A stretch of DNA of 59,855 bases from Flavobacteriales bacterium. GTDB taxonomy: Bacteria; Bacteroidota; Bacteroidia; Flavobacteriales_F; PHOS-HE28. Position 1 is the stretch's first letter, and each line of letters opens with the position of its first letter. The notes beneath the pieces were generated by a model that saw nothing but the letters and a program-made list of their open reading frames with translations, was not told the DNA's origin and did no database searches. Positions 1-59,855 of this stretch are shown here, one piece after another. Position numbers and translations under genes: made by a program. The stretch covers positions 1-59,855 of the forward strand of contig JAGNUG010000009.1 of assembly GCA_017987115.1 (NCBI GenBank), given 5' to 3'.

Positions 1-3000
1 TACCGCCCGTCGCAACGGTCACGCTACCGCTCAAGGTGGCGGTGGCATTGTTCGCGCAGAGGGTTTGATCGGCACCGGCGTTGGCCGTCGGTGCAGGTGT
101 GATGCTGTACGTCACCTGGTCGCTCACCGCGTTGCAGTTGCCATTGCCAACAGTGGTCAAGGTCAAGGTGACCGTACCTGCTGTGCGCTCTGCAGCACTT
201 GGCGTATAGATCGCGGTCAAGGTCGCGTTGTTCGGGCTGTAGGTTCCCGTTCCGCCGCTCCACACAGCACCAGTCGCACCACTTTGCGTACCGGCCAAGG
301 TGATCGCGCTATTGTTCGCGCACACCGTTCCGTTCGGACCAGCATCCACAGAAGGAGCAGGCGTGAAGGTGATCACGCGGCTGCTCTGTACCGGGTTGCA
401 CGTACCGTTGCCGGTGCTCGTCAAGGTCAAGGTCAGCGTACCGCCCGCGATCTCCGCAGCGGTCGGCGTGTAGGTCGCATTCAAGGTGGAATTGTTCGGG
501 CTGTACGTTCCCGTTCCACCGCTCCACACACCACCGGTCGCTCCACTTACGCTACCGTTCAAGCTCACTTGTGCGTTGTTCGCGCAGAGCGATATCGCGG
601 CACCGGCGTTCACCACCGGAGCAGGTGTGAAGTTGATCGTCATCTGATCGGCCACGGCGACGCAGTTGCCGTTACCGGTCGTTGTCAATGTCAAGGTCAC
701 GGAACCGTTCGCGATCTCCGCAGCCGTTGGCGTGTAGATCGCTCCCATGTTCGTGGTGCTCGGATCGAAGGTGCCGTTGCCGCCGCTCCACACGCCGCCC
801 GTTGCGACAGCGAATGAACCGTTCAAGGTAACAGCTGCGTTGTTCGCGCAGACCGTGCGATCAACACCTGCATTGGCGGTCGGTGTGGGTGTGATCGTGA
901 AGGTCACCGCCTCGCTAACAGCGTTGCAGGATCCGTTGCCGACCGTGGTCAAGGTCAAGGTCACCGTGCCTGCCGCACGCTCCGCAGCGCTCGGCGTGTA
1001 CAGCGCGTTCATCGTTGCGTTGTTCGGGTTGTAGGTTCCTGAACCACCGCTCCAGATCGCACCTGTGGCAACGGTGAAGGCACCGTTCAAGGTGATGTTG
1101 GCGTTGTTGGAGCACACGCTCGCATCCGGACCGGCGTTGGCCGTAGGTGCTGGCGTGAAACTGATCGTACGATTGCTCGAGACCGGGTTGCACAAGCCAT
1201 TACCCGTGCTCGTCAAGGTGAGCGTCACCGTACCCGCGGCCAGTTCGGCAGCGCTTGGCGTGTAGGTCGCGTTGAGCGTTGTGTTGTTCGGGTTGTAGGT
1301 TCCCGATCCACCGCTCCAGGCACCGCCTGTTGCACCGGACACACTGCCGTTCAAGCTCACCAAGGAATTGTTCGCGCAGAGCGTGATGGCCGCACCGGCA
1401 TTCACCACCGGCGCATCGGTGATGGAGATCGTAATCTGATCGGCAACAGCGCTGCACGATCCGTTTCCGGTCGTGGTCAAGGTCAGCGTTGCGAAACCGT
1501 TCGCGATCTCCGCCGCGCTCGGCGTGTAGATCGCTCCCATGTTCGTGGTGCTCGGATCGAAAGTGCCCGCTCCACCGCTCCACACACCGCCGGTAGCGAC
1601 CGTGAAGGAACCGTTCAAGGCGACAGCCGCGTTGTTCGCGCACACCGTGCGGTCGGCACCGGCATTGGCCGTAGGCGAAGGCGTGATCGTGAAGGTCACG
1701 TTGTCGCTCACCGCATTGCAATTGCCGTTGCCAGCCGTCGTCAACGTCAGCGTAACGGTACCCGCCGTGCGTTCAGCAGCGCTCGGCGTGTACACCGCGT
1801 TCATCGTGGAGCTGTTAGGGTTGTAATTGCCCGTTCCACCACCCCAGATCGCGCCCGTCGAACCGGTGAACGATCCGTTCAACGTGATCGCGCTGTTGTT
1901 CGCGCACACTGTTGCATTCGCACCGGCATCCACCGTTGGAGAAGGCGTGAAGGTGATCACGCGGCTATCGGATACTGCAGTGCAGTTACCGTTGCCGGTC
2001 GTCGTCAATGTCAAGGTCAACGTTCCAGCAGCGAGCTCCGAAGGGGTCGGCGTGTAGGTTGCGTTGAGCGTGGTGTTGTTCGGTGTGAAGGAGCCCGCGC
2101 CACCGCTCCAGATACCACCGGTCGCAACGGTCACCGATCCGCCCATGGGCACCGCGGCGTTGTTGCGGCACAGCGAAAGATCAGGACCAGCGTTCGCGGT
2201 CGGACTTGGCGTGTAGTTGATCTGTACTTGATCCGTAACTGCGACGCAGGTACCGTTGCCCGTAGTGGTCAGCGTGAGCGTCACGTTGCCGTTCGCGATC
2301 TCCACCGCCGTCGGCGTGTAGGTCGCGTTCATGTTCGTGGTGCTCGGGCTGAAGGAGCCATTCCCGCCGCTCCAGATACCGCCGGCCGCAACGGTGAAGG
2401 ACCCACCCAGGCTTGCGATCGCGTTGTTGGAACACAGCGACTGGTCCGCACCGGCATTCGCCGTTGGTGCAGGCGTGATCGTGTAGGTGACCGCATCGCT
2501 TACTGCGTTACAGTTGCCGTTACCAGCGGAAGTCAGCGTAAGTGTCACGGTCCCGGCAGCACGTTCGGCAGCGGTCGGTGTGTAGGTCGCAGTGAGCGTA
2601 GTGTTGTTCGGCGTGAATACACCCGCGCCACCACTCCAGATCGCGCCGGTCGCACCGATCACGGATCCGTTCAAACTGATGATCGAGTTGTTCGTGCACG
2701 CCGATCCATCCGGACCAGCATTCACGATCGGCGAAGGCGTGAAGGTGATCACCTTGCTGCTCTGCACCGGATTGCACGTGCCGTTGCCGGTGCTCGTCAA
2801 CGTCAGCGTCAACGTGCCTCCGGCGATCTCCGCAGCGGTCGGTGTGTAGGTCGCGGTGAGCGTGGTGTTGTTCGGGTTGTATGTACCCGTTCCGCCGCTC
2901 CATACTCCACCCGTCGCACCGGATACGCTACCGGTCAAGCTCACCTGAGCGTTGTTCGCGCAGAGCGAAACAGCAGCACCCGCATTCACGACCGGCGCAG

Positions 3001-6000
3001 GCGTCAGCGTGATCGTCATCTGATCGGAAACAGCCGTGCAAGTGCCGTTACCCGTTGTCGTCATCGTCAAGGTCACCGATCCACTGGACACTTCCGCGGC
3101 GCTCGGCGTGTAGATCGCACCCATGTTCGTGGTGCTCGGGTCGAAGGTGCCAGCACCACCGCTCCAGATACCACCGGTCACAACGGTGAAGGAACCCGCG
3201 AGCGCAACGGCCGCGTTGTTCGCACATACCGTGCGATCCACACCCGCATTCGCTGTCGGAGCAGGCGTGATGCTGAAGGTCACTTGGTCACTGACCGCGT
3301 TGCAATTGTTGTTGCCAGTGGTGGTCAAGGTCAGTGTCACGGTACCCGCGGTGCGTTCAGCAGCGCTCGGTGTGTACACCGCATTGATCGTGGTGTTGTT
3401 CGGGTTGTAGGTACCCGTTCCACCGCTCCAGGAAACACCCGCTGAGCCGGTGAACGCACCGTTCAAAGTGATCGCGCTGTTGTTCGCGCAGACCGATCCG
3501 TTCAAGCCCGCATCAACGGTCGGTGATGGAGTGAAAGTGATCACGCGGCTATCAGTAACCGCAGTGCAGTTGCCGTTGCCGGTCGTGGTCAAGGTCAGCG
3601 TCAACGTACCAGCGGCGAGTTCCGCAGGAGTTGGTGTGTAGGTCGCGTTGAGCGTGGTGTTGTTCGGCGTGTAGGATCCGGAACCACCGCTCCAGATCCC
3701 ACCGGTAGCAACGGTCACGGATCCGCCCAAAGCGAAGCTTGCGTTGTTGCGGCACAGGGAAAGATCCGCACCTGCATTTGCACTAGGCGATGGCGTGAAG
3801 GACAATTGCACTTGATCCGTTACCTGGATGCAAGTGCCGTTACCGGTCGTGGTCAAGGTCAATGTCACAACACCGCTCGCGATCTCCGCAGCGGTCGGTG
3901 TGTAGGTCGCGTTCAGGTTCGTGGTGCTCGGAGCGAAAGTGCCTGCACCACCGCTCCAGATACCGCCGGTCGCCACCGTGACCGATCCACCCAAGGAGGC
4001 GACCGGGTTGTTCGTGCACAGCACTTGATCAGCTCCCGCGTTCGTCGTGGGCGAAGGTGTGATCGTGTACGTGACCGCATCACTTACTGCATTGCATGTG
4101 CCGTTGCCAGCAGAGGTCAATGTCAAGGTCACCGTTCCGGCTGCGCGTTCAACAGCGCTCGGCGTGTAGACCGCATTAAGCGTGGTGTTGTTCGGGTTGT
4201 AGGTGCCCGTTCCACCGCTCCAGATACCACCGGTGGCACCGATCACGGAACCAGCCAAAGTGATGATCGAGTTGTTGCGGCAAACACTTCCATCAGCACC
4301 AGCATTCACGATAGGAGCTGGTGTGAACGAGATCACCTTGGTGCTCGTGACCGGGTTGCAGGTGCCGTTGCCTGTGCTTGTCAAAGTGAGCGTCAACGTG
4401 CCAGCAGCGATCTCCGCTGCGGTCGGGGTGTAGGTCGCGATCAACGAGGTGTTGTTCGGGTTGAAGGTTCCTGTTCCTCCGCTCCAGATGCCACCGGTGG
4501 CGCCCGTCACACTTCCATTCAAGGACACTTGTGCATTGTTCGCGCAGAGCGAAACAGCAGCACCGGCATTCACCACAGGAGCCGGGGTGAAGGCGATCGA
4601 CATTTGATCGGCGACAGCCACGCAGCCACCGTTCCCGGTGGTCGTCAACGTGAGCGTCACGGATCCGCTGGAGATCTCACCGGCCGTCGGGGTGTACTGC
4701 GCACCCATGTTCGTGGTGCTCGGGTCGAAGGATCCCGCTCCACCGCTCCACACACCGCCAGTAGCGACCGTGAAACTTCCGTTCAAAGTGACGACAGCGT
4801 TGTTCGCGCACACCGTGCGATCCGCACCCGCATTCGCAGTCGGTGCTGGTGTGATGGTGAAGGTCACCTGGTCATTCACCGCGTTACAATTACCGTTGCC
4901 GACCGTGGTGAGCGTGAGGGTCACCGCGCCAGCAGTGCGTTCCGCAGCGCTGGGTGTGTAGACTGCATTCAAAGTGGTGTTATTCGGCGCATACGTGCCA
5001 GTACCTCCGCTCCAAGTAGCCCCGGTCGCAACAGTGATCGAACCCGCGAGTGTGATCGCCGCGTTGTTCGCACATACCGTCGCGTTCGAACCAGCATCAA
5101 CGGTCGGTGCAGGCGTGATCGTGATCACTTTGCTGCTCGTTACCGCGATACAATTGCCGTTGCCGGTGGAGGTCAAGGTCAGCGTAACGGTACCGGCCGC
5201 GATCTCCGTAGCGCTCGGTGTGTAGGTCGCATTGAGCGTGGTCGCGTTCGGGTTGAAGGATCCGGAACCACCGCTCCATGCACCGCCTGTTGCACCGGTC
5301 ACGCTTCCGTTCAGTGCCACCTGCACGTTATTCGCACAAACGGAAACAGCTGCCCCGGCACTCACAACAGGAGCTGCCGTAAAGGACAAGAGGACTTGAT
5401 CGGTCACGGCAACACAACCGCCATTACCGGTGGTCGTCAACGTGAGCGTGACGGATCCGCTGGAGATCTCGCCAGCAGTAGGTGTGTACTGCGCACCCAT
5501 GTTCGTGGTGCTCGGGTCGAAGCTGCCAGCACCGCCGCTCCAAACACCGCCAGTGGCCACGGTGAACGAACCGTTCAGCGTAGCGACCGCGTTGTTCGCG
5601 CAAAGGGTTTGATCGGCACCGGCGTTCGCTGTCGGAGCCGGTGTGATCGCGTACGTGACGTTGTCGCTGACGGGATTACAGGTTCCGTTGCCGACCGTAG
5701 TTAGCGTTAGTGTCACCGTGCCCGCGGTGCTTTCCGCAGCACTCGGCGTGTACACCGCATTCAGCGTAGCGTTGTTCGGTGCGTAGGTGCCCGTTCCGCC
5801 GCTCCAAACCGCGCCGGTAGCACCAACTTGCGAACCCGCCAATGTGATCGTCGCATTGTTCGCGCAGACCGAACCATTGGGACCGGCTTCCACGGTTGGG
5901 GCCGGAGTGAAGCTGATCACCTTGTTGCTTGTCACCGGCACACAAGTACCGTTGCCCGTGCTGCTCAATGTCAGTGTCTGTGATCCTGCCGCGATCTCCG

Positions 6001-6940
6001 CTGCGGTCGGTGTGTACGTTGCGTTGAGCGTGGTATTGTTCGGCGTGTAGGATCCGGCACCGCCGCTCCATGCACCACCGGTCGCACCAGTGACAGAGCC
6101 GCTCAAGCTGACAAGTGCATTGTTCGCGCAGAGCGAAACCGCAGCACCTGCATTCACCACGGGTGCCGCAGTGAAATTGATGAGTACTTGGTCATTCACC
6201 GCAACGCAATTACCGTTGCCGGTCGTGGTCATCGTCAAGGTCACCGAACCACTGGAAACCTCTGCAGGATCGGGCGTGTATTGCGCTGACATGTTGGTGG
6301 TGCTTGGATCAAAGGACCCCGCACCGCCGCTCCAAACACCACCCGTTGCAACAGTGAACGAACCGTTCAATTGCACCACGGCATTGTTCGCGCAACGCGT
6401 TTGATCCGGGCCCGCACTCGCCGTGGGTGAAGGCGTGAACGTCACGAGCATACTGTCCGGAACAGCGCTGCACACACCGTTCCCGGTAGATGTCAGCTTG
6501 ATCCATACTTGACCCGCCGTCAGTTCGGCTGCGGTCGGCGTGTACGTAGCATTGAGATTGCTGTTGCTCGGCAGGAACGCACCGGCGCCACCTGTCCAAA
6601 CACCGCCAACGGCATTCAACACGGAACCGGCCAATTGCACCACGGCGTTGTTCCGGCAAATGCTTTGATCAGGTCCCGCATCAGGGATCGGCTTCGGACT
6701 GAATGTGACGACCATCGCGTCATCAACCGGCTCACATGGACCCGTGGAGGTCAAGGTCAACGTGACCGTACCGATCGCAAGGTCACCGATGCTCGGGTGA
6801 TACGTGGCATTAAGTGCAGTTTCGCTTGGTGCGAATGTCCCACTGCCCGTTGTTGTCCATATGCCCGTCGTGCTTCCACCGGAAACGGTTCCCGTAAGAA
6901 TTACACTATCGCCTGCACAACGCGTTTGATCCGCACCTGC
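1..6940 (-). repeat. Hierarchical tandem repeat: 264-bp unit, 792-bp higher-order unit, 1584-bp block
   Basis: The motif encoding CANN recurs at an exact 264-bp spacing; on the plus strand TTGTTC-like copies start at 48, 312, 576 and 840, and in phase at 6384 and 6648. A marker TTCGTGGTGCTCGG starts at 750, 1542, 2334, 3126, 3918, 4710 and 5502, with a diverged copy at 6294. These are exact 792-bp steps, so units of three subtypes alternate in fixed order. Unusual variants (CRNN at about 2159 and 3743; the neighbours at about 2423/4009 and 2687/4273) repeat at about 1584 bp, showing that a six-unit block was itself duplicated. Copies differ mostly at third codon positions. The array continues past the left edge. 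Confidence 0.93.
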
Positions 6941-8326
6941 GCTGATATCGATACGACCGGAGAATTCCGAGAAGAAGCCGTAGCGACACCCCGAGGTTGC
7001 CCCTCCATTGATGATCGCCAACGAGAACACATCGCTCGTGTTGCTGACAATGAACGCCTGGTTCACCGGCACTTGTGTGGTGTTGTATTGGATACGTGCG
7101 GCCATCCACTCTCCTCCTGTACCAGGAACAGTAATGAACGCGGAACCCGGTATCGTTGCCGTACCGGGTCCAGCTACCACGAAGTTGTTTTGTGATCCGT
7201 TCCTCACCAATAGGTTCAAGAAGAAAGACTCGCTTGTACTTCGCGTGAAACTCAGTTGCGTGCTACCCGCGCAATTCAGCGGTGGTAAGATGGCCATCCC
7301 TTGCTCGCAGCCGAATCCGGTCACGTGGATGGCATAGAGAGGCTTGGAACCACTTACATACGTAGCGTTGTTCGCCGCGGCGGACAAGTAGTCCATGTCG
7401 TGCCGGTAGTACTGACCTGCGAAGAGCGTGGCCACTGGTGTGGCGTTACCATCAATGTAGACCTGCGTGTTGTTCTGCACGGCCATAACGAAAAGTGATT
7501 CGTCGCCCGTAGCATTCAGCGCACCTTTCACCGCCACGTAATCCGTGCCGAGGATGTTCACCGGAACGATCTGATCCAACATCAGATCATAGCAACCGCC
7601 CGATGGGTTGTGGTCACTGTCGTCTTTTAGGGAGATGGCGACCGGCTTGTCCGACAACACCACCGCGCCCGAAGGGTGGGTCGCGGGATCCGTCTGGTTC
7701 AAGCCCGTCCATGCACAGGAATAGGTCTGGCCCTGGTTCAGTGTTACGGTAAAGGGCGTGAGTGCCGGATGGCCATCCACCGGCACCGGCGAATAGATCA
7801 TCACCAAGGTCCCGTTCTCCGTGGCGACGATATCAAATGACGCATATGCCTGATTCGGCGCGCTGTAACCATGATTGTAGAAAGGCGCATGCTTGTGCAG
7901 TGGGATGTAGAACTCCGTGCCTAAGCCGTTGGCTCCTTTTAGCGCAGCAATGTCCGCATTGTTCGAGAAGCTCGGTTCGTAGTAGCACGTGATGTTCGCC
8001 GTGGCAGAGATGCGCAATCCGGTATTCAACACCGTGTTCGTAGGACGCGTCTCCAAGGAGGCCTTCAAAGACGTGAGGTCATAACGCTGGGCAGAGTTGG
8101 CGGCCAGGTTCAACACGATCGGCGTGCCGCCGTTGAACCCGGCGTTGGCCGGCTGCGAAATGGTGACCACCGCAGGTTGCCCCAACGTGGTAACGTTGAT
8201 GAAGATCGGTTGATCCCCATGCGATGAGGTGACCTCCGGGGGTGCTAGCCAGAATTCTGTTCCAGTTTGTGCTTGGAGGTACCCGGTCAAGAGTATTCCA
8301 AGCACGAGTATCAGTGCCTTTTTCAT
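1..8326 (-). CDS. Giant secreted IgGFc-binding-like / PKD-like repeat protein (C-terminus beyond window)
   Basis: The reading frame stays open from the ATG at 8326 to the left edge, giving at least 2775 residues with no stop. Residues 1-20 form a signal peptide (MKKALILVLGILLTGYLQAQ). Residues about 22-465 begin GTEFWLAPPE and resemble the IgGFc-binding N-terminal domain of Bacteroidota surface proteins. From about residue 465 onward there are 27 PKD/Ig-like repeats of about 88 residues. Each carries an AGxDxTxCANN motif, a GGxWSGGxG motif, TLNATYTPxAAE, and a run like VTLTLTTTGNG. The first two repeats are divergent; the others follow a three-type order. Such proteins are usually T9SS cargo with a sorting domain at the far C-terminus, which lies outside the window, so export by T9SS is inference. 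A role in adhesion or surface-layer structure is plausible but not shown. The long open frames on the opposite strand are shadows of the repeats. Confidence 0.9.
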   Translation of the reverse strand, partial: MKKALILVLGILLTGYLQAQTGTEFWLAPPEVTSSHGDQPIFINVTTLGQPAVVTISQPANAGFNGGTPIVLNLAANSAQRYDLTSLKASLETRPTNTVLNTGLRISATANITCYYEPSFSNNADIAALKGANGLGTEFYIPLHKHAPFYNHGYSAPNQAYASFDIVATENGTLVMIYSPVPVDGHPALTPFTVTLNQGQTYSCAWTGLNQTDPATHPSGAVVLSDKPVAISLKDDSDHNPSGGCYDLMLDQIVPVNILGTDYVAVKGALNATGDESLFVMAVQNNTQVYIDGNATPVATLFAGQYYRHDMDYLSAAANNATYVSGSKPLYAIHVTGFGCEQGMAILPPLNCAGSTQLSFTRSTSESFFLNLLVRNGSQNNFVVAGPGTATIPGSAFITVPGTGGEWMAARIQYNTTQVPVNQAFIVSNTSDVFSLAIINGGATSGCRYGFFSEFSGRIDISAGADQTRCAGDSVILTGTVSGGSTTGIWTTTGSGTFAPSETALNATYHPSIGDLAIGTVTLTLTSTGPCEPVDDAMVVTFSPKPIPDAGPDQSICRNNAVVQLAGSVLNAVGGVWTGGAGAFLPSNSNLNATYTPTAAELTAGQVWIKLTSTGNGVCSAVPDSMLVTFTPSPTASAGPDQTRCANNAVVQLNGSFTVATGGVWSGGAGSFDPSTTNMSAQYTPDPAEVSSGSVTLTMTTTGNGNCVAVNDQVLINFTAAPVVNAGAAVSLCANNALVSLSGSVTGATGGAWSGGAGSYTPNNTTLNATYTPTAAEIAAGSQTLTLSSTGNGTCVPVTSNKVISFTPAPTVEAGPNGSVCANNATITLAGSQVGATGAVWSGGTGTYAPNNATLNAVYTPSAAESTAGTVTLTLTTVGNGTCNPVSDNVTYAITPAPTANAGADQTLCANNAVATLNGSFTVATGGVWSGGAGSFDPSTTNMGAQYTPTAGEISSGSVTLTLTTTGNGGCVAVTDQVLLSFTAAPVVSAGAAVSVCANNVQVALNGSVTGATGGAWSGGSGSFNPNATTLNATYTPSATEIAAGTVTLTLTSTGNGNCIAVTSSKVITITPAPTVDAGSNATVCANNAAITLAGSITVATGATWSGGTGTYAPNNTTLNAVYTPSAAERTAGAVTLTLTTVGNGNCNAVNDQVTFTITPAPTANAGADRTVCANNAVVTLNGSFTVATGGVWSGGAGSFDPSTTNMGAQYTPTAGEISSGSVTLTLTTTGNGGCVAVADQMSIAFTPAPVVNAGAAVSLCANNAQVSLNGSVTGATGGIWSGGTGTFNPNNTSLIATYTPTAAEIAAGTLTLTLTSTGNGTCNPVTSTKVISFTPAPIVNAGADGSVCRNNSIITLAGSVIGATGGIWSGGTGTYNPNNTTLNAVYTPSAVERAAGTVTLTLTSAGNGTCNAVSDAVTYTITPSPTTNAGADQVLCTNNPVASLGGSVTVATGGIWSGGAGTFAPSTTNLNATYTPTAAEIASGVVTLTLTTTGNGTCIQVTDQVQLSFTPSPSANAGADLSLCRNNASFALGGSVTVATGGIWSGGSGSYTPNNTTLNATYTPTPAELAAGTLTLTLTTTGNGNCTAVTDSRVITFTPSPTVDAGLNGSVCANNSAITLNGAFTGSAGVSWSGGTGTYNPNNTTINAVYTPSAAERTAGTVTLTLTTTGNNNCNAVSDQVTFSITPAPTANAGVDRTVCANNAAVALAGSFTVVTGGIWSGGAGTFDPSTTNMGAIYTPSAAEVSSGSVTLTMTTTGNGTCTAVSDQMTITLTPAPVVNAGAAVSLCANNAQVSLTGSVSGATGGVWSGGTGTYNPNNTTLTATYTPTAAEIAGGTLTLTLTSTGNGTCNPVQSSKVITFTPSPIVNAGPDGSACTNNSIISLNGSVIGATGAIWSGGAGVFTPNNTTLTATYTPTAAERAAGTVTLTLTSAGNGNCNAVSDAVTYTITPAPTANAGADQSLCSNNAIASLGGSFTVAAGGIWSGGNGSFSPSTTNMNATYTPTAVEIANGNVTLTLTTTGNGTCVAVTDQVQINYTPSPTANAGPDLSLCRNNAAVPMGGSVTVATGGIWSGGAGSFTPNNTTLNATYTPTPSELAAGTLTLTLTTTGNGNCTAVSDSRVITFTPSPTVDAGANATVCANNSAITLNGSFTGSTGAIWGGGTGNYNPNSSTMNAVYTPSAAERTAGTVTLTLTTAGNGNCNAVSDNVTFTITPSPTANAGADRTVCANNAAVALNGSFTVATGGVWSGGAGTFDPSTTNMGAIYTPSAAEIANGFATLTLTTTGNGSCSAVADQITISITDAPVVNAGAAITLCANNSLVSLNGSVSGATGGAWSGGSGTYNPNNTTLNATYTPSAAELAAGTVTLTLTSTGNGLCNPVSSNRTISFTPAPTANAGPDASVCSNNANITLNGAFTVATGAIWSGGSGTYNPNNATMNALYTPSAAERAAGTVTLTLTTVGNGSCNAVSEAVTFTITPTPTANAGVDRTVCANNAAVTLNGSFAVATGGVWSGGNGTFDPSTTNMGAIYTPTAAEIANGSVTLTLTTTGNGNCVAVADQMTINFTPAPVVNAGAAISLCANNAQVSLNGSVSGATGGVWSGGTGTYSPNNSTLNATYTPTAAEIAGGTLTLTLTSTGNGTCNPVQSSRVITFTPAPSVDAGPNGTVCANNSAITLAGTQSGATGAVWSGGTGTYSPNNATLTAIYTPSAAERTAGTVTLTLTTVGNGNCNAVSDQVTYSITPAPTANAGADQTLCANNATATLSGSVTVATGG

Positions 8327-8470
8327 TCCAGTAAGATCAATCCGGCCCATGAGTAGTGGACCGATGCCGTTCTACGGGAGTAATTTCTATTTGGTTACCA
8401 GAGCCGAATGCCATACTCGTACACCAAGAGTGGGTTTACTTTGGCGCGGCCCTTGCGGCAAGACTTTTGA

Positions 8471-11400
8471 ATGCGGCGCACTCTTCTATTACTCCTTATC
8501 GGCTTCCTCTTCGGTGTGCTCGCATGGACCGTGCATGAGCCGGATGCCGCCAATAGGGCTATAGAAGAATCGCAACGCATCCAGAAATTGATGGACCATA
8601 GCGCAGAAGCGCTGAATGGATCAGTAGATTCGGAACTTGCTTACCTCGAACAGAATGGTGCAGAAGAGTGGATGAGGGAACGTACCGCTTCGTTGTTAGA
8701 GGAACGGGAACGGAATGGGGCCATCTACTTCGGTCTGGATGAGGACAGCTTGGTCTGTTGGACCGGAACTCCCCCTATGGAATCAAGCTTGTTCCGAGGG
8801 GAAATGAGCAGCCATCTAAAACTTTTCAACGGCCTATACATTCATGCTTCAGCGCGCGACGGAAACCTGGAAATGCACGCGCTTCGACCGATCTGGTCAA
8901 CTCCACCGATGGAGAACCGCTATATGCAAAGCGGGTTCCATCATTCGTTGAACGCACCACAAGGACTATTCGCGATGTTGCTCGGGACGGAAGGCCCCGA
9001 AGTGCGGGATGCATCTGACAAGACGATGTTCAGGGTGGCTTGGCGCGATGGGGCACTTGAACTGGGTAACTGGGTCTGGATGCGCCTTACGCTTGCATCG
9101 CTGGCCATAGCCTTTTGTATTGCAGCCCTTTGGCACTGGGCCATGCAATGCGTTATCGCTGGGAATCGCTGGTCCGGCATACTCTTGTTCGGCGGGATAT
9201 CCTTGGCCTTTCGGCTAATGTATCTATACTGGGCGCCGGAATCTTCCCTGAACCGTTTATTATTTTTCGACCCTGCGCTCTATGCCGCTTCTGCACGCTT
9301 CCCTTCATTGGGAGACCTCTTCATCAATGCATCGCTCCTTGCGCTGATCGCTGCTTTTATCAGGACAGCACTACGTCGTGGCACCAACTCCTTGATCCGA
9401 CCTCTCCATCTCGCAACCGGTTTTTCAATAAGCCTCATTCATGCTGCGTGGATCACACATCTATTCATCGGCCTTGTCAATGATAGTAGCGTGGACCTTG
9501 ACCTTTATCATGTCCAAGAACTCAGCTCGATCAGTGCGCTAGCATTGCTGTGCGTAGCACTGCTTTTCGGTTCATGGGTGTTGCTCACATCAGCGATCCT
9601 TGAGCAGGTCATACCCAACACACCGTTAAAGATCATTGCACTCACGGGTGGTTTTGTTCTTGGCCTGAGCATAGTAGTGCACCACTTGGTCGGGGTCTAT
9701 GATACGCTCCTGTTCCTTTGGCCCGTGCCCTTGTTCTTCGTTCTATTATGGGGCATTGACCGCACTCCGGGTTTTGGAAAAGTTTTGCTCGGTGTCGCTT
9801 TGGTAGCGGGCATAAGCGCTCACGTTCTTACGAAATATACACGCAATCGGGAACACCGCGAAAGGCAGGTCCTTGCTGAACGACTGGCGGTGCGCGAAGA
9901 CCCTGTTGTGGAGTTGATGTTCCGGGAATTGGCACCCCGGTTACGTGCAGCAGATGACCTGTATGGCATGCTCAGCGGGCTATCACCTTGCGGTTCAGTA
10001 GAGTTGGATCAACGTGTACGTCAGCGTTTCTTCAATGGATATTGGGAACGATACGATGTTCGCTTGTTCGCATTTGACCCGGATGGACAGGCTCTGTGTG
10101 CGACCGACCCGGATCCGCCGAAAAGTTTCGGGAGTTCACAGAGCGCCTTCACATTACCCACGGTCGCGGTGGACATGCCTGACCTCTTCATGCAGGAACA
10201 GCCTGGACAAACTGCCTTCTACCATGCAAGGGTTGCCGTAATGCCGAATGACAGTGCGGCTCCTGCACAATTGGTGATCGAACTGCACCCTCGTTCCGCA
10301 TCTCAAAGCTTAGGCTTCCCAGACCTCTTGTTAAGCGGCGATGACCCGTTGATGCGCCGTGCGGATAGATACGTAGTTGCGCGTTACGAAAATGGAGCAC
10401 TAGTGGACCGTTCGAGCAGAACGCCATATTCGTTGCATTGGGACCGAGACCTTGATGAGAACGGACTTCTCTGGTATACCGATGGGGGGTACGAACAGCT
10501 CGCGATCGGTGACCCGAATGGAACATTATTGGTCCTTGGTCTGCTTGAACCGGACCTGACGGATCAAGCGACCACCTTCAGTTACCTCTTTGCCCTTTTC
10601 AGCATCCTTGTAGCATTGGTATTCCTATTGGATACGACCATCCGCTCTAACGGAATTCCCCCAATGGGCATTGGAGCAAAAGTGCGTGTGGCACTGGGTT
10701 TTTTCGCTTTTGTGGGCCTGGTGTTCTTCGGTGTAGGTACGCAACGATTGCTTACGCGCCAATTCACGCAACGGTTCGAAGCCATGATCCTTGAAAAGGC
10801 GCGTTCCGTTCACGCTGAATTGCAGCAGAAATTCATAGGGGAACCTGAGCTGAACAGTGATCACGCAGCCTATTTGGACCACCTCCTGAGCAGAGCCAGT
10901 AATGTATTCTTTACGGACATTACGCTATACAATGTGCACGGCTCGCTGCTCGCCACATCACGTCCACAGATCTTTGCTGCCGGTCTTCTTGGTGACCGAA
11001 TGGATCCAGTGGCATATCGTAACATGGTGCTGAACAATGCCAGCTCGTTCGTGCATGAAGAAGCCATCGGCAATGCTAAGTTCCTGTCCGCATATCTGCC
11101 GCTTCGTGATCGGAACGGACACGTGTTGGCCTACATCGCGCTACCGTCGTTTGCTGATCAAGCTCAACAGGAAGATGAGCGCAATGGTGTATTGATCGCA
11201 GTTGTTAATCTCTTCGTACTGCTCTTTGCATTAAGTGTTCTTGTCGCCGTATTCATCAGTAATTGGACAACAAGACCGCTTGATCTTTTGAAACGGTCCT
11301 TGAGTGCGGTAGCTCTTGGCGGTGCAAATAGACCGATCCGTTATCGCGGGCAGGATGAAGTTGGACAACTCGTTGATGTATACAATCGCAAGGTGGATGA

Positions 11401-12106
11401 ACTGCGTGAGAGTGCCGAAAAATTAGCGCGCAGTGAACGCGAGACTGCATGGCGTGAAATGGCCCAGCAAGTAGCTCACGAGATCAAGAACCCGCTGACA
11501 CCCATGAAGCTGAGCATTCAACATTTCCAGCGCACTTGGACACCCGATGCACCAGATGCAGAAGCGAAGTTGGAACGCTTCAGTACGGGCATGGTACAGC
11601 AGATCGAAGCATTGAGTGGTATTGCCAATGCGTTCGGTGATTTCGCTCGGATGCCGCGCGCCAAACCAGAAGAACTCGACCTCGGAGAGGTCGCTGAAAT
11701 GGCGCTTTCCGTGTACAACGGAACGCCGAACGTCAACTTCGAATTGGAACGGGATACGACCATCCAATTACCCATCAGTGCCGATCGCGAGCAACTCCTG
11801 CGCGTATTCAACAACCTGTTGAAGAACGCCATGCAAGCTGTTCCCGATGAACGTACGGCCCATATCTCGGTAACACTACGCCGGGAAAAAGCCCATGCTG
11901 TCGCTGAGGTAAAGGACAATGGGATAGGCATAGCAGAAGCAGACCGCGACCGCATATTCCAGCCGAACTTCACCACCAAGAGCAGCGGCATGGGCCTCGG
12001 CCTTGCAATGGTGTTGCGCATTGTTGAGGCTGCTGGCGGCACGGTAACATTCAATACGGAAGAAGGCGTGGGAACAACATTCGTTCTGAAGCTGCCGTTG
12101 AGATAA
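8471..12106 (+). CDS. NtrY-like multi-pass membrane sensor histidine kinase
   Basis: This 1211-residue protein is a membrane-bound sensor kinase that should phosphorylate a response regulator not encoded next to it. Residues 1-20 form an N-terminal membrane anchor. An outer segment follows, then about six or seven hydrophobic helices (about 200-470), a second outer-facing region (about 480-690), two more helices (about 695-760), a further sensory region, and a last helix (about 905-930) leading into a HAMP linker. The HisKA motif AHEIKNPLTPMKLS places the phospho-acceptor His near residue 1002, and NPLTPMKLS is typical of the NtrY branch. The HATPase domain has DNGIGIAE, a short F-box (IFQPNFTT) and GMGLGLAM. 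It appears monocistronic: the divergent giant gene lies 144 bp upstream and a short gap precedes the crotonase. The sensed signal is unknown. Confidence 0.88.
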   Translation: MRRTLLLLLIGFLFGVLAWTVHEPDAANRAIEESQRIQKLMDHSAEALNGSVDSELAYLEQNGAEEWMRERTASLLEERERNGAIYFGLDEDSLVCWTGTPPMESSLFRGEMSSHLKLFNGLYIHASARDGNLEMHALRPIWSTPPMENRYMQSGFHHSLNAPQGLFAMLLGTEGPEVRDASDKTMFRVAWRDGALELGNWVWMRLTLASLAIAFCIAALWHWAMQCVIAGNRWSGILLFGGISLAFRLMYLYWAPESSLNRLLFFDPALYAASARFPSLGDLFINASLLALIAAFIRTALRRGTNSLIRPLHLATGFSISLIHAAWITHLFIGLVNDSSVDLDLYHVQELSSISALALLCVALLFGSWVLLTSAILEQVIPNTPLKIIALTGGFVLGLSIVVHHLVGVYDTLLFLWPVPLFFVLLWGIDRTPGFGKVLLGVALVAGISAHVLTKYTRNREHRERQVLAERLAVREDPVVELMFRELAPRLRAADDLYGMLSGLSPCGSVELDQRVRQRFFNGYWERYDVRLFAFDPDGQALCATDPDPPKSFGSSQSAFTLPTVAVDMPDLFMQEQPGQTAFYHARVAVMPNDSAAPAQLVIELHPRSASQSLGFPDLLLSGDDPLMRRADRYVVARYENGALVDRSSRTPYSLHWDRDLDENGLLWYTDGGYEQLAIGDPNGTLLVLGLLEPDLTDQATTFSYLFALFSILVALVFLLDTTIRSNGIPPMGIGAKVRVALGFFAFVGLVFFGVGTQRLLTRQFTQRFEAMILEKARSVHAELQQKFIGEPELNSDHAAYLDHLLSRASNVFFTDITLYNVHGSLLATSRPQIFAAGLLGDRMDPVAYRNMVLNNASSFVHEEAIGNAKFLSAYLPLRDRNGHVLAYIALPSFADQAQQEDERNGVLIAVVNLFVLLFALSVLVAVFISNWTTRPLDLLKRSLSAVALGGANRPIRYRGQDEVGQLVDVYNRKVDELRESAEKLARSERETAWREMAQQVAHEIKNPLTPMKLSIQHFQRTWTPDAPDAEAKLERFSTGMVQQIEALSGIANAFGDFARMPRAKPEELDLGEVAEMALSVYNGTPNVNFELERDTTIQLPISADREQLLRVFNNLLKNAMQAVPDERTAHISVTLRREKAHAVAEVKDNGIGIAEADRDRIFQPNFTTKSSGMGLGLAMVLRIVEAAGGTVTFNTEEGVGTTFVLKLPLR

Positions 12107-12227
12107 CAACGTTTATTGGCGCGTGTCGAGGATCCATTATTAGCGTAATTCACGCATTGTTATTGGCTAGGTACATTTGCCCAAGTGATCAGTACAAATT
12201 TTCTGATCATCTAATTTTCTGATCGAC

Positions 12228-13004
12228 ATGTCCAACCTACTGATCGATAACAAAGACCACGTTCGCGTGATCACCATTAACCGACCCGACCAATTGAACG
12301 CCCTGAACCGTGCGACCATTGCGGAACTGGATAAAGCATTGAACGAGGCCGAGGCCGATAAGACCGTTCGCGTAGTGATCATTACAGGAAGTGGTGTAAA
12401 AGCGTTCGTAGCTGGTGCGGACATTAAGGAATTCGCTGATTTCAGCACCGCAGATGGCAAGGCATTGAGCGCGGACGGCCACAATAAACTCTTCGATCAT
12501 ACAGAGCGCTTGAACAAACCGGTGATCGCTGCAGTTAACGGCTTTGCTTTAGGCGGTGGATTGGAACTGGCTATGAGCTGCCACTTCCGGATTGCAAGTG
12601 AGACCGCACGCATGGGACTTCCTGAGGTGACGCTAGGCGTGATCCCTGGTTATGGCGGCACACAACGTTTACCGCGCTTGGTAGGGAAAGGCAAGGCGAT
12701 GGAGATGATCTTTACTGGTGGCATGATCAACGCAGATGATGCTTTGAAGTGGGGACTAGTGAACCAAGTTGTACCCGCGGAACACTTATTGAGCACCTGT
12801 ATGGAGTTGGCAAGCAAGATCGCGCGCAACAGTCCTACAGCATTGAGTGCAGCGATACGCGCCGTTAATGCCGGATACGAGCACGGCGCCGATGGCATGA
12901 AGCGTGAGATCGAGGAATTCGGGAAATGTTTTGGTACGCCGGATTTTGTAGAGGGAACTACGGCTTTCATGGAAAAACGGAAGGCGGAGTTCAAGGGGGA
13001 ATAG
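12228..13004 (+). CDS. Enoyl-CoA hydratase / crotonase family protein
   Basis: At 258 residues it is a full-length single-domain crotonase. The expected reaction is hydration of trans-2-enoyl-CoA to 3-hydroxyacyl-CoA in the cytoplasm, in fatty-acid or amino-acid degradation. The oxyanion-hole segments VAGADIKEF (62-69) and GFALGGGLELAM (105-116) are present. Both catalytic acids of true hydratases are there: Glu113 in GGGLELAM and Glu133 in LPEVTLG. The stretch VIPGYGGTQRLPR is also family-typical. The two glutamates argue for hydratase rather than isomerase or dehalogenase activity, but the acyl chain specificity cannot be read. No other beta-oxidation gene lies nearby. Confidence 0.9.
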   Translation: MSNLLIDNKDHVRVITINRPDQLNALNRATIAELDKALNEAEADKTVRVVIITGSGVKAFVAGADIKEFADFSTADGKALSADGHNKLFDHTERLNKPVIAAVNGFALGGGLELAMSCHFRIASETARMGLPEVTLGVIPGYGGTQRLPRLVGKGKAMEMIFTGGMINADDALKWGLVNQVVPAEHLLSTCMELASKIARNSPTALSAAIRAVNAGYEHGADGMKREIEEFGKCFGTPDFVEGTTAFMEKRKAEFKGE

Positions 13005-13011
13005 TACACTG

Positions 13012-13138
13012 GATATGGAATACAGGATAGAACACAGATGACGCTGAAAAAGTTGATGAACGCTGATCTGAAACTAGCCCGAATTGTTATCTGTGAGATC
13101 CATTCATTCTGCGTTCATCTGCGTTCCATTTACCATTT
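13012..13138. repeat. Imperfect inverted repeat of the CAGATGAACGC type between genes
   Basis: The gap between the crotonase and the flippase is a fold-back element. The left arm near 13030 reads GAACACAGATGACGCTGAA. The complement of the right arm near 13130 reads GAACGCAGATGAACGCAGAA. Between them another copy of GATGAACGCTGATCTG appears. Elements rich in ACAGATGAACGCAGAT occur between genes in many unrelated environmental bacteria, as I recall. Only this copy was noticed here. It may act as a transcript fold or be a miniature repeat; function is unknown. Confidence 0.5.
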
Positions 13139-13141
13139 GAT

Positions 13142-14632
13142 TTGAGCGCCCTCAGAAACCTCGCAGGCCAAACGGCCATCTATGGTGCAAGCAGCATTGG
13201 TGCACGCTTCCTTAACTATTTGTTGGTGCCGCTTTACACGAGCAAAGGTGTTTTTGAACCTACTGAGTATGGCGTGATCACTTCGCTCTACGCATGGACA
13301 GCCTTCTTGAACGTGGTTCTCACCTTCGGTATGGAGACCACGTTCTTCCGTTTTTCTTCTGATGAAAATACACCGCTTGCGAAAGGTTCCAGCGGCTCTG
13401 TGTTTACGACCGCAGCATATGCCTTGCTGTTCTCCTCTATCACGTTCATGGTATTGGGCAGCGGTTTTTCTGGCGACATTGCCAGTGGTATCGGCTTCCC
13501 GGAACATGGCGTATCGGTGTTGCTTTTAGTGATCATCATAGGCATAGATGCACTTACCGCGGTGCCAATGGCGAGGCTGCGCCAACAAGGACGTGCATGG
13601 CGATTTGCATCTATCAACATTCTAAGTGTTGTTGTGAACGTTGCGCTCAATTTGTTCATCTTCCTCTATTGCATGAAGAAATTCAACGTGGGCGAAACCA
13701 ATGCGCTGATCGATGCTGTGTATGATCCGTCGTTCGGTCTCGGTTATGTGTTCTTGATCAACCTGATCAGCACTGGTGTAAAGCTGATGATGCTCCTCCC
13801 GCAATGGCCTGCATTCAAATTATTCAGCAAACCATTGTTGCGCACCATGTTGATCTTTGGCGCACCATTGATGGTCGCAGGACTAGCTGGAATGATCAAC
13901 GAAACGGCCGACCGCATCATCTTGAAATATTTACTACCTGAGGGAATTGCTGATGCGCAGATCGGGATCTACGGCGCATGTTATAAGCTCGCGGTACTGA
14001 TCACGCTCTTCATCCAAGCGTTCCGTATGGGTGCCGAACCATTCTTTTTTAGTCATGCGAAAGAGAAGAACAGCCGGGAGACATTCGCACGGATCATGAA
14101 TATTTTCGTTGCCGTTTGCATGACCGCATTCTTGGTGGTGATGTTGTTCATCGACCTGTTCAAATGGTTCATTCCCAACCCCGAATACCACGAAGGGTTG
14201 CGGGTGGTTCCGATCCTTATGCTGGCCAACGTGTTCCTCGGCATCTATTATAACCAAAGCGTTTGGTACAAACTCACGGACCGCACCAAGACCGGTGGCA
14301 CCATTGCGATCATTGGCGCTGTGATCACAATAGCATTCAACTTTGCATTGATACCCGTGTTGGGGTACATGGGTAGCGCGTGGGCAACGCTCGCTTGTTA
14401 CGCAGGCATGGCCATGATCAGCTATGTCTGGGGGCAAAAACACTACCCGATCCCATACAATGTTAGTCGTGTGTTGCTTTACATGGCCGGCGCAGTGGTG
14501 CTATGGTGGATTGCGAATATGCTAGCGGCCGATGAGTTCATTGGTTATGCGATCCGCGCTACCCTTTTGGTCATTTGGCTGAGCATTGTCTGGAAACTGG
14601 AGCGAAACACTATTCGCCCTCTGACCCAATAG
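13142..14632 (+). CDS. Polysaccharide/lipid-linked oligosaccharide flippase (MOP/Wzx-like)
   Basis: This 496-residue protein is almost entirely hydrophobic, with about 12-14 predicted membrane helices. Its start, LRNLAGQTAIYGASSIGARF, is typical of Wzx-like polysaccharide biosynthesis proteins that flip lipid-linked sugars across the inner membrane. The start used is TTG at 13142; no ATG fits upstream and no clear ribosome binding site is seen, as is normal in this phylum. It is followed after 4 bp by dut and then by a sugar nucleotidyltransferase, so it probably heads an envelope-related operon. The glycan substrate is unknown. Confidence 0.85.
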   Translation: MSALRNLAGQTAIYGASSIGARFLNYLLVPLYTSKGVFEPTEYGVITSLYAWTAFLNVVLTFGMETTFFRFSSDENTPLAKGSSGSVFTTAAYALLFSSITFMVLGSGFSGDIASGIGFPEHGVSVLLLVIIIGIDALTAVPMARLRQQGRAWRFASINILSVVVNVALNLFIFLYCMKKFNVGETNALIDAVYDPSFGLGYVFLINLISTGVKLMMLLPQWPAFKLFSKPLLRTMLIFGAPLMVAGLAGMINETADRIILKYLLPEGIADAQIGIYGACYKLAVLITLFIQAFRMGAEPFFFSHAKEKNSRETFARIMNIFVAVCMTAFLVVMLFIDLFKWFIPNPEYHEGLRVVPILMLANVFLGIYYNQSVWYKLTDRTKTGGTIAIIGAVITIAFNFALIPVLGYMGSAWATLACYAGMAMISYVWGQKHYPIPYNVSRVLLYMAGAVVLWWIANMLAADEFIGYAIRATLLVIWLSIVWKLERNTIRPLTQ

Positions 14633-14636
14633 CTGA

Positions 14637-15080
14637 ATGAAAATGAACAACATTTATATTGTGAACAAAGGCAAACACGCATTGCCGAGTTATGCTACGG
14701 AACACAGCGCAGGCATGGACATCCGCGCCAACTTGGAAAAGTCCGTGATCCTCGAACCTGGTCAACGCGCGCTGATACCGACGGGGCTGTTTCTGGAATT
14801 ACCGGAAGGTACCGAAGCTCAGATCAGGCCGCGCAGTGGACTGGCATTCAAACATGGTGTTACCGTCCTCAACAGCCCAGGTACGATAGACGCTGATTAC
14901 CGCGGGGAAGTAGGCGTATTGCTGATCAATCACGGGCAGGAGAACTTCGAAGTAAAGGACGGCGAACGTGTCGCCCAAATGGTAATTGCACAGTATGTGC
15001 GTGCTACTTTCAAGGAAGTTCCGGACCTTCGCGCCTCGGAACGTGGCGCAGGAGGCTTTGGCCATACCGGCGTTAAGTGA
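14637..15080 (+). CDS. dut: Deoxyuridine 5'-triphosphate nucleotidohydrolase
   Basis: The 147-residue protein hydrolyses dUTP to dUMP and pyrophosphate, keeping uracil out of DNA and feeding dTMP synthesis. All five motifs of trimeric dUTPases are visible: AGMDIRA (I), RPRSGLA (II), [11 protein letters not shown] (III, with the catalytic Asp), GERVAQMVI (IV) and the glycine-rich [10 protein letters not shown] (V) at the C-terminus. The ATG at 14637 lies 4 bp after the flippase stop; a second ATG two codons later is an equally possible start. Length is normal. It sits in a run with envelope genes, an order I believe is common in Flavobacteriales. Confidence 0.96.
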
Positions 15081-15093
15081 GTAAATACAACCT

Positions 15094-16101
15094 ATGAAGA
15101 TCATCGTACCCATGGCGGGTATGGGCAAGCGGATGCGTCCGCACACCCACACGACCGCCAAGCCCCTGTTACCGATAGCAGGTAAGCCAATTGTTCAACG
15201 CCTGGTAGAGGACCTCGCTGCTGTTGCAGGTGAAACCGTGGAGGAAGTCGCCTTCGTGACCCATCCGCGATTCGGGAAAAAAGTAGAAGACGAATTGGTG
15301 GCGATCGCGAAAGGGATAGGTGCCAAAGGGACCATACACTACCAAACGGAGGCGTTTGGGACCGCACATGCCATTCTTTGTGCGCAGAGCGCATTGAACG
15401 GACGTATTATCGTTGCTTTTGCTGACACGCTCTTCAAGGCACAGTTGAAGCTGGATAAGGATTGTGATGGTGTTATTTGGGTGAACAAAGTGGAAGACCC
15501 CAAACCATTCGGTGTCGTTAAACTGGATGATAAAGGCATTATTACCGAGTTCGTGGAAAAGCCACAGACCTTCGTGAGCGACCTTGCGATCATCGGGATC
15601 TACTACTTCGCGGATGGCGATAACCTCAAAAAAGAAATGCAGTTCCTGATCGATAACGACATCAAGGACAAAGGCGAATACCAGCTCACCAACGCTATGG
15701 AGAACATGAAGCAGAAAGGTGCTCGCTTCAAGGCCGGTAGTGTGGATGTCTGGATGGATTGCGGCAACAAGAATGCCATGGTGGACACCAACACCAAGGT
15801 CCTTGGTTTCCTGAATGGCGACAAGGACTTGGTGAGCAGTACATTGAAAAAGGAGAACAGCGTTGTGATCGAGCCGTGCTTCATTGGTGAGAACGTTACA
15901 CTGATGAACAGCATCGTAGGTCCGAATGTTTCCATTGAGCAAGGTGCGGTCATTTCCAGCAGCGTTGTAAAGAATTCGATCCTAAGAGGTAGCACGCGTG
16001 TACAGAACTGCGTCATGGATAACAGTATGATCGGAGAACGCTCGATCGTGAGCGGAACAGCTTTGGACCTGAGCATAAGCGACGACAGTACGTTCGGATG
16101 A
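15094..16101 (+). CDS. Sugar-1-phosphate nucleotidyltransferase with C-terminal hexapeptide repeats
   Basis: The 335-residue protein should join a sugar 1-phosphate to an NTP, releasing pyrophosphate, to make an activated sugar for envelope glycans. The N-terminal signature is MAGMGKRMRPHTHTTAKPLL, with the nucleotide-binding G-x-G-x-R-M loop and the PKPLL-like lysine. Residues about 255-335 hold left-handed beta-helix hexapeptide repeats (VVIEPCFIGENVTLMNSIVG and onward), which suggests trimer formation or an acyltransferase-like tail. Glucose-1-phosphate thymidylyl- or uridylyltransferase are both possible. The stop overlaps the ATG of the next gene (ATGA), so the two are probably co-translated. 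Confidence 0.88.
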   Translation: MKIIVPMAGMGKRMRPHTHTTAKPLLPIAGKPIVQRLVEDLAAVAGETVEEVAFVTHPRFGKKVEDELVAIAKGIGAKGTIHYQTEAFGTAHAILCAQSALNGRIIVAFADTLFKAQLKLDKDCDGVIWVNKVEDPKPFGVVKLDDKGIITEFVEKPQTFVSDLAIIGIYYFADGDNLKKEMQFLIDNDIKDKGEYQLTNAMENMKQKGARFKAGSVDVWMDCGNKNAMVDTNTKVLGFLNGDKDLVSSTLKKENSVVIEPCFIGENVTLMNSIVGPNVSIEQGAVISSSVVKNSILRGSTRVQNCVMDNSMIGERSIVSGTALDLSISDDSTFG

Positions 16102-17942
16102 ACGAAAGAACAAATAGGAGGAAAGGGCATAGGTATGAAGCAAACGCCTTCATGTATGGTGGTGCGTTTTTGCACCCTTGCAACTGCTTCGTTCTATTCC
16201 TCTTGATCGTTACACTTGCGGCTTGCGGATCATCGAAACAGATAACCGATAAACACCCAGCCTTCGACCCGGAAACAGAAACCAATGGACCGCAGCCTAG
16301 CGATAAGCGGGCCGAGGTGATGCGTCTGTTCATGGAGGCAACACAAGCGCGTTTGAGCGGACAGCTTCCGAAAGCCGTACAGCGATACCAGCAATGTTTG
16401 AAATTGGACCCGAACAATTCGGCTTCCATGTTCGAATTGGCGAAACTTGCAAATCAAGCCCAGAATTTTCCTAGTGCGGTCGATCATGCGAAACGTGCGG
16501 TTGCTGCCGATAAGGAAAACATTTGGTACCGTTTCCTTTTAGCTGATCTCTATCGGCAGAACCAACAAAGCGTCGAAGCTGCAGAAGTATATAAAGGCGT
16601 AGTAGCGAAATGGCCAGACCGCTTCGAGGTCTACTTTGACCTATCCAATACACTTGCTCAAAGCGGTAAAGTGAATGAGGCCATTGAGGTCTATGATGCT
16701 CTTGAAAAACGCATGGGGCTCACAGAGGAGTTGATCATGCAGGAATTCGGGATGTTAATGGGCACAAGCAAATTAGTGGAGGCCGAAGCGTTGATAAAAC
16801 GAGCCATTGCATTAGACCCGGAAGCACCTCAGTACCAAGGGTTATTAGCAGAAGTTTATACCCAACAAGGGAATAACGAAAAGGCGCTGGAGCAATACAA
16901 AAAGGCATTGCAACTGGACCCCAGCAACAGTATGATCCGCATTGCTTTGGCCGAGCACTACTATGGCACGGGTAAGATGGATGAGGCGTACAAAGAACTG
17001 GGTGAGGCGTTCCTTGATCCAGACCTCGACGTGGATGCCAAAATGCAGGTACTGATCGGCTTCTTTGAAATGACGAACAAAGAAGGCGAAGAACCAGGTG
17101 ACCGGCCGGACCTGATCAAACGGTCATACGAGCTGATCGAAGCATTGGAAATGGCACATCCTGAAAGCGGCAAACCACACACCATCCATGGTGACTTCTT
17201 GCTGCGCGATGGTAAATTCCCCGAAGCACGGGATCAATTCCGGGAGGCATTAGTGCATGAGAAAGATCGTTACCCGATCCACATGCAGCTCATGCAGCTC
17301 GATCTCCAGCTCGCCGACTATGAAGGACTTCGCACGGATGCGGAAGAAGCGATCAGTCTGTTTCCTACTGTACCGGAGAACTATTTGTACCATGGCATTG
17401 CGTTATCCCAGCTGAAGCGGCATGATGAAGCAGCTGAGACGCTGATAACTGGGCGTGATCTTGTGGTGGACAACCCTCCGCTCGAAGCACAGTTCTGGAG
17501 CAGCTTGGGCGATGCGTATAATGAGAGCGAGGAATTCGCAAAGAGTGATCAAGCCTACGATAAAGCGCTCAGTATTGAACCGGACAACGCAGGCACCTTG
17601 AACAATTATGCGTACTACCTCAGCTTGCGCAATGAACAGTTGGAAAAAGCCGCGCGCATGAGCAAGCGTTCATTGGAATTACAGCCCGAGCAAGCCACAT
17701 ACATGGACACATATGGTTGGGTGCTCTTCCGCCAGGGCAAATTCGCAGAGGCCCGCACATGGTTGGAAAAAACCCTAGCAGCCGCGCCTCCGGATGGTGT
17801 TGTTGTGGAACATTACGGAGATATTCTCTTTGAATTAGGAGAGGTCGACCTAGCGCTGGAACAGTGGAAAGAAGCAAAAACGCTCGGTGGTGCTTCGGAC
17901 GCTATCGACCGCAAGATCGAACAAGGCATTCGCGTTGAATGA
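16098..17942 (+). CDS. TPR-repeat lipoprotein
   Basis: The 614-residue protein has a long charged N-terminus, a hydrophobic stretch (30-40) and a lipobox TLAACGSS with the acylated Cys at about residue 43. It is therefore probably anchored in a membrane facing the periplasm. From about residue 75 to 600 it is built of tetratricopeptide repeats, for example the segment with NEKALEQYKKALQLDPSN. TPR arrays act as protein-binding scaffolds; no enzyme motif is seen. The start at 16098 forms an ATGA overlap with the previous stop; an in-frame ATG at 16152 would give a shorter, more usual signal peptide. The stop also overlaps the next gene by 4 bp. The close packing with DUF4292 and EnvC-like genes suggests a role in envelope assembly. 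Confidence 0.87.
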   Translation: MNERTNRRKGHRYEANAFMYGGAFLHPCNCFVLFLLIVTLAACGSSKQITDKHPAFDPETETNGPQPSDKRAEVMRLFMEATQARLSGQLPKAVQRYQQCLKLDPNNSASMFELAKLANQAQNFPSAVDHAKRAVAADKENIWYRFLLADLYRQNQQSVEAAEVYKGVVAKWPDRFEVYFDLSNTLAQSGKVNEAIEVYDALEKRMGLTEELIMQEFGMLMGTSKLVEAEALIKRAIALDPEAPQYQGLLAEVYTQQGNNEKALEQYKKALQLDPSNSMIRIALAEHYYGTGKMDEAYKELGEAFLDPDLDVDAKMQVLIGFFEMTNKEGEEPGDRPDLIKRSYELIEALEMAHPESGKPHTIHGDFLLRDGKFPEARDQFREALVHEKDRYPIHMQLMQLDLQLADYEGLRTDAEEAISLFPTVPENYLYHGIALSQLKRHDEAAETLITGRDLVVDNPPLEAQFWSSLGDAYNESEEFAKSDQAYDKALSIEPDNAGTLNNYAYYLSLRNEQLEKAARMSKRSLELQPEQATYMDTYGWVLFRQGKFAEARTWLEKTLAAAPPDGVVVEHYGDILFELGEVDLALEQWKEAKTLGGASDAIDRKIEQGIRVE

Positions 17943-18832
17943 GGAGAGCAGTAAAAGCAGTAGTACTGCTCGTACTCCTCACCTCAAGCGCATGCAAGAG
18001 CGGCAAACTGCTACCCCTTTCCGGCAGGGATATTCCTGCAAGGTCTCCTGAAAAACTCATCGAACGGATCGTTATCAATTCCGAGCGGATGAACGTCCCT
18101 TATTATTCGGCAAAGGCTACTATTGACCTTCGTTTACCAACAGGAAATAGAAGCTTCAAAGCACAGATCCGATCTGCAACGGATAGCGCAGCGTGGATAA
18201 GTGTAATTCCGGCACTGGGTATTGAGGCCGCTCGCCTACTGATAACCAAGGATAGTGTAAAGCTCTTGAACCGTATCGACGATCAGTATTTCGTTGGAGG
18301 CACCGCATCAGCAATGGAGAAATTCAAGGTTCAGCCGGACCTGGAGCTTCTTCAGGACGCACTCCTAGGTTTGCCTATTGGATTCGAACCTAACGAAAAA
18401 TACCGCAGTGACCGTGAGAACGGCGAGTATGTTCTAACGAGTAAAGAAAAACGTCGCTTCGTGCGTGCTGCAGAGGACATAAGTCCAAGCGATACGCTCG
18501 AAAGTGATCGTGATATGGGTGATCGAAGGCTGGAACGGACCTTGCGCAGAGCAGAAGAACAGGATGCCGTTGTATTCCGCTACTGGTTAGAACCCGACAG
18601 CATGTTGGTCACGCGCGTACAAATTGCCGACCTGGTCCGTGATCAGGTTGCTGAGATCAACTATTTGGAGCGAGGCGGGAGCGACCAACTTCATATGCCG
18701 AATAAGGTCAGCATCACATTGACCGAACCCGGAAGACATGCAACGGCTGTGCTTGAACTGTCGCGGATCATATTGGAAGGACCACTCCAAATGAACTTCT
18801 CGATCCCCGAGAAATTCCTTCCGATGCCTTGA
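17939..18832 (+). CDS. DUF4292 family lipoprotein
   Basis: This 297-residue protein begins with a lipoprotein signal (LLVLLTSSACKSG, acylated Cys19). The body matches my memory of the Bacteroidota DUF4292 family, in features such as YYSAKATIDL, AAWISVIPALGIEAARLLIT and a C-terminal FSIPEKF. The family is thought to adopt a LolA/LolB-like half-barrel that could bind lipid or lipoprotein, but its function is not established. It overlaps the upstream TPR gene by 4 bp and precedes the EnvC-like gene. The three probably serve one envelope process. Confidence 0.85.
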   Translation: MRRAVKAVVLLVLLTSSACKSGKLLPLSGRDIPARSPEKLIERIVINSERMNVPYYSAKATIDLRLPTGNRSFKAQIRSATDSAAWISVIPALGIEAARLLITKDSVKLLNRIDDQYFVGGTASAMEKFKVQPDLELLQDALLGLPIGFEPNEKYRSDRENGEYVLTSKEKRRFVRAAEDISPSDTLESDRDMGDRRLERTLRRAEEQDAVVFRYWLEPDSMLVTRVQIADLVRDQVAEINYLERGGSDQLHMPNKVSITLTEPGRHATAVLELSRIILEGPLQMNFSIPEKFLPMP

Positions 18833-18961
18833 GCGGGGAACGGTTATTAGTTCTGCATTGTCAGCCTTCATACGTTCGATCAGCTTCGATGCGTTCCTGT
18901 AGAACTTAGTTTCGCGACCGATATGATCGCAGTCCTCGACGGAAATATGGATCAACGTTCA

Positions 18962-20200
18962 ATGATGCGTCAGTATATATCCTTTCGCAATGGTCTAATT
19001 CGACTCGGCCTGCTTCTGGTTGTGTTGCTCCCTACCCTCTCCTCTGCCCAATCCCAAGGCGAGCTAGAGAAGAAACGAACCGCTTTGGATAAACAGATCC
19101 GTACAACAACGGCACTGATCGACCAAGCAAGAAAAGAACAGCGGGTTACACAGCAACAGTTACAATTGCTGGAAAGCCAGATCGGTGCACGCCAGCAATT
19201 GATCAACACCATGAGCGGTGAATTGCGTCGCGTGGAACAGCAGATATTGGATGATGAGCAGATGGTAGCTTCCTTGAACGAGGACCTGGGAACATTGAAG
19301 GAGGAATATGGACGAATGCTTCAATTCGCTTACCGCAACCGTAGTTCGTATGACCGCATGAGCTATCTATTCGCGGCAAGCAGCTTTCAACAAGCGTTCA
19401 AACGTTCGCGTTATTTGAATCAGATCGGCGAGCAGCGTCAACGACAAGCTGCACTGATCTCAGAAACGAGCGCTGCCATTGAACAGCGCGTTGCAGGACT
19501 CACCGCACAGCGGCAAGACAAGAAAAAACTGGTGAATGATCAGCTCGCGGAAAAACAGAAATTGGACAGCGATCGAAATGGACAACAGACCGCTTTGAGC
19601 AGTCTGAAAAAAGAAGAAGGGAAACTCAGGGAGACCCAAAAGAAGCAAGAGAATAAACGCAAGGAACTCGATAGGGCCATCCGCAAAGCGATCGAGGAAA
19701 GCATGAAGCCAAAGGCGGGGTCGACTGCAGCAAAATCCGGCAAGTTGGACCTCACACTTACACCTGAAGCAAAAGAACTGAACGAGGATTTCGTGAAGAA
19801 CAAAGGCAAGCTCCCTTGGCCTGTAGAGAAGGGTGTGATCACCAGCCGATTCGGAAAACAGGCACATCCTGTGATCGCGGGTATCCAAATTGACAACAGT
19901 GGAATTGATATCACTACGGAGATCGGCGCCCCGGTGCGTGCATTGTTCCGTGGCGAGGTTAGCAGTGTGATCGTGCTGCCAGGCGCGGGAAAGGCGGTGA
20001 TCGTAAGTCATGGCGCGTACAGGACCGTATACAGCAACTTGCGCGAGGCTAGCGTAGCCAAAGGCCAAAACGTGGATACCAAACAAACCATTGGTACTGT
20101 GCTGAACGGTGACAATGGGTCCGTAGCACACATAGAGATCTGGAAGATCACCGCCAATGGCCTGGAGAAGACGGATCCAGCACCGTGGTTGTACCGATAA
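18962..20200 (+). CDS. EnvC-like murein hydrolase activator (degenerate LytM/M23 domain)
   Basis: The protein has about 412 residues from the ATG at 18962, which gives a clean signal peptide ([20 protein letters not shown]). Residues about 30-270 are a long Gln/Lys/Arg-rich coiled coil. Residues about 285-410 are a LytM domain, with [14 protein letters not shown] and VAHIEIWK. In active M23 peptidases the first zinc ligand is His in HxGxD, and a further His follows in YxHL. Here they read NSGID and YSNL, so two metal or catalytic histidines are replaced by Asn. This fits EnvC, which is not a peptidase but activates amidases that split the septal cell wall. An upstream ATG at 18923 would extend the protein but spoil the signal peptide. 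Confidence 0.88.
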
Positions 20201-20217
20201 GCAATGCATTACCTTTA
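20189..20217 (+). promoter_or_regulatory. Possible promoter for tatA-gatA
   Basis: TTG at 20189-20191 and TACCTTTA at 20210-20217 are 18 nt apart, close to the Bacteroidota sigma factor consensus TTG/TAnnTTTG with one mismatch. It overlaps the end of the EnvC-like gene and would start transcription just upstream of tatA at 20239. An internal promoter here would partly uncouple tatA-gatA from the envelope genes. Confidence 0.4.
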
Positions 20218-20238
20218 CGGCCTAATCCTGTGACCACG

Positions 20239-20442
20239 ATGTCTTTTCTTCCTCTGTCCATTCTTCTTGGTATGATCGGTCCTTGGCAGATCGTTCTGGT
20301 AGTTGTGGTGCTTTTGCTTCTGTTCGGTGGTAAGAAGATCCCTGAACTCATGCGTGGTCTTGGTCAAGGCATGAAGGAGTTCAAGGATGCTAGTAAAGAC
20401 CTCAAGGACGACAGTAAATCCAAGGACGAGACCAAGTCCTGA
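20239..20442 (+). CDS. tatA: Sec-independent protein translocase subunit TatA
   Basis: The 67-residue protein has one membrane helix ([17 protein letters not shown]), the hinge [16 protein letters not shown], and a charged amphipathic tail ending in lysine and aspartate residues. This is the TatA/TatE layout. TatA oligomers form the passage for folded proteins carrying twin-arginine signals and need TatC, which is not in this window. An ORF open from 20185 overlaps the upstream gene, so the ATG at 20239 is preferred. The next gene begins 8 bp after the stop. Confidence 0.9.
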
Positions 20443-20449
20443 CCCCGTT

Positions 20450-21853
20450 GTGCCTACCGCTAAGACCTTTTCCGAGCAGAAAGAGGTGTTGTCCACGGGC
20501 GGCAGTGTGCTTGCTGCTACTGAAGCAGCACTGGCTTCCGCCGTCTCAAAAAAGGACCTGAACGCTTTTTTGGAACTCTTCACCACATCAGCTATTGCAC
20601 AAGCAAAAGCGGTCGATTCCAAGCGCGAGGCCGGTAAAGCAGGACCATTGGCCGGGATGGTCATTAGCATCAAGGACAACCTCTGTTATAAGGACCATAT
20701 GGTGAGTGCATCTTCCAAGATGTTGGAAGGATTCACATCGCTTTATACGGCCACTGCCGTTGAACGCCTTCTGGCTGCTGATGCAGTGATCATCGGCCGC
20801 ACCAATTGCGATGAGTTCGCTATGGGCAGTAGCAATGAGAACAGCGCCTTCGGTAACGTAAAGAACCCCGTGAACACCAACATGGTACCTGGCGGATCAA
20901 GCGGTGGTGCAGCAGCATCCGTAGCTGCGGATATTGTTCATGTGGCCTTGGGAAGTGATACCGGTGGAAGTATTCGTCAGCCTGCGTCGTTCACTGGTAC
21001 GATCGGCTTCAAGCCCACATACGGCCGTATCAGTCGTTACGGGTTGATCGCGTTTGCCAGCAGTTTCGATCAGATCGGACCTTTTGCACACACGATCGAT
21101 GATGTGTCCGCGGTTTATCAAGCTATGGCCGGACACGACCCCAAAGACAGTACCACAAGCCGTAAGCCGGTAGAACCTATCACCTTGGCCGATCCCGGAA
21201 AACTGCGTATTGGATATTTCCGGGAAGGAGTGGAACGCGATGGCATGGACCCTGAAGTCGTCGCCCACTTAAAAGCCCATATCGAACGGTTGAAAGCCGA
21301 AGGGCATACCGTAGAGCCCGTGGAAGTACCCTTGCTCGATCACCAAGTGCCTGCCTATTATATCCTCGCAACGGCCGAAGCAAGTAGCAACTTGGCCAGA
21401 TTCGATGGAATACACTACGGCCATCGCAGCTCAAAAGCCAGTGGCGTAGAAGAAACCTATCGTTTTAGCCGTTCAGAAGGCTTTGGCCCTGAGGTTCAGC
21501 GACGTATTCTACTTGGCACATTCGTTCTGAGTGCCGGTTATTACGATGCGTATTACGCACAAGCCCAACGTGTGCGCCGCATTATTCGCGATCGTACGAT
21601 CGAGGCCTGTTCAACATATGACATTCTGTTAGGCCCTACTTGCCCAAGTACCGCTTTTGAACATGGCGCAGTGAAAGATCCCATTGCGATGTATTTGCAG
21701 GACATTTTCACCGTGCAAGCAAACTTGGCCGGTGTGCCTGCCATCAGCTTACCTACTGGAACGCACACCAACGGGCTGACTTATGGAATCCAGCTAACCG
21801 CTGCTCCTTTTGCCGAGGCGAAGCTATTAGCAACCGCCAAGCGATTGTTCTAA
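20450..21853 (+). CDS. gatA: Asp-tRNA(Asn)/Glu-tRNA(Gln) amidotransferase subunit A
   Basis: The 467-residue amidase subunit of GatCAB releases ammonia from glutamine, which is used to convert Glu-tRNA(Gln) or Asp-tRNA(Asn) to the correct amide. The amidase-signature triad is visible: Lys in ISIKDNL, the cis-Ser in GGSSGG, and the nucleophile Ser in SDTGGSIRQPA. The stretches GRTNCDEFAMGSSNENSAF and FKPTYGRISRYG are characteristic of GatA rather than of generic amidases. A longer frame starts inside tatA (20387), but GTG at 20450 lies 8 bp after the tatA stop and gives the usual length. gatB and gatC are not in the window. Confidence 0.95.
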   Translation: MPTAKTFSEQKEVLSTGGSVLAATEAALASAVSKKDLNAFLELFTTSAIAQAKAVDSKREAGKAGPLAGMVISIKDNLCYKDHMVSASSKMLEGFTSLYTATAVERLLAADAVIIGRTNCDEFAMGSSNENSAFGNVKNPVNTNMVPGGSSGGAAASVAADIVHVALGSDTGGSIRQPASFTGTIGFKPTYGRISRYGLIAFASSFDQIGPFAHTIDDVSAVYQAMAGHDPKDSTTSRKPVEPITLADPGKLRIGYFREGVERDGMDPEVVAHLKAHIERLKAEGHTVEPVEVPLLDHQVPAYYILATAEASSNLARFDGIHYGHRSSKASGVEETYRFSRSEGFGPEVQRRILLGTFVLSAGYYDAYYAQAQRVRRIIRDRTIEACSTYDILLGPTCPSTAFEHGAVKDPIAMYLQDIFTVQANLAGVPAISLPTGTHTNGLTYGIQLTAAPFAEAKLLATAKRLF

Positions 21854-21982
21854 TGGTGTCCATATCTTGCTGATGTTCAGCGTTGAGAAAGAAACATTAA
21901 CACATCGCAACTACAACAAACGCATCAGAAAGTCCGTATTAGGTATAACTTCGCCCACATCGCTAAGATGTTGTAGCTTTCA

Positions 21983-23488
21983 ATGCCTATTCGCCACATA
22001 GCATTTTTCTTAATTGCGATGCCGTTTGCTCTTCGAGCGCAACCGGTTGACGAGGTTATCTACATGCCGGATACGGTCGTGACCGTGTTGTTGGAAGATG
22101 ACCCGGTCATTGCGAGCATTGATGCACTGGCCAAACTTCCATGGATCGCTAATTCGACCTTCACGACGGACACAGGTCATCACAACGTCCATGGTTTTGC
22201 AGCCGATGTTGTGCCGGAATGGCCTAAAGAAAAAGTGCGGGAACGGGTAGTCGACCTGGACGCTGAAACACCTTTCGATCTGACCTATAATGATGTGGTG
22301 GACTCGTACATCAACTTGTACGTGACACGCAAACGTGAGATGAGCAGCCGCATGCTCGGTCTCTCTGAATTGTATTTCCCGATCTTTGAAGAAGCTCTGG
22401 ATCGGCACAATATGCCGTTGGAACTGAAGTACCTCGCTGTTGTAGAAAGCGCATTGAACCCTTCAGTACACAGCCGAGCTGGTGCTGCCGGGTTATGGCA
22501 ATTCATGCTTCCAACGGGTCGCTCCTACGGTATGAACGTTACGAGCTATGTTGACGAGCGCCACGATGTTTACAAGAGCACGGAAGCTGCTTGTCTTTAC
22601 CTGAAGCACTTGTATGGCATGTACGATGATTGGTCCATGGCCTTGGCTGCCTACAACTGCGGTCCAGGCAATGTGAACAAGGCCATTCGTCGAAGCGGGG
22701 GATCACGGGATTACTGGTCCATCTATGGTCACCTGCCTAGAGAAACCCGAGGTTATGTGCCTGCATTCATCGCTGTGAATTATTTGTTCGAGCACCACGC
22801 TGACCATAACTTGTACCCCGTAGAACCTGCATACCGTGCATTTGATGTTGACACCGTGCAAGTGGATTATGCATTGGACCTGCGCAGCGTAGCGGCAGTT
22901 ACCGGCGTGGATACGAATGCCTTGCTGGCATTGAACCCAATGTTGAAGCTGGGTGTTGTTCCAGCCTCAGCCAAAGAGACCACTGTGTATTTACCCACCG
23001 CTGCGGCGGGAATTTATGTTGCGAACGAGGAAGACTTCCGGAAACGAACCATTGTTGCGCCTCCAATCTCAGAACCAACAGCCATTGTGGTCGCCAATAC
23101 TGCTCCCGCAGGAATAACCAAAAACCGCTATCATACCGTTAGACGGGGTGAGTCACTTGGTGTGATCGCAAACAAGTACCGCATTTCGGTTTCCCAATTG
23201 AAAAGCATGAATGGCATCCGTGGCACCATGATCAAGGCCGGACAAAAACTTGTGGTCGGTAAACACACGGAAACAGCCTCTGTAATTACTGGGTCAAAGG
23301 CAACTGAAGTTCCTACCAAGAACATGGCATATACGTACCACACGGTACAGCCGGGCGATACATTGTGGGACATCGCCAACATGTACCCCGGTACTTCCGT
23401 GGACGACCTGAAGCGCTTGAACTCCACCGCGGTGAGCCGTGGCTTGAAGCCAGGTCAGAAGATCAAGATAAAGGCTCAAGGCACTTGA
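21983..23488 (+). CDS. MltD-like lytic transglycosylase with two LysM domains
   Basis: This 501-residue exported protein has a short signal peptide (AFFLIAMPFALRAQ). A transglycosylase SLT domain spans about 125-260, with the catalytic Glu in LAVVESALNP, then GAAGLWQFM and AAYNCGPGNVNKAI. Two LysM domains at the C-terminus begin YHTVRRGESL (about 380) and YHTVQPGDTL (about 452). It should cleave the glycan strands of peptidoglycan to anhydro-muropeptides while LysM holds it to the wall. This layout is that of MltD. The 129-bp gap upstream suggests its own transcription start. Its position beside EnvC and TatA strengthens the cell-wall theme of this region. Confidence 0.92.
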   Translation: MPIRHIAFFLIAMPFALRAQPVDEVIYMPDTVVTVLLEDDPVIASIDALAKLPWIANSTFTTDTGHHNVHGFAADVVPEWPKEKVRERVVDLDAETPFDLTYNDVVDSYINLYVTRKREMSSRMLGLSELYFPIFEEALDRHNMPLELKYLAVVESALNPSVHSRAGAAGLWQFMLPTGRSYGMNVTSYVDERHDVYKSTEAACLYLKHLYGMYDDWSMALAAYNCGPGNVNKAIRRSGGSRDYWSIYGHLPRETRGYVPAFIAVNYLFEHHADHNLYPVEPAYRAFDVDTVQVDYALDLRSVAAVTGVDTNALLALNPMLKLGVVPASAKETTVYLPTAAAGIYVANEEDFRKRTIVAPPISEPTAIVVANTAPAGITKNRYHTVRRGESLGVIANKYRISVSQLKSMNGIRGTMIKAGQKLVVGKHTETASVITGSKATEVPTKNMAYTYHTVQPGDTLWDIANMYPGTSVDDLKRLNSTAVSRGLKPGQKIKIKAQGT

Positions 23489-23587
23489 TCATCGGAGAAC
23501 TCGCCCAACTTTTTCACGCTTCGTCGTATTGATCCAAGTACTTGATGTTGGTCGCGAATTACTCGCGTTCATGTCACGCAAGGATCA

Positions 23588-23600
23588 CGATCGTTGATAA
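23588..23600 (+). repeat. Intergenic 13-mer CGATCGTTGATAA, copy 1
   Basis: Identical 13-mers lie at 47236-47248 (inverted), 47445-47457 and 55437-55449, each between genes. Here it is flanked by the small arms AGGATC and GATCCT and lies about 60 bp upstream of the 87-residue gene. Confidence 0.6.
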
Positions 23601-23630
23601 AAGATCCTCGGCATTGGATGGGGTCCGCTG

Positions 23631-23638
23631 TACCTTTA
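23631..23638 (+). promoter_or_regulatory. Possible -7 element for the 87-residue gene
   Basis: TACCTTTA matches TAnnTTTG except at the last base and lies 20 bp before the ATG at 23658. No well-spaced TTG is evident. Confidence 0.4.
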
Positions 23639-23657
23639 TAGCAGTAGCCCCCTCGCA

Positions 23658-23921
23658 ATGGACACTAAGATCATTAAAAAGCACGCCCATAAACATTGTC
23701 GTTTCAAACTGCGAAATGGTCGCGAAGTGTTTGGCGTTATCTGGGAGGTCAAGACCGCAGAGAACCCACTGCAAGAAGGTGCAGCCGATGGGGATACCAA
23801 TCAGTTGTTCTTTGCAAGCATTGGAGATTATGAGCGGCTACAGAGCCGTTCCGGTGAACCGATCAATGTAATCCCCATGTTGCCGGAAGACATCATGCTC
23901 GTTGAAAGCATTGCGGTCTGA
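23658..23921 (+). CDS. Small uncharacterised cytoplasmic protein (87 aa)
   Basis: I do not recognise an assigned function. The 87-residue protein has no signal peptide or membrane helix. It starts with a basic segment (KIIKKHAHKHCRFKLRNGRE), continues with a VFGVIWEV strand, and ends with LFFASIGDYERL and PMLPEDIMLVESI. The alternation suggests a small beta-rich fold. The pattern NGREVFGVIWE loosely recalls the first strands of Sm-like barrels, but this is weak. The ATG follows a possible -7 element, and coding is likely because composition and start context fit. It stands alone between the MltD-like gene and convergent ptrB. Confidence 0.65.
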   Translation: MDTKIIKKHAHKHCRFKLRNGREVFGVIWEVKTAENPLQEGAADGDTNQLFFASIGDYERLQSRSGEPINVIPMLPEDIMLVESIAV

Positions 23922-23943
23922 TCAGCAAGCGTTCATAGGCTGT

Positions 23944-26058
23944 TCAAGTATTGTTCAGGCCCGCCTGTTCGATCAGGAAAGCATAGATCAATGCGGTTTC
24001 CTTTAATGATTCGAACCTACCCGTAGCACCACCATGGCCTGCTTCCAGATCGGTGTGCAACAATATGGGCGCTTCACCCTTTTGATGTGTTCTTAGCCGT
24101 TGAACCCACTTCGCGGGTTCCCAATATTGTACTTGGCTATCATGGAGCCCTGTGATCACCAATACGGCCGGGTACTCGGCATCCTTAACGTTGTCGTAGG
24201 GCGAGTAGCTCAACATGCGTTCATAGGCCTCTTTCTCATTCGGGTCTCCCCACTCCTCATACTCACCCGTGGTCAGTGGAATGGTGTCATCCAACATAGT
24301 GGTTACCACATCCACAAAAGGAACCTCGGCAACAACCGCTTTCCACAGGTCCGGACGCATGTTCAATACAGCACCGACCAACAATCCGCCAGCACTTCCA
24401 CCCCATGCGAACAATCGCTCAGGATCAGCGTATTTCCGATCAACCAATGCCACTGCGCAGTCGATGAAATCCGTGAACGTATTGAGCTTGTATTCCAAAC
24501 GGCCGTTATCATACCACGCTCTGCCCAGCTCTTCACCACCGCGAACATGTGCTATTGCGAACACGAACCCTCGATCCAAAAGACTCAAGCGCGCACTTCC
24601 GAAAACAGGGTCTATACTGTGCCCGTAGCTCCCATAACCATACAGCAATAGTGGAGCCGTGCCGTCCAGCGAAGTGCCTATGCGATGAACCAACGACACG
24701 GGTACCTTAACACCATCACGTGCAGTTACCCAAATGCGTTCACTCTTGTAATTCGCGGCATCGAAATCCCCGACCACTTCTTGTTGTTTCAACAGCGTAT
24801 CCTTGGTCGTATTCAGGTCGTGCAGATAAACGCCACTCGGTGTGGTAAGCGAGGTATAGCCGAACCGCAATTGATCCGAATTCCACTCCGCATTAATCCC
24901 AGTGTAACACACATACGCTGGATCATTGAACGCGATCTCATGTTCATGACCATCACTGATCCGTCGTACTAGGATATGAGGAAGCCCTTCACTCCGCTCA
25001 CTGAATACCAAGTGGTCCTTGAATACATCCACATCTTCCAACAGCACGTTCGGATCATGCGGCAGTACCTCCTTCCACTTCGTTTTGTCATGGGTATCGG
25101 TTTCGGCGCATTCCATCAACCGGAAATTAGTTGCGTTCCAGTTGGTCATGATGTACCACTTACCAGCCTCTTCCGGAGCCGTTCCGGGTACATGTATAAT
25201 GGAATGTTCGTGCTCTTCTTCTCGCGGGAGAAAGACCTTGAACGTTCCTTCGGGCTCGTCCACCGGGAGAATTAAATGCTCACTACTGAAACTACTATCA
25301 GTGTTAATGATCATGAATTGATCAGAACGGCTGCGGTAGATATCACAGCTGAAAGTCACATCTTTTTCTTCATATACGAGTACATCAGAACCAGGATCAG
25401 ACCCTAGAATGTGCTTATAGATCCGATAGCTCCGCAAGGTCTCATCCTGTCTGGCATAGAAGACCGTATGTTCATTTGCAAATGCGCAACCGCCCCCGGT
25501 ATCGGGGATGATATCCGCAAGTTCTTTACCCGTGCTCAGGTCTCGAAAACGAAGTTCATATTGCCGACGACCGACCGTATCGACACTGTAACCAATGATC
25601 GTATTGGTCGGATCTATCTCGTAATCGGCAAGATCGAAATAAGCTGAGTCTGCCGCCAATATATTCTCATTCAGGATATCTTCTGGAACTGCATCCGGTT
25701 CATCTTTTCGACGCACATGTACGGGATATTCTTTGCCTTCTTCGTACCGGTGATGGTACCAATATCCATTCTCCCGATAAGGCACACTTAGGTCGGTTTC
25801 CTTGATACGCCCCTTGATCTCTTCGTAAAGCTTCTCGCGCAACCCAGCAACAGGGGCCAATACGGCCTCGCTATACGCGTTCTCCGCAGCGAGGTGGGCA
25901 ATGACCTCCTGTGTGTGCTCATCGTGCGGCACAGTGACACGCTGAATTTCGGTAAGACGCATCCAATAGTAGGCGTCGTGCCGTGTGTGCCCATGTACCG
26001 TTATCGCTTTGACCTTCTGCGTTGCAATTGGAGGCACGTGCCGAATAGGGAATTCCAT
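23944..26058 (-). CDS. ptrB: Oligopeptidase B (prolyl oligopeptidase family S9)
   Basis: The 704-residue serine peptidase cuts short peptides after basic residues in the known family. Residues 1-410 form the gating beta-propeller, with YYWMR and a YHHRYEEGKEYPVHVRR stretch. The C-terminal alpha/beta hydrolase holds the triad: Ser in GGSAGGLL, Asp in TGLHDSQVQYWEP and His in EAGHGG. YGYGSYGHSIDP and EVPFVDVVTTMLDD are typical of oligopeptidase B. No signal peptide is seen, so it acts in the cytoplasm. It is 31 bp downstream of recO on the same strand, but it has its own candidate -7 element. Confidence 0.93.
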   Translation of the reverse strand: MEFPIRHVPPIATQKVKAITVHGHTRHDAYYWMRLTEIQRVTVPHDEHTQEVIAHLAAENAYSEAVLAPVAGLREKLYEEIKGRIKETDLSVPYRENGYWYHHRYEEGKEYPVHVRRKDEPDAVPEDILNENILAADSAYFDLADYEIDPTNTIIGYSVDTVGRRQYELRFRDLSTGKELADIIPDTGGGCAFANEHTVFYARQDETLRSYRIYKHILGSDPGSDVLVYEEKDVTFSCDIYRSRSDQFMIINTDSSFSSEHLILPVDEPEGTFKVFLPREEEHEHSIIHVPGTAPEEAGKWYIMTNWNATNFRLMECAETDTHDKTKWKEVLPHDPNVLLEDVDVFKDHLVFSERSEGLPHILVRRISDGHEHEIAFNDPAYVCYTGINAEWNSDQLRFGYTSLTTPSGVYLHDLNTTKDTLLKQQEVVGDFDAANYKSERIWVTARDGVKVPVSLVHRIGTSLDGTAPLLLYGYGSYGHSIDPVFGSARLSLLDRGFVFAIAHVRGGEELGRAWYDNGRLEYKLNTFTDFIDCAVALVDRKYADPERLFAWGGSAGGLLVGAVLNMRPDLWKAVVAEVPFVDVVTTMLDDTIPLTTGEYEEWGDPNEKEAYERMLSYSPYDNVKDAEYPAVLVITGLHDSQVQYWEPAKWVQRLRTHQKGEAPILLHTDLEAGHGGATGRFESLKETALIYAFLIEQAGLNNT

Positions 26059-26070
26059 GATCTAAAATAC

Positions 26071-26082
26071 GGCTGCAAGTTA
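26071..26082 (-). promoter_or_regulatory. Possible -7 element for ptrB (TAACTTGCAGCC)
   Basis: Read on the minus strand, TAACTTGCAGCC lies 12 bases before the ATG at 26058. It resembles TAnnTTTG followed by CAGCC, as in the prs and GNAT-gene promoters, but lacks one T. The closely similar TACCTTGCAGCCG precedes rnr. Confidence 0.35.
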
Positions 26083-26089
26083 CGGACCC

Positions 26090-26827
26090 CTAGCCCAGTA
26101 CTTGATGTAGTACTGCTGGTGAGCGCATTTCACCTAACCCGGTCACATGCAAACGAAAGTATAGCAGGAGGCGCTCCAGAAGCTCTCGTCTCTGCGAGGC
26201 AGGAATTGTAATTGTTGCCATCGAACGGAAATTCACCTGAAGCAGTTGAGCTAGAATAGCACTCAATGAGGGCCCGAGCGTATGTCCCACCGGTTCGGTG
26301 CGCGGGGCAGATAGCGCATCAGCACTTTCAACGAAATGCCCTTCCTTAAGGTCGAACCTGTCCTCGCCGTGTCTGGGAGGTTCCGGGTAGAACCCAAGAT
26401 GCCCTGAGAGTTGCACCAACAGAACCAATGGAAAACAGCGCACATCGGGTGCAGTATCCATTGCTTCCAACGCTTCATCAACAAATGTGAACAGATCCGG
26501 ATCTTCAGATTCCTCACGTAGCACTTTGTAGAGCAGTTCTTGGGTAAACAGTGCCAGCGTGCCACGCACAGCATCCACATGAAGCTGTGTATAGGGCCTT
26601 TCGACGCGGAGCTCACGAACGGTGTGTAATTCACGTTCCGCATTCTCGGTAACGACCAGCTCCACCCGTGATAACGGAAGTAATGCTGCCGGGGCGACTC
26701 CACCCTTCCCGCCAGAGCGGACCATGTAACTGCGTAACCCGAATTGTTCAGTGTATGCTTTCAGCACAACGGTCCTGTCACCGTGCTTTATGGTCCGCAA
26801 TACAACAGCACGCGTGGTATGTAGCAT
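26090..26827 (-). CDS. recO: DNA repair protein RecO
   Basis: The 245-residue protein matches RecO, which with RecF and RecR loads RecA on SSB-coated single strands. The N-terminal OB-fold begins MLHTTRAVVLRTIKHGDRTV and contains FGLRSYMVRSGG. The helical C-terminal half has LFTQELLYKVLREEE-like residues and a region like FPLVLLVQLSGHLGFYP. The four-Cys zinc cluster present in some RecO proteins is absent. It lies 5 bp from the PorZ-like gene on the same strand, and I recall recO beside porZ in many Bacteroidota. Confidence 0.92.
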   Translation of the reverse strand: MLHTTRAVVLRTIKHGDRTVVLKAYTEQFGLRSYMVRSGGKGGVAPAALLPLSRVELVVTENAERELHTVRELRVERPYTQLHVDAVRGTLALFTQELLYKVLREESEDPDLFTFVDEALEAMDTAPDVRCFPLVLLVQLSGHLGFYPEPPRHGEDRFDLKEGHFVESADALSAPRTEPVGHTLGPSLSAILAQLLQVNFRSMATITIPASQRRELLERLLLYFRLHVTGLGEMRSPAVLHQVLG

Positions 26828-26832
26828 GGCTA

Positions 26833-29199
26833 CTAGCGCGAAACAAGAACCTTGGTGTTACACTTAAAACTTCCGGACAGGTCACTGGCGAAGATCAAAT
26901 ACACACCGGTGCTTGCCCGATTCCCTGCCATGTCATTACCATTCCAAATGGCCTGACCACCAAGCGAGGTCGTGCGGTACACCAAGTTCCCACTAACATC
27001 CGTGATCTTTACTTCACTATCCCGCACCAACCCGGTTATTGCGATCGGTCCTGTATAGTTCGGTGCAACGGGATTCGGAAAAACCTTGGCACAATCACTA
27101 TCGTTACTTCCATCGACCGCATCACTTCGATAGCTCATGATACCGCGGTCCGTTCCAAAGAAGACATCGCCGGTAATCTCGTTCACGGCAATGTCAATAA
27201 TATTATCGCTGGGTAACGGACTATTGGCGGCCGTGAAATGATGGATCTCCTCCTGTCCATCGGATGAGATCAGAAACGCACCGCTTGTCTGGGTGCCGAT
27301 CCATTTACGATCCGCACCATCAACCGCGATCGCGCTCACCGATTCCGTTTCCAACAACAGTTGTGTGTTACCATCCTGCTCGATCAGGATCTGTTGCGCA
27401 TCGAAGCCTTCACTGTCAAATACGGAAGAGGGATTATAGAAAACCGCGACCCCTTTATTCGTACCGATCCAGATCTGACCCTCTTTATCTTCAGCGAAAC
27501 AGTAAACATCCTGAGATGGAAGTCCCCCCTGCCCTTCGATATTCGTAATCAGCTTATAGCGATCATCCCCTGTGTCCAGTATGCTGTTTCCGGGATCGAA
27601 TACCAGTAGTGAATTTCCACGTGGACGAATGACCCAGACATATCCATTGGATGCCGCAAGAATATTTCCAACTAGGGCATTGCCGTTCAAGATCGCGCCA
27701 GGGTCGAACCCCTGCCATTCACCATTCTTCGTATAAACCTGAACGGGTCTGGAGGTATTTGCATTCGAGATCCAGAGGTTTCCTTCCTTATCATAGCTGA
27801 GCCCACCGACATTCACTTTTTCCGGATCATTATTGGTTTCTGCTAGCAATGAACTGTTCTGGTTATTGTAGAATCCAATAGGGACCCTGTCGCGAAATTC
27901 GATCAACCCTTCTTCCCATGATCCGGCAAAAGCATGATTAGGGTCCTTTGGATCAACGGCAACTGATACCACATCATTCACCGCTCCCCCATAACTATTG
28001 GCACCAAGCATTAATGGCGTATTGTCGCGGTCAAATGACATCCAATTTCCGTCCACGTAATTATATAGTCCATCCTTGAGGAAAGTATTGGTCCAATTAC
28101 CCGCCAAGGCACCGCTGGAAACATATACGGCATTTCCACTTGCTGTCAAGGAATGCACGGATGTATGTCTTGGGCCATTCGGAAGGATGGAAGTCCCAAC
28201 ACCATAACCTTCGCCGCGCACAAGACCTATTTTTTGGTCTGCGACCCAAATAATACCATTCTCGCCATGAATGGCCTGTGAAGCCCTTACCTCCGTTCCT
28301 TCATATCCGTATTGAGGTGTCACTTCATCCAGTACCGTGTTCATCCGTTTTATGTCTGTTCTGTGCGCAATAACCACGAACTGTCCATCAAATGAAACAT
28401 TCAAGTTATGATTCTCTCGTCCATATAGCGGCTGAAATGGTTGAAAAATGCCCGAATCGTCCAGTACCAGCAGCGTGTCAGAATCCATTGCGGCCCCGTC
28501 AAAATTCAAAAGCAGCTTTCCTCCAAAGTTCACAACATCGTTGAATGGGCCATTGGACATAGGAGATCCCATGTCAGTGCGTTTGTGCCAATTATCAAAT
28601 GCCGCCAAGTTGGCTGCGTTACGCCAAGCACTGAATAAGCCGGATCGCGTAGCGGCATAGATCGAATCTCCGTAGAATGCAACGCCCGTTACTTCAACTT
28701 GGGAGCCGCCTGGACCAATGAACCAGGTATCCTGCACCTCTCTACCGACCAGGTCGACCTTAACGATCCCGAACCCACAGCTCAAATACGCCGTAGCGCC
28801 CTCGAAGTGGATGCCATAAATGCCCTTGTCGCCCAGGATCGTACTGCGCTTGATGTCATTCATATTATAGCTCGTTCCGCCTTGTATCAGGTCCAAATTC
28901 CCATTGGAATAATACACCACCAACATGCCTAATGGTTCATTCCATGCAATTCCTTGGACCCCTACGTCATTCAATGCATTGACTTTGTTCAAGCGTTCGA
29001 TCTCTCCGGCCGTGGGGTCATATTTGAAAAGTCCCGTTGTAGTAGCACAATACACATTACCACCACCAAGAGCTACACCGATGGTATTGCGATAGGGTAA
29101 ATGATCTTGCCATTGACCGATCGGAGTGGTCTGTGCAAGCGCGCCGACCGGGTCAAGAAGAACAAATAAGAATACGAACAGGGTTGATTTGAGCGTCAT
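26833..29199 (-). CDS. porZ: PorZ-like type IX secretion beta-propeller protein
   Basis: From the ATG at 29199 the protein has 788 residues and a signal peptide (STLFVFLFVLLDPVGALAQ). A longer frame from 29349 adds 50 residues that break the signal peptide and runs close to the tRNA. The start GQWQDHLPYRNTIGVA, with YCATTTGLFKYD, matches PorZ of the T9SS. Two seven-bladed propellers are expected, and the repeats IWIGTNKGVAVFY and RKWIGTQTSGAFLI recall two-component-regulator propellers. The tail (VFPNPVAPNY, NLVYRTTSLGG, ASTGVYLIFAS) is a C-terminal sorting-like domain. In the known system PorZ helps the attachment complex handle A-LPS and the sortase. It is cotranscribed with recO. Confidence 0.88.
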   Translation of the reverse strand: MTLKSTLFVFLFVLLDPVGALAQTTPIGQWQDHLPYRNTIGVALGGGNVYCATTTGLFKYDPTAGEIERLNKVNALNDVGVQGIAWNEPLGMLVVYYSNGNLDLIQGGTSYNMNDIKRSTILGDKGIYGIHFEGATAYLSCGFGIVKVDLVGREVQDTWFIGPGGSQVEVTGVAFYGDSIYAATRSGLFSAWRNAANLAAFDNWHKRTDMGSPMSNGPFNDVVNFGGKLLLNFDGAAMDSDTLLVLDDSGIFQPFQPLYGRENHNLNVSFDGQFVVIAHRTDIKRMNTVLDEVTPQYGYEGTEVRASQAIHGENGIIWVADQKIGLVRGEGYGVGTSILPNGPRHTSVHSLTASGNAVYVSSGALAGNWTNTFLKDGLYNYVDGNWMSFDRDNTPLMLGANSYGGAVNDVVSVAVDPKDPNHAFAGSWEEGLIEFRDRVPIGFYNNQNSSLLAETNNDPEKVNVGGLSYDKEGNLWISNANTSRPVQVYTKNGEWQGFDPGAILNGNALVGNILAASNGYVWVIRPRGNSLLVFDPGNSILDTGDDRYKLITNIEGQGGLPSQDVYCFAEDKEGQIWIGTNKGVAVFYNPSSVFDSEGFDAQQILIEQDGNTQLLLETESVSAIAVDGADRKWIGTQTSGAFLISSDGQEEIHHFTAANSPLPSDNIIDIAVNEITGDVFFGTDRGIMSYRSDAVDGSNDSDCAKVFPNPVAPNYTGPIAITGLVRDSEVKITDVSGNLVYRTTSLGGQAIWNGNDMAGNRASTGVYLIFASDLSGSFKCNTKVLVSR

Positions 29200-29358
29200 G
29201 GATAGTAGAGCGGGCTTTGCTGTGAACGCAATATATCGCCGATCGGTATGGGCCAAGGTAATTTCAAGGATTGGATCATCAACTATTCTTGAACTTGATG
29301 AAGTACCTATGCTACTAAAATCGAAATGCCCCGGATAATTCCGGAGCACTTCTTAGTG

Positions 29359-29429
29359 AGGTCGCGTGCGGATTCGAACCGCAGTAGCAGCTTTTGCAGA
29401 GCTGTGCCTAGCCACTCGGCCACGCGACC
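29359..29429 (-). tRNA. tRNA-Cys (GCA)
   Basis: On the minus strand the 71-nt sequence begins GGTCGCG and ends CGCGACC plus discriminator T, giving a perfect 7-bp acceptor stem. The anticodon arm is CAGCT-CTGCAAA-AGCTG, with anticodon GCA. The T arm contains GGTTCGAATCC. U73 is the known identity base for cysteine tRNA. CCA is not encoded. Confidence 0.96.
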
Positions 29430-29442
29430 GTGAATGGGGCCG

Positions 29443-29450
29443 CGAAGATA
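29443..29450 (-). promoter_or_regulatory. Possible -7 element of the tRNA-Cys gene
   Basis: TATCTTCG on the minus strand, followed by CGGCCCC, lies 13 bp upstream of the tRNA 5' end. It matches TAnnTTTG at all but one position and shares the GC-rich extension seen at other promoters in this window. Confidence 0.4.
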
Positions 29451-29508
29451 CAACAATGGATCAGGCTGAATAAGCCCGATGAATAGAAATTCCAAAACGG
29501 ACGCTGGA

Positions 29509-29859
29509 TCACTCTTCCAGCGTATAAACAGCTTCACCCACATCACCATGGATCGGGGGGCGTTCTTTTATGACACGCACCCGCCAACGTGTTGCTTGTG
29601 GCCACTCCGTTTTCATTGCGGTTAATATGCGACAGCAAACATGTTCGATCAGCTTGCTTCGAATGGCCATTTCATCACGCACTATTTCGGCTACCCGGCC
29701 GTAATCCACAGTATTCTTCAGTTCATCCGTTCTTTCCGCTGTACTGAAATCTCCTTCAACTTGAATATCCACACGGTAGTTCCCACCGATAACTCCTTCT
29801 TCATCCAAACAGCCGTGAAAAGCCTGCAGCTGGATCCCGTTCACTTGAATAACTCCCAT
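29509..29859 (-). CDS. folB: Dihydroneopterin aldolase
   Basis: The 116-residue protein fits FolB, which splits dihydroneopterin to 6-hydroxymethyl-dihydropterin and glycolaldehyde in folate synthesis. It starts MGVIQVNGIQLQAFHGCLDEE, with the family's FHGxxxEE signature. It also has NTVDYGRVAEIV, with the conserved DY, and KLIEHVCCRI, where the Glu binds the pterin. KERPPIHGDVG near the end carries a K-x-x-PP-like stretch. The ATG overlaps the gltX stop (TGATG), so translation is probably coupled. A TTG one codon upstream is a less likely start. Confidence 0.92.
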   Translation of the reverse strand: MGVIQVNGIQLQAFHGCLDEEGVIGGNYRVDIQVEGDFSTAERTDELKNTVDYGRVAEIVRDEMAIRSKLIEHVCCRILTAMKTEWPQATRWRVRVIKERPPIHGDVGEAVYTLEE

Positions 29860-31388
29860 CAACCAGCAATTACCAACCCTTTTCTTAAGCGATCCACCAC
29901 TTCCACGTGGCCCAATAGTGCGCTCACATCGAACATCCCCGGGCCTTGCATTGTGCCAGCGACGAATAGTCGGTAGATCGGCATCACCTGGCCGATCTTC
30001 GTTCCCGTTGCATTCAACAGTGCATCGAACAGAGCGTGGAAATCATCAGCTGTTCTTGGAGTCTTTTCGTTGATCATTTCAATGAACCGCTCAACAACAG
30101 GCCCCGTTTCAGGTTTCCAGCGTTTGGCCAGATCAGCTCTGGTAGCATCGGAAGCATTATCCAACGGCGAACCGGAATTGAACAAATAGGTTCCCTCCAG
30201 CATGTCATCCACGAAAGTGGCCCGCTCTTTCAACAAGACTGCGGCCTTCGTAGCGCGGTCAAGCGCGGTGTCAATGCCTTTATCCTTCAGTTTAGCCTGT
30301 AATTGCTCACCCAGCTCTGCATCCGGCAGCATCCGCAGGTATTGCTGATTGAACCAATTGGTCTTGTCCGGGTCGAATTTTGCCCCGCCTTTATGCACGC
30401 GTTCCAGATCGAAAAGCTCAGTTAGTTCTGCCAAGCTCATGATCTCTTGGTCCGTTCCCGGGTTCCACCCCAAAAGTGCTAGCATATTGATGAATGCTTC
30501 AGGGTAATACCCTTTCTCGCGATATCCGCTGCTCTTTTCACCTGTCTTCGGGTCGACCCAATCCAATGAAAAAACAGGGAACCCTAAACGGTCGCCGTCT
30601 CTTTTGCTCAGCTTACCATTTCCATCCGGCTTCAGGATCAAGGGTAAGTGCGCAAATGCTGGCCTTTCCCAGCCAAAGGCTTCGTAGATCAATACATGTA
30701 CAGGAGCGCTAGGCAGCCACTCTTCACCTCGGATAACGTGCGTTATGCGCATCAAATGGTCATCGACGATGTTAGCCAAATGGTACGTGGGCATTCCGTC
30801 GCTTTTGAACAACACCTTATCATCAATATTCGCACTATGCACTACTACCCACCCCCGGATCACATCCTCGAACCGCACCTCAGCATGGCGTGGTACTTTT
30901 AGGCGGATAACATGTTCATCACCACGTTCCAAACGCTCTTTGGACTCATCTGCACTTAGCGTTAGGCTGTTCTTCATGTGTTCGCGCGTTACGGCGTTGT
31001 AAGCTGGCGCCGCGACGCCCGCAGCCTTCAGGCGCTCGCGCATGGCATCCAGTTCTTCGCTGGTGTCGAACGCGTAATATGCTTTGTCGTTGAGAACAAG
31101 TTCTTCTGCATACTGCTTGTAAATGTCCTTACGGTCGCTTTGGCGATATGGTCCATCGGGGCCACCGACCCACGGACTTTCATCCGGGACCATGCCACAC
31201 CACTCAAGGCTTTCCTTAATGTATTCCTCAGCTCCGGGAACATATCGCGTCTGGTCGGTATCTTCGATCCTGAGTAGAAATGTACCCCCATTCTTCTTAG
31301 CGAATAGGTAGTTGTACAATGCGGTGCGCACTCCACCCATATGGAGAGGACCTGTCGGGCTTGGGGCAAAACGAACTCTTACGGACAT
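29859..31388 (-). CDS. gltX: Glutamyl-tRNA synthetase
   Basis: The class I synthetase has 509 residues from the ATG at 31388. It charges tRNA(Glu), and also tRNA(Gln) where GatCAB is used, which fits gatA in this window. The start VRFAPSPTGPLHMGGVRTAL holds the HIGH-type motif (HMGG). The KMSKS-type loop reads KLSKRDGDR. RIEDTDQTR and GEEWLPSAPVH are also typical. An upstream in-frame start at 31460 would add 24 residues without family support. A -7 element 25 bp upstream of the chosen ATG supports the shorter form. It forms an operon with folB. Confidence 0.96.
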   Translation of the reverse strand: MSVRVRFAPSPTGPLHMGGVRTALYNYLFAKKNGGTFLLRIEDTDQTRYVPGAEEYIKESLEWCGMVPDESPWVGGPDGPYRQSDRKDIYKQYAEELVLNDKAYYAFDTSEELDAMRERLKAAGVAAPAYNAVTREHMKNSLTLSADESKERLERGDEHVIRLKVPRHAEVRFEDVIRGWVVVHSANIDDKVLFKSDGMPTYHLANIVDDHLMRITHVIRGEEWLPSAPVHVLIYEAFGWERPAFAHLPLILKPDGNGKLSKRDGDRLGFPVFSLDWVDPKTGEKSSGYREKGYYPEAFINMLALLGWNPGTDQEIMSLAELTELFDLERVHKGGAKFDPDKTNWFNQQYLRMLPDAELGEQLQAKLKDKGIDTALDRATKAAVLLKERATFVDDMLEGTYLFNSGSPLDNASDATRADLAKRWKPETGPVVERFIEMINEKTPRTADDFHALFDALLNATGTKIGQVMPIYRLFVAGTMQGPGMFDVSALLGHVEVVDRLRKGLVIAG

Positions 31389-31413
31389 AGAACTGATCGA
31401 AAAATTAAGGCGG

Positions 31414-31421
31414 CAAAGGTA
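31414..31421 (-). promoter_or_regulatory. -7 element of the gltX-folB promoter
   Basis: TACCTTTG on the minus strand, followed by CCGCC, is a perfect match to TAnnTTTG and lies 25 bp upstream of the gltX ATG. No TTG stands at the usual distance. Confidence 0.55.
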
Positions 31422-31553
31422 TTCAGGTGCAACCGGAAAGAGACAGGAATCTACTCGCACATTTGACGTCGATCCAGGGTTGGTCTTTTTGATCCAGCTC
31501 CATTGTCCATCCAGGGAATAGTGAGTTCCACTTTGGCCGACTACTGATGCACG

Positions 31554-32108
31554 CTACTTCCGTTCGTAATAGAATACTATCGTGGCCTTTTCCAGTGTAT
31601 GCTGGTTCACCGCAAATCCGACCATTGGAGCGGAAGCCATTGCCGCCAACCCAAGTGTCTCCGTATCGAGGGCGTGCACAGTGATCAAGTATTGATGCGG
31701 TCCATGCCCAAGTGGAGGGCAAGGCCCGCCATAACCAGCTACTCCAAAATCCGTTAGACCCTGCAATGCGCCTGAAGGTAGCAGGCCTTTGCTAGCATCG
31801 CCTGCCCCGCTTGCCAAATTCGATATAGCCATAGGAATATCGAAAACAGTCCAATGCCACCAACCACTTCCCGTAGGTGCATCCGGATCATACATGGTTA
31901 CTGCAAAACTCTTTGTGCCAGTTGGAGCGTTTGACCAGCTAAGTTCCGGACTAACGTTCGCCCCGGTACAACCAAAGCCATTGAAGACCTGTTGCATAGT
32001 GGCCTGCCCGCCAACATCCTTGCTTGTAAGAGTGAAGGACTGGCCAAAGCTTTGGGTGGTGGCTGCAAAGGCGGCCAAGATCATCAAATTGAGCAGAAAT
32101 GCATTCAT
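31554..32108 (-). CDS. Exported YbhB/YbcL-type PEBP (Raf kinase inhibitor-like) protein
   Basis: The 184-residue protein has a signal peptide (LNLMILAAFAATTQSFGQ) and a phosphatidylethanolamine-binding-protein fold. Family landmarks are GANVSPELSWSNAPTGTKSF, MYDPDAPTGSGWWHW with the conserved DPDAP, and GGPCPPLGHGPHQYLITVHAL. These residues line the anion-binding pocket. Bacterial relatives such as YbhB have no settled role. The signal peptide puts this one in the periplasm or outside. It appears to be a single-gene unit; the 165-bp gap to gltX contains nothing clear. Confidence 0.9.
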   Translation of the reverse strand: MNAFLLNLMILAAFAATTQSFGQSFTLTSKDVGGQATMQQVFNGFGCTGANVSPELSWSNAPTGTKSFAVTMYDPDAPTGSGWWHWTVFDIPMAISNLASGAGDASKGLLPSGALQGLTDFGVAGYGGPCPPLGHGPHQYLITVHALDTETLGLAAMASAPMVGFAVNQHTLEKATIVFYYERK

Positions 32109-32411
32109 TTCGAAGTTGAATTGGTGTACAAGATAGTCATCAAGAAATGGGTATTTCGATCAACGAGGACCTTAACATGTAAAAGCCTTTGGCGTGGCCC
32201 AATGTGAACAATAATAATCTCCTTGAACGTTACAAATAATGCATTCACCGAATGGAGGTGTGATTTTGGCGTTTTCTCTACAAAACACTGTATGTCAGGG
32301 GTCAACAACACCTAACTTTGTAATGTCAAGCAGCATGAAAAAGATAACCGAACCACTTGGCACACTTTTTAAACACGGACAACTCTCTAACACTCATCAA
32401 CCCTAACCAAA
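32109..32411. other. Divergent intergenic region (303 bp)
   Basis: This gap separates the PEBP gene (minus) from the small secreted-protein gene (plus). The only clear element is TAACTTTG at 32313-32320, listed separately. The leader before the ATG at 32412 ends CCCTAACCAAAATG and is A-rich, as in well-translated Bacteroidota genes. No ORF or RNA gene was recognised. Confidence 0.5.
32313..32320 (+). promoter_or_regulatory. -7 element upstream of the small secreted protein
   Basis: TAACTTTG matches TAnnTTTG fully. It would give a leader of about 85 nt before the ATG at 32412. No good TTG is seen at the usual spacing. Confidence 0.5.
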
Positions 32412-32801
32412 ATGAAGTACACATTGTTTACAATAGCCCTTTTGTTCGCTGGCACATCGCTCATGGCGCAAGAAAAGGCAACCGGATCCGTTGCAAAACC
32501 CGCAGTTGAACAAGCCAATAAAGGCGATATCCAGGCCATGGCCGGCACGCTTAAAGAAACCTTGGCAATGGTAAGCGGTCACGCAGGAAATGCCAATAAA
32601 TTGGTTGAAGTAGCAACTCCTGAGAATAAAGAATCAGCAATTGCAAACCGTGACAAACTTGTATCTACCCAGAAAGACCTCGAAGCTGCTCTTACCGCGG
32701 TGAGCAACGCGACCCCTGAGAACTGGAAGGAAGTTAAAGCGAATGCAGAAGCCACTAACGCTGCGGCCATTGAGGTAGCAACCGAAATCAAAGGCGAATA
32801 A
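32412..32801 (+). CDS. Small secreted Ala/Glu/Lys-rich helical protein (129 aa)
   Basis: I do not recognise a family. Residues 1-19 are a signal peptide (LFTIALLFAGTSLMAQ), leaving about 110 mature residues without cysteine. The mature part is rich in Ala, Glu, Lys and Asn and should be almost wholly helical. The phrase ATPEN occurs twice, about 32 residues apart (near 69 and 101), which hints at an old internal duplication. A perfect -7 element, an A-rich start region and a strong terminator suggest a separately and well expressed gene. It could be a periplasmic or surface helical-bundle protein; any function would be a guess. Confidence 0.75.
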   Translation: MKYTLFTIALLFAGTSLMAQEKATGSVAKPAVEQANKGDIQAMAGTLKETLAMVSGHAGNANKLVEVATPENKESAIANRDKLVSTQKDLEAALTAVSNATPENWKEVKANAEATNAAAIEVATEIKGE

Positions 32802-32846
32802 GAACCTGTCGTGGACTAAGAGCGAGGCGGCTCACGACGGCAAAAG

Positions 32847-32886
32847 AGGGTCGTTGTCTTTCGAGGCAACGGCCCTTCTTTATTTT
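32847..32886 (+). terminator. Rho-independent-type terminator after the small secreted protein
   Basis: The stem AGGGTCGTTG (32847-32856) pairs with CAACGGCCCT (32867-32876) with one G-U pair and a 10-nt loop. The T-rich tail TCTTTATTTT follows. The A-rich opposite side may also stop transcription from the minus strand (ybeY). Confidence 0.8.
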
Positions 32887-32900
32887 CAATGCACTTGGTT

Positions 32901-33320
32901 TCAAGCGAGCTTTTTCAACCACACATCCTCCATCTCGCGCATGGCCGAGCGCTGCGCTTTCGTCTTGTCCTCATGGCCCAATAAATGCAATAAACCGTGG
33001 ACCATTACGCGCCTCAACTCGTGTTGGATAGACACGCCGAAAGAATCCGCATTTTCCTTGATCCGTTCGTAGCTCATCAGGATATCTCCGGAGATCCCGG
33101 TTCCTGTTTGCCCATCGAATGTGATCACATCCGTATACTCATCATGCCCCAAGTAGCGCTTGTTGTACTCCAACAGGGCTTTGTCGGTCATAAGTACGAA
33201 CGTAAGCTCGCCAATGCTGTGCCCATGATAGCGCGCCACAGAACAGAGCCACTTTCGCAATTCATCACGATCGCGATAAGCGCTGTTCACCTCAACAGCC
33301 TTGAACGTGATGGTCGGCAT
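32901..33320 (-). CDS. ybeY: Endoribonuclease YbeY
   Basis: The 139-residue metalloprotein acts in 16S rRNA 3'-end maturation and ribosome quality control in known bacteria. The zinc motif H-x3-H-x5-H appears as HGLLHLLGHED near residue 110. LMTDKALLEYNKRYLGHDEYTDVITF contains the family's NxxYLGxxxxTDVxSF-like stretch. The ATG at 33320 is preferred over 33335, which would overlap the upstream gene. It lies 4 bp after the RsbW-like gene, in an operon with the DUF4175 gene. Confidence 0.95.
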   Translation of the reverse strand: MPTITFKAVEVNSAYRDRDELRKWLCSVARYHGHSIGELTFVLMTDKALLEYNKRYLGHDEYTDVITFDGQTGTGISGDILMSYERIKENADSFGVSIQHELRRVMVHGLLHLLGHEDKTKAQRSAMREMEDVWLKKLA

Positions 33321-33324
33321 CGTA

Positions 33325-33762
33325 CTATTCCTCAACGGGCTTCAGGCTGAATGCCATCGCAACCGTTGCACCATTGTCCGAGAACTCAACCGAATCGGCC
33401 AGGGCGCGCATAAGAAAAACGCCGCGTCCGTGTGGCTTTTCCAGATTCTTGGGGTCCGTTGGATCGGGCAGGTTCTCGGTATCAAAACCCGGACCTTGAT
33501 CCTGCACTACGAAGATGACCTTATCACCTTTTACCTCGTAGCCCAAAGACACTTCTTTCGAAGGATCCAGCTTATTACCGTGATGAATGGCATTGTTCAC
33601 CGCCTCGGTAAGGGCGATCAAAATGTTACCATAATGGCTTTCATGAACGTTGTGCTTTGTACAAGCCTCATCGATCAATTTCTCAGCCAGTGCGATGTTC
33701 TCCGCTTTGGCGGGGAAATTAATTCGCTGGGTGTATTCCAACTCTTCTGTTAAAGCTCCCAT
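33325..33762 (-). CDS. RsbW-like anti-sigma factor / serine kinase ATPase
   Basis: From the ATG at 33762 the protein has 145 residues, the usual size for this family. It is a stand-alone GHKL ATP-binding domain. The N-box reads ALTEAVNNAIHHGN, the G1 box DQGPGFD, and the G2 region GRGVFLMRALAD. RsbW and SpoIIAB bind a sigma factor or phosphorylate an anti-anti-sigma partner; neither partner is seen here, so the target is unknown. A start at 33807 would overlap the DUF4175 gene by 38 bp. Its place between DUF4175 and ybeY looks conserved in this lineage, from memory. Confidence 0.87.
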   Translation of the reverse strand: MGALTEELEYTQRINFPAKAENIALAEKLIDEACTKHNVHESHYGNILIALTEAVNNAIHHGNKLDPSKEVSLGYEVKGDKVIFVVQDQGPGFDTENLPDPTDPKNLEKPHGRGVFLMRALADSVEFSDNGATVAMAFSLKPVEE

Positions 33763-33769
33763 GGTCGTT

Positions 33770-36700
33770 TCAGGGTCGGTCAAATGTACCGAAATAGGTA
33801 TTGACACGATCGCGATAATACGGTTTCAATCCCGGTGGCACTGTTCGTAACAGTTCTGCTTCACGCGCTTTGCGGCGCTGGTAGTCGAAATAACGCGCAG
33901 GATCAGCTAGTGGCAATTCCTTGCCCTCGTTGCTTGTTCGCTTCTGATCAAGCTCCCTTTCACGCTCGGCTTTCTCATGCTCCAATAAGCGGGTCATGAT
34001 ATCCTGTTGTCGGCGCACTGTTTCCTGTGTGATGTTCTTGTTGACAATGTCTTTTTCCTGTTGCTCCATCTCCTCCGCAAGTTTACCGAGCGGGTTTCCT
34101 GCGCCACTTCCGTCTTTGTTCAGTTCCTGTGAGAGACGCTGCATTTCTTTCCTGATAGCGGCTTGTTGTGCAGCCATCTGGGCCAATTGTTGGCTCATTC
34201 CCGGCATTCCCATGCCACCTGGGTTCTGTTCACCCGGTTTTTCACCGGGTTTCTTGCCCTTTTCCATTCCCTTGCGCATTTCCTCCAACTGCTTCTGAAG
34301 TGCCTCTTGTTGGGCTTTCATCTTGGCCATACTGGGCTTCTTACCCTGACCACTACCGCTACCACCTGGTTTATTGCAACTACCACTACCCGGCTTGCCT
34401 TGCGCCATCTGCTGCATCATCTGTTGCAATGCCTCATCCAATAGCAGGGCGAGATTATTCAAACTCGTCATCGCATGCTGTTCCTTATCCAGGGCCATTG
34501 GCTTGAAGCGCTCATTTGCCCGTGCTTCGCCAAGGAATCCGGTTGCTTCATCCATATTCGCATTCACCGAGTTCATTTCGCGATTCACGATGCTTTCCAA
34601 TTGTGGTACGCGTTTGCTCAATGCAAATAAAGAGTCTTCGATGACCTTGGCATCATCACGAAGCTTTCGCTGGGTGCGACCATGCTCTATGAACCTTGGG
34701 TCTTTGGTCGAAGTAGTTCCCAGGTCTTCCATAAGGCCCTCCTGGTCGAAGCTGAGCTGGACGATGTTCTCCAACAACTGCCTGAGCGCATCCATGTCCT
34801 CTTCCTGCTGCTCTTGTGCACTGCTTTCCATGGCAGCCTGCATTTCTTGCGCAAGCTGGTCCATTTTATCAGCTGCTTGTTTCTGCGAATCTCCTGCTTT
34901 CTTATTCTGCTTTTTATCCAATTGTTCTCCGCTCTCCTTCTGATCTTCTTCAATTGCCTTCTCCTGCTCGTCCGTTTTTGGAATGTCCATCGGTTGCTCC
35001 AACTCCTCGTTCTTTTTTTCAAGCTCATCCATTTGCTTCCGAAGGTCCTCGAACTCTTTATTCAGTTCTTCCTGTTCTTTCTTCAGCTCTTCATTGTCCT
35101 TGCTTCCTTCTTTTGTCTCTTCACTCAACTCTTCCTGCTTATCGGCCAGTTCTTCCAACTGCTTGGCAATATCCTCAGCCTTCTGCTCCACCTCCATGCG
35201 TTTGAACATTTCCAAAGCGCGGTCAAGCTCTTTCTCAACATCCTCCTGCCCCAACTTCATCTCTTGCATCTGCTCTTGGATCTTCTCCTTGTCCAACTTC
35301 TCCATGAGCTCCTGCACTTGGCGATACAGGTCTTTCATTTCCTCGCTCAATACGTTCTCGAACAACTCCTGGACCTGTTGTTGCTTCTCCAATAACCGTT
35401 CGTCATGCGGTCGGAACTCCTGTTGTTGTTGCTGACTCTGACGCAATTCCTGACTGGTCCTTTCAATCTTGTTCTGCAGGTCCTGTTGCCGCTGCATCAC
35501 ATTTTCCAACTTCTGCTTATCCTGCCAGTTCAGCTCTTTCTTATCGAGCATTTCGCGTCTTAACTTGTCTAATTCTTTCTGCAGGTCCTGGGCCTCTTTG
35601 ATGTTTTCTTTCAGCCCACTTTTAATGGCTTCGCTCTGTTGGTCCTGTTGCTGGGCCAACTCCTTCAACGTTGGTGCCTCAAAGGTCTGCGGTGTACTGC
35701 GTGCGCTCTTACTACCATGCACACCATCATTGTCCCATATTTCGAACCAATGCTCCACACGATCACCGGGCAACAGTTGCAAGCCGTACAGGTCCCAACT
35801 ATGGAAGAACTCCTGTCGTGTGTTGCGCCGGTCAATAGGCAACTCCATAGCGCCAGAACGTTGATCAGCCGTAAGACTATCTCCGCCTGCGGTGAATCGG
35901 TAGTGAAAGACCAAACGGTTGAAGCCATGATCATCCCCTATTTCACCCCGATAGAACATACGTTTTAATGCACTGCTATCAGTGCGCGTATCCACTTGTA
36001 TGCTCGGATAAAGATCAGGCACGGTCTCGACGCGGTATTGCATTGGGGCTGCGGCAACACGCTGTTCGTTGCGCGGTGACATATGGTATGTATGACTTTG
36101 TATGAACCGACGTTCGGCCCTGAACAGTGCATTTCCATTATCGCTTGCAGCCGGAGATAGCGTGAATGTGGTGTCGTCAAAAGCCATTGCCAATTCATTC
36201 GAACTTCGGGCATTGATGTTCCACGATACACGGGTGCCCTCAGGAACAACAAGATCCCCTGAATTGCTTAATGTCTCTTTGGGTCTGTCCAGATATCCGG
36301 GATACTCCAGAGTAATTCCAAAATCGAGCAATAACGGGTCAGGAACCGTATTCAGGGTGTACGTCTTCGAGGTGAAGCCCTCTGCCGCAAACCGGAACGT
36401 GATCGCCTCATGTACATTGCGGAACCTGTGTGTGAATCGGGTATCGTCCTTTTTTACCAGCGGAATGCGCTGACCATTAGCTTCAAGCTCAACTTGCTGC
36501 GGTATTGCGTTACCCTCAATTGCTAGGACCAATTCAAAATCCTGCTCTTCGGGGACCTCAAGACTATCGTTCTCCAGAATGAACTTGAACGGCGCTTCAG
36601 GTATGAACTCGTTACTGTGCTCTATGATCCGCTTTGCAGGACCAGTTATCAAACTCGGTGCAGCGAACAACACAACAAGCAGGATCGCAAGTGGAGGAAG

Positions 36701-37183
36701 CGCATAGCGCAAGTAACGCGTATTGCGACGAAGGTCAATTGCATTAACAAAAGGCACCGGACCAAGCTCCTTGCTCCGTTGGTCGATCGCGGCTTCGATC
36801 AATTCGCGCTTAGCGGGCTGTGTGCTCGCCATTTCGCGAAGTTGTAAGGTATTCAATAGCTTGTCCTTTACCTCTGAAAAATGGATGCCGATTATTGATG
36901 CTGCCTCAGCATGGGAGATCACTTCACCTAATCGGAACAGCTTTACCAACGGCAATGCCACGAACCGAGCAAGAACGACCACTGCGGCAGCAATACTTCC
37001 CCAGAACAAGCCGGTTCGCATAGTAGTACCGAAGTGCCCAATGTGCTCCAAAAAAGCCGCGACCAAGAAAAAAAACACCAACAAGCCAACAGAATAGATC
37101 ACTCCGCGGATCAGCCGGTCCTTGTAATACTTTCGGATGAAAGCATCAAGCTTGATAATAAGATGCTCGTGATCGTTACGCAT
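33770..37183 (-). CDS. DUF4175-family membrane protein with very long coiled coil
   Basis: The 1137-residue protein starts with two membrane helices (about 22-46 and 53-75) and has a third near 155-175. A beta-rich region (about 180-530) follows and probably faces the periplasm. Residues about 540-830 are an almost unbroken Gln/Glu/Lys/Leu coiled coil (for example KLDKEKIQEQMQEMKLGQED). After a helical stretch comes a Met/Gln/Gly/Lys-rich low-complexity region containing GKPGSGSCNKPGGSGSGQG (about 930-950). The family has no known function; the layout suggests an envelope-spanning scaffold. A possible -7 element (TAACTTTA) lies about 55 bp upstream. It heads the operon with the RsbW-like gene and ybeY. 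Confidence 0.82.
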   Translation of the reverse strand: MRNDHEHLIIKLDAFIRKYYKDRLIRGVIYSVGLLVFFFLVAAFLEHIGHFGTTMRTGLFWGSIAAAVVVLARFVALPLVKLFRLGEVISHAEAASIIGIHFSEVKDKLLNTLQLREMASTQPAKRELIEAAIDQRSKELGPVPFVNAIDLRRNTRYLRYALPPLAILLVVLFAAPSLITGPAKRIIEHSNEFIPEAPFKFILENDSLEVPEEQDFELVLAIEGNAIPQQVELEANGQRIPLVKKDDTRFTHRFRNVHEAITFRFAAEGFTSKTYTLNTVPDPLLLDFGITLEYPGYLDRPKETLSNSGDLVVPEGTRVSWNINARSSNELAMAFDDTTFTLSPAASDNGNALFRAERRFIQSHTYHMSPRNEQRVAAAPMQYRVETVPDLYPSIQVDTRTDSSALKRMFYRGEIGDDHGFNRLVFHYRFTAGGDSLTADQRSGAMELPIDRRNTRQEFFHSWDLYGLQLLPGDRVEHWFEIWDNDGVHGSKSARSTPQTFEAPTLKELAQQQDQQSEAIKSGLKENIKEAQDLQKELDKLRREMLDKKELNWQDKQKLENVMQRQQDLQNKIERTSQELRQSQQQQQEFRPHDERLLEKQQQVQELFENVLSEEMKDLYRQVQELMEKLDKEKIQEQMQEMKLGQEDVEKELDRALEMFKRMEVEQKAEDIAKQLEELADKQEELSEETKEGSKDNEELKKEQEELNKEFEDLRKQMDELEKKNEELEQPMDIPKTDEQEKAIEEDQKESGEQLDKKQNKKAGDSQKQAADKMDQLAQEMQAAMESSAQEQQEEDMDALRQLLENIVQLSFDQEGLMEDLGTTSTKDPRFIEHGRTQRKLRDDAKVIEDSLFALSKRVPQLESIVNREMNSVNANMDEATGFLGEARANERFKPMALDKEQHAMTSLNNLALLLDEALQQMMQQMAQGKPGSGSCNKPGGSGSGQGKKPSMAKMKAQQEALQKQLEEMRKGMEKGKKPGEKPGEQNPGGMGMPGMSQQLAQMAAQQAAIRKEMQRLSQELNKDGSGAGNPLGKLAEEMEQQEKDIVNKNITQETVRRQQDIMTRLLEHEKAERERELDQKRTSNEGKELPLADPARYFDYQRRKAREAELLRTVPPGLKPYYRDRVNTYFGTFDRP

Positions 37184-37462
37184 GTTCCATAAGTACCATC
37201 AACGTGCATGCCGCAATGGTTGTTGCGGTGTAAAGTTATGGTTTACGGACCCGCATCCGCTTGGGTTCCGGCCCAGTACTCTGTTGTACTTCGTTAATTG
37301 CATGCGTCGTGTTGATCACAATAACAATGACTATCGATACGAATAGCACTTGACGTCTTTCTACCGGACATATACACTTGGACTGATATCTCGTTCAGCT
37401 CGAACTTCTGTATAAATTCGGCCGCCGGGCATCCTTAGCCACTTTACAACGTCTTGGAACCA

Positions 37463-38332
37463 ATGCAACGAGAACATATTCGAAAAGCCCCCCTCTTTTC
37501 TGCGTGTTCCGTGCTTGGATTGATCTTGGTTTCAATTTGTTCTCCAAACCTCAGCGTAAATGCATCACCGGCTTGGGGTGGTGCTGGCCTTTTTGAGGAA
37601 CATGCTACGCCCATTTGCAGTACTTGTTCCCTAGGTACATACCCCTTGGCCCTTGTTGGAAAGCGTCGACTTGGTAGTTTCAGACGGTCGAACAACCAAT
37701 ACGGTACACATTATTTTCAGAGCCCTTCGGCCATTCCACTTGAAAAAAGACAAGGCTGGTATAAGAACACCATGGTCTCGTTGAATTCAGCGAGTTATGG
37801 CATCACCAATGCACTTAGCGTAAGCGGAGGGGTCGATCTGGTCTCGGTGATCAGTTCCAAGGAAAATGGCCCAGTTTTTACAGCAAGAGCACAACTGAGT
37901 GGTAGCCCGTCCGAGATCTTCCATATTGGCGTTACCGCATTTTATCTGCGCACACGAGTGCCGACAGCTCAAACAGAGGTCGGTGAACCCAAAAAGGCAC
38001 CTGGATTCGTAGCTGGAATGGGTCTTATTACTATCGGAAACGTTGATAATCAGATCACGCTTTCGGGGGGTGCAATCCACGATGGAACCGACTTTGGCCG
38101 TGGTCCCGTCTTTTCAGTTGCCGGTGCTGTTCGGGTCTTTACAAATGTTTCCATGATCACGGAGCATTATGTCATTACCGATCCCGATAAATCCTTCTAC
38201 GTGCATAGCCTTGGGGTGCGCATCATTGGCGAACACCTGGCCATCGATCTTGGATTAGCGTATGACGCTGAATTCACTACGCGAGTGACACCCATCGGCC
38301 TGCCCTTCGTAGCGGCCACACTTAACCTATGA
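37463..38332 (+). CDS. Probable outer-membrane beta-barrel-like protein of unknown function
   Basis: From the ATG at 37463 the protein has 289 residues; a TTG at 37454 is an alternative start. Residues about 8-35 look like a signal peptide. The segment from about residue 80, with YFQSPSAIPLEKRQGWYKNT and SASYGITNALSVSGG, resembles a common Bacteroidota family of uncharacterised proteins. These have alternating strands typical of a barrel or surface protein. The region between signal and family-like part (about 36-80) contains two close cysteines (CSTCS) and several arginines and looks atypical. It stands alone between divergent DUF4175 and the GNAT gene. Function is unknown. Confidence 0.7.
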   Translation: MQREHIRKAPLFSACSVLGLILVSICSPNLSVNASPAWGGAGLFEEHATPICSTCSLGTYPLALVGKRRLGSFRRSNNQYGTHYFQSPSAIPLEKRQGWYKNTMVSLNSASYGITNALSVSGGVDLVSVISSKENGPVFTARAQLSGSPSEIFHIGVTAFYLRTRVPTAQTEVGEPKKAPGFVAGMGLITIGNVDNQITLSGGAIHDGTDFGRGPVFSVAGAVRVFTNVSMITEHYVITDPDKSFYVHSLGVRIIGEHLAIDLGLAYDAEFTTRVTPIGLPFVAATLNL

Positions 38333-38459
38333 TCTGTTCAATAATTCCTGGTTCGTACAAACTTCCGAAATGCGGCTAGTGAGAACTACACAAAAGGTCG
38401 AACTCACGTCACGGATGTTCCGCAAAAAAAATAGCCTGTCATGAAAACAGGAATAGTAT

Positions 38460-38467
38460 TAACTTTG
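38460..38467 (+). promoter_or_regulatory. -7 element of the GNAT-like gene
   Basis: TAACTTTG followed by CAGCCC is a perfect TAnnTTTG, 11 bp before the ATG at 38479. Just upstream is a small fold CCTGT-catgaaa-ACAGG. The leader would be only a few nucleotides. Confidence 0.55.
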
Positions 38468-38478
38468 CAGCCCAAATT

Positions 38479-38805
38479 ATGGCCAAAAAAGACCCCTTTT
38501 CCCTTCCTGAGCTCGAGGCATTGCCACTAAGCGATGAGGAAGAATCACGGCAATTCGTAATGCGAGTTGATGGTCATCGGGTCCGTATGGAATATGATCG
38601 TAATGGCGATAGGATTTTCCTAACGCATGTTGATGTTCCGCATGTAATCGCTGGTCATGGAATTGATGAGGTCATTACAATAAAAGTACTTAACTGGACC
38701 GAGCAGAACAACTTGAGCTTGGTGCCATCGTGTACATTCGTGAAAGAATTTCTACGCAAGAACCCTGAATGGCAGCGTTTGATGTTGAAGGGGGTTCAGC
38801 TGTAA
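38479..38805 (+). CDS. Small GNAT-type (YidJ/Acetyltransf_CG-like) protein
   Basis: The 108-residue protein resembles the short single-domain N-acetyltransferases. FVMRVDGHRVRMEYDRNGDR corresponds to the paired first strands. FLTHVDVPHVIAGHGI resembles the usual HTxVPxxxxGxGI acetyl-CoA loop. NLSLVPSCTFVKEFLRKNPEW matches the PxCxxVxxxxxxxPxW tail. The substrate of this group is not known. An N-terminal extension (FSLPELEALPLSDEEES) is not part of the domain. It has its own promoter; mnmG follows after a 326-bp gap. Confidence 0.82.
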   Translation: MAKKDPFSLPELEALPLSDEEESRQFVMRVDGHRVRMEYDRNGDRIFLTHVDVPHVIAGHGIDEVITIKVLNWTEQNNLSLVPSCTFVKEFLRKNPEWQRLMLKGVQL

Positions 38806-39008
38806 TTGCGCTCGGAATTTACCAGTCTTGATCCAATTCATGTTAGGCTTGTAGCTGTTTGGCTTTATGGCCTAACATTTCATTGTCGTGGTATCTTCAT
38901 TCTGGACAGTTTCGGTCCGATTTTATGGTGTGCGGGAGGGACGACCAGCATTGTTCAACACGACACTCTTTTCCGTTCATTTGATCAACAACAGAAAGCA
39001 ATAGGCCA

Positions 39009-39016
39009 TACCTTTG
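39009..39016 (+). promoter_or_regulatory. -7 element of mnmG
   Basis: TACCTTTG followed by CGGCGTCC matches TAnnTTTG fully. A TTG lies about 25 nt upstream, slightly too far. The leader would be about 110 nt and would contain the parS-type site. Confidence 0.5.
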
Positions 39017-39082
39017 CGGCGTCCATGGAACGCGTCTACACACAAAAACACAATCCACTGAGGACCAGGCCTTCATGTGGAT

Positions 39083-39098
39083 CGTTCCACGTGGAACA
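39083..39098. promoter_or_regulatory. parS-type palindrome 1 (mnmG leader)
   Basis: CGTTCCACGTGGAACA contains the perfect 14-bp palindrome GTTCCACGTGGAAC. It fits the widely conserved ParB site TGTTnCACGTGnAACA except for its first base. Two identical 16-bp copies follow at 40631 and 41041, and all three are preceded by GAT. Confidence 0.82.
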
Positions 39099-39131
39099 CT
39101 TGCATACCATGCGCAATGCAATAAACCCTGC

Positions 39132-41030
39132 ATGATCAAGAACGAACAATATGACCTAATAGTAGTTGGCGGCGGTCATGCCGGATGCGAAGCGGCCGCA
39201 GCAGCAGCTAACCTCGGGTCACGTGTACTCCTGATCACAATGAACATGGGAGTGATCGGACAGATGAGCTGCAATCCTGCAATGGGTGGCGTCGCCAAGG
39301 GTCAGATCGTACGCGAGATAGATGCGATCGGAGGCTATAGCGGAATTGTAAGTGACCGCAGCACCGTTCAATTCCGTATGCTCAATAGAAGCAAAGGGCC
39401 TGCGATGTGGAGCCCGCGCAGCCAAAACGACCGTAACCTGTTTGCTGCAGAGTGGCGTTCAATGTTAGAAGGTACACCTCATGTTCACTTCTGGCAGGAT
39501 AGTGTTAACCACATCGTGATTGAGGAAGGCCAAGTTACTGGAGTTATTACCGGCCTTGGGAAGATCATCTCGTGTCGCGCAGTAGTTCTAACAAGTGGAA
39601 CCTTTATGAATGGCGTTATGCACATTGGTGAGCGCAAACTTGGAGGTGGCAGAGCTGGCGAAAACGCGAGTCACGGCATAACCGAACAGCTCATAAGTCT
39701 GGGCTTCGAAGCAGGTCGAATGAAGACCGGGACTCCTCCTCGCGTTGATGGCCGCAGTATTGCCTATTCAGAACTTGAAGAACAATTGGGAGACAAAGAT
39801 CCCTCGCACTTCAGTTTCATTCCTGGCAATTCTCCTTTTTCAAAGGGCCAGAATAGAAAAGATCAACTCTCTTGTTGGATTACATATACAAGTCCAGAAG
39901 TTCATGACATTCTTCGAACGGGGTTCGATAGGAGCCCAATGTTCAATGGCCGGATCCAAGGAATCGGCCCGAGGTATTGTCCGAGTATCGAAGATAAGAT
40001 TGACCGCTTTGAAGATAAAGACCGCCACCAGATATTCGTAGAACCTGAAGGTTGGAATACAGTTGAGACCTATATAAATGGGTTCAGCACAAGTTTACCT
40101 GAAGAAACACAGCTGGCAGCCTTAAGGGCAATACCTGGGTTTTCCAAGGCCTTGATGTTTCGGCCCGGATATGCTGTGGAATATGACTACTTCCCCCCTA
40201 CCCAACTCAAACACACTCTTGAAACCAAGCTTGTATCCGGGTTGTATTTCGCAGGTCAAATAAACGGTACGACCGGTTACGAGGAAGCCGCTTGTCAAGG
40301 CTTAATGGCTGGCATTAATGCTCATTTAAAACTTGTGGAAAAGGATCCATTTATACTAGATAGAGACGAGGCATACATCGGCGTACTTATTGACGATCTG
40401 ATAACCAAAGGAACCGAAGAACCCTATCGGATGTTCACCAGCAGAGCTGAATACCGAATTCTTCTACGCCAGGACAACGCGGATATTCGATTAACGGAAC
40501 GCTCGCATACTATGGGGCTTGCAAGCAACAAAAGACTAGAACGCGTTCTATCCAAGACACGACACAGCCAATCTCTACTAACAGCCCTTAGGGACGAAAG
40601 CGTTGACCCCAGCGCGGTAAATCCAGTGATCGTTCCACGTGGAACATCACCCGTAAAGCAAAAGGTCAAGCTCTTTGATATCCTTCTGCGACCCCAGGTC
40701 ACCTATGCGGATCTGGAGCCTCTTTCGCAGCGCATTGCTCAGATTGCTGCGGAGGCAGATGATCTGCGCGCAGAAGTGATCGAGCAGGTCGAGATCAATT
40801 CGAAATATGAAGGCTACCTGTCAAAAGAACGCGAAATGGCGGAGAAATTGACTCGGCTGGATGAAGTCAGCTTAGAGCTTGGTATTGACTATGGCCGCCT
40901 AACCTCGCTGAGCATAGAGGCTCGACAAAAACTAGAAAAGATCCGCCCAGCCACCCTTGGCCAGGCCTCCCGAATTAGTGGAGTTTCTCCAGCTGACCTA
41001 AGCGTCCTAATGGTCTATCTCGGGCGATGA
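39132..41030 (+). CDS. mnmG: tRNA uridine-5-carboxymethylaminomethyl modification enzyme MnmG (GidA)
   Basis: The FAD protein has 632 residues from the ATG at 39132. With MnmE it places the cmnm5 group on wobble U34 of several tRNAs. The dinucleotide fold reads [12 protein letters not shown] (9-20). Other markers are [51 protein letters not shown], and the C-terminal helical domain with [10 protein letters not shown] frame starting at 39075 adds 19 residues, partly made of parS bases, and has no family support. A parS-type site lies inside the gene at 40631-40646 and is read as VIVPRGTSP, in the stretch before the C-terminal domain. In many bacteria mnmG is near oriC. Confidence 0.96.
40631..40646. 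promoter_or_regulatory. parS-type palindrome 2 (inside mnmG)
   Basis: This 16-mer is identical to the copy at 39083 and lies 1548 bp downstream of it. It is in-frame coding sequence (VPRGT), so the palindrome is kept despite codon constraints. Confidence 0.82.
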
Positions 41031-41040
41031 ACATAAAGAT

Positions 41041-41056
41041 CGTTCCACGTGGAACA
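41041..41056. promoter_or_regulatory. parS-type palindrome 3 (at the methyltransferase start)
   Basis: This third identical 16-mer lies 410 bp after copy 2 and 10 bp after the mnmG stop. The GTG in the centre of CACGTG (41049) is the earliest start of the next gene. Confidence 0.82.
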
Positions 41057-41957
41057 CTGCACTTTGGAACACCTAAATAACTGCCCCCTGTGCGCATCGA
41101 AACATGCAAAGCACGCACTGAATGTCGTTGACTTCTCAGTATCCAAAGAAATCTTTGAACTGGTTGATTGCGCTGATTGTGGATTCCGATTTACAAACCC
41201 TCGTCCCAATGTGGGTGGCCTGAGCAGGTACTACCAAAGTGAAAATTACATATCACACAGTAATGCCAACTCTAGCCTACAAGACCGGCTCTACCAACTT
41301 GCACGTAAATTCACATTGCGCGGAAAATACCAATTATTAAAGGCATATCAGCCCATCGGCAAGGTTCTCGATATTGGCTGTGGAACGGGTCAATTCTTGG
41401 CACATCTAATGAGCCGCGGGTATTCCGTTCAGGGAATCGAACCAAGCCTTAATACACGCGAAGGGACTATTGCGAATTACGGTATTCGCGTTGTACCATC
41501 AATAAATGACATTCCACATCAAGAACAATTCAACATAGTAACGATGTGGCATGTTCTTGAGCATATCCCAGACTTGCGCAGTCATTTTAAAAAGCTATTC
41601 GCGTTAATGGCCGACAAGGGTATCTTGATTATTGCTGTACCCGACCGCTCAAGTTGGGACGCCCAACATTATGGTCCTAATTGGGCTGCTTGGGATGTTC
41701 CTCGCCACTTATCGCATTTCAGGCAAAAGGACATTCATACTTTGTTGCATGAGCATGGTTTCACTTTGCTCCAAACCAAACGCATGTGGATAGATGCTTT
41801 CTACATCGCAATGCTCAGCGAGCAGTATAAAGGCCATGGTAAACTGGGCTCAATAATAATGGGAATAGCTTATGGGACGTGGTCAAACATTCTATCCCTC
41901 CTTGGCGGACGGCCTACATCAAGCACTTTATACATCGCTAAGAAAATCGAAGCCTGA
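41049..41957 (+). CDS. Class I SAM-dependent methyltransferase with N-terminal zinc ribbon
   Basis: The protein has 302 residues if it starts at GTG 41049, inside the parS-type palindrome; TTG at 41064 is an alternative. An N-terminal CPLC and a later CADC (about residues 13-16 and 40-43) form a likely zinc ribbon, followed by GFRFTNPRP. The methyltransferase core has VLDIGCGTGQFL (motif I, about 112-123), GIEPS, and MWHVLEHIPD. This layout resembles glycan- or lipid-linked methyltransferases of cell-surface pathways. The acceptor is unknown. It follows mnmG directly and may be cotranscribed. Confidence 0.87.
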   Translation: MEHCTLEHLNNCPLCASKHAKHALNVVDFSVSKEIFELVDCADCGFRFTNPRPNVGGLSRYYQSENYISHSNANSSLQDRLYQLARKFTLRGKYQLLKAYQPIGKVLDIGCGTGQFLAHLMSRGYSVQGIEPSLNTREGTIANYGIRVVPSINDIPHQEQFNIVTMWHVLEHIPDLRSHFKKLFALMADKGILIIAVPDRSSWDAQHYGPNWAAWDVPRHLSHFRQKDIHTLLHEHGFTLLQTKRMWIDAFYIAMLSEQYKGHGKLGSIIMGIAYGTWSNILSLLGGRPTSSTLYIAKKIEA

Positions 41958-42168
41958 GAAGGTGGATTATTGCGCATCTAAAGCGCTTTTGCCTCGCGAT
42001 AGCAGTACCCCCAGTCGAGCTATCTGTTCGCGCAGCAGCAATCATTTATGGCAACCGTTGTTCAGCCTTTATAACTCGCTGATCTTCAACAGGTCATTCG
42101 CAAATTCATGATCCTACGCAAATGTTTCATCTAAATGGTCCCTGCGGAGCGTGCGCACCACAGCAATA

Positions 42169-42203
42169 TTGAAGTCGATCCGACAACAGCCTTCTTACCT
42201 TTG
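42169..42203 (+). promoter_or_regulatory. Possible promoter of the aldehyde dehydrogenase gene
   Basis: TTG at 42169-42171 and TACCTTTG at 42196-42203 are 24 nt apart, a little longer than usual. The -7 element is a perfect match. The leader to the ATG at 42243 would be about 33 nt. Confidence 0.5.
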
Positions 42204-42242
42204 CACTTCTCTTCTCAAGATAAAGTTACGAACTACAGCAAC

Positions 42243-43805
42243 ATGTCAACCACTACAGCAATAAGCACCAACAAAATATCTGACGTATTGAAACGCCTTG
42301 GTGTTCAGGATCTGAATAGCGGTGTAGGTACGGGCAACACTTGGTTGAAGGGAGAAGGCCTTGAATTGAAAAGCTTCAGTCCGGTTGATGGCGCATTGAT
42401 CGGTACGGTGCGTGGGGCTAATAAGACCGAATATGAAAAGCTGGTCGCCAAAGCCCAAGAGGGATTCTTAGAGTGGCGGACATGGCCAGCACCTAAGCGA
42501 GGTGAGGTTGTAAGACAGCTCGGCGAAGAATTGAGAAAGCACAAGAATGATCTCGGCAAATTGGTGAGTTATGAGATGGGTAAGAGCTACCAAGAAGGTC
42601 TTGGTGAGGTTCAGGAAATGATCGACATCTGTGATTTTGCTGTCGGTCTTTCTCGACAATTACACGGCCTTACCATGCACAGTGAGCGTCCTGAGCATCG
42701 TATGTATGAGCAATGGCACCCAATGGGACTCGTGGGTATCATTACAGCATTTAATTTCCCCGTTGCTGTTTGGTGCTGGAACACGGCACTGGCCTGGGTT
42801 TGCGGGAATGTATGCCTATGGAAGCCGAGCGAAAAAACCCCATTGACCAGTATAGCTTGCCAGAACATAACCACTGAAGTTTTCAAACGGAACAATGTAC
42901 CGGAAGGTGTTAGTGCCATCGTAAATGGAGACCGCGAGGTAGGAGAGTGGCTGAGCAACGACCCACGTATACCATTGGTAAGCGCTACCGGCAGCACGCG
43001 TATGGGCAAAGCCGTAAGCGCGGCAGTTGGTCAACGATTGGGCCGTTCTCTGTTGGAGCTGGGAGGAAATAACGCAATCATTATCAGTGATAAAGCAGAC
43101 CTTGACATGGCTCTTATCGGCGCAGTATTCGGGGCAGTTGGAACATGCGGTCAGCGTTGCACAAGCACGCGTCGTCTGATCATTCATTACAAGGTCTATG
43201 ATGCGTTCCGCGATAAGCTGGTCAAGGCATATGGTCAACTTCGCATCGGCGATCCATTAAACGAAAAGAACCATGTTGGTCCATTGATCGACAAGGACGC
43301 AGTGAAGATGTATGAGAACGCACTAGAGGCGGCAAAAAAACAAGGGGCAAAAGTCGCTGTGGACGGTGGAATTCTTTCCGGACAGGAGTATGCAAGCGGC
43401 TGCTACGTAAAACCCGCAGTCGTTGAAGCTGAACCCAACATGGATATCGTTCAGGAAGAAACCTTCGCGCCTATTCTTTACCTACTTAGATACAAAGGTG
43501 ATATCCACGATGCCATCGCCATTCAGAATGGCGTTAAACAAGGCTTGAGCAGTGCTATAATGACACGTGATCTGCTGGAAGCAGAGCGATTCCTCTCAGC
43601 TGCGGGAAGCGATTGCGGCATAGCCAACGTAAATATTGGCACAAGCGGCGCTGAGATCGGCGGTGCCTTTGGTGGCGAGAAAGAAACCGGAGGTGGTCGT
43701 GAAAGTGGCAGTGATGCATGGAAGACCTATATGCGACGTCAGACGAATACGATCAATTATGGCACAACCCTTCCCCTTGCGCAAGGGATCAAATTCGACC
43801 TATAG
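42243..43805 (+). CDS. ALDH7-type aldehyde dehydrogenase (alpha-aminoadipic semialdehyde dehydrogenase-like)
   Basis: From the ATG at 42243 it has 520 residues. The NAD-dependent enzyme probably oxidises alpha-aminoadipic semialdehyde (L-piperidine-6-carboxylate) in lysine breakdown, or a related aldehyde. Substrate is inferred from resemblance to antiquitin (ALDH7). Visible landmarks are ITAFNFPVAVWCWN, KPSEKTPL, LLELGGNNAII with the general base Glu, and GAVGTCGQRCTSTRR with the nucleophile Cys; the CGQRCTSTRR context is ALDH7-like. A longer frame from 42135 covers the promoter and is unlikely. No other lysine-pathway gene is adjacent. Confidence 0.88.
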   Translation: MSTTTAISTNKISDVLKRLGVQDLNSGVGTGNTWLKGEGLELKSFSPVDGALIGTVRGANKTEYEKLVAKAQEGFLEWRTWPAPKRGEVVRQLGEELRKHKNDLGKLVSYEMGKSYQEGLGEVQEMIDICDFAVGLSRQLHGLTMHSERPEHRMYEQWHPMGLVGIITAFNFPVAVWCWNTALAWVCGNVCLWKPSEKTPLTSIACQNITTEVFKRNNVPEGVSAIVNGDREVGEWLSNDPRIPLVSATGSTRMGKAVSAAVGQRLGRSLLELGGNNAIIISDKADLDMALIGAVFGAVGTCGQRCTSTRRLIIHYKVYDAFRDKLVKAYGQLRIGDPLNEKNHVGPLIDKDAVKMYENALEAAKKQGAKVAVDGGILSGQEYASGCYVKPAVVEAEPNMDIVQEETFAPILYLLRYKGDIHDAIAIQNGVKQGLSSAIMTRDLLEAERFLSAAGSDCGIANVNIGTSGAEIGGAFGGEKETGGGRESGSDAWKTYMRRQTNTINYGTTLPLAQGIKFDL

Positions 43806-43893
43806 GTAGCACAGATAAGACCGATCAGGATCACGAGAGAGCACGAAAAGGGTAAGTACACCAACGTGTCTCTTGCTTAGTTTCGTTACCTTA

Positions 43894-45174
43894 ATGAAAA
43901 TTCGTTGCATTGCTCCTTACTTGTTCGCCTTGGTCATGCTGGTTGCGGCGTGCTCCACGGAAAACAGGGAAACCGAAGCCCTTGCACCTCGTCCTGGACC
44001 TTGGCGCATGGAACTTGCGATCACGGACTCCATTGCGAACACCACACATACGCTACCATTCCTGTTCGACCTTGATCGCCACGGTGACTCGTGGAATGTG
44101 GTCATTCATAATGCAGATGAGTCGATCCTCGTAAATGAGGTGGAATTTGAACAGGACAGCTTCGTATGGAAACTACCATATTTCGATACTGAATTCGTTG
44201 GCACAATAGTTAATGACAGCACCCTTGTCGGGAATTGGCATAACTATTACAAAGGTTCGGATTATACCATCGCGTTTACAGCGAAAGCCGGTGCCCTGCC
44301 TCGGTTTGAGCGTTCAGGTACAACTACGACACTTGGAAATCAATGGGAAACCCATTTCGGCCCGGAACAAGAAGAAGATGCTATTGGACTATTTCACCAG
44401 AACGGCGATCGAGTCACCGGCACGTTTGCAACAGAGACCGGTGATTATCGGTTCTTGGATGGAATTCTACGCGGTGATTCACTCTATATATCAACGTTCG
44501 ATGGATCTCATGCTTTCTTATTCAAAGCACTTTTGAAGAACGATACGTTACGTGGTCGTTTCTGGAGCGGGGTCCACTTTCAAGAACCCTGGATCGCCGT
44601 TCGGAATCCTACTTTCAAACTCCGGAATGCGGACTCACTTACCTACTTGAAAGAGGGTTATGAGATGGTTGACCTGTCCTTTCCAGATATTGATGGTGGG
44701 GTGGTGGCCTCAAAGGCTCCGGAGAACACAGGTAAGGTGCTCTTAGTGCAGATCATGGGAAGCTGGTGCCCGAATTGTGTCGATGAAAGCCGATTACTAC
44801 AAGAGTTATATTCCAAGCACCATGCTAATGGATTGAACATAATCTCCCTAGCATTTGAGCGTGATCCGAATTCAGCCAAGGCAATAACCGGCCTTAAACG
44901 TTACAGGGATGGGCTGGAGCTTGATTTCCCGATCGCACTTGTAGGGAGCGCTAATAAAGATAGCACCTCCGTGGCATTGCCTTTCCTGAATGCGGTTATG
45001 AGCTATCCGACCTGCATTTTCATTGGGCGCGATGGCATGGTAAGGCGGATCCATACCGGATTCTATGGCCCAGGAACAGGAGCAGAACGCTATGCGGCAT
45101 ACAGACACGACATAGAACTGTTCGTTACCGACCTTCTGAAGGAACCAGCCATACCAATGGCAAGCAGGCGCTAG
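43894..45174 (+). CDS. Thioredoxin-like (TlpA/ResA-type) lipoprotein
   Basis: The 426-residue protein begins with a lipoprotein signal (LFALVMLVAACSTE). An N-terminal beta-rich region of about 250 residues precedes a TlpA-like thioredoxin domain (about 265-420). The redox motif WCPNC lies in VQIMGSWCPNCVDES, and the cis-Pro region is SYPTCIFIG. Such proteins reduce or exchange disulfides outside the inner membrane, for example in cytochrome c maturation or stress defence. The ATG at 43894 is chosen over TTG at 43873, which lengthens the signal peptide. It converges with the M28 peptidase gene with one base between the stops. Confidence 0.87.
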   Translation: MKIRCIAPYLFALVMLVAACSTENRETEALAPRPGPWRMELAITDSIANTTHTLPFLFDLDRHGDSWNVVIHNADESILVNEVEFEQDSFVWKLPYFDTEFVGTIVNDSTLVGNWHNYYKGSDYTIAFTAKAGALPRFERSGTTTTLGNQWETHFGPEQEEDAIGLFHQNGDRVTGTFATETGDYRFLDGILRGDSLYISTFDGSHAFLFKALLKNDTLRGRFWSGVHFQEPWIAVRNPTFKLRNADSLTYLKEGYEMVDLSFPDIDGGVVASKAPENTGKVLLVQIMGSWCPNCVDESRLLQELYSKHHANGLNIISLAFERDPNSAKAITGLKRYRDGLELDFPIALVGSANKDSTSVALPFLNAVMSYPTCIFIGRDGMVRRIHTGFYGPGTGAERYAAYRHDIELFVTDLLKEPAIPMASRR

Positions 45175-45175
45175 C

Positions 45176-46693
45176 TTAGGGTTTCAGGGGTTTGTCCACT
45201 GTTGGCCTTTCAGTGGCATTTGCAAGTAACCAGGCTGTATGGAATACCAACAAAGTGCGCTGATGGTATAGATCGAAAAGAATCTTTTCAACGTCGTCCG
45301 TAGGCTGGTGATAGTCCTCGTGAACACCGCTGAAATAAAAGATACTGGGAACTCCTTTCTTAGCAAAGTTGTAATGGTCGCTCCGATAATAGAACCGGTT
45401 AGGGTCATCCTCTGAATTGAAGGTATAATCCAAGTCCAGCTTCGTGTAGGTGCTATTTGCGTTCTCATCCAGGACATGAAGGTCCGTACTGAGGCGATCA
45501 CTTCCAATCACGTAGATATAGGGGTCACTGGTCATGTGTGAACTATCCCTTCTGCCGATCATATCAATATTGAGATTCGCAATGGTACTCGCCAACGGAA
45601 ATACCGGATGATCACTGTAATAACTTGAACCGAGCAACCCTTTTTCCTCACCACTAACGGGCATCACCAGAACGCTGCGTCGTGGACCATGGCCTTCAGC
45701 CTTCGCCATTGCGAAAGCTTCTGCGATCTCAAGGATGGCCACAGTACCTGTACCATCATCATCCGCACCATTGTACACCACGCCATTCTCTACGCCGATG
45801 TGGTCATAATGAGCAGTGATGACCAATAGTTCATCCTTTTTATCCGTGCCTTCTATGTACGCTAATACGTTCTCAGCAAGAACACGTTGTCCGCTTTCGC
45901 CTTTAGCGATGGTCATGTCCACTTTCACCCTTTTACCGGGTGATCTTCTGGACAATTTGTTCAGTTTCCACTTTCCCAACATGCCTTCCATTGCGTCCGC
46001 GTCGATCAGGATCAACTGAGCCCGTGTCTCTTTTTCCTTTTCCGGAACATCTGTTGCCAAGCGCATGCGTGAACTTGTCGCATAATGCCCCAACTCCGCT
46101 TTCAACTGTTCTATTCTCTTTGTGGGTATCAATAGCACCTCAGCGCCTGCCTTGGTTGCTGCATCAGTGCTCATGCGTAAGGCTATCATCATGGCCATGT
46201 CCTGAGCTCCGGGGTCATCGATCATTACGACCTTACCTCTAAGGCCCTTGGTTTCAGCCATCGTAGTCCCATTTCCCATGTACACCACCTCACTTACGGT
46301 ACGAGCATCAGCTAGTGATTCACTAAAATACAATAGCTCCTTCATGAACGACAGCTCTTGACCGTTGCCCGTAACTCTAATCGTACCGATCCGGCTTTCG
46401 ATCAATTCATACTGCTGATAATAACCATCTACGATCGACCCGGGGTCATGTGCCGGCACCGGTGGGATACCCATCCCAATGATCTCTTTCTTCAAATACG
46501 CAGCAGCCATTTTCTGACCATCCTTACCGGTATCCCGGCCCATGAATGCATCACTGCTCAGGGTTACCAAGTGGTCCTGTAATTCCTCCACTGTGATCGT
46601 GTTGGCATAACGTAATGCAACACTGTCTAATTGGGCTTGAACACTGCTGCTCAGCATTAAGCCTAGTAATACGCTTAGTATTCCGTTTCTCAT
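45176..46693 (-). CDS. Secreted M28-family metallopeptidase
   Basis: The 505-residue protein has a signal peptide (ILSVLLGLMLSSSVQAQ), a protease-associated-type insert and a C-terminal M28 domain with two zinc ions. The ligands and base can be placed: His in TAHYDHIG, Asp in GADDDGTG, Glu-Glu in SGEEKGLLGS, Asp in NIDMIGR and His in EDYHQPTDD. M28 enzymes are aminopeptidases or related hydrolases. The export signal suggests scavenging of peptides or processing in the periplasm or outside. It lies 3 bp downstream of rpiB on the same strand, so the pair is probably cotranscribed. Confidence 0.92.
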   Translation of the reverse strand: MRNGILSVLLGLMLSSSVQAQLDSVALRYANTITVEELQDHLVTLSSDAFMGRDTGKDGQKMAAAYLKKEIIGMGIPPVPAHDPGSIVDGYYQQYELIESRIGTIRVTGNGQELSFMKELLYFSESLADARTVSEVVYMGNGTTMAETKGLRGKVVMIDDPGAQDMAMMIALRMSTDAATKAGAEVLLIPTKRIEQLKAELGHYATSSRMRLATDVPEKEKETRAQLILIDADAMEGMLGKWKLNKLSRRSPGKRVKVDMTIAKGESGQRVLAENVLAYIEGTDKKDELLVITAHYDHIGVENGVVYNGADDDGTGTVAILEIAEAFAMAKAEGHGPRRSVLVMPVSGEEKGLLGSSYYSDHPVFPLASTIANLNIDMIGRRDSSHMTSDPYIYVIGSDRLSTDLHVLDENANSTYTKLDLDYTFNSEDDPNRFYYRSDHYNFAKKGVPSIFYFSGVHEDYHQPTDDVEKILFDLYHQRTLLVFHTAWLLANATERPTVDKPLKP

Positions 46694-46696
46694 CCT

Positions 46697-47137
46697 TTAT
46701 GCCTCAAGTTCGATCTTGGATACACGACGCTGATGTCTTCCTCCTTCGAACTTCGTTGACAGGAAAGTGTCCACAATGGCTTTAGCCTGATCCTCGGATA
46801 TGAATCGCGCTGGTAAGGAAAGCACGTTTGCGTTATTATGCTGACGACCTAATTCTGCGATCTCCTCCGTCCAAGCTAAGGCTGCGCGTACTCCTTTATG
46901 CCGATTAGCACTGATATTCACACCGTTACCACTACCGCAAATAATGACCCCTAGACTATCCGGTTCCGCTGCAACACTATCAGCTACGGCATGGGCAAAG
47001 TCAGGATAATCCACACTATCCCTGATGTGCGTGCCTTTATCATGAACCTCGCATCCATTATCACGCAGATGGTCCTTAAGAATATGTTTCAATTCAAAAC
47101 CAGCGTGGTCGCTTCCTATAAAGATGTGCTTCACCAT
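46697..47137 (-). CDS. rpiB: Ribose 5-phosphate isomerase B
   Basis: The 146-residue enzyme interconverts ribulose 5-phosphate and ribose 5-phosphate, which feeds Prs (also in this window). It starts HIFIGSDHAGFELK. ICGSGNGVNISANRHKGVRAAL is the RpiB/LacAB signature, with the phosphate-binding loop. HNNANVLSLPAR and GGRHQRRVSKI complete the family pattern. A perfect -7 element lies only 4 bases before the ATG, so the transcript may be leaderless. It probably forms an operon with the M28 gene. Confidence 0.94.
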   Translation of the reverse strand: MVKHIFIGSDHAGFELKHILKDHLRDNGCEVHDKGTHIRDSVDYPDFAHAVADSVAAEPDSLGVIICGSGNGVNISANRHKGVRAALAWTEEIAELGRQHNNANVLSLPARFISEDQAKAIVDTFLSTKFEGGRHQRRVSKIELEA

Positions 47138-47141
47138 TACG

Positions 47142-47149
47142 CAAAGATA
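47142..47149 (-). promoter_or_regulatory. -7 element of rpiB
   Basis: TATCTTTG on the minus strand is a perfect TAnnTTTG. Only 4 bases separate it from the ATG at 47137, so transcription would begin at or next to the start codon. Confidence 0.5.
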
Positions 47150-47235
47150 CCTCTTCCATTATGCTATTCCATCCATCTTCAATGTCCTACTACTGAACGT
47201 TATATCAACGACCCTTCCAGCCATTGATCCAACGC

Positions 47236-47248
47236 TTATCAACGATCG
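47236..47248 (-). repeat. Intergenic 13-mer CGATCGTTGATAA, copy 2 (inverted)
   Basis: The plus strand reads TTATCAACGATCG. With two further bases it forms a 15-bp inverted match (TTATCAACGATCGAA) to the copy about 200 bp downstream. Confidence 0.6.
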
Positions 47249-47444
47249 AATGGTTGGATCACAAGATTTAATGTTCATTAGTTCTAATAACATTCAATTA
47301 ACCCGTTTACGCAATTTCCACTTAAGAAAATTATGCAATAGAGCAATCTGTCTTATTGATCCAGTATACACAGGGATCGAACGATCAAACTACTTGAAGT
47401 CCATCCAAATATTTCAACAAAAAGGAATACCACGGAGCATTCTT

Positions 47445-47457
47445 CGATCGTTGATAA
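47445..47457 (+). repeat. Intergenic 13-mer CGATCGTTGATAA, copy 3
   Basis: Preceded by TT, it mirrors copy 2 in the same gap over 15 bp. Confidence 0.6.
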
Positions 47458-47520
47458 TATTCAGCACATTCTTAGATACATCTCGTATTGCCTTTCCTCA
47501 AATTACACCAGGATCGTTCA

Positions 47521-47540
47521 TAACGCGTGCGTTACTTTTG
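47521..47540 (+). promoter_or_regulatory. Candidate operator TAACGC-NN-GCGTTA with -7 element, MORN-gene leader
   Basis: TAACGCGTGCGTTA (47521-47534) overlaps the -7 element TACTTTTG (47533-47540) by two bases. The same arms with the same overlap occur at the ferritin promoter (57870-57889), and GTTCA precedes both. No TTG lies at the usual -33 distance here, which suggests dependence on an activator. The leader to the ATG at 47637 would be about 90 nt. Confidence 0.6.
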
Positions 47541-47636
47541 ATATCCCATTTATCCAAACCTCAAGACATTTCTTCATCAACACAATGAACCGACCATACT
47601 ATACCATTAAACTTTTTAAAAGAATTTAATTTCCTG

Positions 47637-49172
47637 ATGAAGAGGGTGTTCAATACTATCGTTCTTGTCATTTTTGTGATGCAACTTGCAGCGCAACAAG
47701 ATCAGGATGGTCCGACAAAATACTTCTTCCCCAATGGCAAAGTGAGTAGCGAAGGTGTTCTATTGAACGGAAAACCAGAAGGTTATTGGAGAACCTATTA
47801 CGATACTGGTGTATTGCGCAGCGAAGGGAACAGAGCGGAATTTCTTTTGGATAGCCTTTGGAAATTCTATGCGCCGAATGGGCGATTACAGAATGAGATC
47901 AATTACGCTGCAAATAGAAAAGAAGGTGCATCGCGTGCATATGATACTACTGGAGTATTGATGAGTGAGGAGTTCTATGTGAATGATTTGCGTGATGGGA
48001 TGGCACGTTATTTCCATTCGAACGGTACGATCCAGAAAGAAGTGCCTTTCAAAGAAGGAAAGGAGGAAGGTAGAGGTTATGAATATGCGGAAGATGGACG
48101 TGTTGTTTCATTGCTTACTTATGGCGCAGGAATGTTGCGTAAGCGAGAGGATATTAATCGTATTGATAAGCAAGGGTTAAAGCAAGGTCCTTGGAAAGAA
48201 TTTCATCCGAATGGGAAAGTGAGGTCCGAAGGAAATTTCGTGGATGGGAGGGAGCAGGGAGTTTTCAAGTTGTTCGATGAGAAGGGCAGTTTGAAGGACA
48301 TGATCAAGTACGATGCTGGTGTGATCGATGCGAAAGGTCAAGAAAGCTTGACCGTGGATATCAAACGGACCTTTCATCCCAATGGAAAAGTGAGCAGCTT
48401 GGGGAGTTATTCGAAAAGCGGAAAACGTGAGGGACTATTTAAGGAATTTGCTGAAAATGGAGAAGCTGTTGGGGCTAAGATCTACGTGGGTGACAAGGTG
48501 ATCAGTGAAGGTGCCATTAATAATATTGGAGCCTTGGAAGGACCGTGGACCGAGTACTTCGCATCGGGAGAAAAGCGAGCAGAGGGGTCTTATTCCAACG
48601 GAAAAAAAGAAGGCGATTGGACCTTTTACCACAAGAGCGGTAAAGTAGAGCAGAAGGGCGTTTACATGAATGGATTACCTCAAGGAACATGGCAATGGTT
48701 CTACGAAGATGGTAGAACGCATCGTCAGGAATTGTATAGAAAAGGGAAGGAAGATGGCAGTTCCGTTGAGTATGATGAGGCAGGAAAGGTGATCACTCAG
48801 GGTGAATACATTGATGGTCTTAAGGAGGGTATGTGGTTCTATGAAGTTGGTGATCACAGAGAAGAAGGTGCGTATAAGGTTGGCCTGAAGGATGGTGAAT
48901 GGCGCCATACGTATGTGGAGGACGGGAAGAAGAACTTCGTAGGATCCTTCGTGAACGGTGAGCCCAACGGAAAACACAAATGGTATTGGCCCAATGGTCA
49001 GATCAAATACGAAGGACGTTATTCAATGGGTCTTGAACAAGGTGATTTCGAGTTCCACAATGAACAGGGGATCGTGATCATGACCACGAAGTTCAAGAAT
49101 GGCGTGGAGGTAAAGATCAATGGCGAAAAATTACCACCTCCGTACGAAGCGGGTTCAATGGAAATACCCTGA
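47637..49172 (+). CDS. Exported MORN-repeat (YwqK-type) protein
   Basis: The 511-residue protein has a signal peptide (NTIVLVIFVMQLAAQ) followed by about 18 repeats of about 22-24 residues. They are of the type YFPNGKVSSEGVLLNGKPEG or EFHPNGKVRSEGNFVDGRE. This is the MORN_2 repeat found in so-called YwqK-family antitoxins. The name is misleading here: there is no toxin beside it, and export argues against an antitoxin role. The repeats form an extended beta sheet that could bind other surface parts. Upstream lies the AT-rich region with a candidate operator. Confidence 0.88.
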   Translation: MKRVFNTIVLVIFVMQLAAQQDQDGPTKYFFPNGKVSSEGVLLNGKPEGYWRTYYDTGVLRSEGNRAEFLLDSLWKFYAPNGRLQNEINYAANRKEGASRAYDTTGVLMSEEFYVNDLRDGMARYFHSNGTIQKEVPFKEGKEEGRGYEYAEDGRVVSLLTYGAGMLRKREDINRIDKQGLKQGPWKEFHPNGKVRSEGNFVDGREQGVFKLFDEKGSLKDMIKYDAGVIDAKGQESLTVDIKRTFHPNGKVSSLGSYSKSGKREGLFKEFAENGEAVGAKIYVGDKVISEGAINNIGALEGPWTEYFASGEKRAEGSYSNGKKEGDWTFYHKSGKVEQKGVYMNGLPQGTWQWFYEDGRTHRQELYRKGKEDGSSVEYDEAGKVITQGEYIDGLKEGMWFYEVGDHREEGAYKVGLKDGEWRHTYVEDGKKNFVGSFVNGEPNGKHKWYWPNGQIKYEGRYSMGLEQGDFEFHNEQGIVIMTTKFKNGVEVKINGEKLPPPYEAGSMEIP

Positions 49173-49246
49173 TTGCGCTGAACCTTTCGTACCCCGTATC
49201 AATTGATCGGGAGCAAACAATGTCCATCCTTAAGTAATTTCGTCCC

Positions 49247-52200
49247 ATGCGAACTGAACCCACGAATTCCGGGCCGGATCTGGATCATGTGCGCGATCCG
49301 GAAAAGGAGTTGAAGGAACTTCAGCAGCAGTTCAACGATGTGGTGGATCGAAATCTTGCAGGTGTTTTTCGTACTTCTGTTCAAGGTGGGATACTTATGT
49401 GCAATGATGCACTTGCTCACATACTTGGTTATTCGAACAAGCAGGAGCTATTGGATCACCCTACTTGGGACCTCTATTTTTCTTCAGTTGAAAGAGATCG
49501 ATATTTGGAACGCTTGAAGAGCGAAAAAAAGTTGATCAACTTTGAGATCATTCTTAAGCACAAGAATGGGAAACCGATCCATGTACTTGAGAATGTTTAC
49601 CTGGATGAACGGGCCGGGGATGGAGGTGTCATTGATGGTTCGTTGATCGACATTACGCGATACAAGCAGGCGGAATTGGAACAGCATGCACTGATCAATA
49701 GCTTCCGTAGTCTTCTTGAGCATATTAGGGATGGGATCCTATTGATCGTGGAAGGTGCCGTGAACTACGCCAACCCTTCAGCGGATGAATTCTTGGGAGG
49801 GAAATTGATAGGCACTAAGGCAATTGATCTTGTAGAAAAGCACGATCGTGCGAAGTTCCAACAGCTTTTGGAACTGGCGGAAAAACAGGGTAGTGCCGGG
49901 CCGGTTCAGATCGGATTGACCTCAGCGCCACAGGCCGACATAATGCTTTTTGCAGCAAGAACCACGCATGAAGGAATGGGGGCGGTCCAACTCACTATAC
50001 AGGATCAAAGCGCGCAGCAGGACCTGATCAAGGAACGCATGCGCGTACAGATTGCCGAAGAGGTGAATCAGGTCCTCCGGCAAGAGATCACTGAACACCG
50101 TAGAACACAAGATGCGCTGCGGTTATCCAGACGGTTTGCCAGAAGTCTTGTGGACAGTTCGTTGGATATGATCCTTGCAGCTGATCAGGAAGGTCTTATT
50201 ACGGAATACAACCCCGCTGCAGCGATGCGTTTTGGCTGGGAAGCTGAAGAAGTAATGGGGACGAACAGCCGCAAATTATATGCGGATGAAAGCCAGTTCA
50301 TAGCCGTGCAAAAGGAAATGAATGATCACGGTGTATTTGCAGGTGAGATACTCAATGTGACCAAGTATGGTGAAGTGTTCACGAGTTACCTGGCAGCCTC
50401 GAGGTTATTTGATGAAGATGGTAAGAACCTAGGTGCGATGGGTGTTTCGCGCGATATCACCCACCTGAAAAGAGACCAGGAAGCGCTCAAGGCAAGTGAA
50501 GAGAAATACCGCGACCTGTTCGAGAATGCCACTGATCTTATACAAAGTGTTGATGTGGATGGTAAGTTCGAATATGTGAATGCAGCATGGAAGAAGGCGT
50601 TAGGATATACGGATGAAGAGCTAAGCAATTTGCGGATATTGGACATTGTTGATCCTGATGAACGCGATCGCTATGCTTCATTACGTAAGCGTGTAATGCA
50701 AGGCAAACAGAAGGGGAGGATAGATACGGTCTTCATCGCCAAGGGTGGTGATCGGATACACGTGGAGGGCACCAGCAATGCGCGATACGTGAATGGTGAA
50801 CCGGTGGCTACTCGAAGTATTTTTCATGACGTGACGACCGTACACGCTGCTAAGGAAAAAGTACGTGAACACGAGGCCAAGCTTAAGGCGCTTTTTGAAA
50901 GCAGTGAACACCTGTTCTGGACCGTCGATCCTGATATCAAACTTACGTCGTTCAACCGTGGATACCAGGTCATGGTGAATCGCATGTACGGAGTAGATCC
51001 CGAGATCAACCTGGATCAGAACAAGCCGCGGAAGCTTTTCGCTGAGCCCGACTATCATGCATTCTGGAGTGCACAATACGCAAAAGCGTTCGCCGGAACT
51101 CCTATCCGTTTTGAGACCGATCGCAATGATGTGAACGGTCTACGCATTTGTAATGAGATCTTTTTAAGTCCGGTCTTCGATGACCAAGGAAGTGTGAAGG
51201 AGGTTTTTGGCGTAGGGCATGAGATCACGGATAAAAAGGAAGCGGAAGAATTGGTCCGGGATCAAGCAGGACGCCTCAAAGCGATTTTCGAGAATGCTGC
51301 CAACGTAATGATATGGACGTTGGATACCGAGTTCTGTATTACCTCCTTCAATGACCATTTCCGGGAGAATACGGAACAGCACATGGGACTTGATCTTGGC
51401 ATGGGCGATGATTTTGTTTCACTCATGCGCAATATGCTCACCGAAGGAAAGGATGGGCCTACAACGGCAAAGTATTATTCGGCGCGGAAGGGTATTCCGC
51501 AACAATTCGAAGCCGAACTAAGAAATAAATATGGGCGATCGCTTTGGGTGGAAACATTCCTTAATCCGATCATTACAGACGGTAAGGTCACCGAGATATC
51601 GTGTATCGGTTATGGTATTACTGATCGAAAGGAATCGCAGTTGAAACTCATGCAAAGCCTCGGTGAAAAGGAGGTACTGTTGCAGGAAGTACATCATCGT
51701 GTTAAGAACAACCTGCAGATCATCAGCAGCATTCTTTCGTTACAAAGTGCGCACGTTGGCAATGATGAACGCATACTTGAACTGTTGCGGGATAGCCGTG
51801 ACCGTATACGCAGCATGTCGTTCATTCATGAAAGTTTGTATCAGACCAAGGACTTCAGTTCCATCGACCTTGCCAATTACATAGATGGGCTCAGTAGCAA
51901 CCTTATGATGAGCTACAGCCTCAATGGAAAAGTTGCGTTGCACAAGGACTTGAAACCAACCAACCTCATATTGGATCAAGCCATTCCTTGTGGATTGATC
52001 TTGAATGAATTGATTAGTAATGCACTGAAGCATGCGTTCCCGGATCAACGCGAAGGAGAGGTCCGCATCAAGTTGGAGAACACGGAAGAGCAGGTCCGTA
52101 TCACAATAAGTGATAACGGCATCGGTGTGAAGCAAGGCTTTGACGCAGAGCAGGATGGCAACCTGGGATTGGAACTCGTACATACCCTTGCTGAACAGCT

Positions 52201-52270
52201 TGATGGCAAGATCCAACTAGTGATCGGCGAAGGGGTTACCTATTTGCTTACATTTGATCGACATAAGTAA
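49247..52270 (+). CDS. Multi-PAS sensor histidine kinase (HisKA_2 type)
   Basis: The 1007-residue soluble kinase has no membrane helix. It carries about six PAS domains from residue 25 to 795, marked by repeated starts such as FENATDLIQSVDVDGKFEYVN and by PAC-like ends such as GVSRDITHLKRDQEALKASE. The phospho-acceptor region reads LLQEVHHRVKNNLQIISS (about 810-828), the HisKA_2 form. The ATPase domain has LNELISNALKHAF and ISDNGIGV, and ends NLGLELVHTLAEQLDG. HisKA_2 kinases often sense light, redox or small ligands through PAS; no cofactor site can be named. The LytTR regulator starts 7 bp after its stop. Confidence 0.92.
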   Translation: MRTEPTNSGPDLDHVRDPEKELKELQQQFNDVVDRNLAGVFRTSVQGGILMCNDALAHILGYSNKQELLDHPTWDLYFSSVERDRYLERLKSEKKLINFEIILKHKNGKPIHVLENVYLDERAGDGGVIDGSLIDITRYKQAELEQHALINSFRSLLEHIRDGILLIVEGAVNYANPSADEFLGGKLIGTKAIDLVEKHDRAKFQQLLELAEKQGSAGPVQIGLTSAPQADIMLFAARTTHEGMGAVQLTIQDQSAQQDLIKERMRVQIAEEVNQVLRQEITEHRRTQDALRLSRRFARSLVDSSLDMILAADQEGLITEYNPAAAMRFGWEAEEVMGTNSRKLYADESQFIAVQKEMNDHGVFAGEILNVTKYGEVFTSYLAASRLFDEDGKNLGAMGVSRDITHLKRDQEALKASEEKYRDLFENATDLIQSVDVDGKFEYVNAAWKKALGYTDEELSNLRILDIVDPDERDRYASLRKRVMQGKQKGRIDTVFIAKGGDRIHVEGTSNARYVNGEPVATRSIFHDVTTVHAAKEKVREHEAKLKALFESSEHLFWTVDPDIKLTSFNRGYQVMVNRMYGVDPEINLDQNKPRKLFAEPDYHAFWSAQYAKAFAGTPIRFETDRNDVNGLRICNEIFLSPVFDDQGSVKEVFGVGHEITDKKEAEELVRDQAGRLKAIFENAANVMIWTLDTEFCITSFNDHFRENTEQHMGLDLGMGDDFVSLMRNMLTEGKDGPTTAKYYSARKGIPQQFEAELRNKYGRSLWVETFLNPIITDGKVTEISCIGYGITDRKESQLKLMQSLGEKEVLLQEVHHRVKNNLQIISSILSLQSAHVGNDERILELLRDSRDRIRSMSFIHESLYQTKDFSSIDLANYIDGLSSNLMMSYSLNGKVALHKDLKPTNLILDQAIPCGLILNELISNALKHAFPDQREGEVRIKLENTEEQVRITISDNGIGVKQGFDAEQDGNLGLELVHTLAEQLDGKIQLVIGEGVTYLLTFDRHK

Positions 52271-52277
52271 AAGCATC

Positions 52278-53033
52278 ATGGCCCAAACCAATGTACTCGT
52301 TGTTGAGGACGAGAGCATCGTTAGCAAGGATATTCAGCACAGCCTCAAGAAGTTGGGGTACAATGTGGTGGGTGCCGCAAACACCGGAGAGAACGCGGTA
52401 AAACTGGCCTCTGAGCATATGCCCGACATCATCCTGATGGACATCATGCTCAAGGGTGAAATGAACGGGATCGAAGCTGCCGAGGCCATCAGAAAGGAGA
52501 CCAACATCCCTGTAATTTTCTTGACTGCCTATGCCGATGAAAGCACGTTAGCACGAGCTAAAGTGACACAGCCGTACGGTTATATTATCAAGCCGTTCAA
52601 GGAGATCGATATTCACACATCGATCGAAATGGCGCTGTACAAGCACAAAAAAGAAGCTGAGGTGTTGAAGGAGCGCGATCTGTTGTATTCACTTGTGGAG
52701 AACAAGGACAGCAACCGCGACATCATGTTCGTAAAGAGCAATAGCCGTCTTGTAAAATTGAAGACCGGTGATATCTATTTCATTGAAGCGCTGAAGGATT
52801 ACGTGGTGATCAATACCCTCAACACTCGGTACACCATTCACAGTACTATGAAGGATATCGAATCCAAATTGCCGGAGGCTGATTTCATTCGCGTACACCG
52901 AAGCTTCATTGTACGGTTGGATAAGATCACCGCGATCGAACAGCCCAATTTGATTCTGGAGAACGATAAGAAAGTGATCCCGATCGGTGGCAGCTACAAG
53001 GACGATCTTGCCAAGCGGCTGAATACGGTGTGA
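52278..53033 (+). CDS. LytTR-type response regulator
   Basis: The 251-residue regulator has a receiver domain (1-125) and a LytTR DNA-binding domain (about 148-245). The acidic pair is ED near residue 10, the phospho-acceptor is Asp55 in ILMDIMLKG, then Thr in FLTAYAD and Lys in YIIKPF. The LytTR part has IYFIEALKDYVVINT and FIRVHRSFIVRLDKI. The ATG at 52278 lies just after the kinase stop, so the two surely form a pair. In-frame codons before it overlap the kinase gene. Its target promoters are unknown; the MORN gene just upstream is one candidate. Confidence 0.94.
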   Translation: MAQTNVLVVEDESIVSKDIQHSLKKLGYNVVGAANTGENAVKLASEHMPDIILMDIMLKGEMNGIEAAEAIRKETNIPVIFLTAYADESTLARAKVTQPYGYIIKPFKEIDIHTSIEMALYKHKKEAEVLKERDLLYSLVENKDSNRDIMFVKSNSRLVKLKTGDIYFIEALKDYVVINTLNTRYTIHSTMKDIESKLPEADFIRVHRSFIVRLDKITAIEQPNLILENDKKVIPIGGSYKDDLAKRLNTV

Positions 53034-53081
53034 TCGTATTCCAGTGGAGTAAGAATAAGCTGGATCTTGGTGTAACCAAGC

Positions 53082-55328
53082 TCAACGCCGCTTCCCCTTT
53101 TTCTGCTTTTTCTTGTGCTTCGGCGTTGTGGTCTTCGGGCCGCCTTTTTTCTTGGGCTTGCCACTTTGGCGCTCGAATTTGCCGCTGCTGGTGATCATCA
53201 GGGGTTCACCGGCCAAAGTCATATCCACAGTTCGGCGTTCCATGTTCACCGCGGCAATGGTTACGCTCAACTCATCACCTAAGCTGAATTTGCGTCCGGT
53301 GCGTTGCCCTATTACTGCATACTTCTCTTGGTCGAAGCGGAACGTATCACCGGACAGGTTGCCGAGACCGATCAGCCCTTCGCACTTATTGTCCTTCAGT
53401 TCCACATAGATCCCCCATGAGGTAAGGCCACTGATGATGCCATCGAATGTTTGTCCGACACGCTCCAACAGGAACTCGGCTTGCTTGTATTTTATGCTGG
53501 CACGTTCTGCATCACTGGCTTGCTTTTCCATGCGCGAGCTGTGCGCACAGGCCAATTCCAAAGCGTCCTGGTCCAGTGGCTTGTTGCTCTCGAGGTAATG
53601 CGCAATGGCTCGGTGTACCATAAGGTCCGGGTAACGGCGGATAGGGCTGGTGAAGTGCGTGTAGAACTCGAAAGCCAGACCGTAATGTCCAACATTCTCC
53701 GTGCTGTAGATGGCCTTCGCCATACTGCGGATGGCCACTTGTTTTATGATGTTCTCTTCTTCGGTTCCCGTCACATCGTGCAACAACTGGTTGATCGCAT
53801 GCGCTATTCCTTCGCCTTTGGCCTGTCGCATATCGTGTCCGAAGCTTTTTGCCAACGCCCGAAGTTGATCAACCTTTTCAGGATCTGGTAGGTCGTGAAT
53901 GCGATACACGAAAGGCATTGGCTTGCCGTGCTTCGGTTTTCCGATCGATGCTGCAACACGCTTGTTCGCGAGCAACATGAACTCCTCGATCAACCAGTTC
54001 GCAGGGCCCATCACTTTTTCATATACGCCAAGCGGTTTTCCCTTTTCGTCCAGCTTGAATTTCACTTCGTTGCCACCGATCTCCAAGGCACCATTTGCCA
54101 CCCTTGCCTTGCGCATGATCTGCGCCAATTTGTGGAGGGTAAGTACTTCGTCCTGGTACTCGCCTTCGCCCTTTCCATCGATAATGGCCTGCGCATCCGC
54201 ATAAGCGAATCGGCGGTGAGAACGCATTACCGTGCGCCCGAACCATTCGTTCTTTAGTTCGGCAGCATCATTGATCTCGAATATCGCACTGAAGCTGAGC
54301 TTGTCCGTGTGAGGGTTCAAGGAGCACAGGTCGTTACTGAGCTTTTCGGGAAGCATGGGCACTACGCGATCCACTAAATACACACTCGTGGCGCGGTTGG
54401 CGGCCTCGGTATCAACTAGGGTATTCGGTCTCACGTAATGGCTTACGTCCGCAATGTGTACGCCGATCTCCCAATAGCCGTTGCCCAGTTTCTTAACGCT
54501 TAACGCATCATCCAGGTCCTTCGCATCGTCGGGGTCGATCGTCAAAGTAGGTACTTTACGCATATCCCTGCGTTTGGCGATCTCTTCGGGTGTTACGCCA
54601 TCCGGGATCTTTTGGCTGGCTTCTAATACAGCCTCAGGAAATTCCAATGGTAGACCGAACTCCGCGAGTATGGCGTGCATTTCCACATTATGCTCGCCTG
54701 CTTTACCGAGGATACGGAGCACTTTGCCCCGCGGTACATCCCGGCTATCCTTCCATTCACCCAGCTCAATGATCACCTTCTCCCCGGTCTTGGCGCCATT
54801 GAGGTCCTGCGGTGGAATAAAGAAGGGCTTGCGGATCTTCTGGTCGTCGGCCACCAAGATCGAGCGTCCATCCTTCTGGTGAATGGTTCCAACATATTCG
54901 GTTCGACGACGTTCGAGTACCTTAAGCACTTTGCCCTCAATGCGGTTGCCGCGTCCGCCGGAGATCTTAATGAGCACCTTATCGCCGTGCATTGCCGTGC
55001 CCACGTTGCGCTCGTTCACATAAATATCGTCCTTGCCAACGCCAAGTCGAACGTAACCCGCTCCGCTTGTAATTATGTCAATTATTCCTTCCACGCTATC
55101 GCTGGTATTTTCTCCGGTTGAAACATAACGCCCTTTTTTACCGGACTCAATTCGATTTTCGTCCAATAACAGGTCAAGCGCATCAAAAATCAAATACCGT
55201 TGATCCTTGTCCTTGTAACCAAGTTGAAGGGCTATTTGCTGGCTTGTAACACCTGCCCGGCCTGCTTTTCGCACGGCGGCCAGTACGTCGTTTATCAGGG
55301 TTCCAGCGGAATAAGATCGTTTGCTCAA
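53082..55328 (-). CDS. rnr: Ribonuclease R
   Basis: The 748-residue protein is a processive 3'-to-5' exoribonuclease that degrades structured RNA. An N-terminal winged-helix region (about 5-65) and cold-shock domains precede the RNB domain (about 255-590). The acidic metal site is in LTIDPDDAKDLDDALS, and RATSVYLVDRVVPMLPEKLS is the RNase II/R signature. HYGLAFEFYTHFTSPIRRYPDL is also typical. A C-terminal S1 domain ends in a very basic tail (KKKGGPKTTTPKHKKKQ). The ATG at 55328 is preceded by a TACCTTGCAGCCG element. It converges with the LytTR gene; a small CTTGGT-gta-ACCAAG fold at 53066-53080 sits between. Confidence 0.95.
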   Translation of the reverse strand: MSKRSYSAGTLINDVLAAVRKAGRAGVTSQQIALQLGYKDKDQRYLIFDALDLLLDENRIESGKKGRYVSTGENTSDSVEGIIDIITSGAGYVRLGVGKDDIYVNERNVGTAMHGDKVLIKISGGRGNRIEGKVLKVLERRRTEYVGTIHQKDGRSILVADDQKIRKPFFIPPQDLNGAKTGEKVIIELGEWKDSRDVPRGKVLRILGKAGEHNVEMHAILAEFGLPLEFPEAVLEASQKIPDGVTPEEIAKRRDMRKVPTLTIDPDDAKDLDDALSVKKLGNGYWEIGVHIADVSHYVRPNTLVDTEAANRATSVYLVDRVVPMLPEKLSNDLCSLNPHTDKLSFSAIFEINDAAELKNEWFGRTVMRSHRRFAYADAQAIIDGKGEGEYQDEVLTLHKLAQIMRKARVANGALEIGGNEVKFKLDEKGKPLGVYEKVMGPANWLIEEFMLLANKRVAASIGKPKHGKPMPFVYRIHDLPDPEKVDQLRALAKSFGHDMRQAKGEGIAHAINQLLHDVTGTEEENIIKQVAIRSMAKAIYSTENVGHYGLAFEFYTHFTSPIRRYPDLMVHRAIAHYLESNKPLDQDALELACAHSSRMEKQASDAERASIKYKQAEFLLERVGQTFDGIISGLTSWGIYVELKDNKCEGLIGLGNLSGDTFRFDQEKYAVIGQRTGRKFSLGDELSVTIAAVNMERRTVDMTLAGEPLMITSSGKFERQSGKPKKKGGPKTTTPKHKKKQKKGKRR

Positions 55329-55370
55329 AGGGAATGTATGGGCTTAGTTGGCGGATACCATTATCCGTAA

Positions 55371-55383
55371 CGGCTGCAAGGTA
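55371..55383 (-). promoter_or_regulatory. Possible -7 element of rnr
   Basis: TACCTTGCAGCCG on the minus strand lies 42 bases before the ATG. It resembles the ptrB element and, with one T missing, the TAnnTTTGCAGCC form at prs. Confidence 0.35.
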
Positions 55384-55436
55384 AGCGGCTTAGGGTTGAT
55401 GGGCCCCGGGGTGGCCCGATCAATAACCTTCACTAA

Positions 55437-55449
55437 CGATCGTTGATAA
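55437..55449 (+). repeat. Intergenic 13-mer CGATCGTTGATAA, copy 4 (at the prs promoter)
   Basis: The 13-mer contains the TTG (-33) of the prs promoter. Here the preceding bases extend the core to the 10-bp palindrome AACGATCGTT. Confidence 0.6.
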
Positions 55450-55472
55450 CCTGCGGAAGATCACTACATTTG
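55443..55472 (+). promoter_or_regulatory. prs promoter
   Basis: TTG at 55443-55445 and TACATTTG at 55465-55472 are 19 nt apart, a full match to the Bacteroidota promoter. CAGCCC follows. The leader to the ATG at 55518 would be about 39 nt. Confidence 0.75.
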
Positions 55473-55517
55473 CAGCCCTTTTCCGCCCCTGTGGCAAAAA
55501 AGACGATAGAAATTCCA

Positions 55518-56474
55518 ATGCCTGCCGTACAGGAAAGCTCCAAGATCTTCAGTGGTACCGCCACCCAGTATCTCTCTGAGAGGATCGCCGCCGCTAGTGG
55601 TGAGCGATTGGGAGAGGTTGCGGTTAGCCGCTTCAGCGATGGTGAATTCCAGCCTAGCTTTGAAGAAACCGTACGCGGTGAACTGGTGTTTATCATACAA
55701 AGTACATTTCCGCCCAGCGATAACCTTTTCGAATTGTTGCTGATGGTTGATGCCGCGCGACGTGCCAGTGCCAAGCGCATCGTTGCTGTGTTGCCCTACT
55801 TCGGTTTTGCTCGGCAGGACCGAAAAGACAAACCACGCGTGAGCATCGGTGCGAAATTGGTGGCCAATATGCTTACCGCTGCAGGTGTTGACCGCATCAT
55901 GACCATGGACCTGCATGCGGATCAGATCCAGGGATTCTTCGAAGTGCCAGTGGATCATTTGTTCGCTAGTACCTTATTCCTTCCGTACATCAAGGAGATG
56001 GGCCTTAAGGACCTGATCATGGCTGCGCCCGATACGGGAGGCACTAAACGCGCCAATGCCTATGCAAAGCACCTCGGCTGCGATATGGCCATTTGCTATA
56101 AGCAACGGAAAGTAGCCAACAAGGTCGATAGTATGACCGTGATCGGTGACGTTTCCGGTAAGGACGTGGTATTGGTGGATGACATGGTGGATACCGCAGG
56201 CACCCTTACCAAAGCTGCAGACATGATGATCGCCGAAGGTGCGAACAGTGTTCGTGCGGTTTGTACACATCCTGTACTGAGCGGCGATGCCTACGAACGT
56301 ATCGAGGACAGCGCCATCACCGAGCTTATCGTTTCAGATACCATTCCGTTGAATAAGGAAAAGGCGGAAAAGTCCAACAAGATCAAACAAGTTTCTGTTG
56401 CTCCGCTATTTGCTGACGTGATCAAACGCGTTAGCACACACGAGAGCATCAGCAGCCACTTCATCATCGCATAA
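55518..56474 (+). CDS. prs: Ribose-phosphate pyrophosphokinase
   Basis: The 318-residue enzyme makes PRPP from ribose 5-phosphate and ATP for nucleotide, His and Trp synthesis. The start MPAVQESSKIFSGTATQYL is typical. The catalytic flexible loop follows YFGFARQDRK. The cation site is in MDLHADQIQGFF, and the PRPP loop reads VLVDDMVDTAGTL. Open codons upstream (GTG at 55491 and beyond) fall in the leader, and the promoter supports the ATG at 55518. It is followed by rplY after 11 bp, with one terminator behind the pair. Confidence 0.95.
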   Translation: MPAVQESSKIFSGTATQYLSERIAAASGERLGEVAVSRFSDGEFQPSFEETVRGELVFIIQSTFPPSDNLFELLLMVDAARRASAKRIVAVLPYFGFARQDRKDKPRVSIGAKLVANMLTAAGVDRIMTMDLHADQIQGFFEVPVDHLFASTLFLPYIKEMGLKDLIMAAPDTGGTKRANAYAKHLGCDMAICYKQRKVANKVDSMTVIGDVSGKDVVLVDDMVDTAGTLTKAADMMIAEGANSVRAVCTHPVLSGDAYERIEDSAITELIVSDTIPLNKEKAEKSNKIKQVSVAPLFADVIKRVSTHESISSHFIIA

Positions 56475-56485
56475 CCACTAACCCA

Positions 56486-57118
56486 ATGAACAAAGTAGCA
56501 CTCAGCGGCACGGCCCGCAAAGAAATCGGCACCAAGTATGCCGCGCAACTGCGTCGTGAGAAACGCGTGCCCTGCGTTCTCTACGGAGGCAAAGAAAATT
56601 TTCACTTCAGTGTTGAAGAATCCGCTTTGAACAAGCTGGTATTCACACCAGAACTTAACGGTGTTGAGTTGGATTTGGATGGGAAAAAGACCCTTGCGCT
56701 GATCCAAGAGAAACAATTCCATCCCCTAACGGATCGCGTGTTGCACGTGGATTTCGTGGAATTGGACGAGAAAAAGCCGACCACTGCTGTATTGAGCTTG
56801 CGTTTAAGTGGGCAGCCGATCGGTGTGCGTAACGGCGGAAAGCTTAACCAGACCATGCGCAAGTTGCGTGTTAAAGGGTTGCCAGCAGACCTACCGAAGC
56901 ACTTGGACCTCGATGTTGCCAAAATGGACATCAACGAGATCGTTCATGTTTCTGACCTTAAGTACAAAGGACTTACGGTAATGGAGCGCCCGAATGACGT
57001 GGTGGTGGCCATCAAAGTGCCGAAGAAGAAAGAAGAACCAGCGGCAGGAGCGCCTGGGGCGGCAGCTGGTGCGCCAGCCAAGTCCGCTGCACCAGCAAAG
57101 GCAGCAGAATCGAAGTAG
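56486..57118 (+). CDS. rplY: 50S ribosomal protein L25 / general stress protein Ctc
   Basis: The 210-residue protein has the long (Ctc/TL5) form of L25, which binds 5S rRNA. The N-terminal domain (1-92) begins ALSGTARKEIGTKYAAQLRR and contains RVPCVLYGG and LHVDFVEL. The C-terminal TL5 domain (93-180) includes RNGGKLNQTMRKLRVKGLP. The last 30 residues are a flexible Ala/Pro/Lys tail. prs-rplY-pth is a common bacterial gene order and is kept here, with a terminator before pth. Confidence 0.95.
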   Translation: MNKVALSGTARKEIGTKYAAQLRREKRVPCVLYGGKENFHFSVEESALNKLVFTPELNGVELDLDGKKTLALIQEKQFHPLTDRVLHVDFVELDEKKPTTAVLSLRLSGQPIGVRNGGKLNQTMRKLRVKGLPADLPKHLDLDVAKMDINEIVHVSDLKYKGLTVMERPNDVVVAIKVPKKKEEPAAGAPGAAAGAPAKSAAPAKAAESK

Positions 57119-57150
57119 TCTTAAGCCCTTTTGGGGTTTCAAATTTGAGG

Positions 57151-57187
57151 TTGGTCCAGCTTACAACAAGCTGGACCAACTTATTTT
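57151..57187 (+). terminator. Terminator of the prs-rplY operon
   Basis: A perfect 12-bp stem TTGGTCCAGCTT / AAGCTGGACCAA (57151-57162 and 57168-57179) encloses the loop ACAAC. The tail CTTATTTT follows. It lies 32 bp after the rplY stop. Confidence 0.9.
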
Positions 57188-57247
57188 GTGGCCGCAACAG
57201 AGCAGGATCCTGAGTTGATTCGGCGTATCTAGTTTTCAAAAAACGAA

Positions 57248-57832
57248 GTGAATTTAGATCACACCAACGTGAAGTACTTGATCATAGGCCTGGGTAATCC
57301 TGGCCCGGAATACGCTGATACCCGCCACAATATCGGTTTTCAGGTATTGGATACACTAGCTGGTGAATTCAATGCCACGTTCACTCCGGCGCGCTATGGC
57401 GATGTAACGGAGTTCCGTCATAAAGGCCGAACGTTGATCCTATTGAAACCAGCTACGTTCATGAATCTAAGTGGCAAGGCGGTCCGGTATTGGATGGATC
57501 AGGAAAAACTCGCTGCGGAGCGCATTCTGGTCGTAACCGATGACCTCGCAATTCCGTTCGGTGCAATTCGATTAAAACCACGTGGCGGTGCCGGTGGGCA
57601 CAACGGCCTTAACAGCATTATCGAAGTGCTCGGCACCGATGAGTATCCGCGTTTGCGGTTCGGTATCGGCAGTGATTTTGCGCGCGGCAGACAAAGCGAA
57701 TATGTATTAGGGACATGGAACGCGGAAGAGCGCAAGACCCTTGATGCGCGCATTGAACTTGCTCGAAAAGCGATCCTACAGTTCGGTCTATTGGGGATCG
57801 ATCAGGCGATGAACGGGTTCAATAAGCGATAG
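57248..57832 (+). CDS. pth: Peptidyl-tRNA hydrolase
   Basis: The 194-residue enzyme frees tRNA from stalled peptidyl-tRNA. IIGLGNPGPEYADTRHNIGF holds the conserved Asn and the catalytic His (about 27). The conserved Asn of TFMNLSG, the Asp in VTDDLAIPFG and RGGAGGHNGLNSI are all present. The frame opens with GTG at 57248; GTG at 57269 is a possible later start, and no ATG fits. The prs-rplY terminator lies just upstream, so pth has its own transcription start. Confidence 0.95.
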   Translation: MNLDHTNVKYLIIGLGNPGPEYADTRHNIGFQVLDTLAGEFNATFTPARYGDVTEFRHKGRTLILLKPATFMNLSGKAVRYWMDQEKLAAERILVVTDDLAIPFGAIRLKPRGGAGGHNGLNSIIEVLGTDEYPRLRFGIGSDFARGRQSEYVLGTWNAEERKTLDARIELARKAILQFGLLGIDQAMNGFNKR

Positions 57833-57860
57833 TTCCAGGCCATTGGAAACATGAGGATAG

Positions 57861-57889
57861 TTGGTTCAATAACGCACGCGTTACCTTTG
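57861..57889 (+). promoter_or_regulatory. Ferritin promoter with embedded palindrome
   Basis: TTG at 57861-57863 and TACCTTTG at 57882-57889 are 18 nt apart. Between them and overlapping the -7 element by two bases is TAACGCACGCGTTA (57870-57883), with perfect 6-bp arms. A protein bound there would control RNA polymerase directly. The same palindrome and overlap occur at 47521-47540. Confidence 0.78.
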
Positions 57890-57908
57890 TGCTCCAATCA
57901 AGTTTACC

Positions 57909-58415
57909 ATGCTTAGCAAAAAGATCGAAGCCGCATTGAACGGACAAATTGCAATCGAAGCCATGAGCAGCCAAGCCTATTTGGCAATGGCCTCGTGGGC
58001 CGAGAACCAAGGGCTGAGCGGAACTGCCGCCTTTTTGTATAAGCACAGTGACGAGGAGCGCATGCATATGCTCAAACTCGTGAAATTCGTGAACGAACGC
58101 GGTGGCAAAGCGGTCATCCCTGCGCTGAAACAACCCGGTACCAATTTCAAGACGATCACCGAGATCTTCAAAGCGTTATTGGATAGTGAGACCAAGGTCA
58201 CCAATGAGATCAATAGCGTTGTGGATCTATGTTTGAAAGAGAAGGACTATACCACACATAACTTCATGCAGTGGTATGTCAGCGAACAGATCGAAGAGGA
58301 AGCATTGGCGCGCACGCTTATCGATAAGTTGAACCTGATCGGCAGCGACAAAGGAGGGTTGTATCTCTTTGACCGCGACTTGGAGGCTATGCCCGCTGCG
58401 CCAAACTCCAGGTAA
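57909..58415 (+). CDS. ftnA: Ferritin (FtnA-like, non-haem)
   Basis: The 168-residue protein stores iron as a 24-mer shell after oxidising Fe(II). The ferroxidase ligands are in place: Glu17 in GQIAIEAM, Glu50 and His53 in SDEERMHM, and further acids in SETKVTNEI and SEQIEEEAL. Length is typical for bacterial non-haem ferritin and no haem-binding Met of bacterioferritin is evident. It has its own promoter with an embedded palindrome, suggesting control by iron, redox state or a stress signal; which one cannot be read. Confidence 0.95.
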   Translation: MLSKKIEAALNGQIAIEAMSSQAYLAMASWAENQGLSGTAAFLYKHSDEERMHMLKLVKFVNERGGKAVIPALKQPGTNFKTITEIFKALLDSETKVTNEINSVVDLCLKEKDYTTHNFMQWYVSEQIEEEALARTLIDKLNLIGSDKGGLYLFDRDLEAMPAAPNSR

Positions 58416-58592
58416 AGAGGGTATTCCTGATAGTGGCCTGGAATCATGTGTGTATGAGCTCAGGGTTTGATCGTGAACGTGGTCTTCGTTCGTGTGTTGG
58501 TATTCCTGCCACGGAGATGGGCTAGTATAACCTTTGTTCTATTGTGGTTCGGATAACGTCGGAGTTGCTTTGCGGCCATCAACCTCAATGTC

Positions 58593-59735
58593 ATGATCCA
58601 ACGCTTCGCCCTAGTTCTTTCATTCGTTCTTCCAACTGCGATCCTTGCACAACCCGTTAATGATCTGTGTACTGCGGTTACGCCAGAAGCGCTGAACATA
58701 GGTGTTTCCTTAACATTCAGTGGTACCAGAGTGGGTGCAACAACAACGAATGATGGTGTTGCTGGAAATGTACTCATGACCACCGCGGGTGTCGCCTCAG
58801 TTTGGCATGCCTTCACTACAACAGCTTGCAGCGACGTGACAGTTATCTACTGCAACACACCGCTACCAGCCACAACCCAATGGAATTTCCTCACATCCTG
58901 TCCGGGTGATGCCAGGGTGGGTTTTTCGTATGCTGATTTTGGTGGGTTCTGCACAAATGGACAATTCGGGATCAAATGGGTGAACTTACCAGCGGGAACC
59001 TACTACTTGCCAATTTATTGCACAGCAAATAGCGGAGCATACGAGATCGAAGCAAGTGCTGTAGCGTGCACGCCAGGTCCAACGAATGATAATTGTGCAG
59101 GCGCGACCACGATCCCCGTCAACACCACTTGTCTCCCTGTGAACGGCACAGTTGAGCATGGTACAATGTCCATGCAGAACAACGAATGCAATGGTGCTAC
59201 GGGCAGTGCCAATGATGATGTGTGGTTCAATTTCACCGCCATCGGAGCGGTGCACACGATTACGGTGGATGGTAACGGAGACTTCGACGCAGTGATCGAA
59301 CTATATGATGGTAATTGTGCGAATACCACCCCTATCGTTTGCGCAGATGCTACTCTTGATGGTGGTATAGAGTCCATAACCATGAGTGATCTTATAGCGG
59401 CCAATAGCTATGCTGTGCGCGTCTTCCATTATTATACGTCATTAGCGCTGGACCCCACGTTCACGATATGTGTAACTGGTGATATTGGGACCACGGTGAC
59501 CGAGCAGAATGCGCCTCAGCTACGAATAGTGCCTAACCCGGCCCATGATCTGATCACGATCAGCCAAGGCAATAACGGATCAGTCCGCATTTTAGACCTA
59601 ACAGGACGTACGGTTTGGAGCGAACGGTCCACGGAACGTGCCACAATTGATGTAAGTGCATGGCCTCGTGGCTGGTATATTTTCCAAATGGATAGCGATA
59701 AGGGCTCACTAACAGAACGGATCATATTGCACTAG
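58593..59735 (+). CDS. Secreted protein with T9SS C-terminal sorting domain
   Basis: The 380-residue protein has a signal peptide (FALVLSFVLPTAILAQ). Two similar beta-sandwich modules follow. They begin PVNDLCTAVT (about 21) and GPTNDNCAGAT (about 168), of the type found before T9SS sorting domains. The second has DDVWFNFTA and FDAVIELYDGNC, as in PPC-like domains. The last 75 residues are a type A T9SS sorting domain: LRIVPNPAHDLITI, VRILDLTGRTVW, and WPRGWYIFQM near the end. It should be moved across the outer membrane by T9SS and anchored or released. No catalytic motif is seen, so an adhesive role is likely. Confidence 0.88.
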   Translation: MIQRFALVLSFVLPTAILAQPVNDLCTAVTPEALNIGVSLTFSGTRVGATTTNDGVAGNVLMTTAGVASVWHAFTTTACSDVTVIYCNTPLPATTQWNFLTSCPGDARVGFSYADFGGFCTNGQFGIKWVNLPAGTYYLPIYCTANSGAYEIEASAVACTPGPTNDNCAGATTIPVNTTCLPVNGTVEHGTMSMQNNECNGATGSANDDVWFNFTAIGAVHTITVDGNGDFDAVIELYDGNCANTTPIVCADATLDGGIESITMSDLIAANSYAVRVFHYYTSLALDPTFTICVTGDIGTTVTEQNAPQLRIVPNPAHDLITISQGNNGSVRILDLTGRTVWSERSTERATIDVSAWPRGWYIFQMDSDKGSLTERIILH

Positions 59736-59772
59736 TCCGAAATGGTCGCAATGTCTTTCAGAACGGCCAATC

Positions 59773-59855
59773 TCAACCCAAACGCAACGAGGTTTCCAAT
59801 CCTGCCTTGATCAGTCGATCGCGTAATTGCTCATTTGCAAAATGTGGTTGCAGCT
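59773..59855 (-). CDS. C-terminal end of an unidentified gene (partial)
   Basis: On the minus strand an open frame enters at the right edge and ends with TGA at 59773-59775. It gives 26 residues beginning LQPHFANEQLRDRLIKAG, with a regular helical look. It is too short to identify. It would converge with the T9SS-sorted gene. Confidence 0.4.
   Translation of the reverse strand, partial: LQPHFANEQLRDRLIKAGLETSLRLG

Follow-up and report, generated by a model that had tools for sequence, protein, structure and literature searches.

How a very long surface protein can keep a strict three-part repeat order over evolutionary time, and how its length can still change, are the questions raised by a gene at the very start of contig C35 in a Flavobacteriales MAG of 202 contigs (genome label G000). 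The window, meaning the whole stretch of DNA that was analyzed, comprises the first 59,855 bases of this contig, with base 1 being the contig start. A repeat array is carried on the minus strand by one reading frame (8350..2, 2783 aa) that is open at the contig start; the contig edge cuts the array, and of the gene for the giant surface protein only the 5′ portion lies in the window. The parts that could be delimited are as follows.

2..8350, minus strand: 5′ part of the giant gene, starting with the ATG at 8350; an in-frame ATG at 8326 agrees better with the starts of the orthologues
8270..8350, minus strand: signal-peptide-like N-terminus (aa 1-27 of the translation), followed by QTGTEFW; conserved in the orthologue alignment
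6947..8269, minus strand: head, IgGFc-binding domain PF17517 (E 2.5e-34; 13 of 13 orthologues)
6686..6946, minus strand: unit 0, 87 aa, conserved N-terminal anchor unit (unit parsing and cross-species comparison)
6422..6685, minus strand: unit 1, 88 aa, conserved anchor unit preceding the trimer array (unit parsing and cross-species comparison)
5630..6421, minus strand: trimer 1 (A-B-C), from unit parsing and typing
4838..5629, minus strand: trimer 2 (A-B-C), from typing; three Ig-like domains predicted, mean pLDDT 93
4046..4837, minus strand: trimer 3 (A-B-C), from typing; best match in the trimer comparison is trimer 5
3254..4045, minus strand: trimer 4 (A-B-C), from typing; best match in the trimer comparison is trimer 6
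2462..3253, minus strand: trimer 5 (A-B-C), from typing and trimer comparison
1670..2461, minus strand: trimer 6 (A-B-C), from typing and trimer comparison
878..1669, minus strand: trimer 7 (A-B-C), from unit parsing and typing
86..877, minus strand: trimer 8 (A-B-C), from unit parsing and typing
5..85, minus strand: partial A unit of 27 aa, truncated where the contig starts and identical over that length to unit 26 of the orthologue in genome G016

On the same contig, the divergent neighbor of the giant gene encodes a 1211-aa sensor histidine kinase (HAMP, HisKA, HATPase; window 8471-12106, plus strand), and a PorZ-like gene (PF21544; T9SS attachment machinery) lies at window 26833-29349 on the minus strand.

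The array itself is extremely regular. From 6685 to 86, 25 consecutive units follow one another, each exactly 88 aa (264 bp) long with zero length change and each containing two cysteines and one invariant tryptophan; TRF reports a period of 264, and autocorrelation peaks at 1584, 792, 2376, and 264 bp. Mean nucleotide identity between units is 0.69-0.73 at offsets that are multiples of 3 and 0.53-0.64 at every other offset, and the best within-genome partners of a unit lie at offsets 3, 6, 9, and 12 in nearly every row. Averaged over the window genome, same-type units are 0.72 identical and different-type units 0.63, and the same-type excess of 0.092 compares with a maximum of 0.036 under permutation (20,000 label permutations, none as extreme). 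Leave-one-out profile typing assigned 24/24 units to the expected type. The original prediction of exact 264-bp units arranged in 792-bp trimers of three alternating types is thus borne out in full, with the order in the unit alignment being strictly A-B-C. It had also called for a 1584-bp block duplicated on top of the trimers, and here the outcome is divided. Locally, the pair of trimers at 4837-4046 and 4045-3254 matches the pair at 3253-2462 and 2461-1670 at 0.78 each, compared with about 0.72 elsewhere, but array-wide the excess of offset 6 over offset 3 is a marginal 0.025 (exact permutation p = 0.046). The 1584-bp hexamer comes down to one local duplication, spanning two trimers, with a marginal trend across the array in addition. 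The three types carry recognizable signatures, with position 81 aromatic in 99% of C units and position 79 Arg or Lys in 98% of B units, and the signature sites fall chiefly at positions 7, 16, 79, 81, and 83, in the first and last strands, and also at positions 40-44 and 55-57. Profiles built from the window genome alone recover the A-B-C order in nine other members of the genus with few deviations, the reading being less clean in the two shortest arrays (G024 and G018). The trimer period was not strong in the other giant frames of the window genome (contigs C184, C86, and C30).

When two units were used to search the same genome, another array turned up where contig C43 ends, within a 2134-aa frame that is open at that end (L026:6649-13053, minus strand). 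In this frame, 88-aa units go on, their lengths grow more diverse, and after them come a pair of PKD domains and the sorting domain of T9SS type B (TIGR04131, E 9.1e-11, above cut-off; CHU_C, E 2.9e-15). The adjoining gene encodes PorP/SprF (TIGR03519, E 8.2e-46). C43 very probably carries the remainder of the window gene after a missing stretch, because its frame shares a C-terminal unit-length signature with the full orthologues (87 or 86, five of 88, 90, 85-87, 90, 88, 89, 90, 88-89, 87, 89, 88-89, 89) and because both broken ends match the G016 orthologue exactly: its unit 26 begins with the final 27 residues of C35, and its unit 40 ends with the first 28 residues of C43. Judged by G016, the gap would amount to about 0.74-1.26 thousand residues (8, 11, or 14 units plus 32 residues), and the whole gene to about 5650, 5916, or 6180 aa with 37, 40, or 43 central intervals. 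The assignment of the window protein to T9SS type B depends on this link between the two contigs. Contigs of three genomes (G000, G058, and G063) all end at the same point, after 26 full units, which may be a hint that strains differ in copy number at this site.

At the other end of the protein, the 441-aa head between the signal-like peptide and unit 0 matches PF17517 with 119 bits against a cut-off of 25.6 when scanned alone, as do the heads of all 13 orthologues; scans of the entire repetitive chain against Pfam and NCBIfam missed it. IgG binding is unlikely to be the natural role of this head in a water bacterium. Structure prediction for one trimer gave, with high confidence, three Ig-like domains in a row (mean pLDDT 93, pTM 0.72). 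The head model is poor (mean pLDDT 69), and a fold search with it returned no convincing match, a result that carries little information at this model quality. No Pfam family scored above cut-off for the trimer units, no relative appeared in a sequence search of solved structures with the window part, and a repeat segment, sought as an exact pattern, occurred in none of the viral contigs scanned. The genome encodes SprA (above cut-off; T9SS) and GldJ (gliding). The IgGFc head and the T9SS type B end on C43 agree with the giant surface protein that had been proposed from the array, its surface location being predicted. We consider it probable that the gene encodes a T9SS-secreted, outer-membrane-anchored fibrillar surface protein whose stalk grows in trimer steps. 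In such a protein, the IgGFc-binding head at the N-terminus would be exposed and held off the cell by a long rod of 38-62 Ig-like units, an Ig domain being about 4 nm long, and the distance from head to cell would differ between species in steps of one trimer. The C-terminus would supply the PKD domains and the type B sorting domain, the latter docking on the PorP/SprF encoded next door; type B proteins are known to bind PorP/SprF (PMC11205867). We infer the surface location, adhesion, ligand, rod length, and rod geometry of the protein from this arrangement.

Comparison with relatives turns the trimer from a pattern in one gene into a unit of length change. Relatives of the head are encoded in 31 of 58 related genomes (named records are Flavobacteriales or Bacteroidota MAGs), 34 of the 58 belonging to the same genus. 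Ten congeneric genes are complete in one frame, with lengths of 6194, 6179, 5948, 5920, 5408, 5402, 5402, 5391, 4347, and 4083 aa. Counted from the first conserved unit to a conserved C-terminal marker, their central intervals number 43, 43, 40, 40, 34, 34, 34, 34, 22, and 19, and two genes from other families have 4 and 1. All twelve counts equal 1 modulo 3, corresponding to k = 14, 14, 13, 13, 11 (four times), 7, 6, 1, and 0 trimers. The gyrB/rpoB tree of the ten congeners requires at least five length changes, a number to be taken as a guide since the tree is weakly resolved in places; five multiples of three would arise by chance, with any step size allowed, with a probability of about (1/3)^5 = 0.004. 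On the evidence of these sequences, stalk length differs among species by whole trimers only. This variation is shown between species, from one genome per species. Several of the orthologues come from short-read MAGs, which could collapse near-identical copies, and the nearly closed orthologue genomes are only G010 (1 contig), G004 (4), and G024 (7). The ends of the stalk are one-to-one orthologous across the genus and the middle is not; as far as sequence comparison reaches, both ends of the predicted rod are fixed and only its middle changes. Stalk length thus looks stepwise and old, not freely variable. The orthologue in G012 (L117, G012:C64) has two extra 89-aa units near the C-terminus, in a block that is otherwise constant in the genus.

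The age of the three types can be read from a tree of 124 units from six species. The types A, B, and C are, by this tree, older than the genus, because each forms one clade across species (support 94-96) while the species label changes 64 times. Amino acid identity is about 0.70 for same-type units between species, about 0.73-0.75 for same-type units within species, and about 0.59 for different-type units within species. Same-type units are therefore barely less alike between species than within them, and homogenization within genomes appears weak. Copies had been expected to differ mainly at silent positions, and same-type pairs indeed have a pS of 0.60 versus a pN of 0.18, with identities of 0.72/0.76/0.47 at the three codon positions. 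Scripted Nei-Gojobori-type estimates give these pairs a median dS of 1.15, a median dN of 0.20, and a dN/dS of about 0.17. Silent sites are near saturation, and the expansion is old. The first of two explanations offered by the original prediction, an old expansion under strong selection on the protein, is supported by the low dN/dS, by positional orthologues in another species, and by the single clade for each type.

Why whole trimers are gained and lost is the central mechanistic question. The simplest course of events would begin with one ancestral domain that gave rise to the three types before the genus diversified, after which the A-B-C trimer (264 aa, 792 bp) would have become the unit gained or lost through recombination between same-type units. 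In the window array, exact runs of at least 20 bp are shared by 30% of same-type pairs versus 7% of different-type pairs, so homology alone favors recombination in register. From these run frequencies, about 30% of events would be expected out of register, and by our own estimate the probability that five changes all fall in register is about 0.17. No pair of copies exceeds 0.90 nucleotide identity within any genome (the maximum in the window genome is 0.82), so no recent change has been caught and we infer the recombination step. The trimer could instead be kept by structural selection, either because neighbors must differ if misfolding by domain swapping is to be avoided or because domain faces fit only in the sequence A to B to C to A. 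We regard this as a possible but somewhat doubtful alternative. It is consistent with the protein identities, which in every species are 58-62% for neighbors versus 71-79% for same-type units three apart, and with the strong conservation of signature residues on the first and last strands; two papers also argue that adjacent homologous domains diverge so as to avoid misfolding (PMC4660218, PMC8201768). However, adjacent different-type pairs are as alike (0.595) as distant different-type pairs (0.59), nothing beyond the type order was seen, and the same data are explained by the recombination register, for which five in-register events have the probability given above. Selection on domain fit or on neighbor difference would add to the register effect that we favor. 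The natural series of k = 0, 1, 6, 7, 11, 13, and 14 offers a way to ask whether the step is set by recombination register or by domain-domain fit, and also bears on neighbor difference versus misfolding and on stalk length versus niche.

Among known systems, the protein is best placed with the fibrillar surface proteins of T9SS type B, as one whose stalk is a titin-like super-repeat. Its giant size, its C-terminal TIGR04131/CHU_C match, the adjacent PorP/SprF, and the T9SS and gliding genes of the genome recall known surface proteins of this type, for instance SprB-SprF of gliding flavobacteria; it differs in a stalk of 88-aa Ig-like units in an A-B-C super-repeat and in its PF17517 head. The SprB-repeat family was unmatched in Pfam scans of both gene parts, a weak negative given that the same whole-protein scans also missed PF17517. 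In Periscope Proteins (PMC8201768, PMC9704523), too, the head is N-terminal and sits on a rod of folded domains in tandem, the variable number of which sets the projection of the head; tandem folded domains of more than 50 residues with an N-terminal head are found here as well, with a predicted fold and a putative rod. Highly identical repeats are a defining feature of Periscope stalks (PMC8201768), whereas the DNA identity of the present units is low (0.72 same-type, 0.63 different-type, maximum 0.82). Additionally, Periscope Proteins change repeat number between close strains, and the change here is by triplets between species, with copies 59-79% identical in protein. The closest anatomical parallel, by analogy only, is the titin A-band (PMC10665226), in which FnIII types A, B, and C stand in a fixed order, the positional types are older than the duplications, and extension occurred in the middle with the ends conserved. 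Titin is, however, a muscle protein of eukaryotes, and its super-repeats comprise 7 or 11 domains of mixed folds. Our literature searches, a weak instrument given little subscription coverage, found no bacterial super-repeat of this kind. The stalks of fibrillar adhesins are usually discussed either as near-identical, fast-changing repeats or as diverged, static domains. This stalk is intermediate, being diverged, old, and under purifying selection and yet varying in length between species in exact triplets.

A homologue of the grappling-hook protein GhpA of Aureispira, used in predation, would be a different identity for the gene, and an improbable one. GhpA (Lien et al. 2024, as cited in PMC12421860 and PMC11205867) is likewise a T9SS protein of giant size whose stalk consists of similar Ig-like domains, and its base (9fly) is the best structural match of the predicted trimer, with a Z of 13.1 versus about 10 for the best unrelated Ig proteins and an alignment of 233 residues over three domains at an rmsd of 7.8. 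The C43 part matches GhpA by sequence (E 5e-37, sorting domain included), but this match is strongly biased by composition, and GhpA is not found when the stalk region is searched by itself. The window part likewise has no GhpA match by sequence, and the head shows no sequence relation to GhpA in a profile search at E up to 10; nor is there evidence of a heptamer here. Predation by GhpA users involves the T6SS (PMC11205867), whereas the T6SS sheath PF05943 is absent from the window genome and four related genomes of the genus in a scan whose control matches in E. coli.

The orthologue in G016 points to a further property of the stalk. Between the two genomes, DNA identity is 76% in gyrB (fourfold-site 0.45) and 82% in rpoB (0.50), 66-79% in the syntenic flanks, 64-74% in another stretch of the window, and 75% in the head (fourfold-site 0.39). 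In units 4-15, it reaches 92% (fourfold-site 0.77), and in the C-terminal block 90% (0.73). The rise occurs in-frame between units 3 and 4, near window 5900, and the fall between C43 units 18 and 19, with units 16 and 21 inside the high-identity region remaining low. GC content is 61% in the array and 56% in the head versus about 50% in the flanks, gyrB, and rpoB of the window genome; in G016, the array has 60.5% and the backbone 56-59%. That most of the stalk is about 90% identical while housekeeping genes, head, and flanks are 65-82% identical, together with a GC content about 10 points above that of the genome, indicates a probable exchange of the stalk between species, and import into the window genome would be the direction, because the array resembles that of G016 in GC and not its own genome. 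A weaker case is the pair G022/G012, with 95.5% identity in the C block versus 85.5% in gyrB and 88% in the head. Taken with the length series, these data lead us to propose, tentatively, a triplet-quantized stalk that has been in phase since before the genus and is traded between species, while the head and the membrane anchor stay with the lineage. A genuine exchange would mean that head and stalk form two modules, each evolving separately. It is very improbable that faulty assembly, through collapse, expansion, or chimera formation, produced the array or its high identity to G016: the genome is a MAG of 202 contigs, and contigs break within the array here and after 26-27 units in G058 and G063, but ten other genomes, one of them in a single contig, carry the A-B-C array uninterrupted in one frame; near-identical copies are lacking, assembler collapse or expansion being unlikely to yield saturated silent divergence; and identity to G016 varies per unit from 0.75 to 0.97, unlike a simple chimera.

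The second explanation originally offered, selection for DNA differences between copies that limit recombination, is the least credible of all, since the near-saturated silent divergence (pS 0.60) that would favor it is accompanied by shared exact runs that are longer than in synonymous-codon shuffles (mean 14.7 vs 11.4, 0/200 shuffles as high; longest 41 vs 25), by a same-codon identity of 0.50 against 0.42 expected from codon usage, and by array dS values (0.46, 1.03, 1.12, and 0.52 in four species pairs) that are not higher than those of the single-copy head (2.20, 1.23, 1.34, and 0.63).

Two further features of the window genome were observed along the way. Its branch on the gyrB/rpoB tree is about three times longer than those of its congeners, and its GC content is about 50% versus 56-65%, as if it were evolving faster or under a different regime. 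It also encodes two giant frames of a simple 79-80-aa period class, one of 2999 aa that runs off its contig end (L028, G000:C86:1-9000) and one of 2711 aa with a T9SS-type end (L029, G000:C30:50000-60920).
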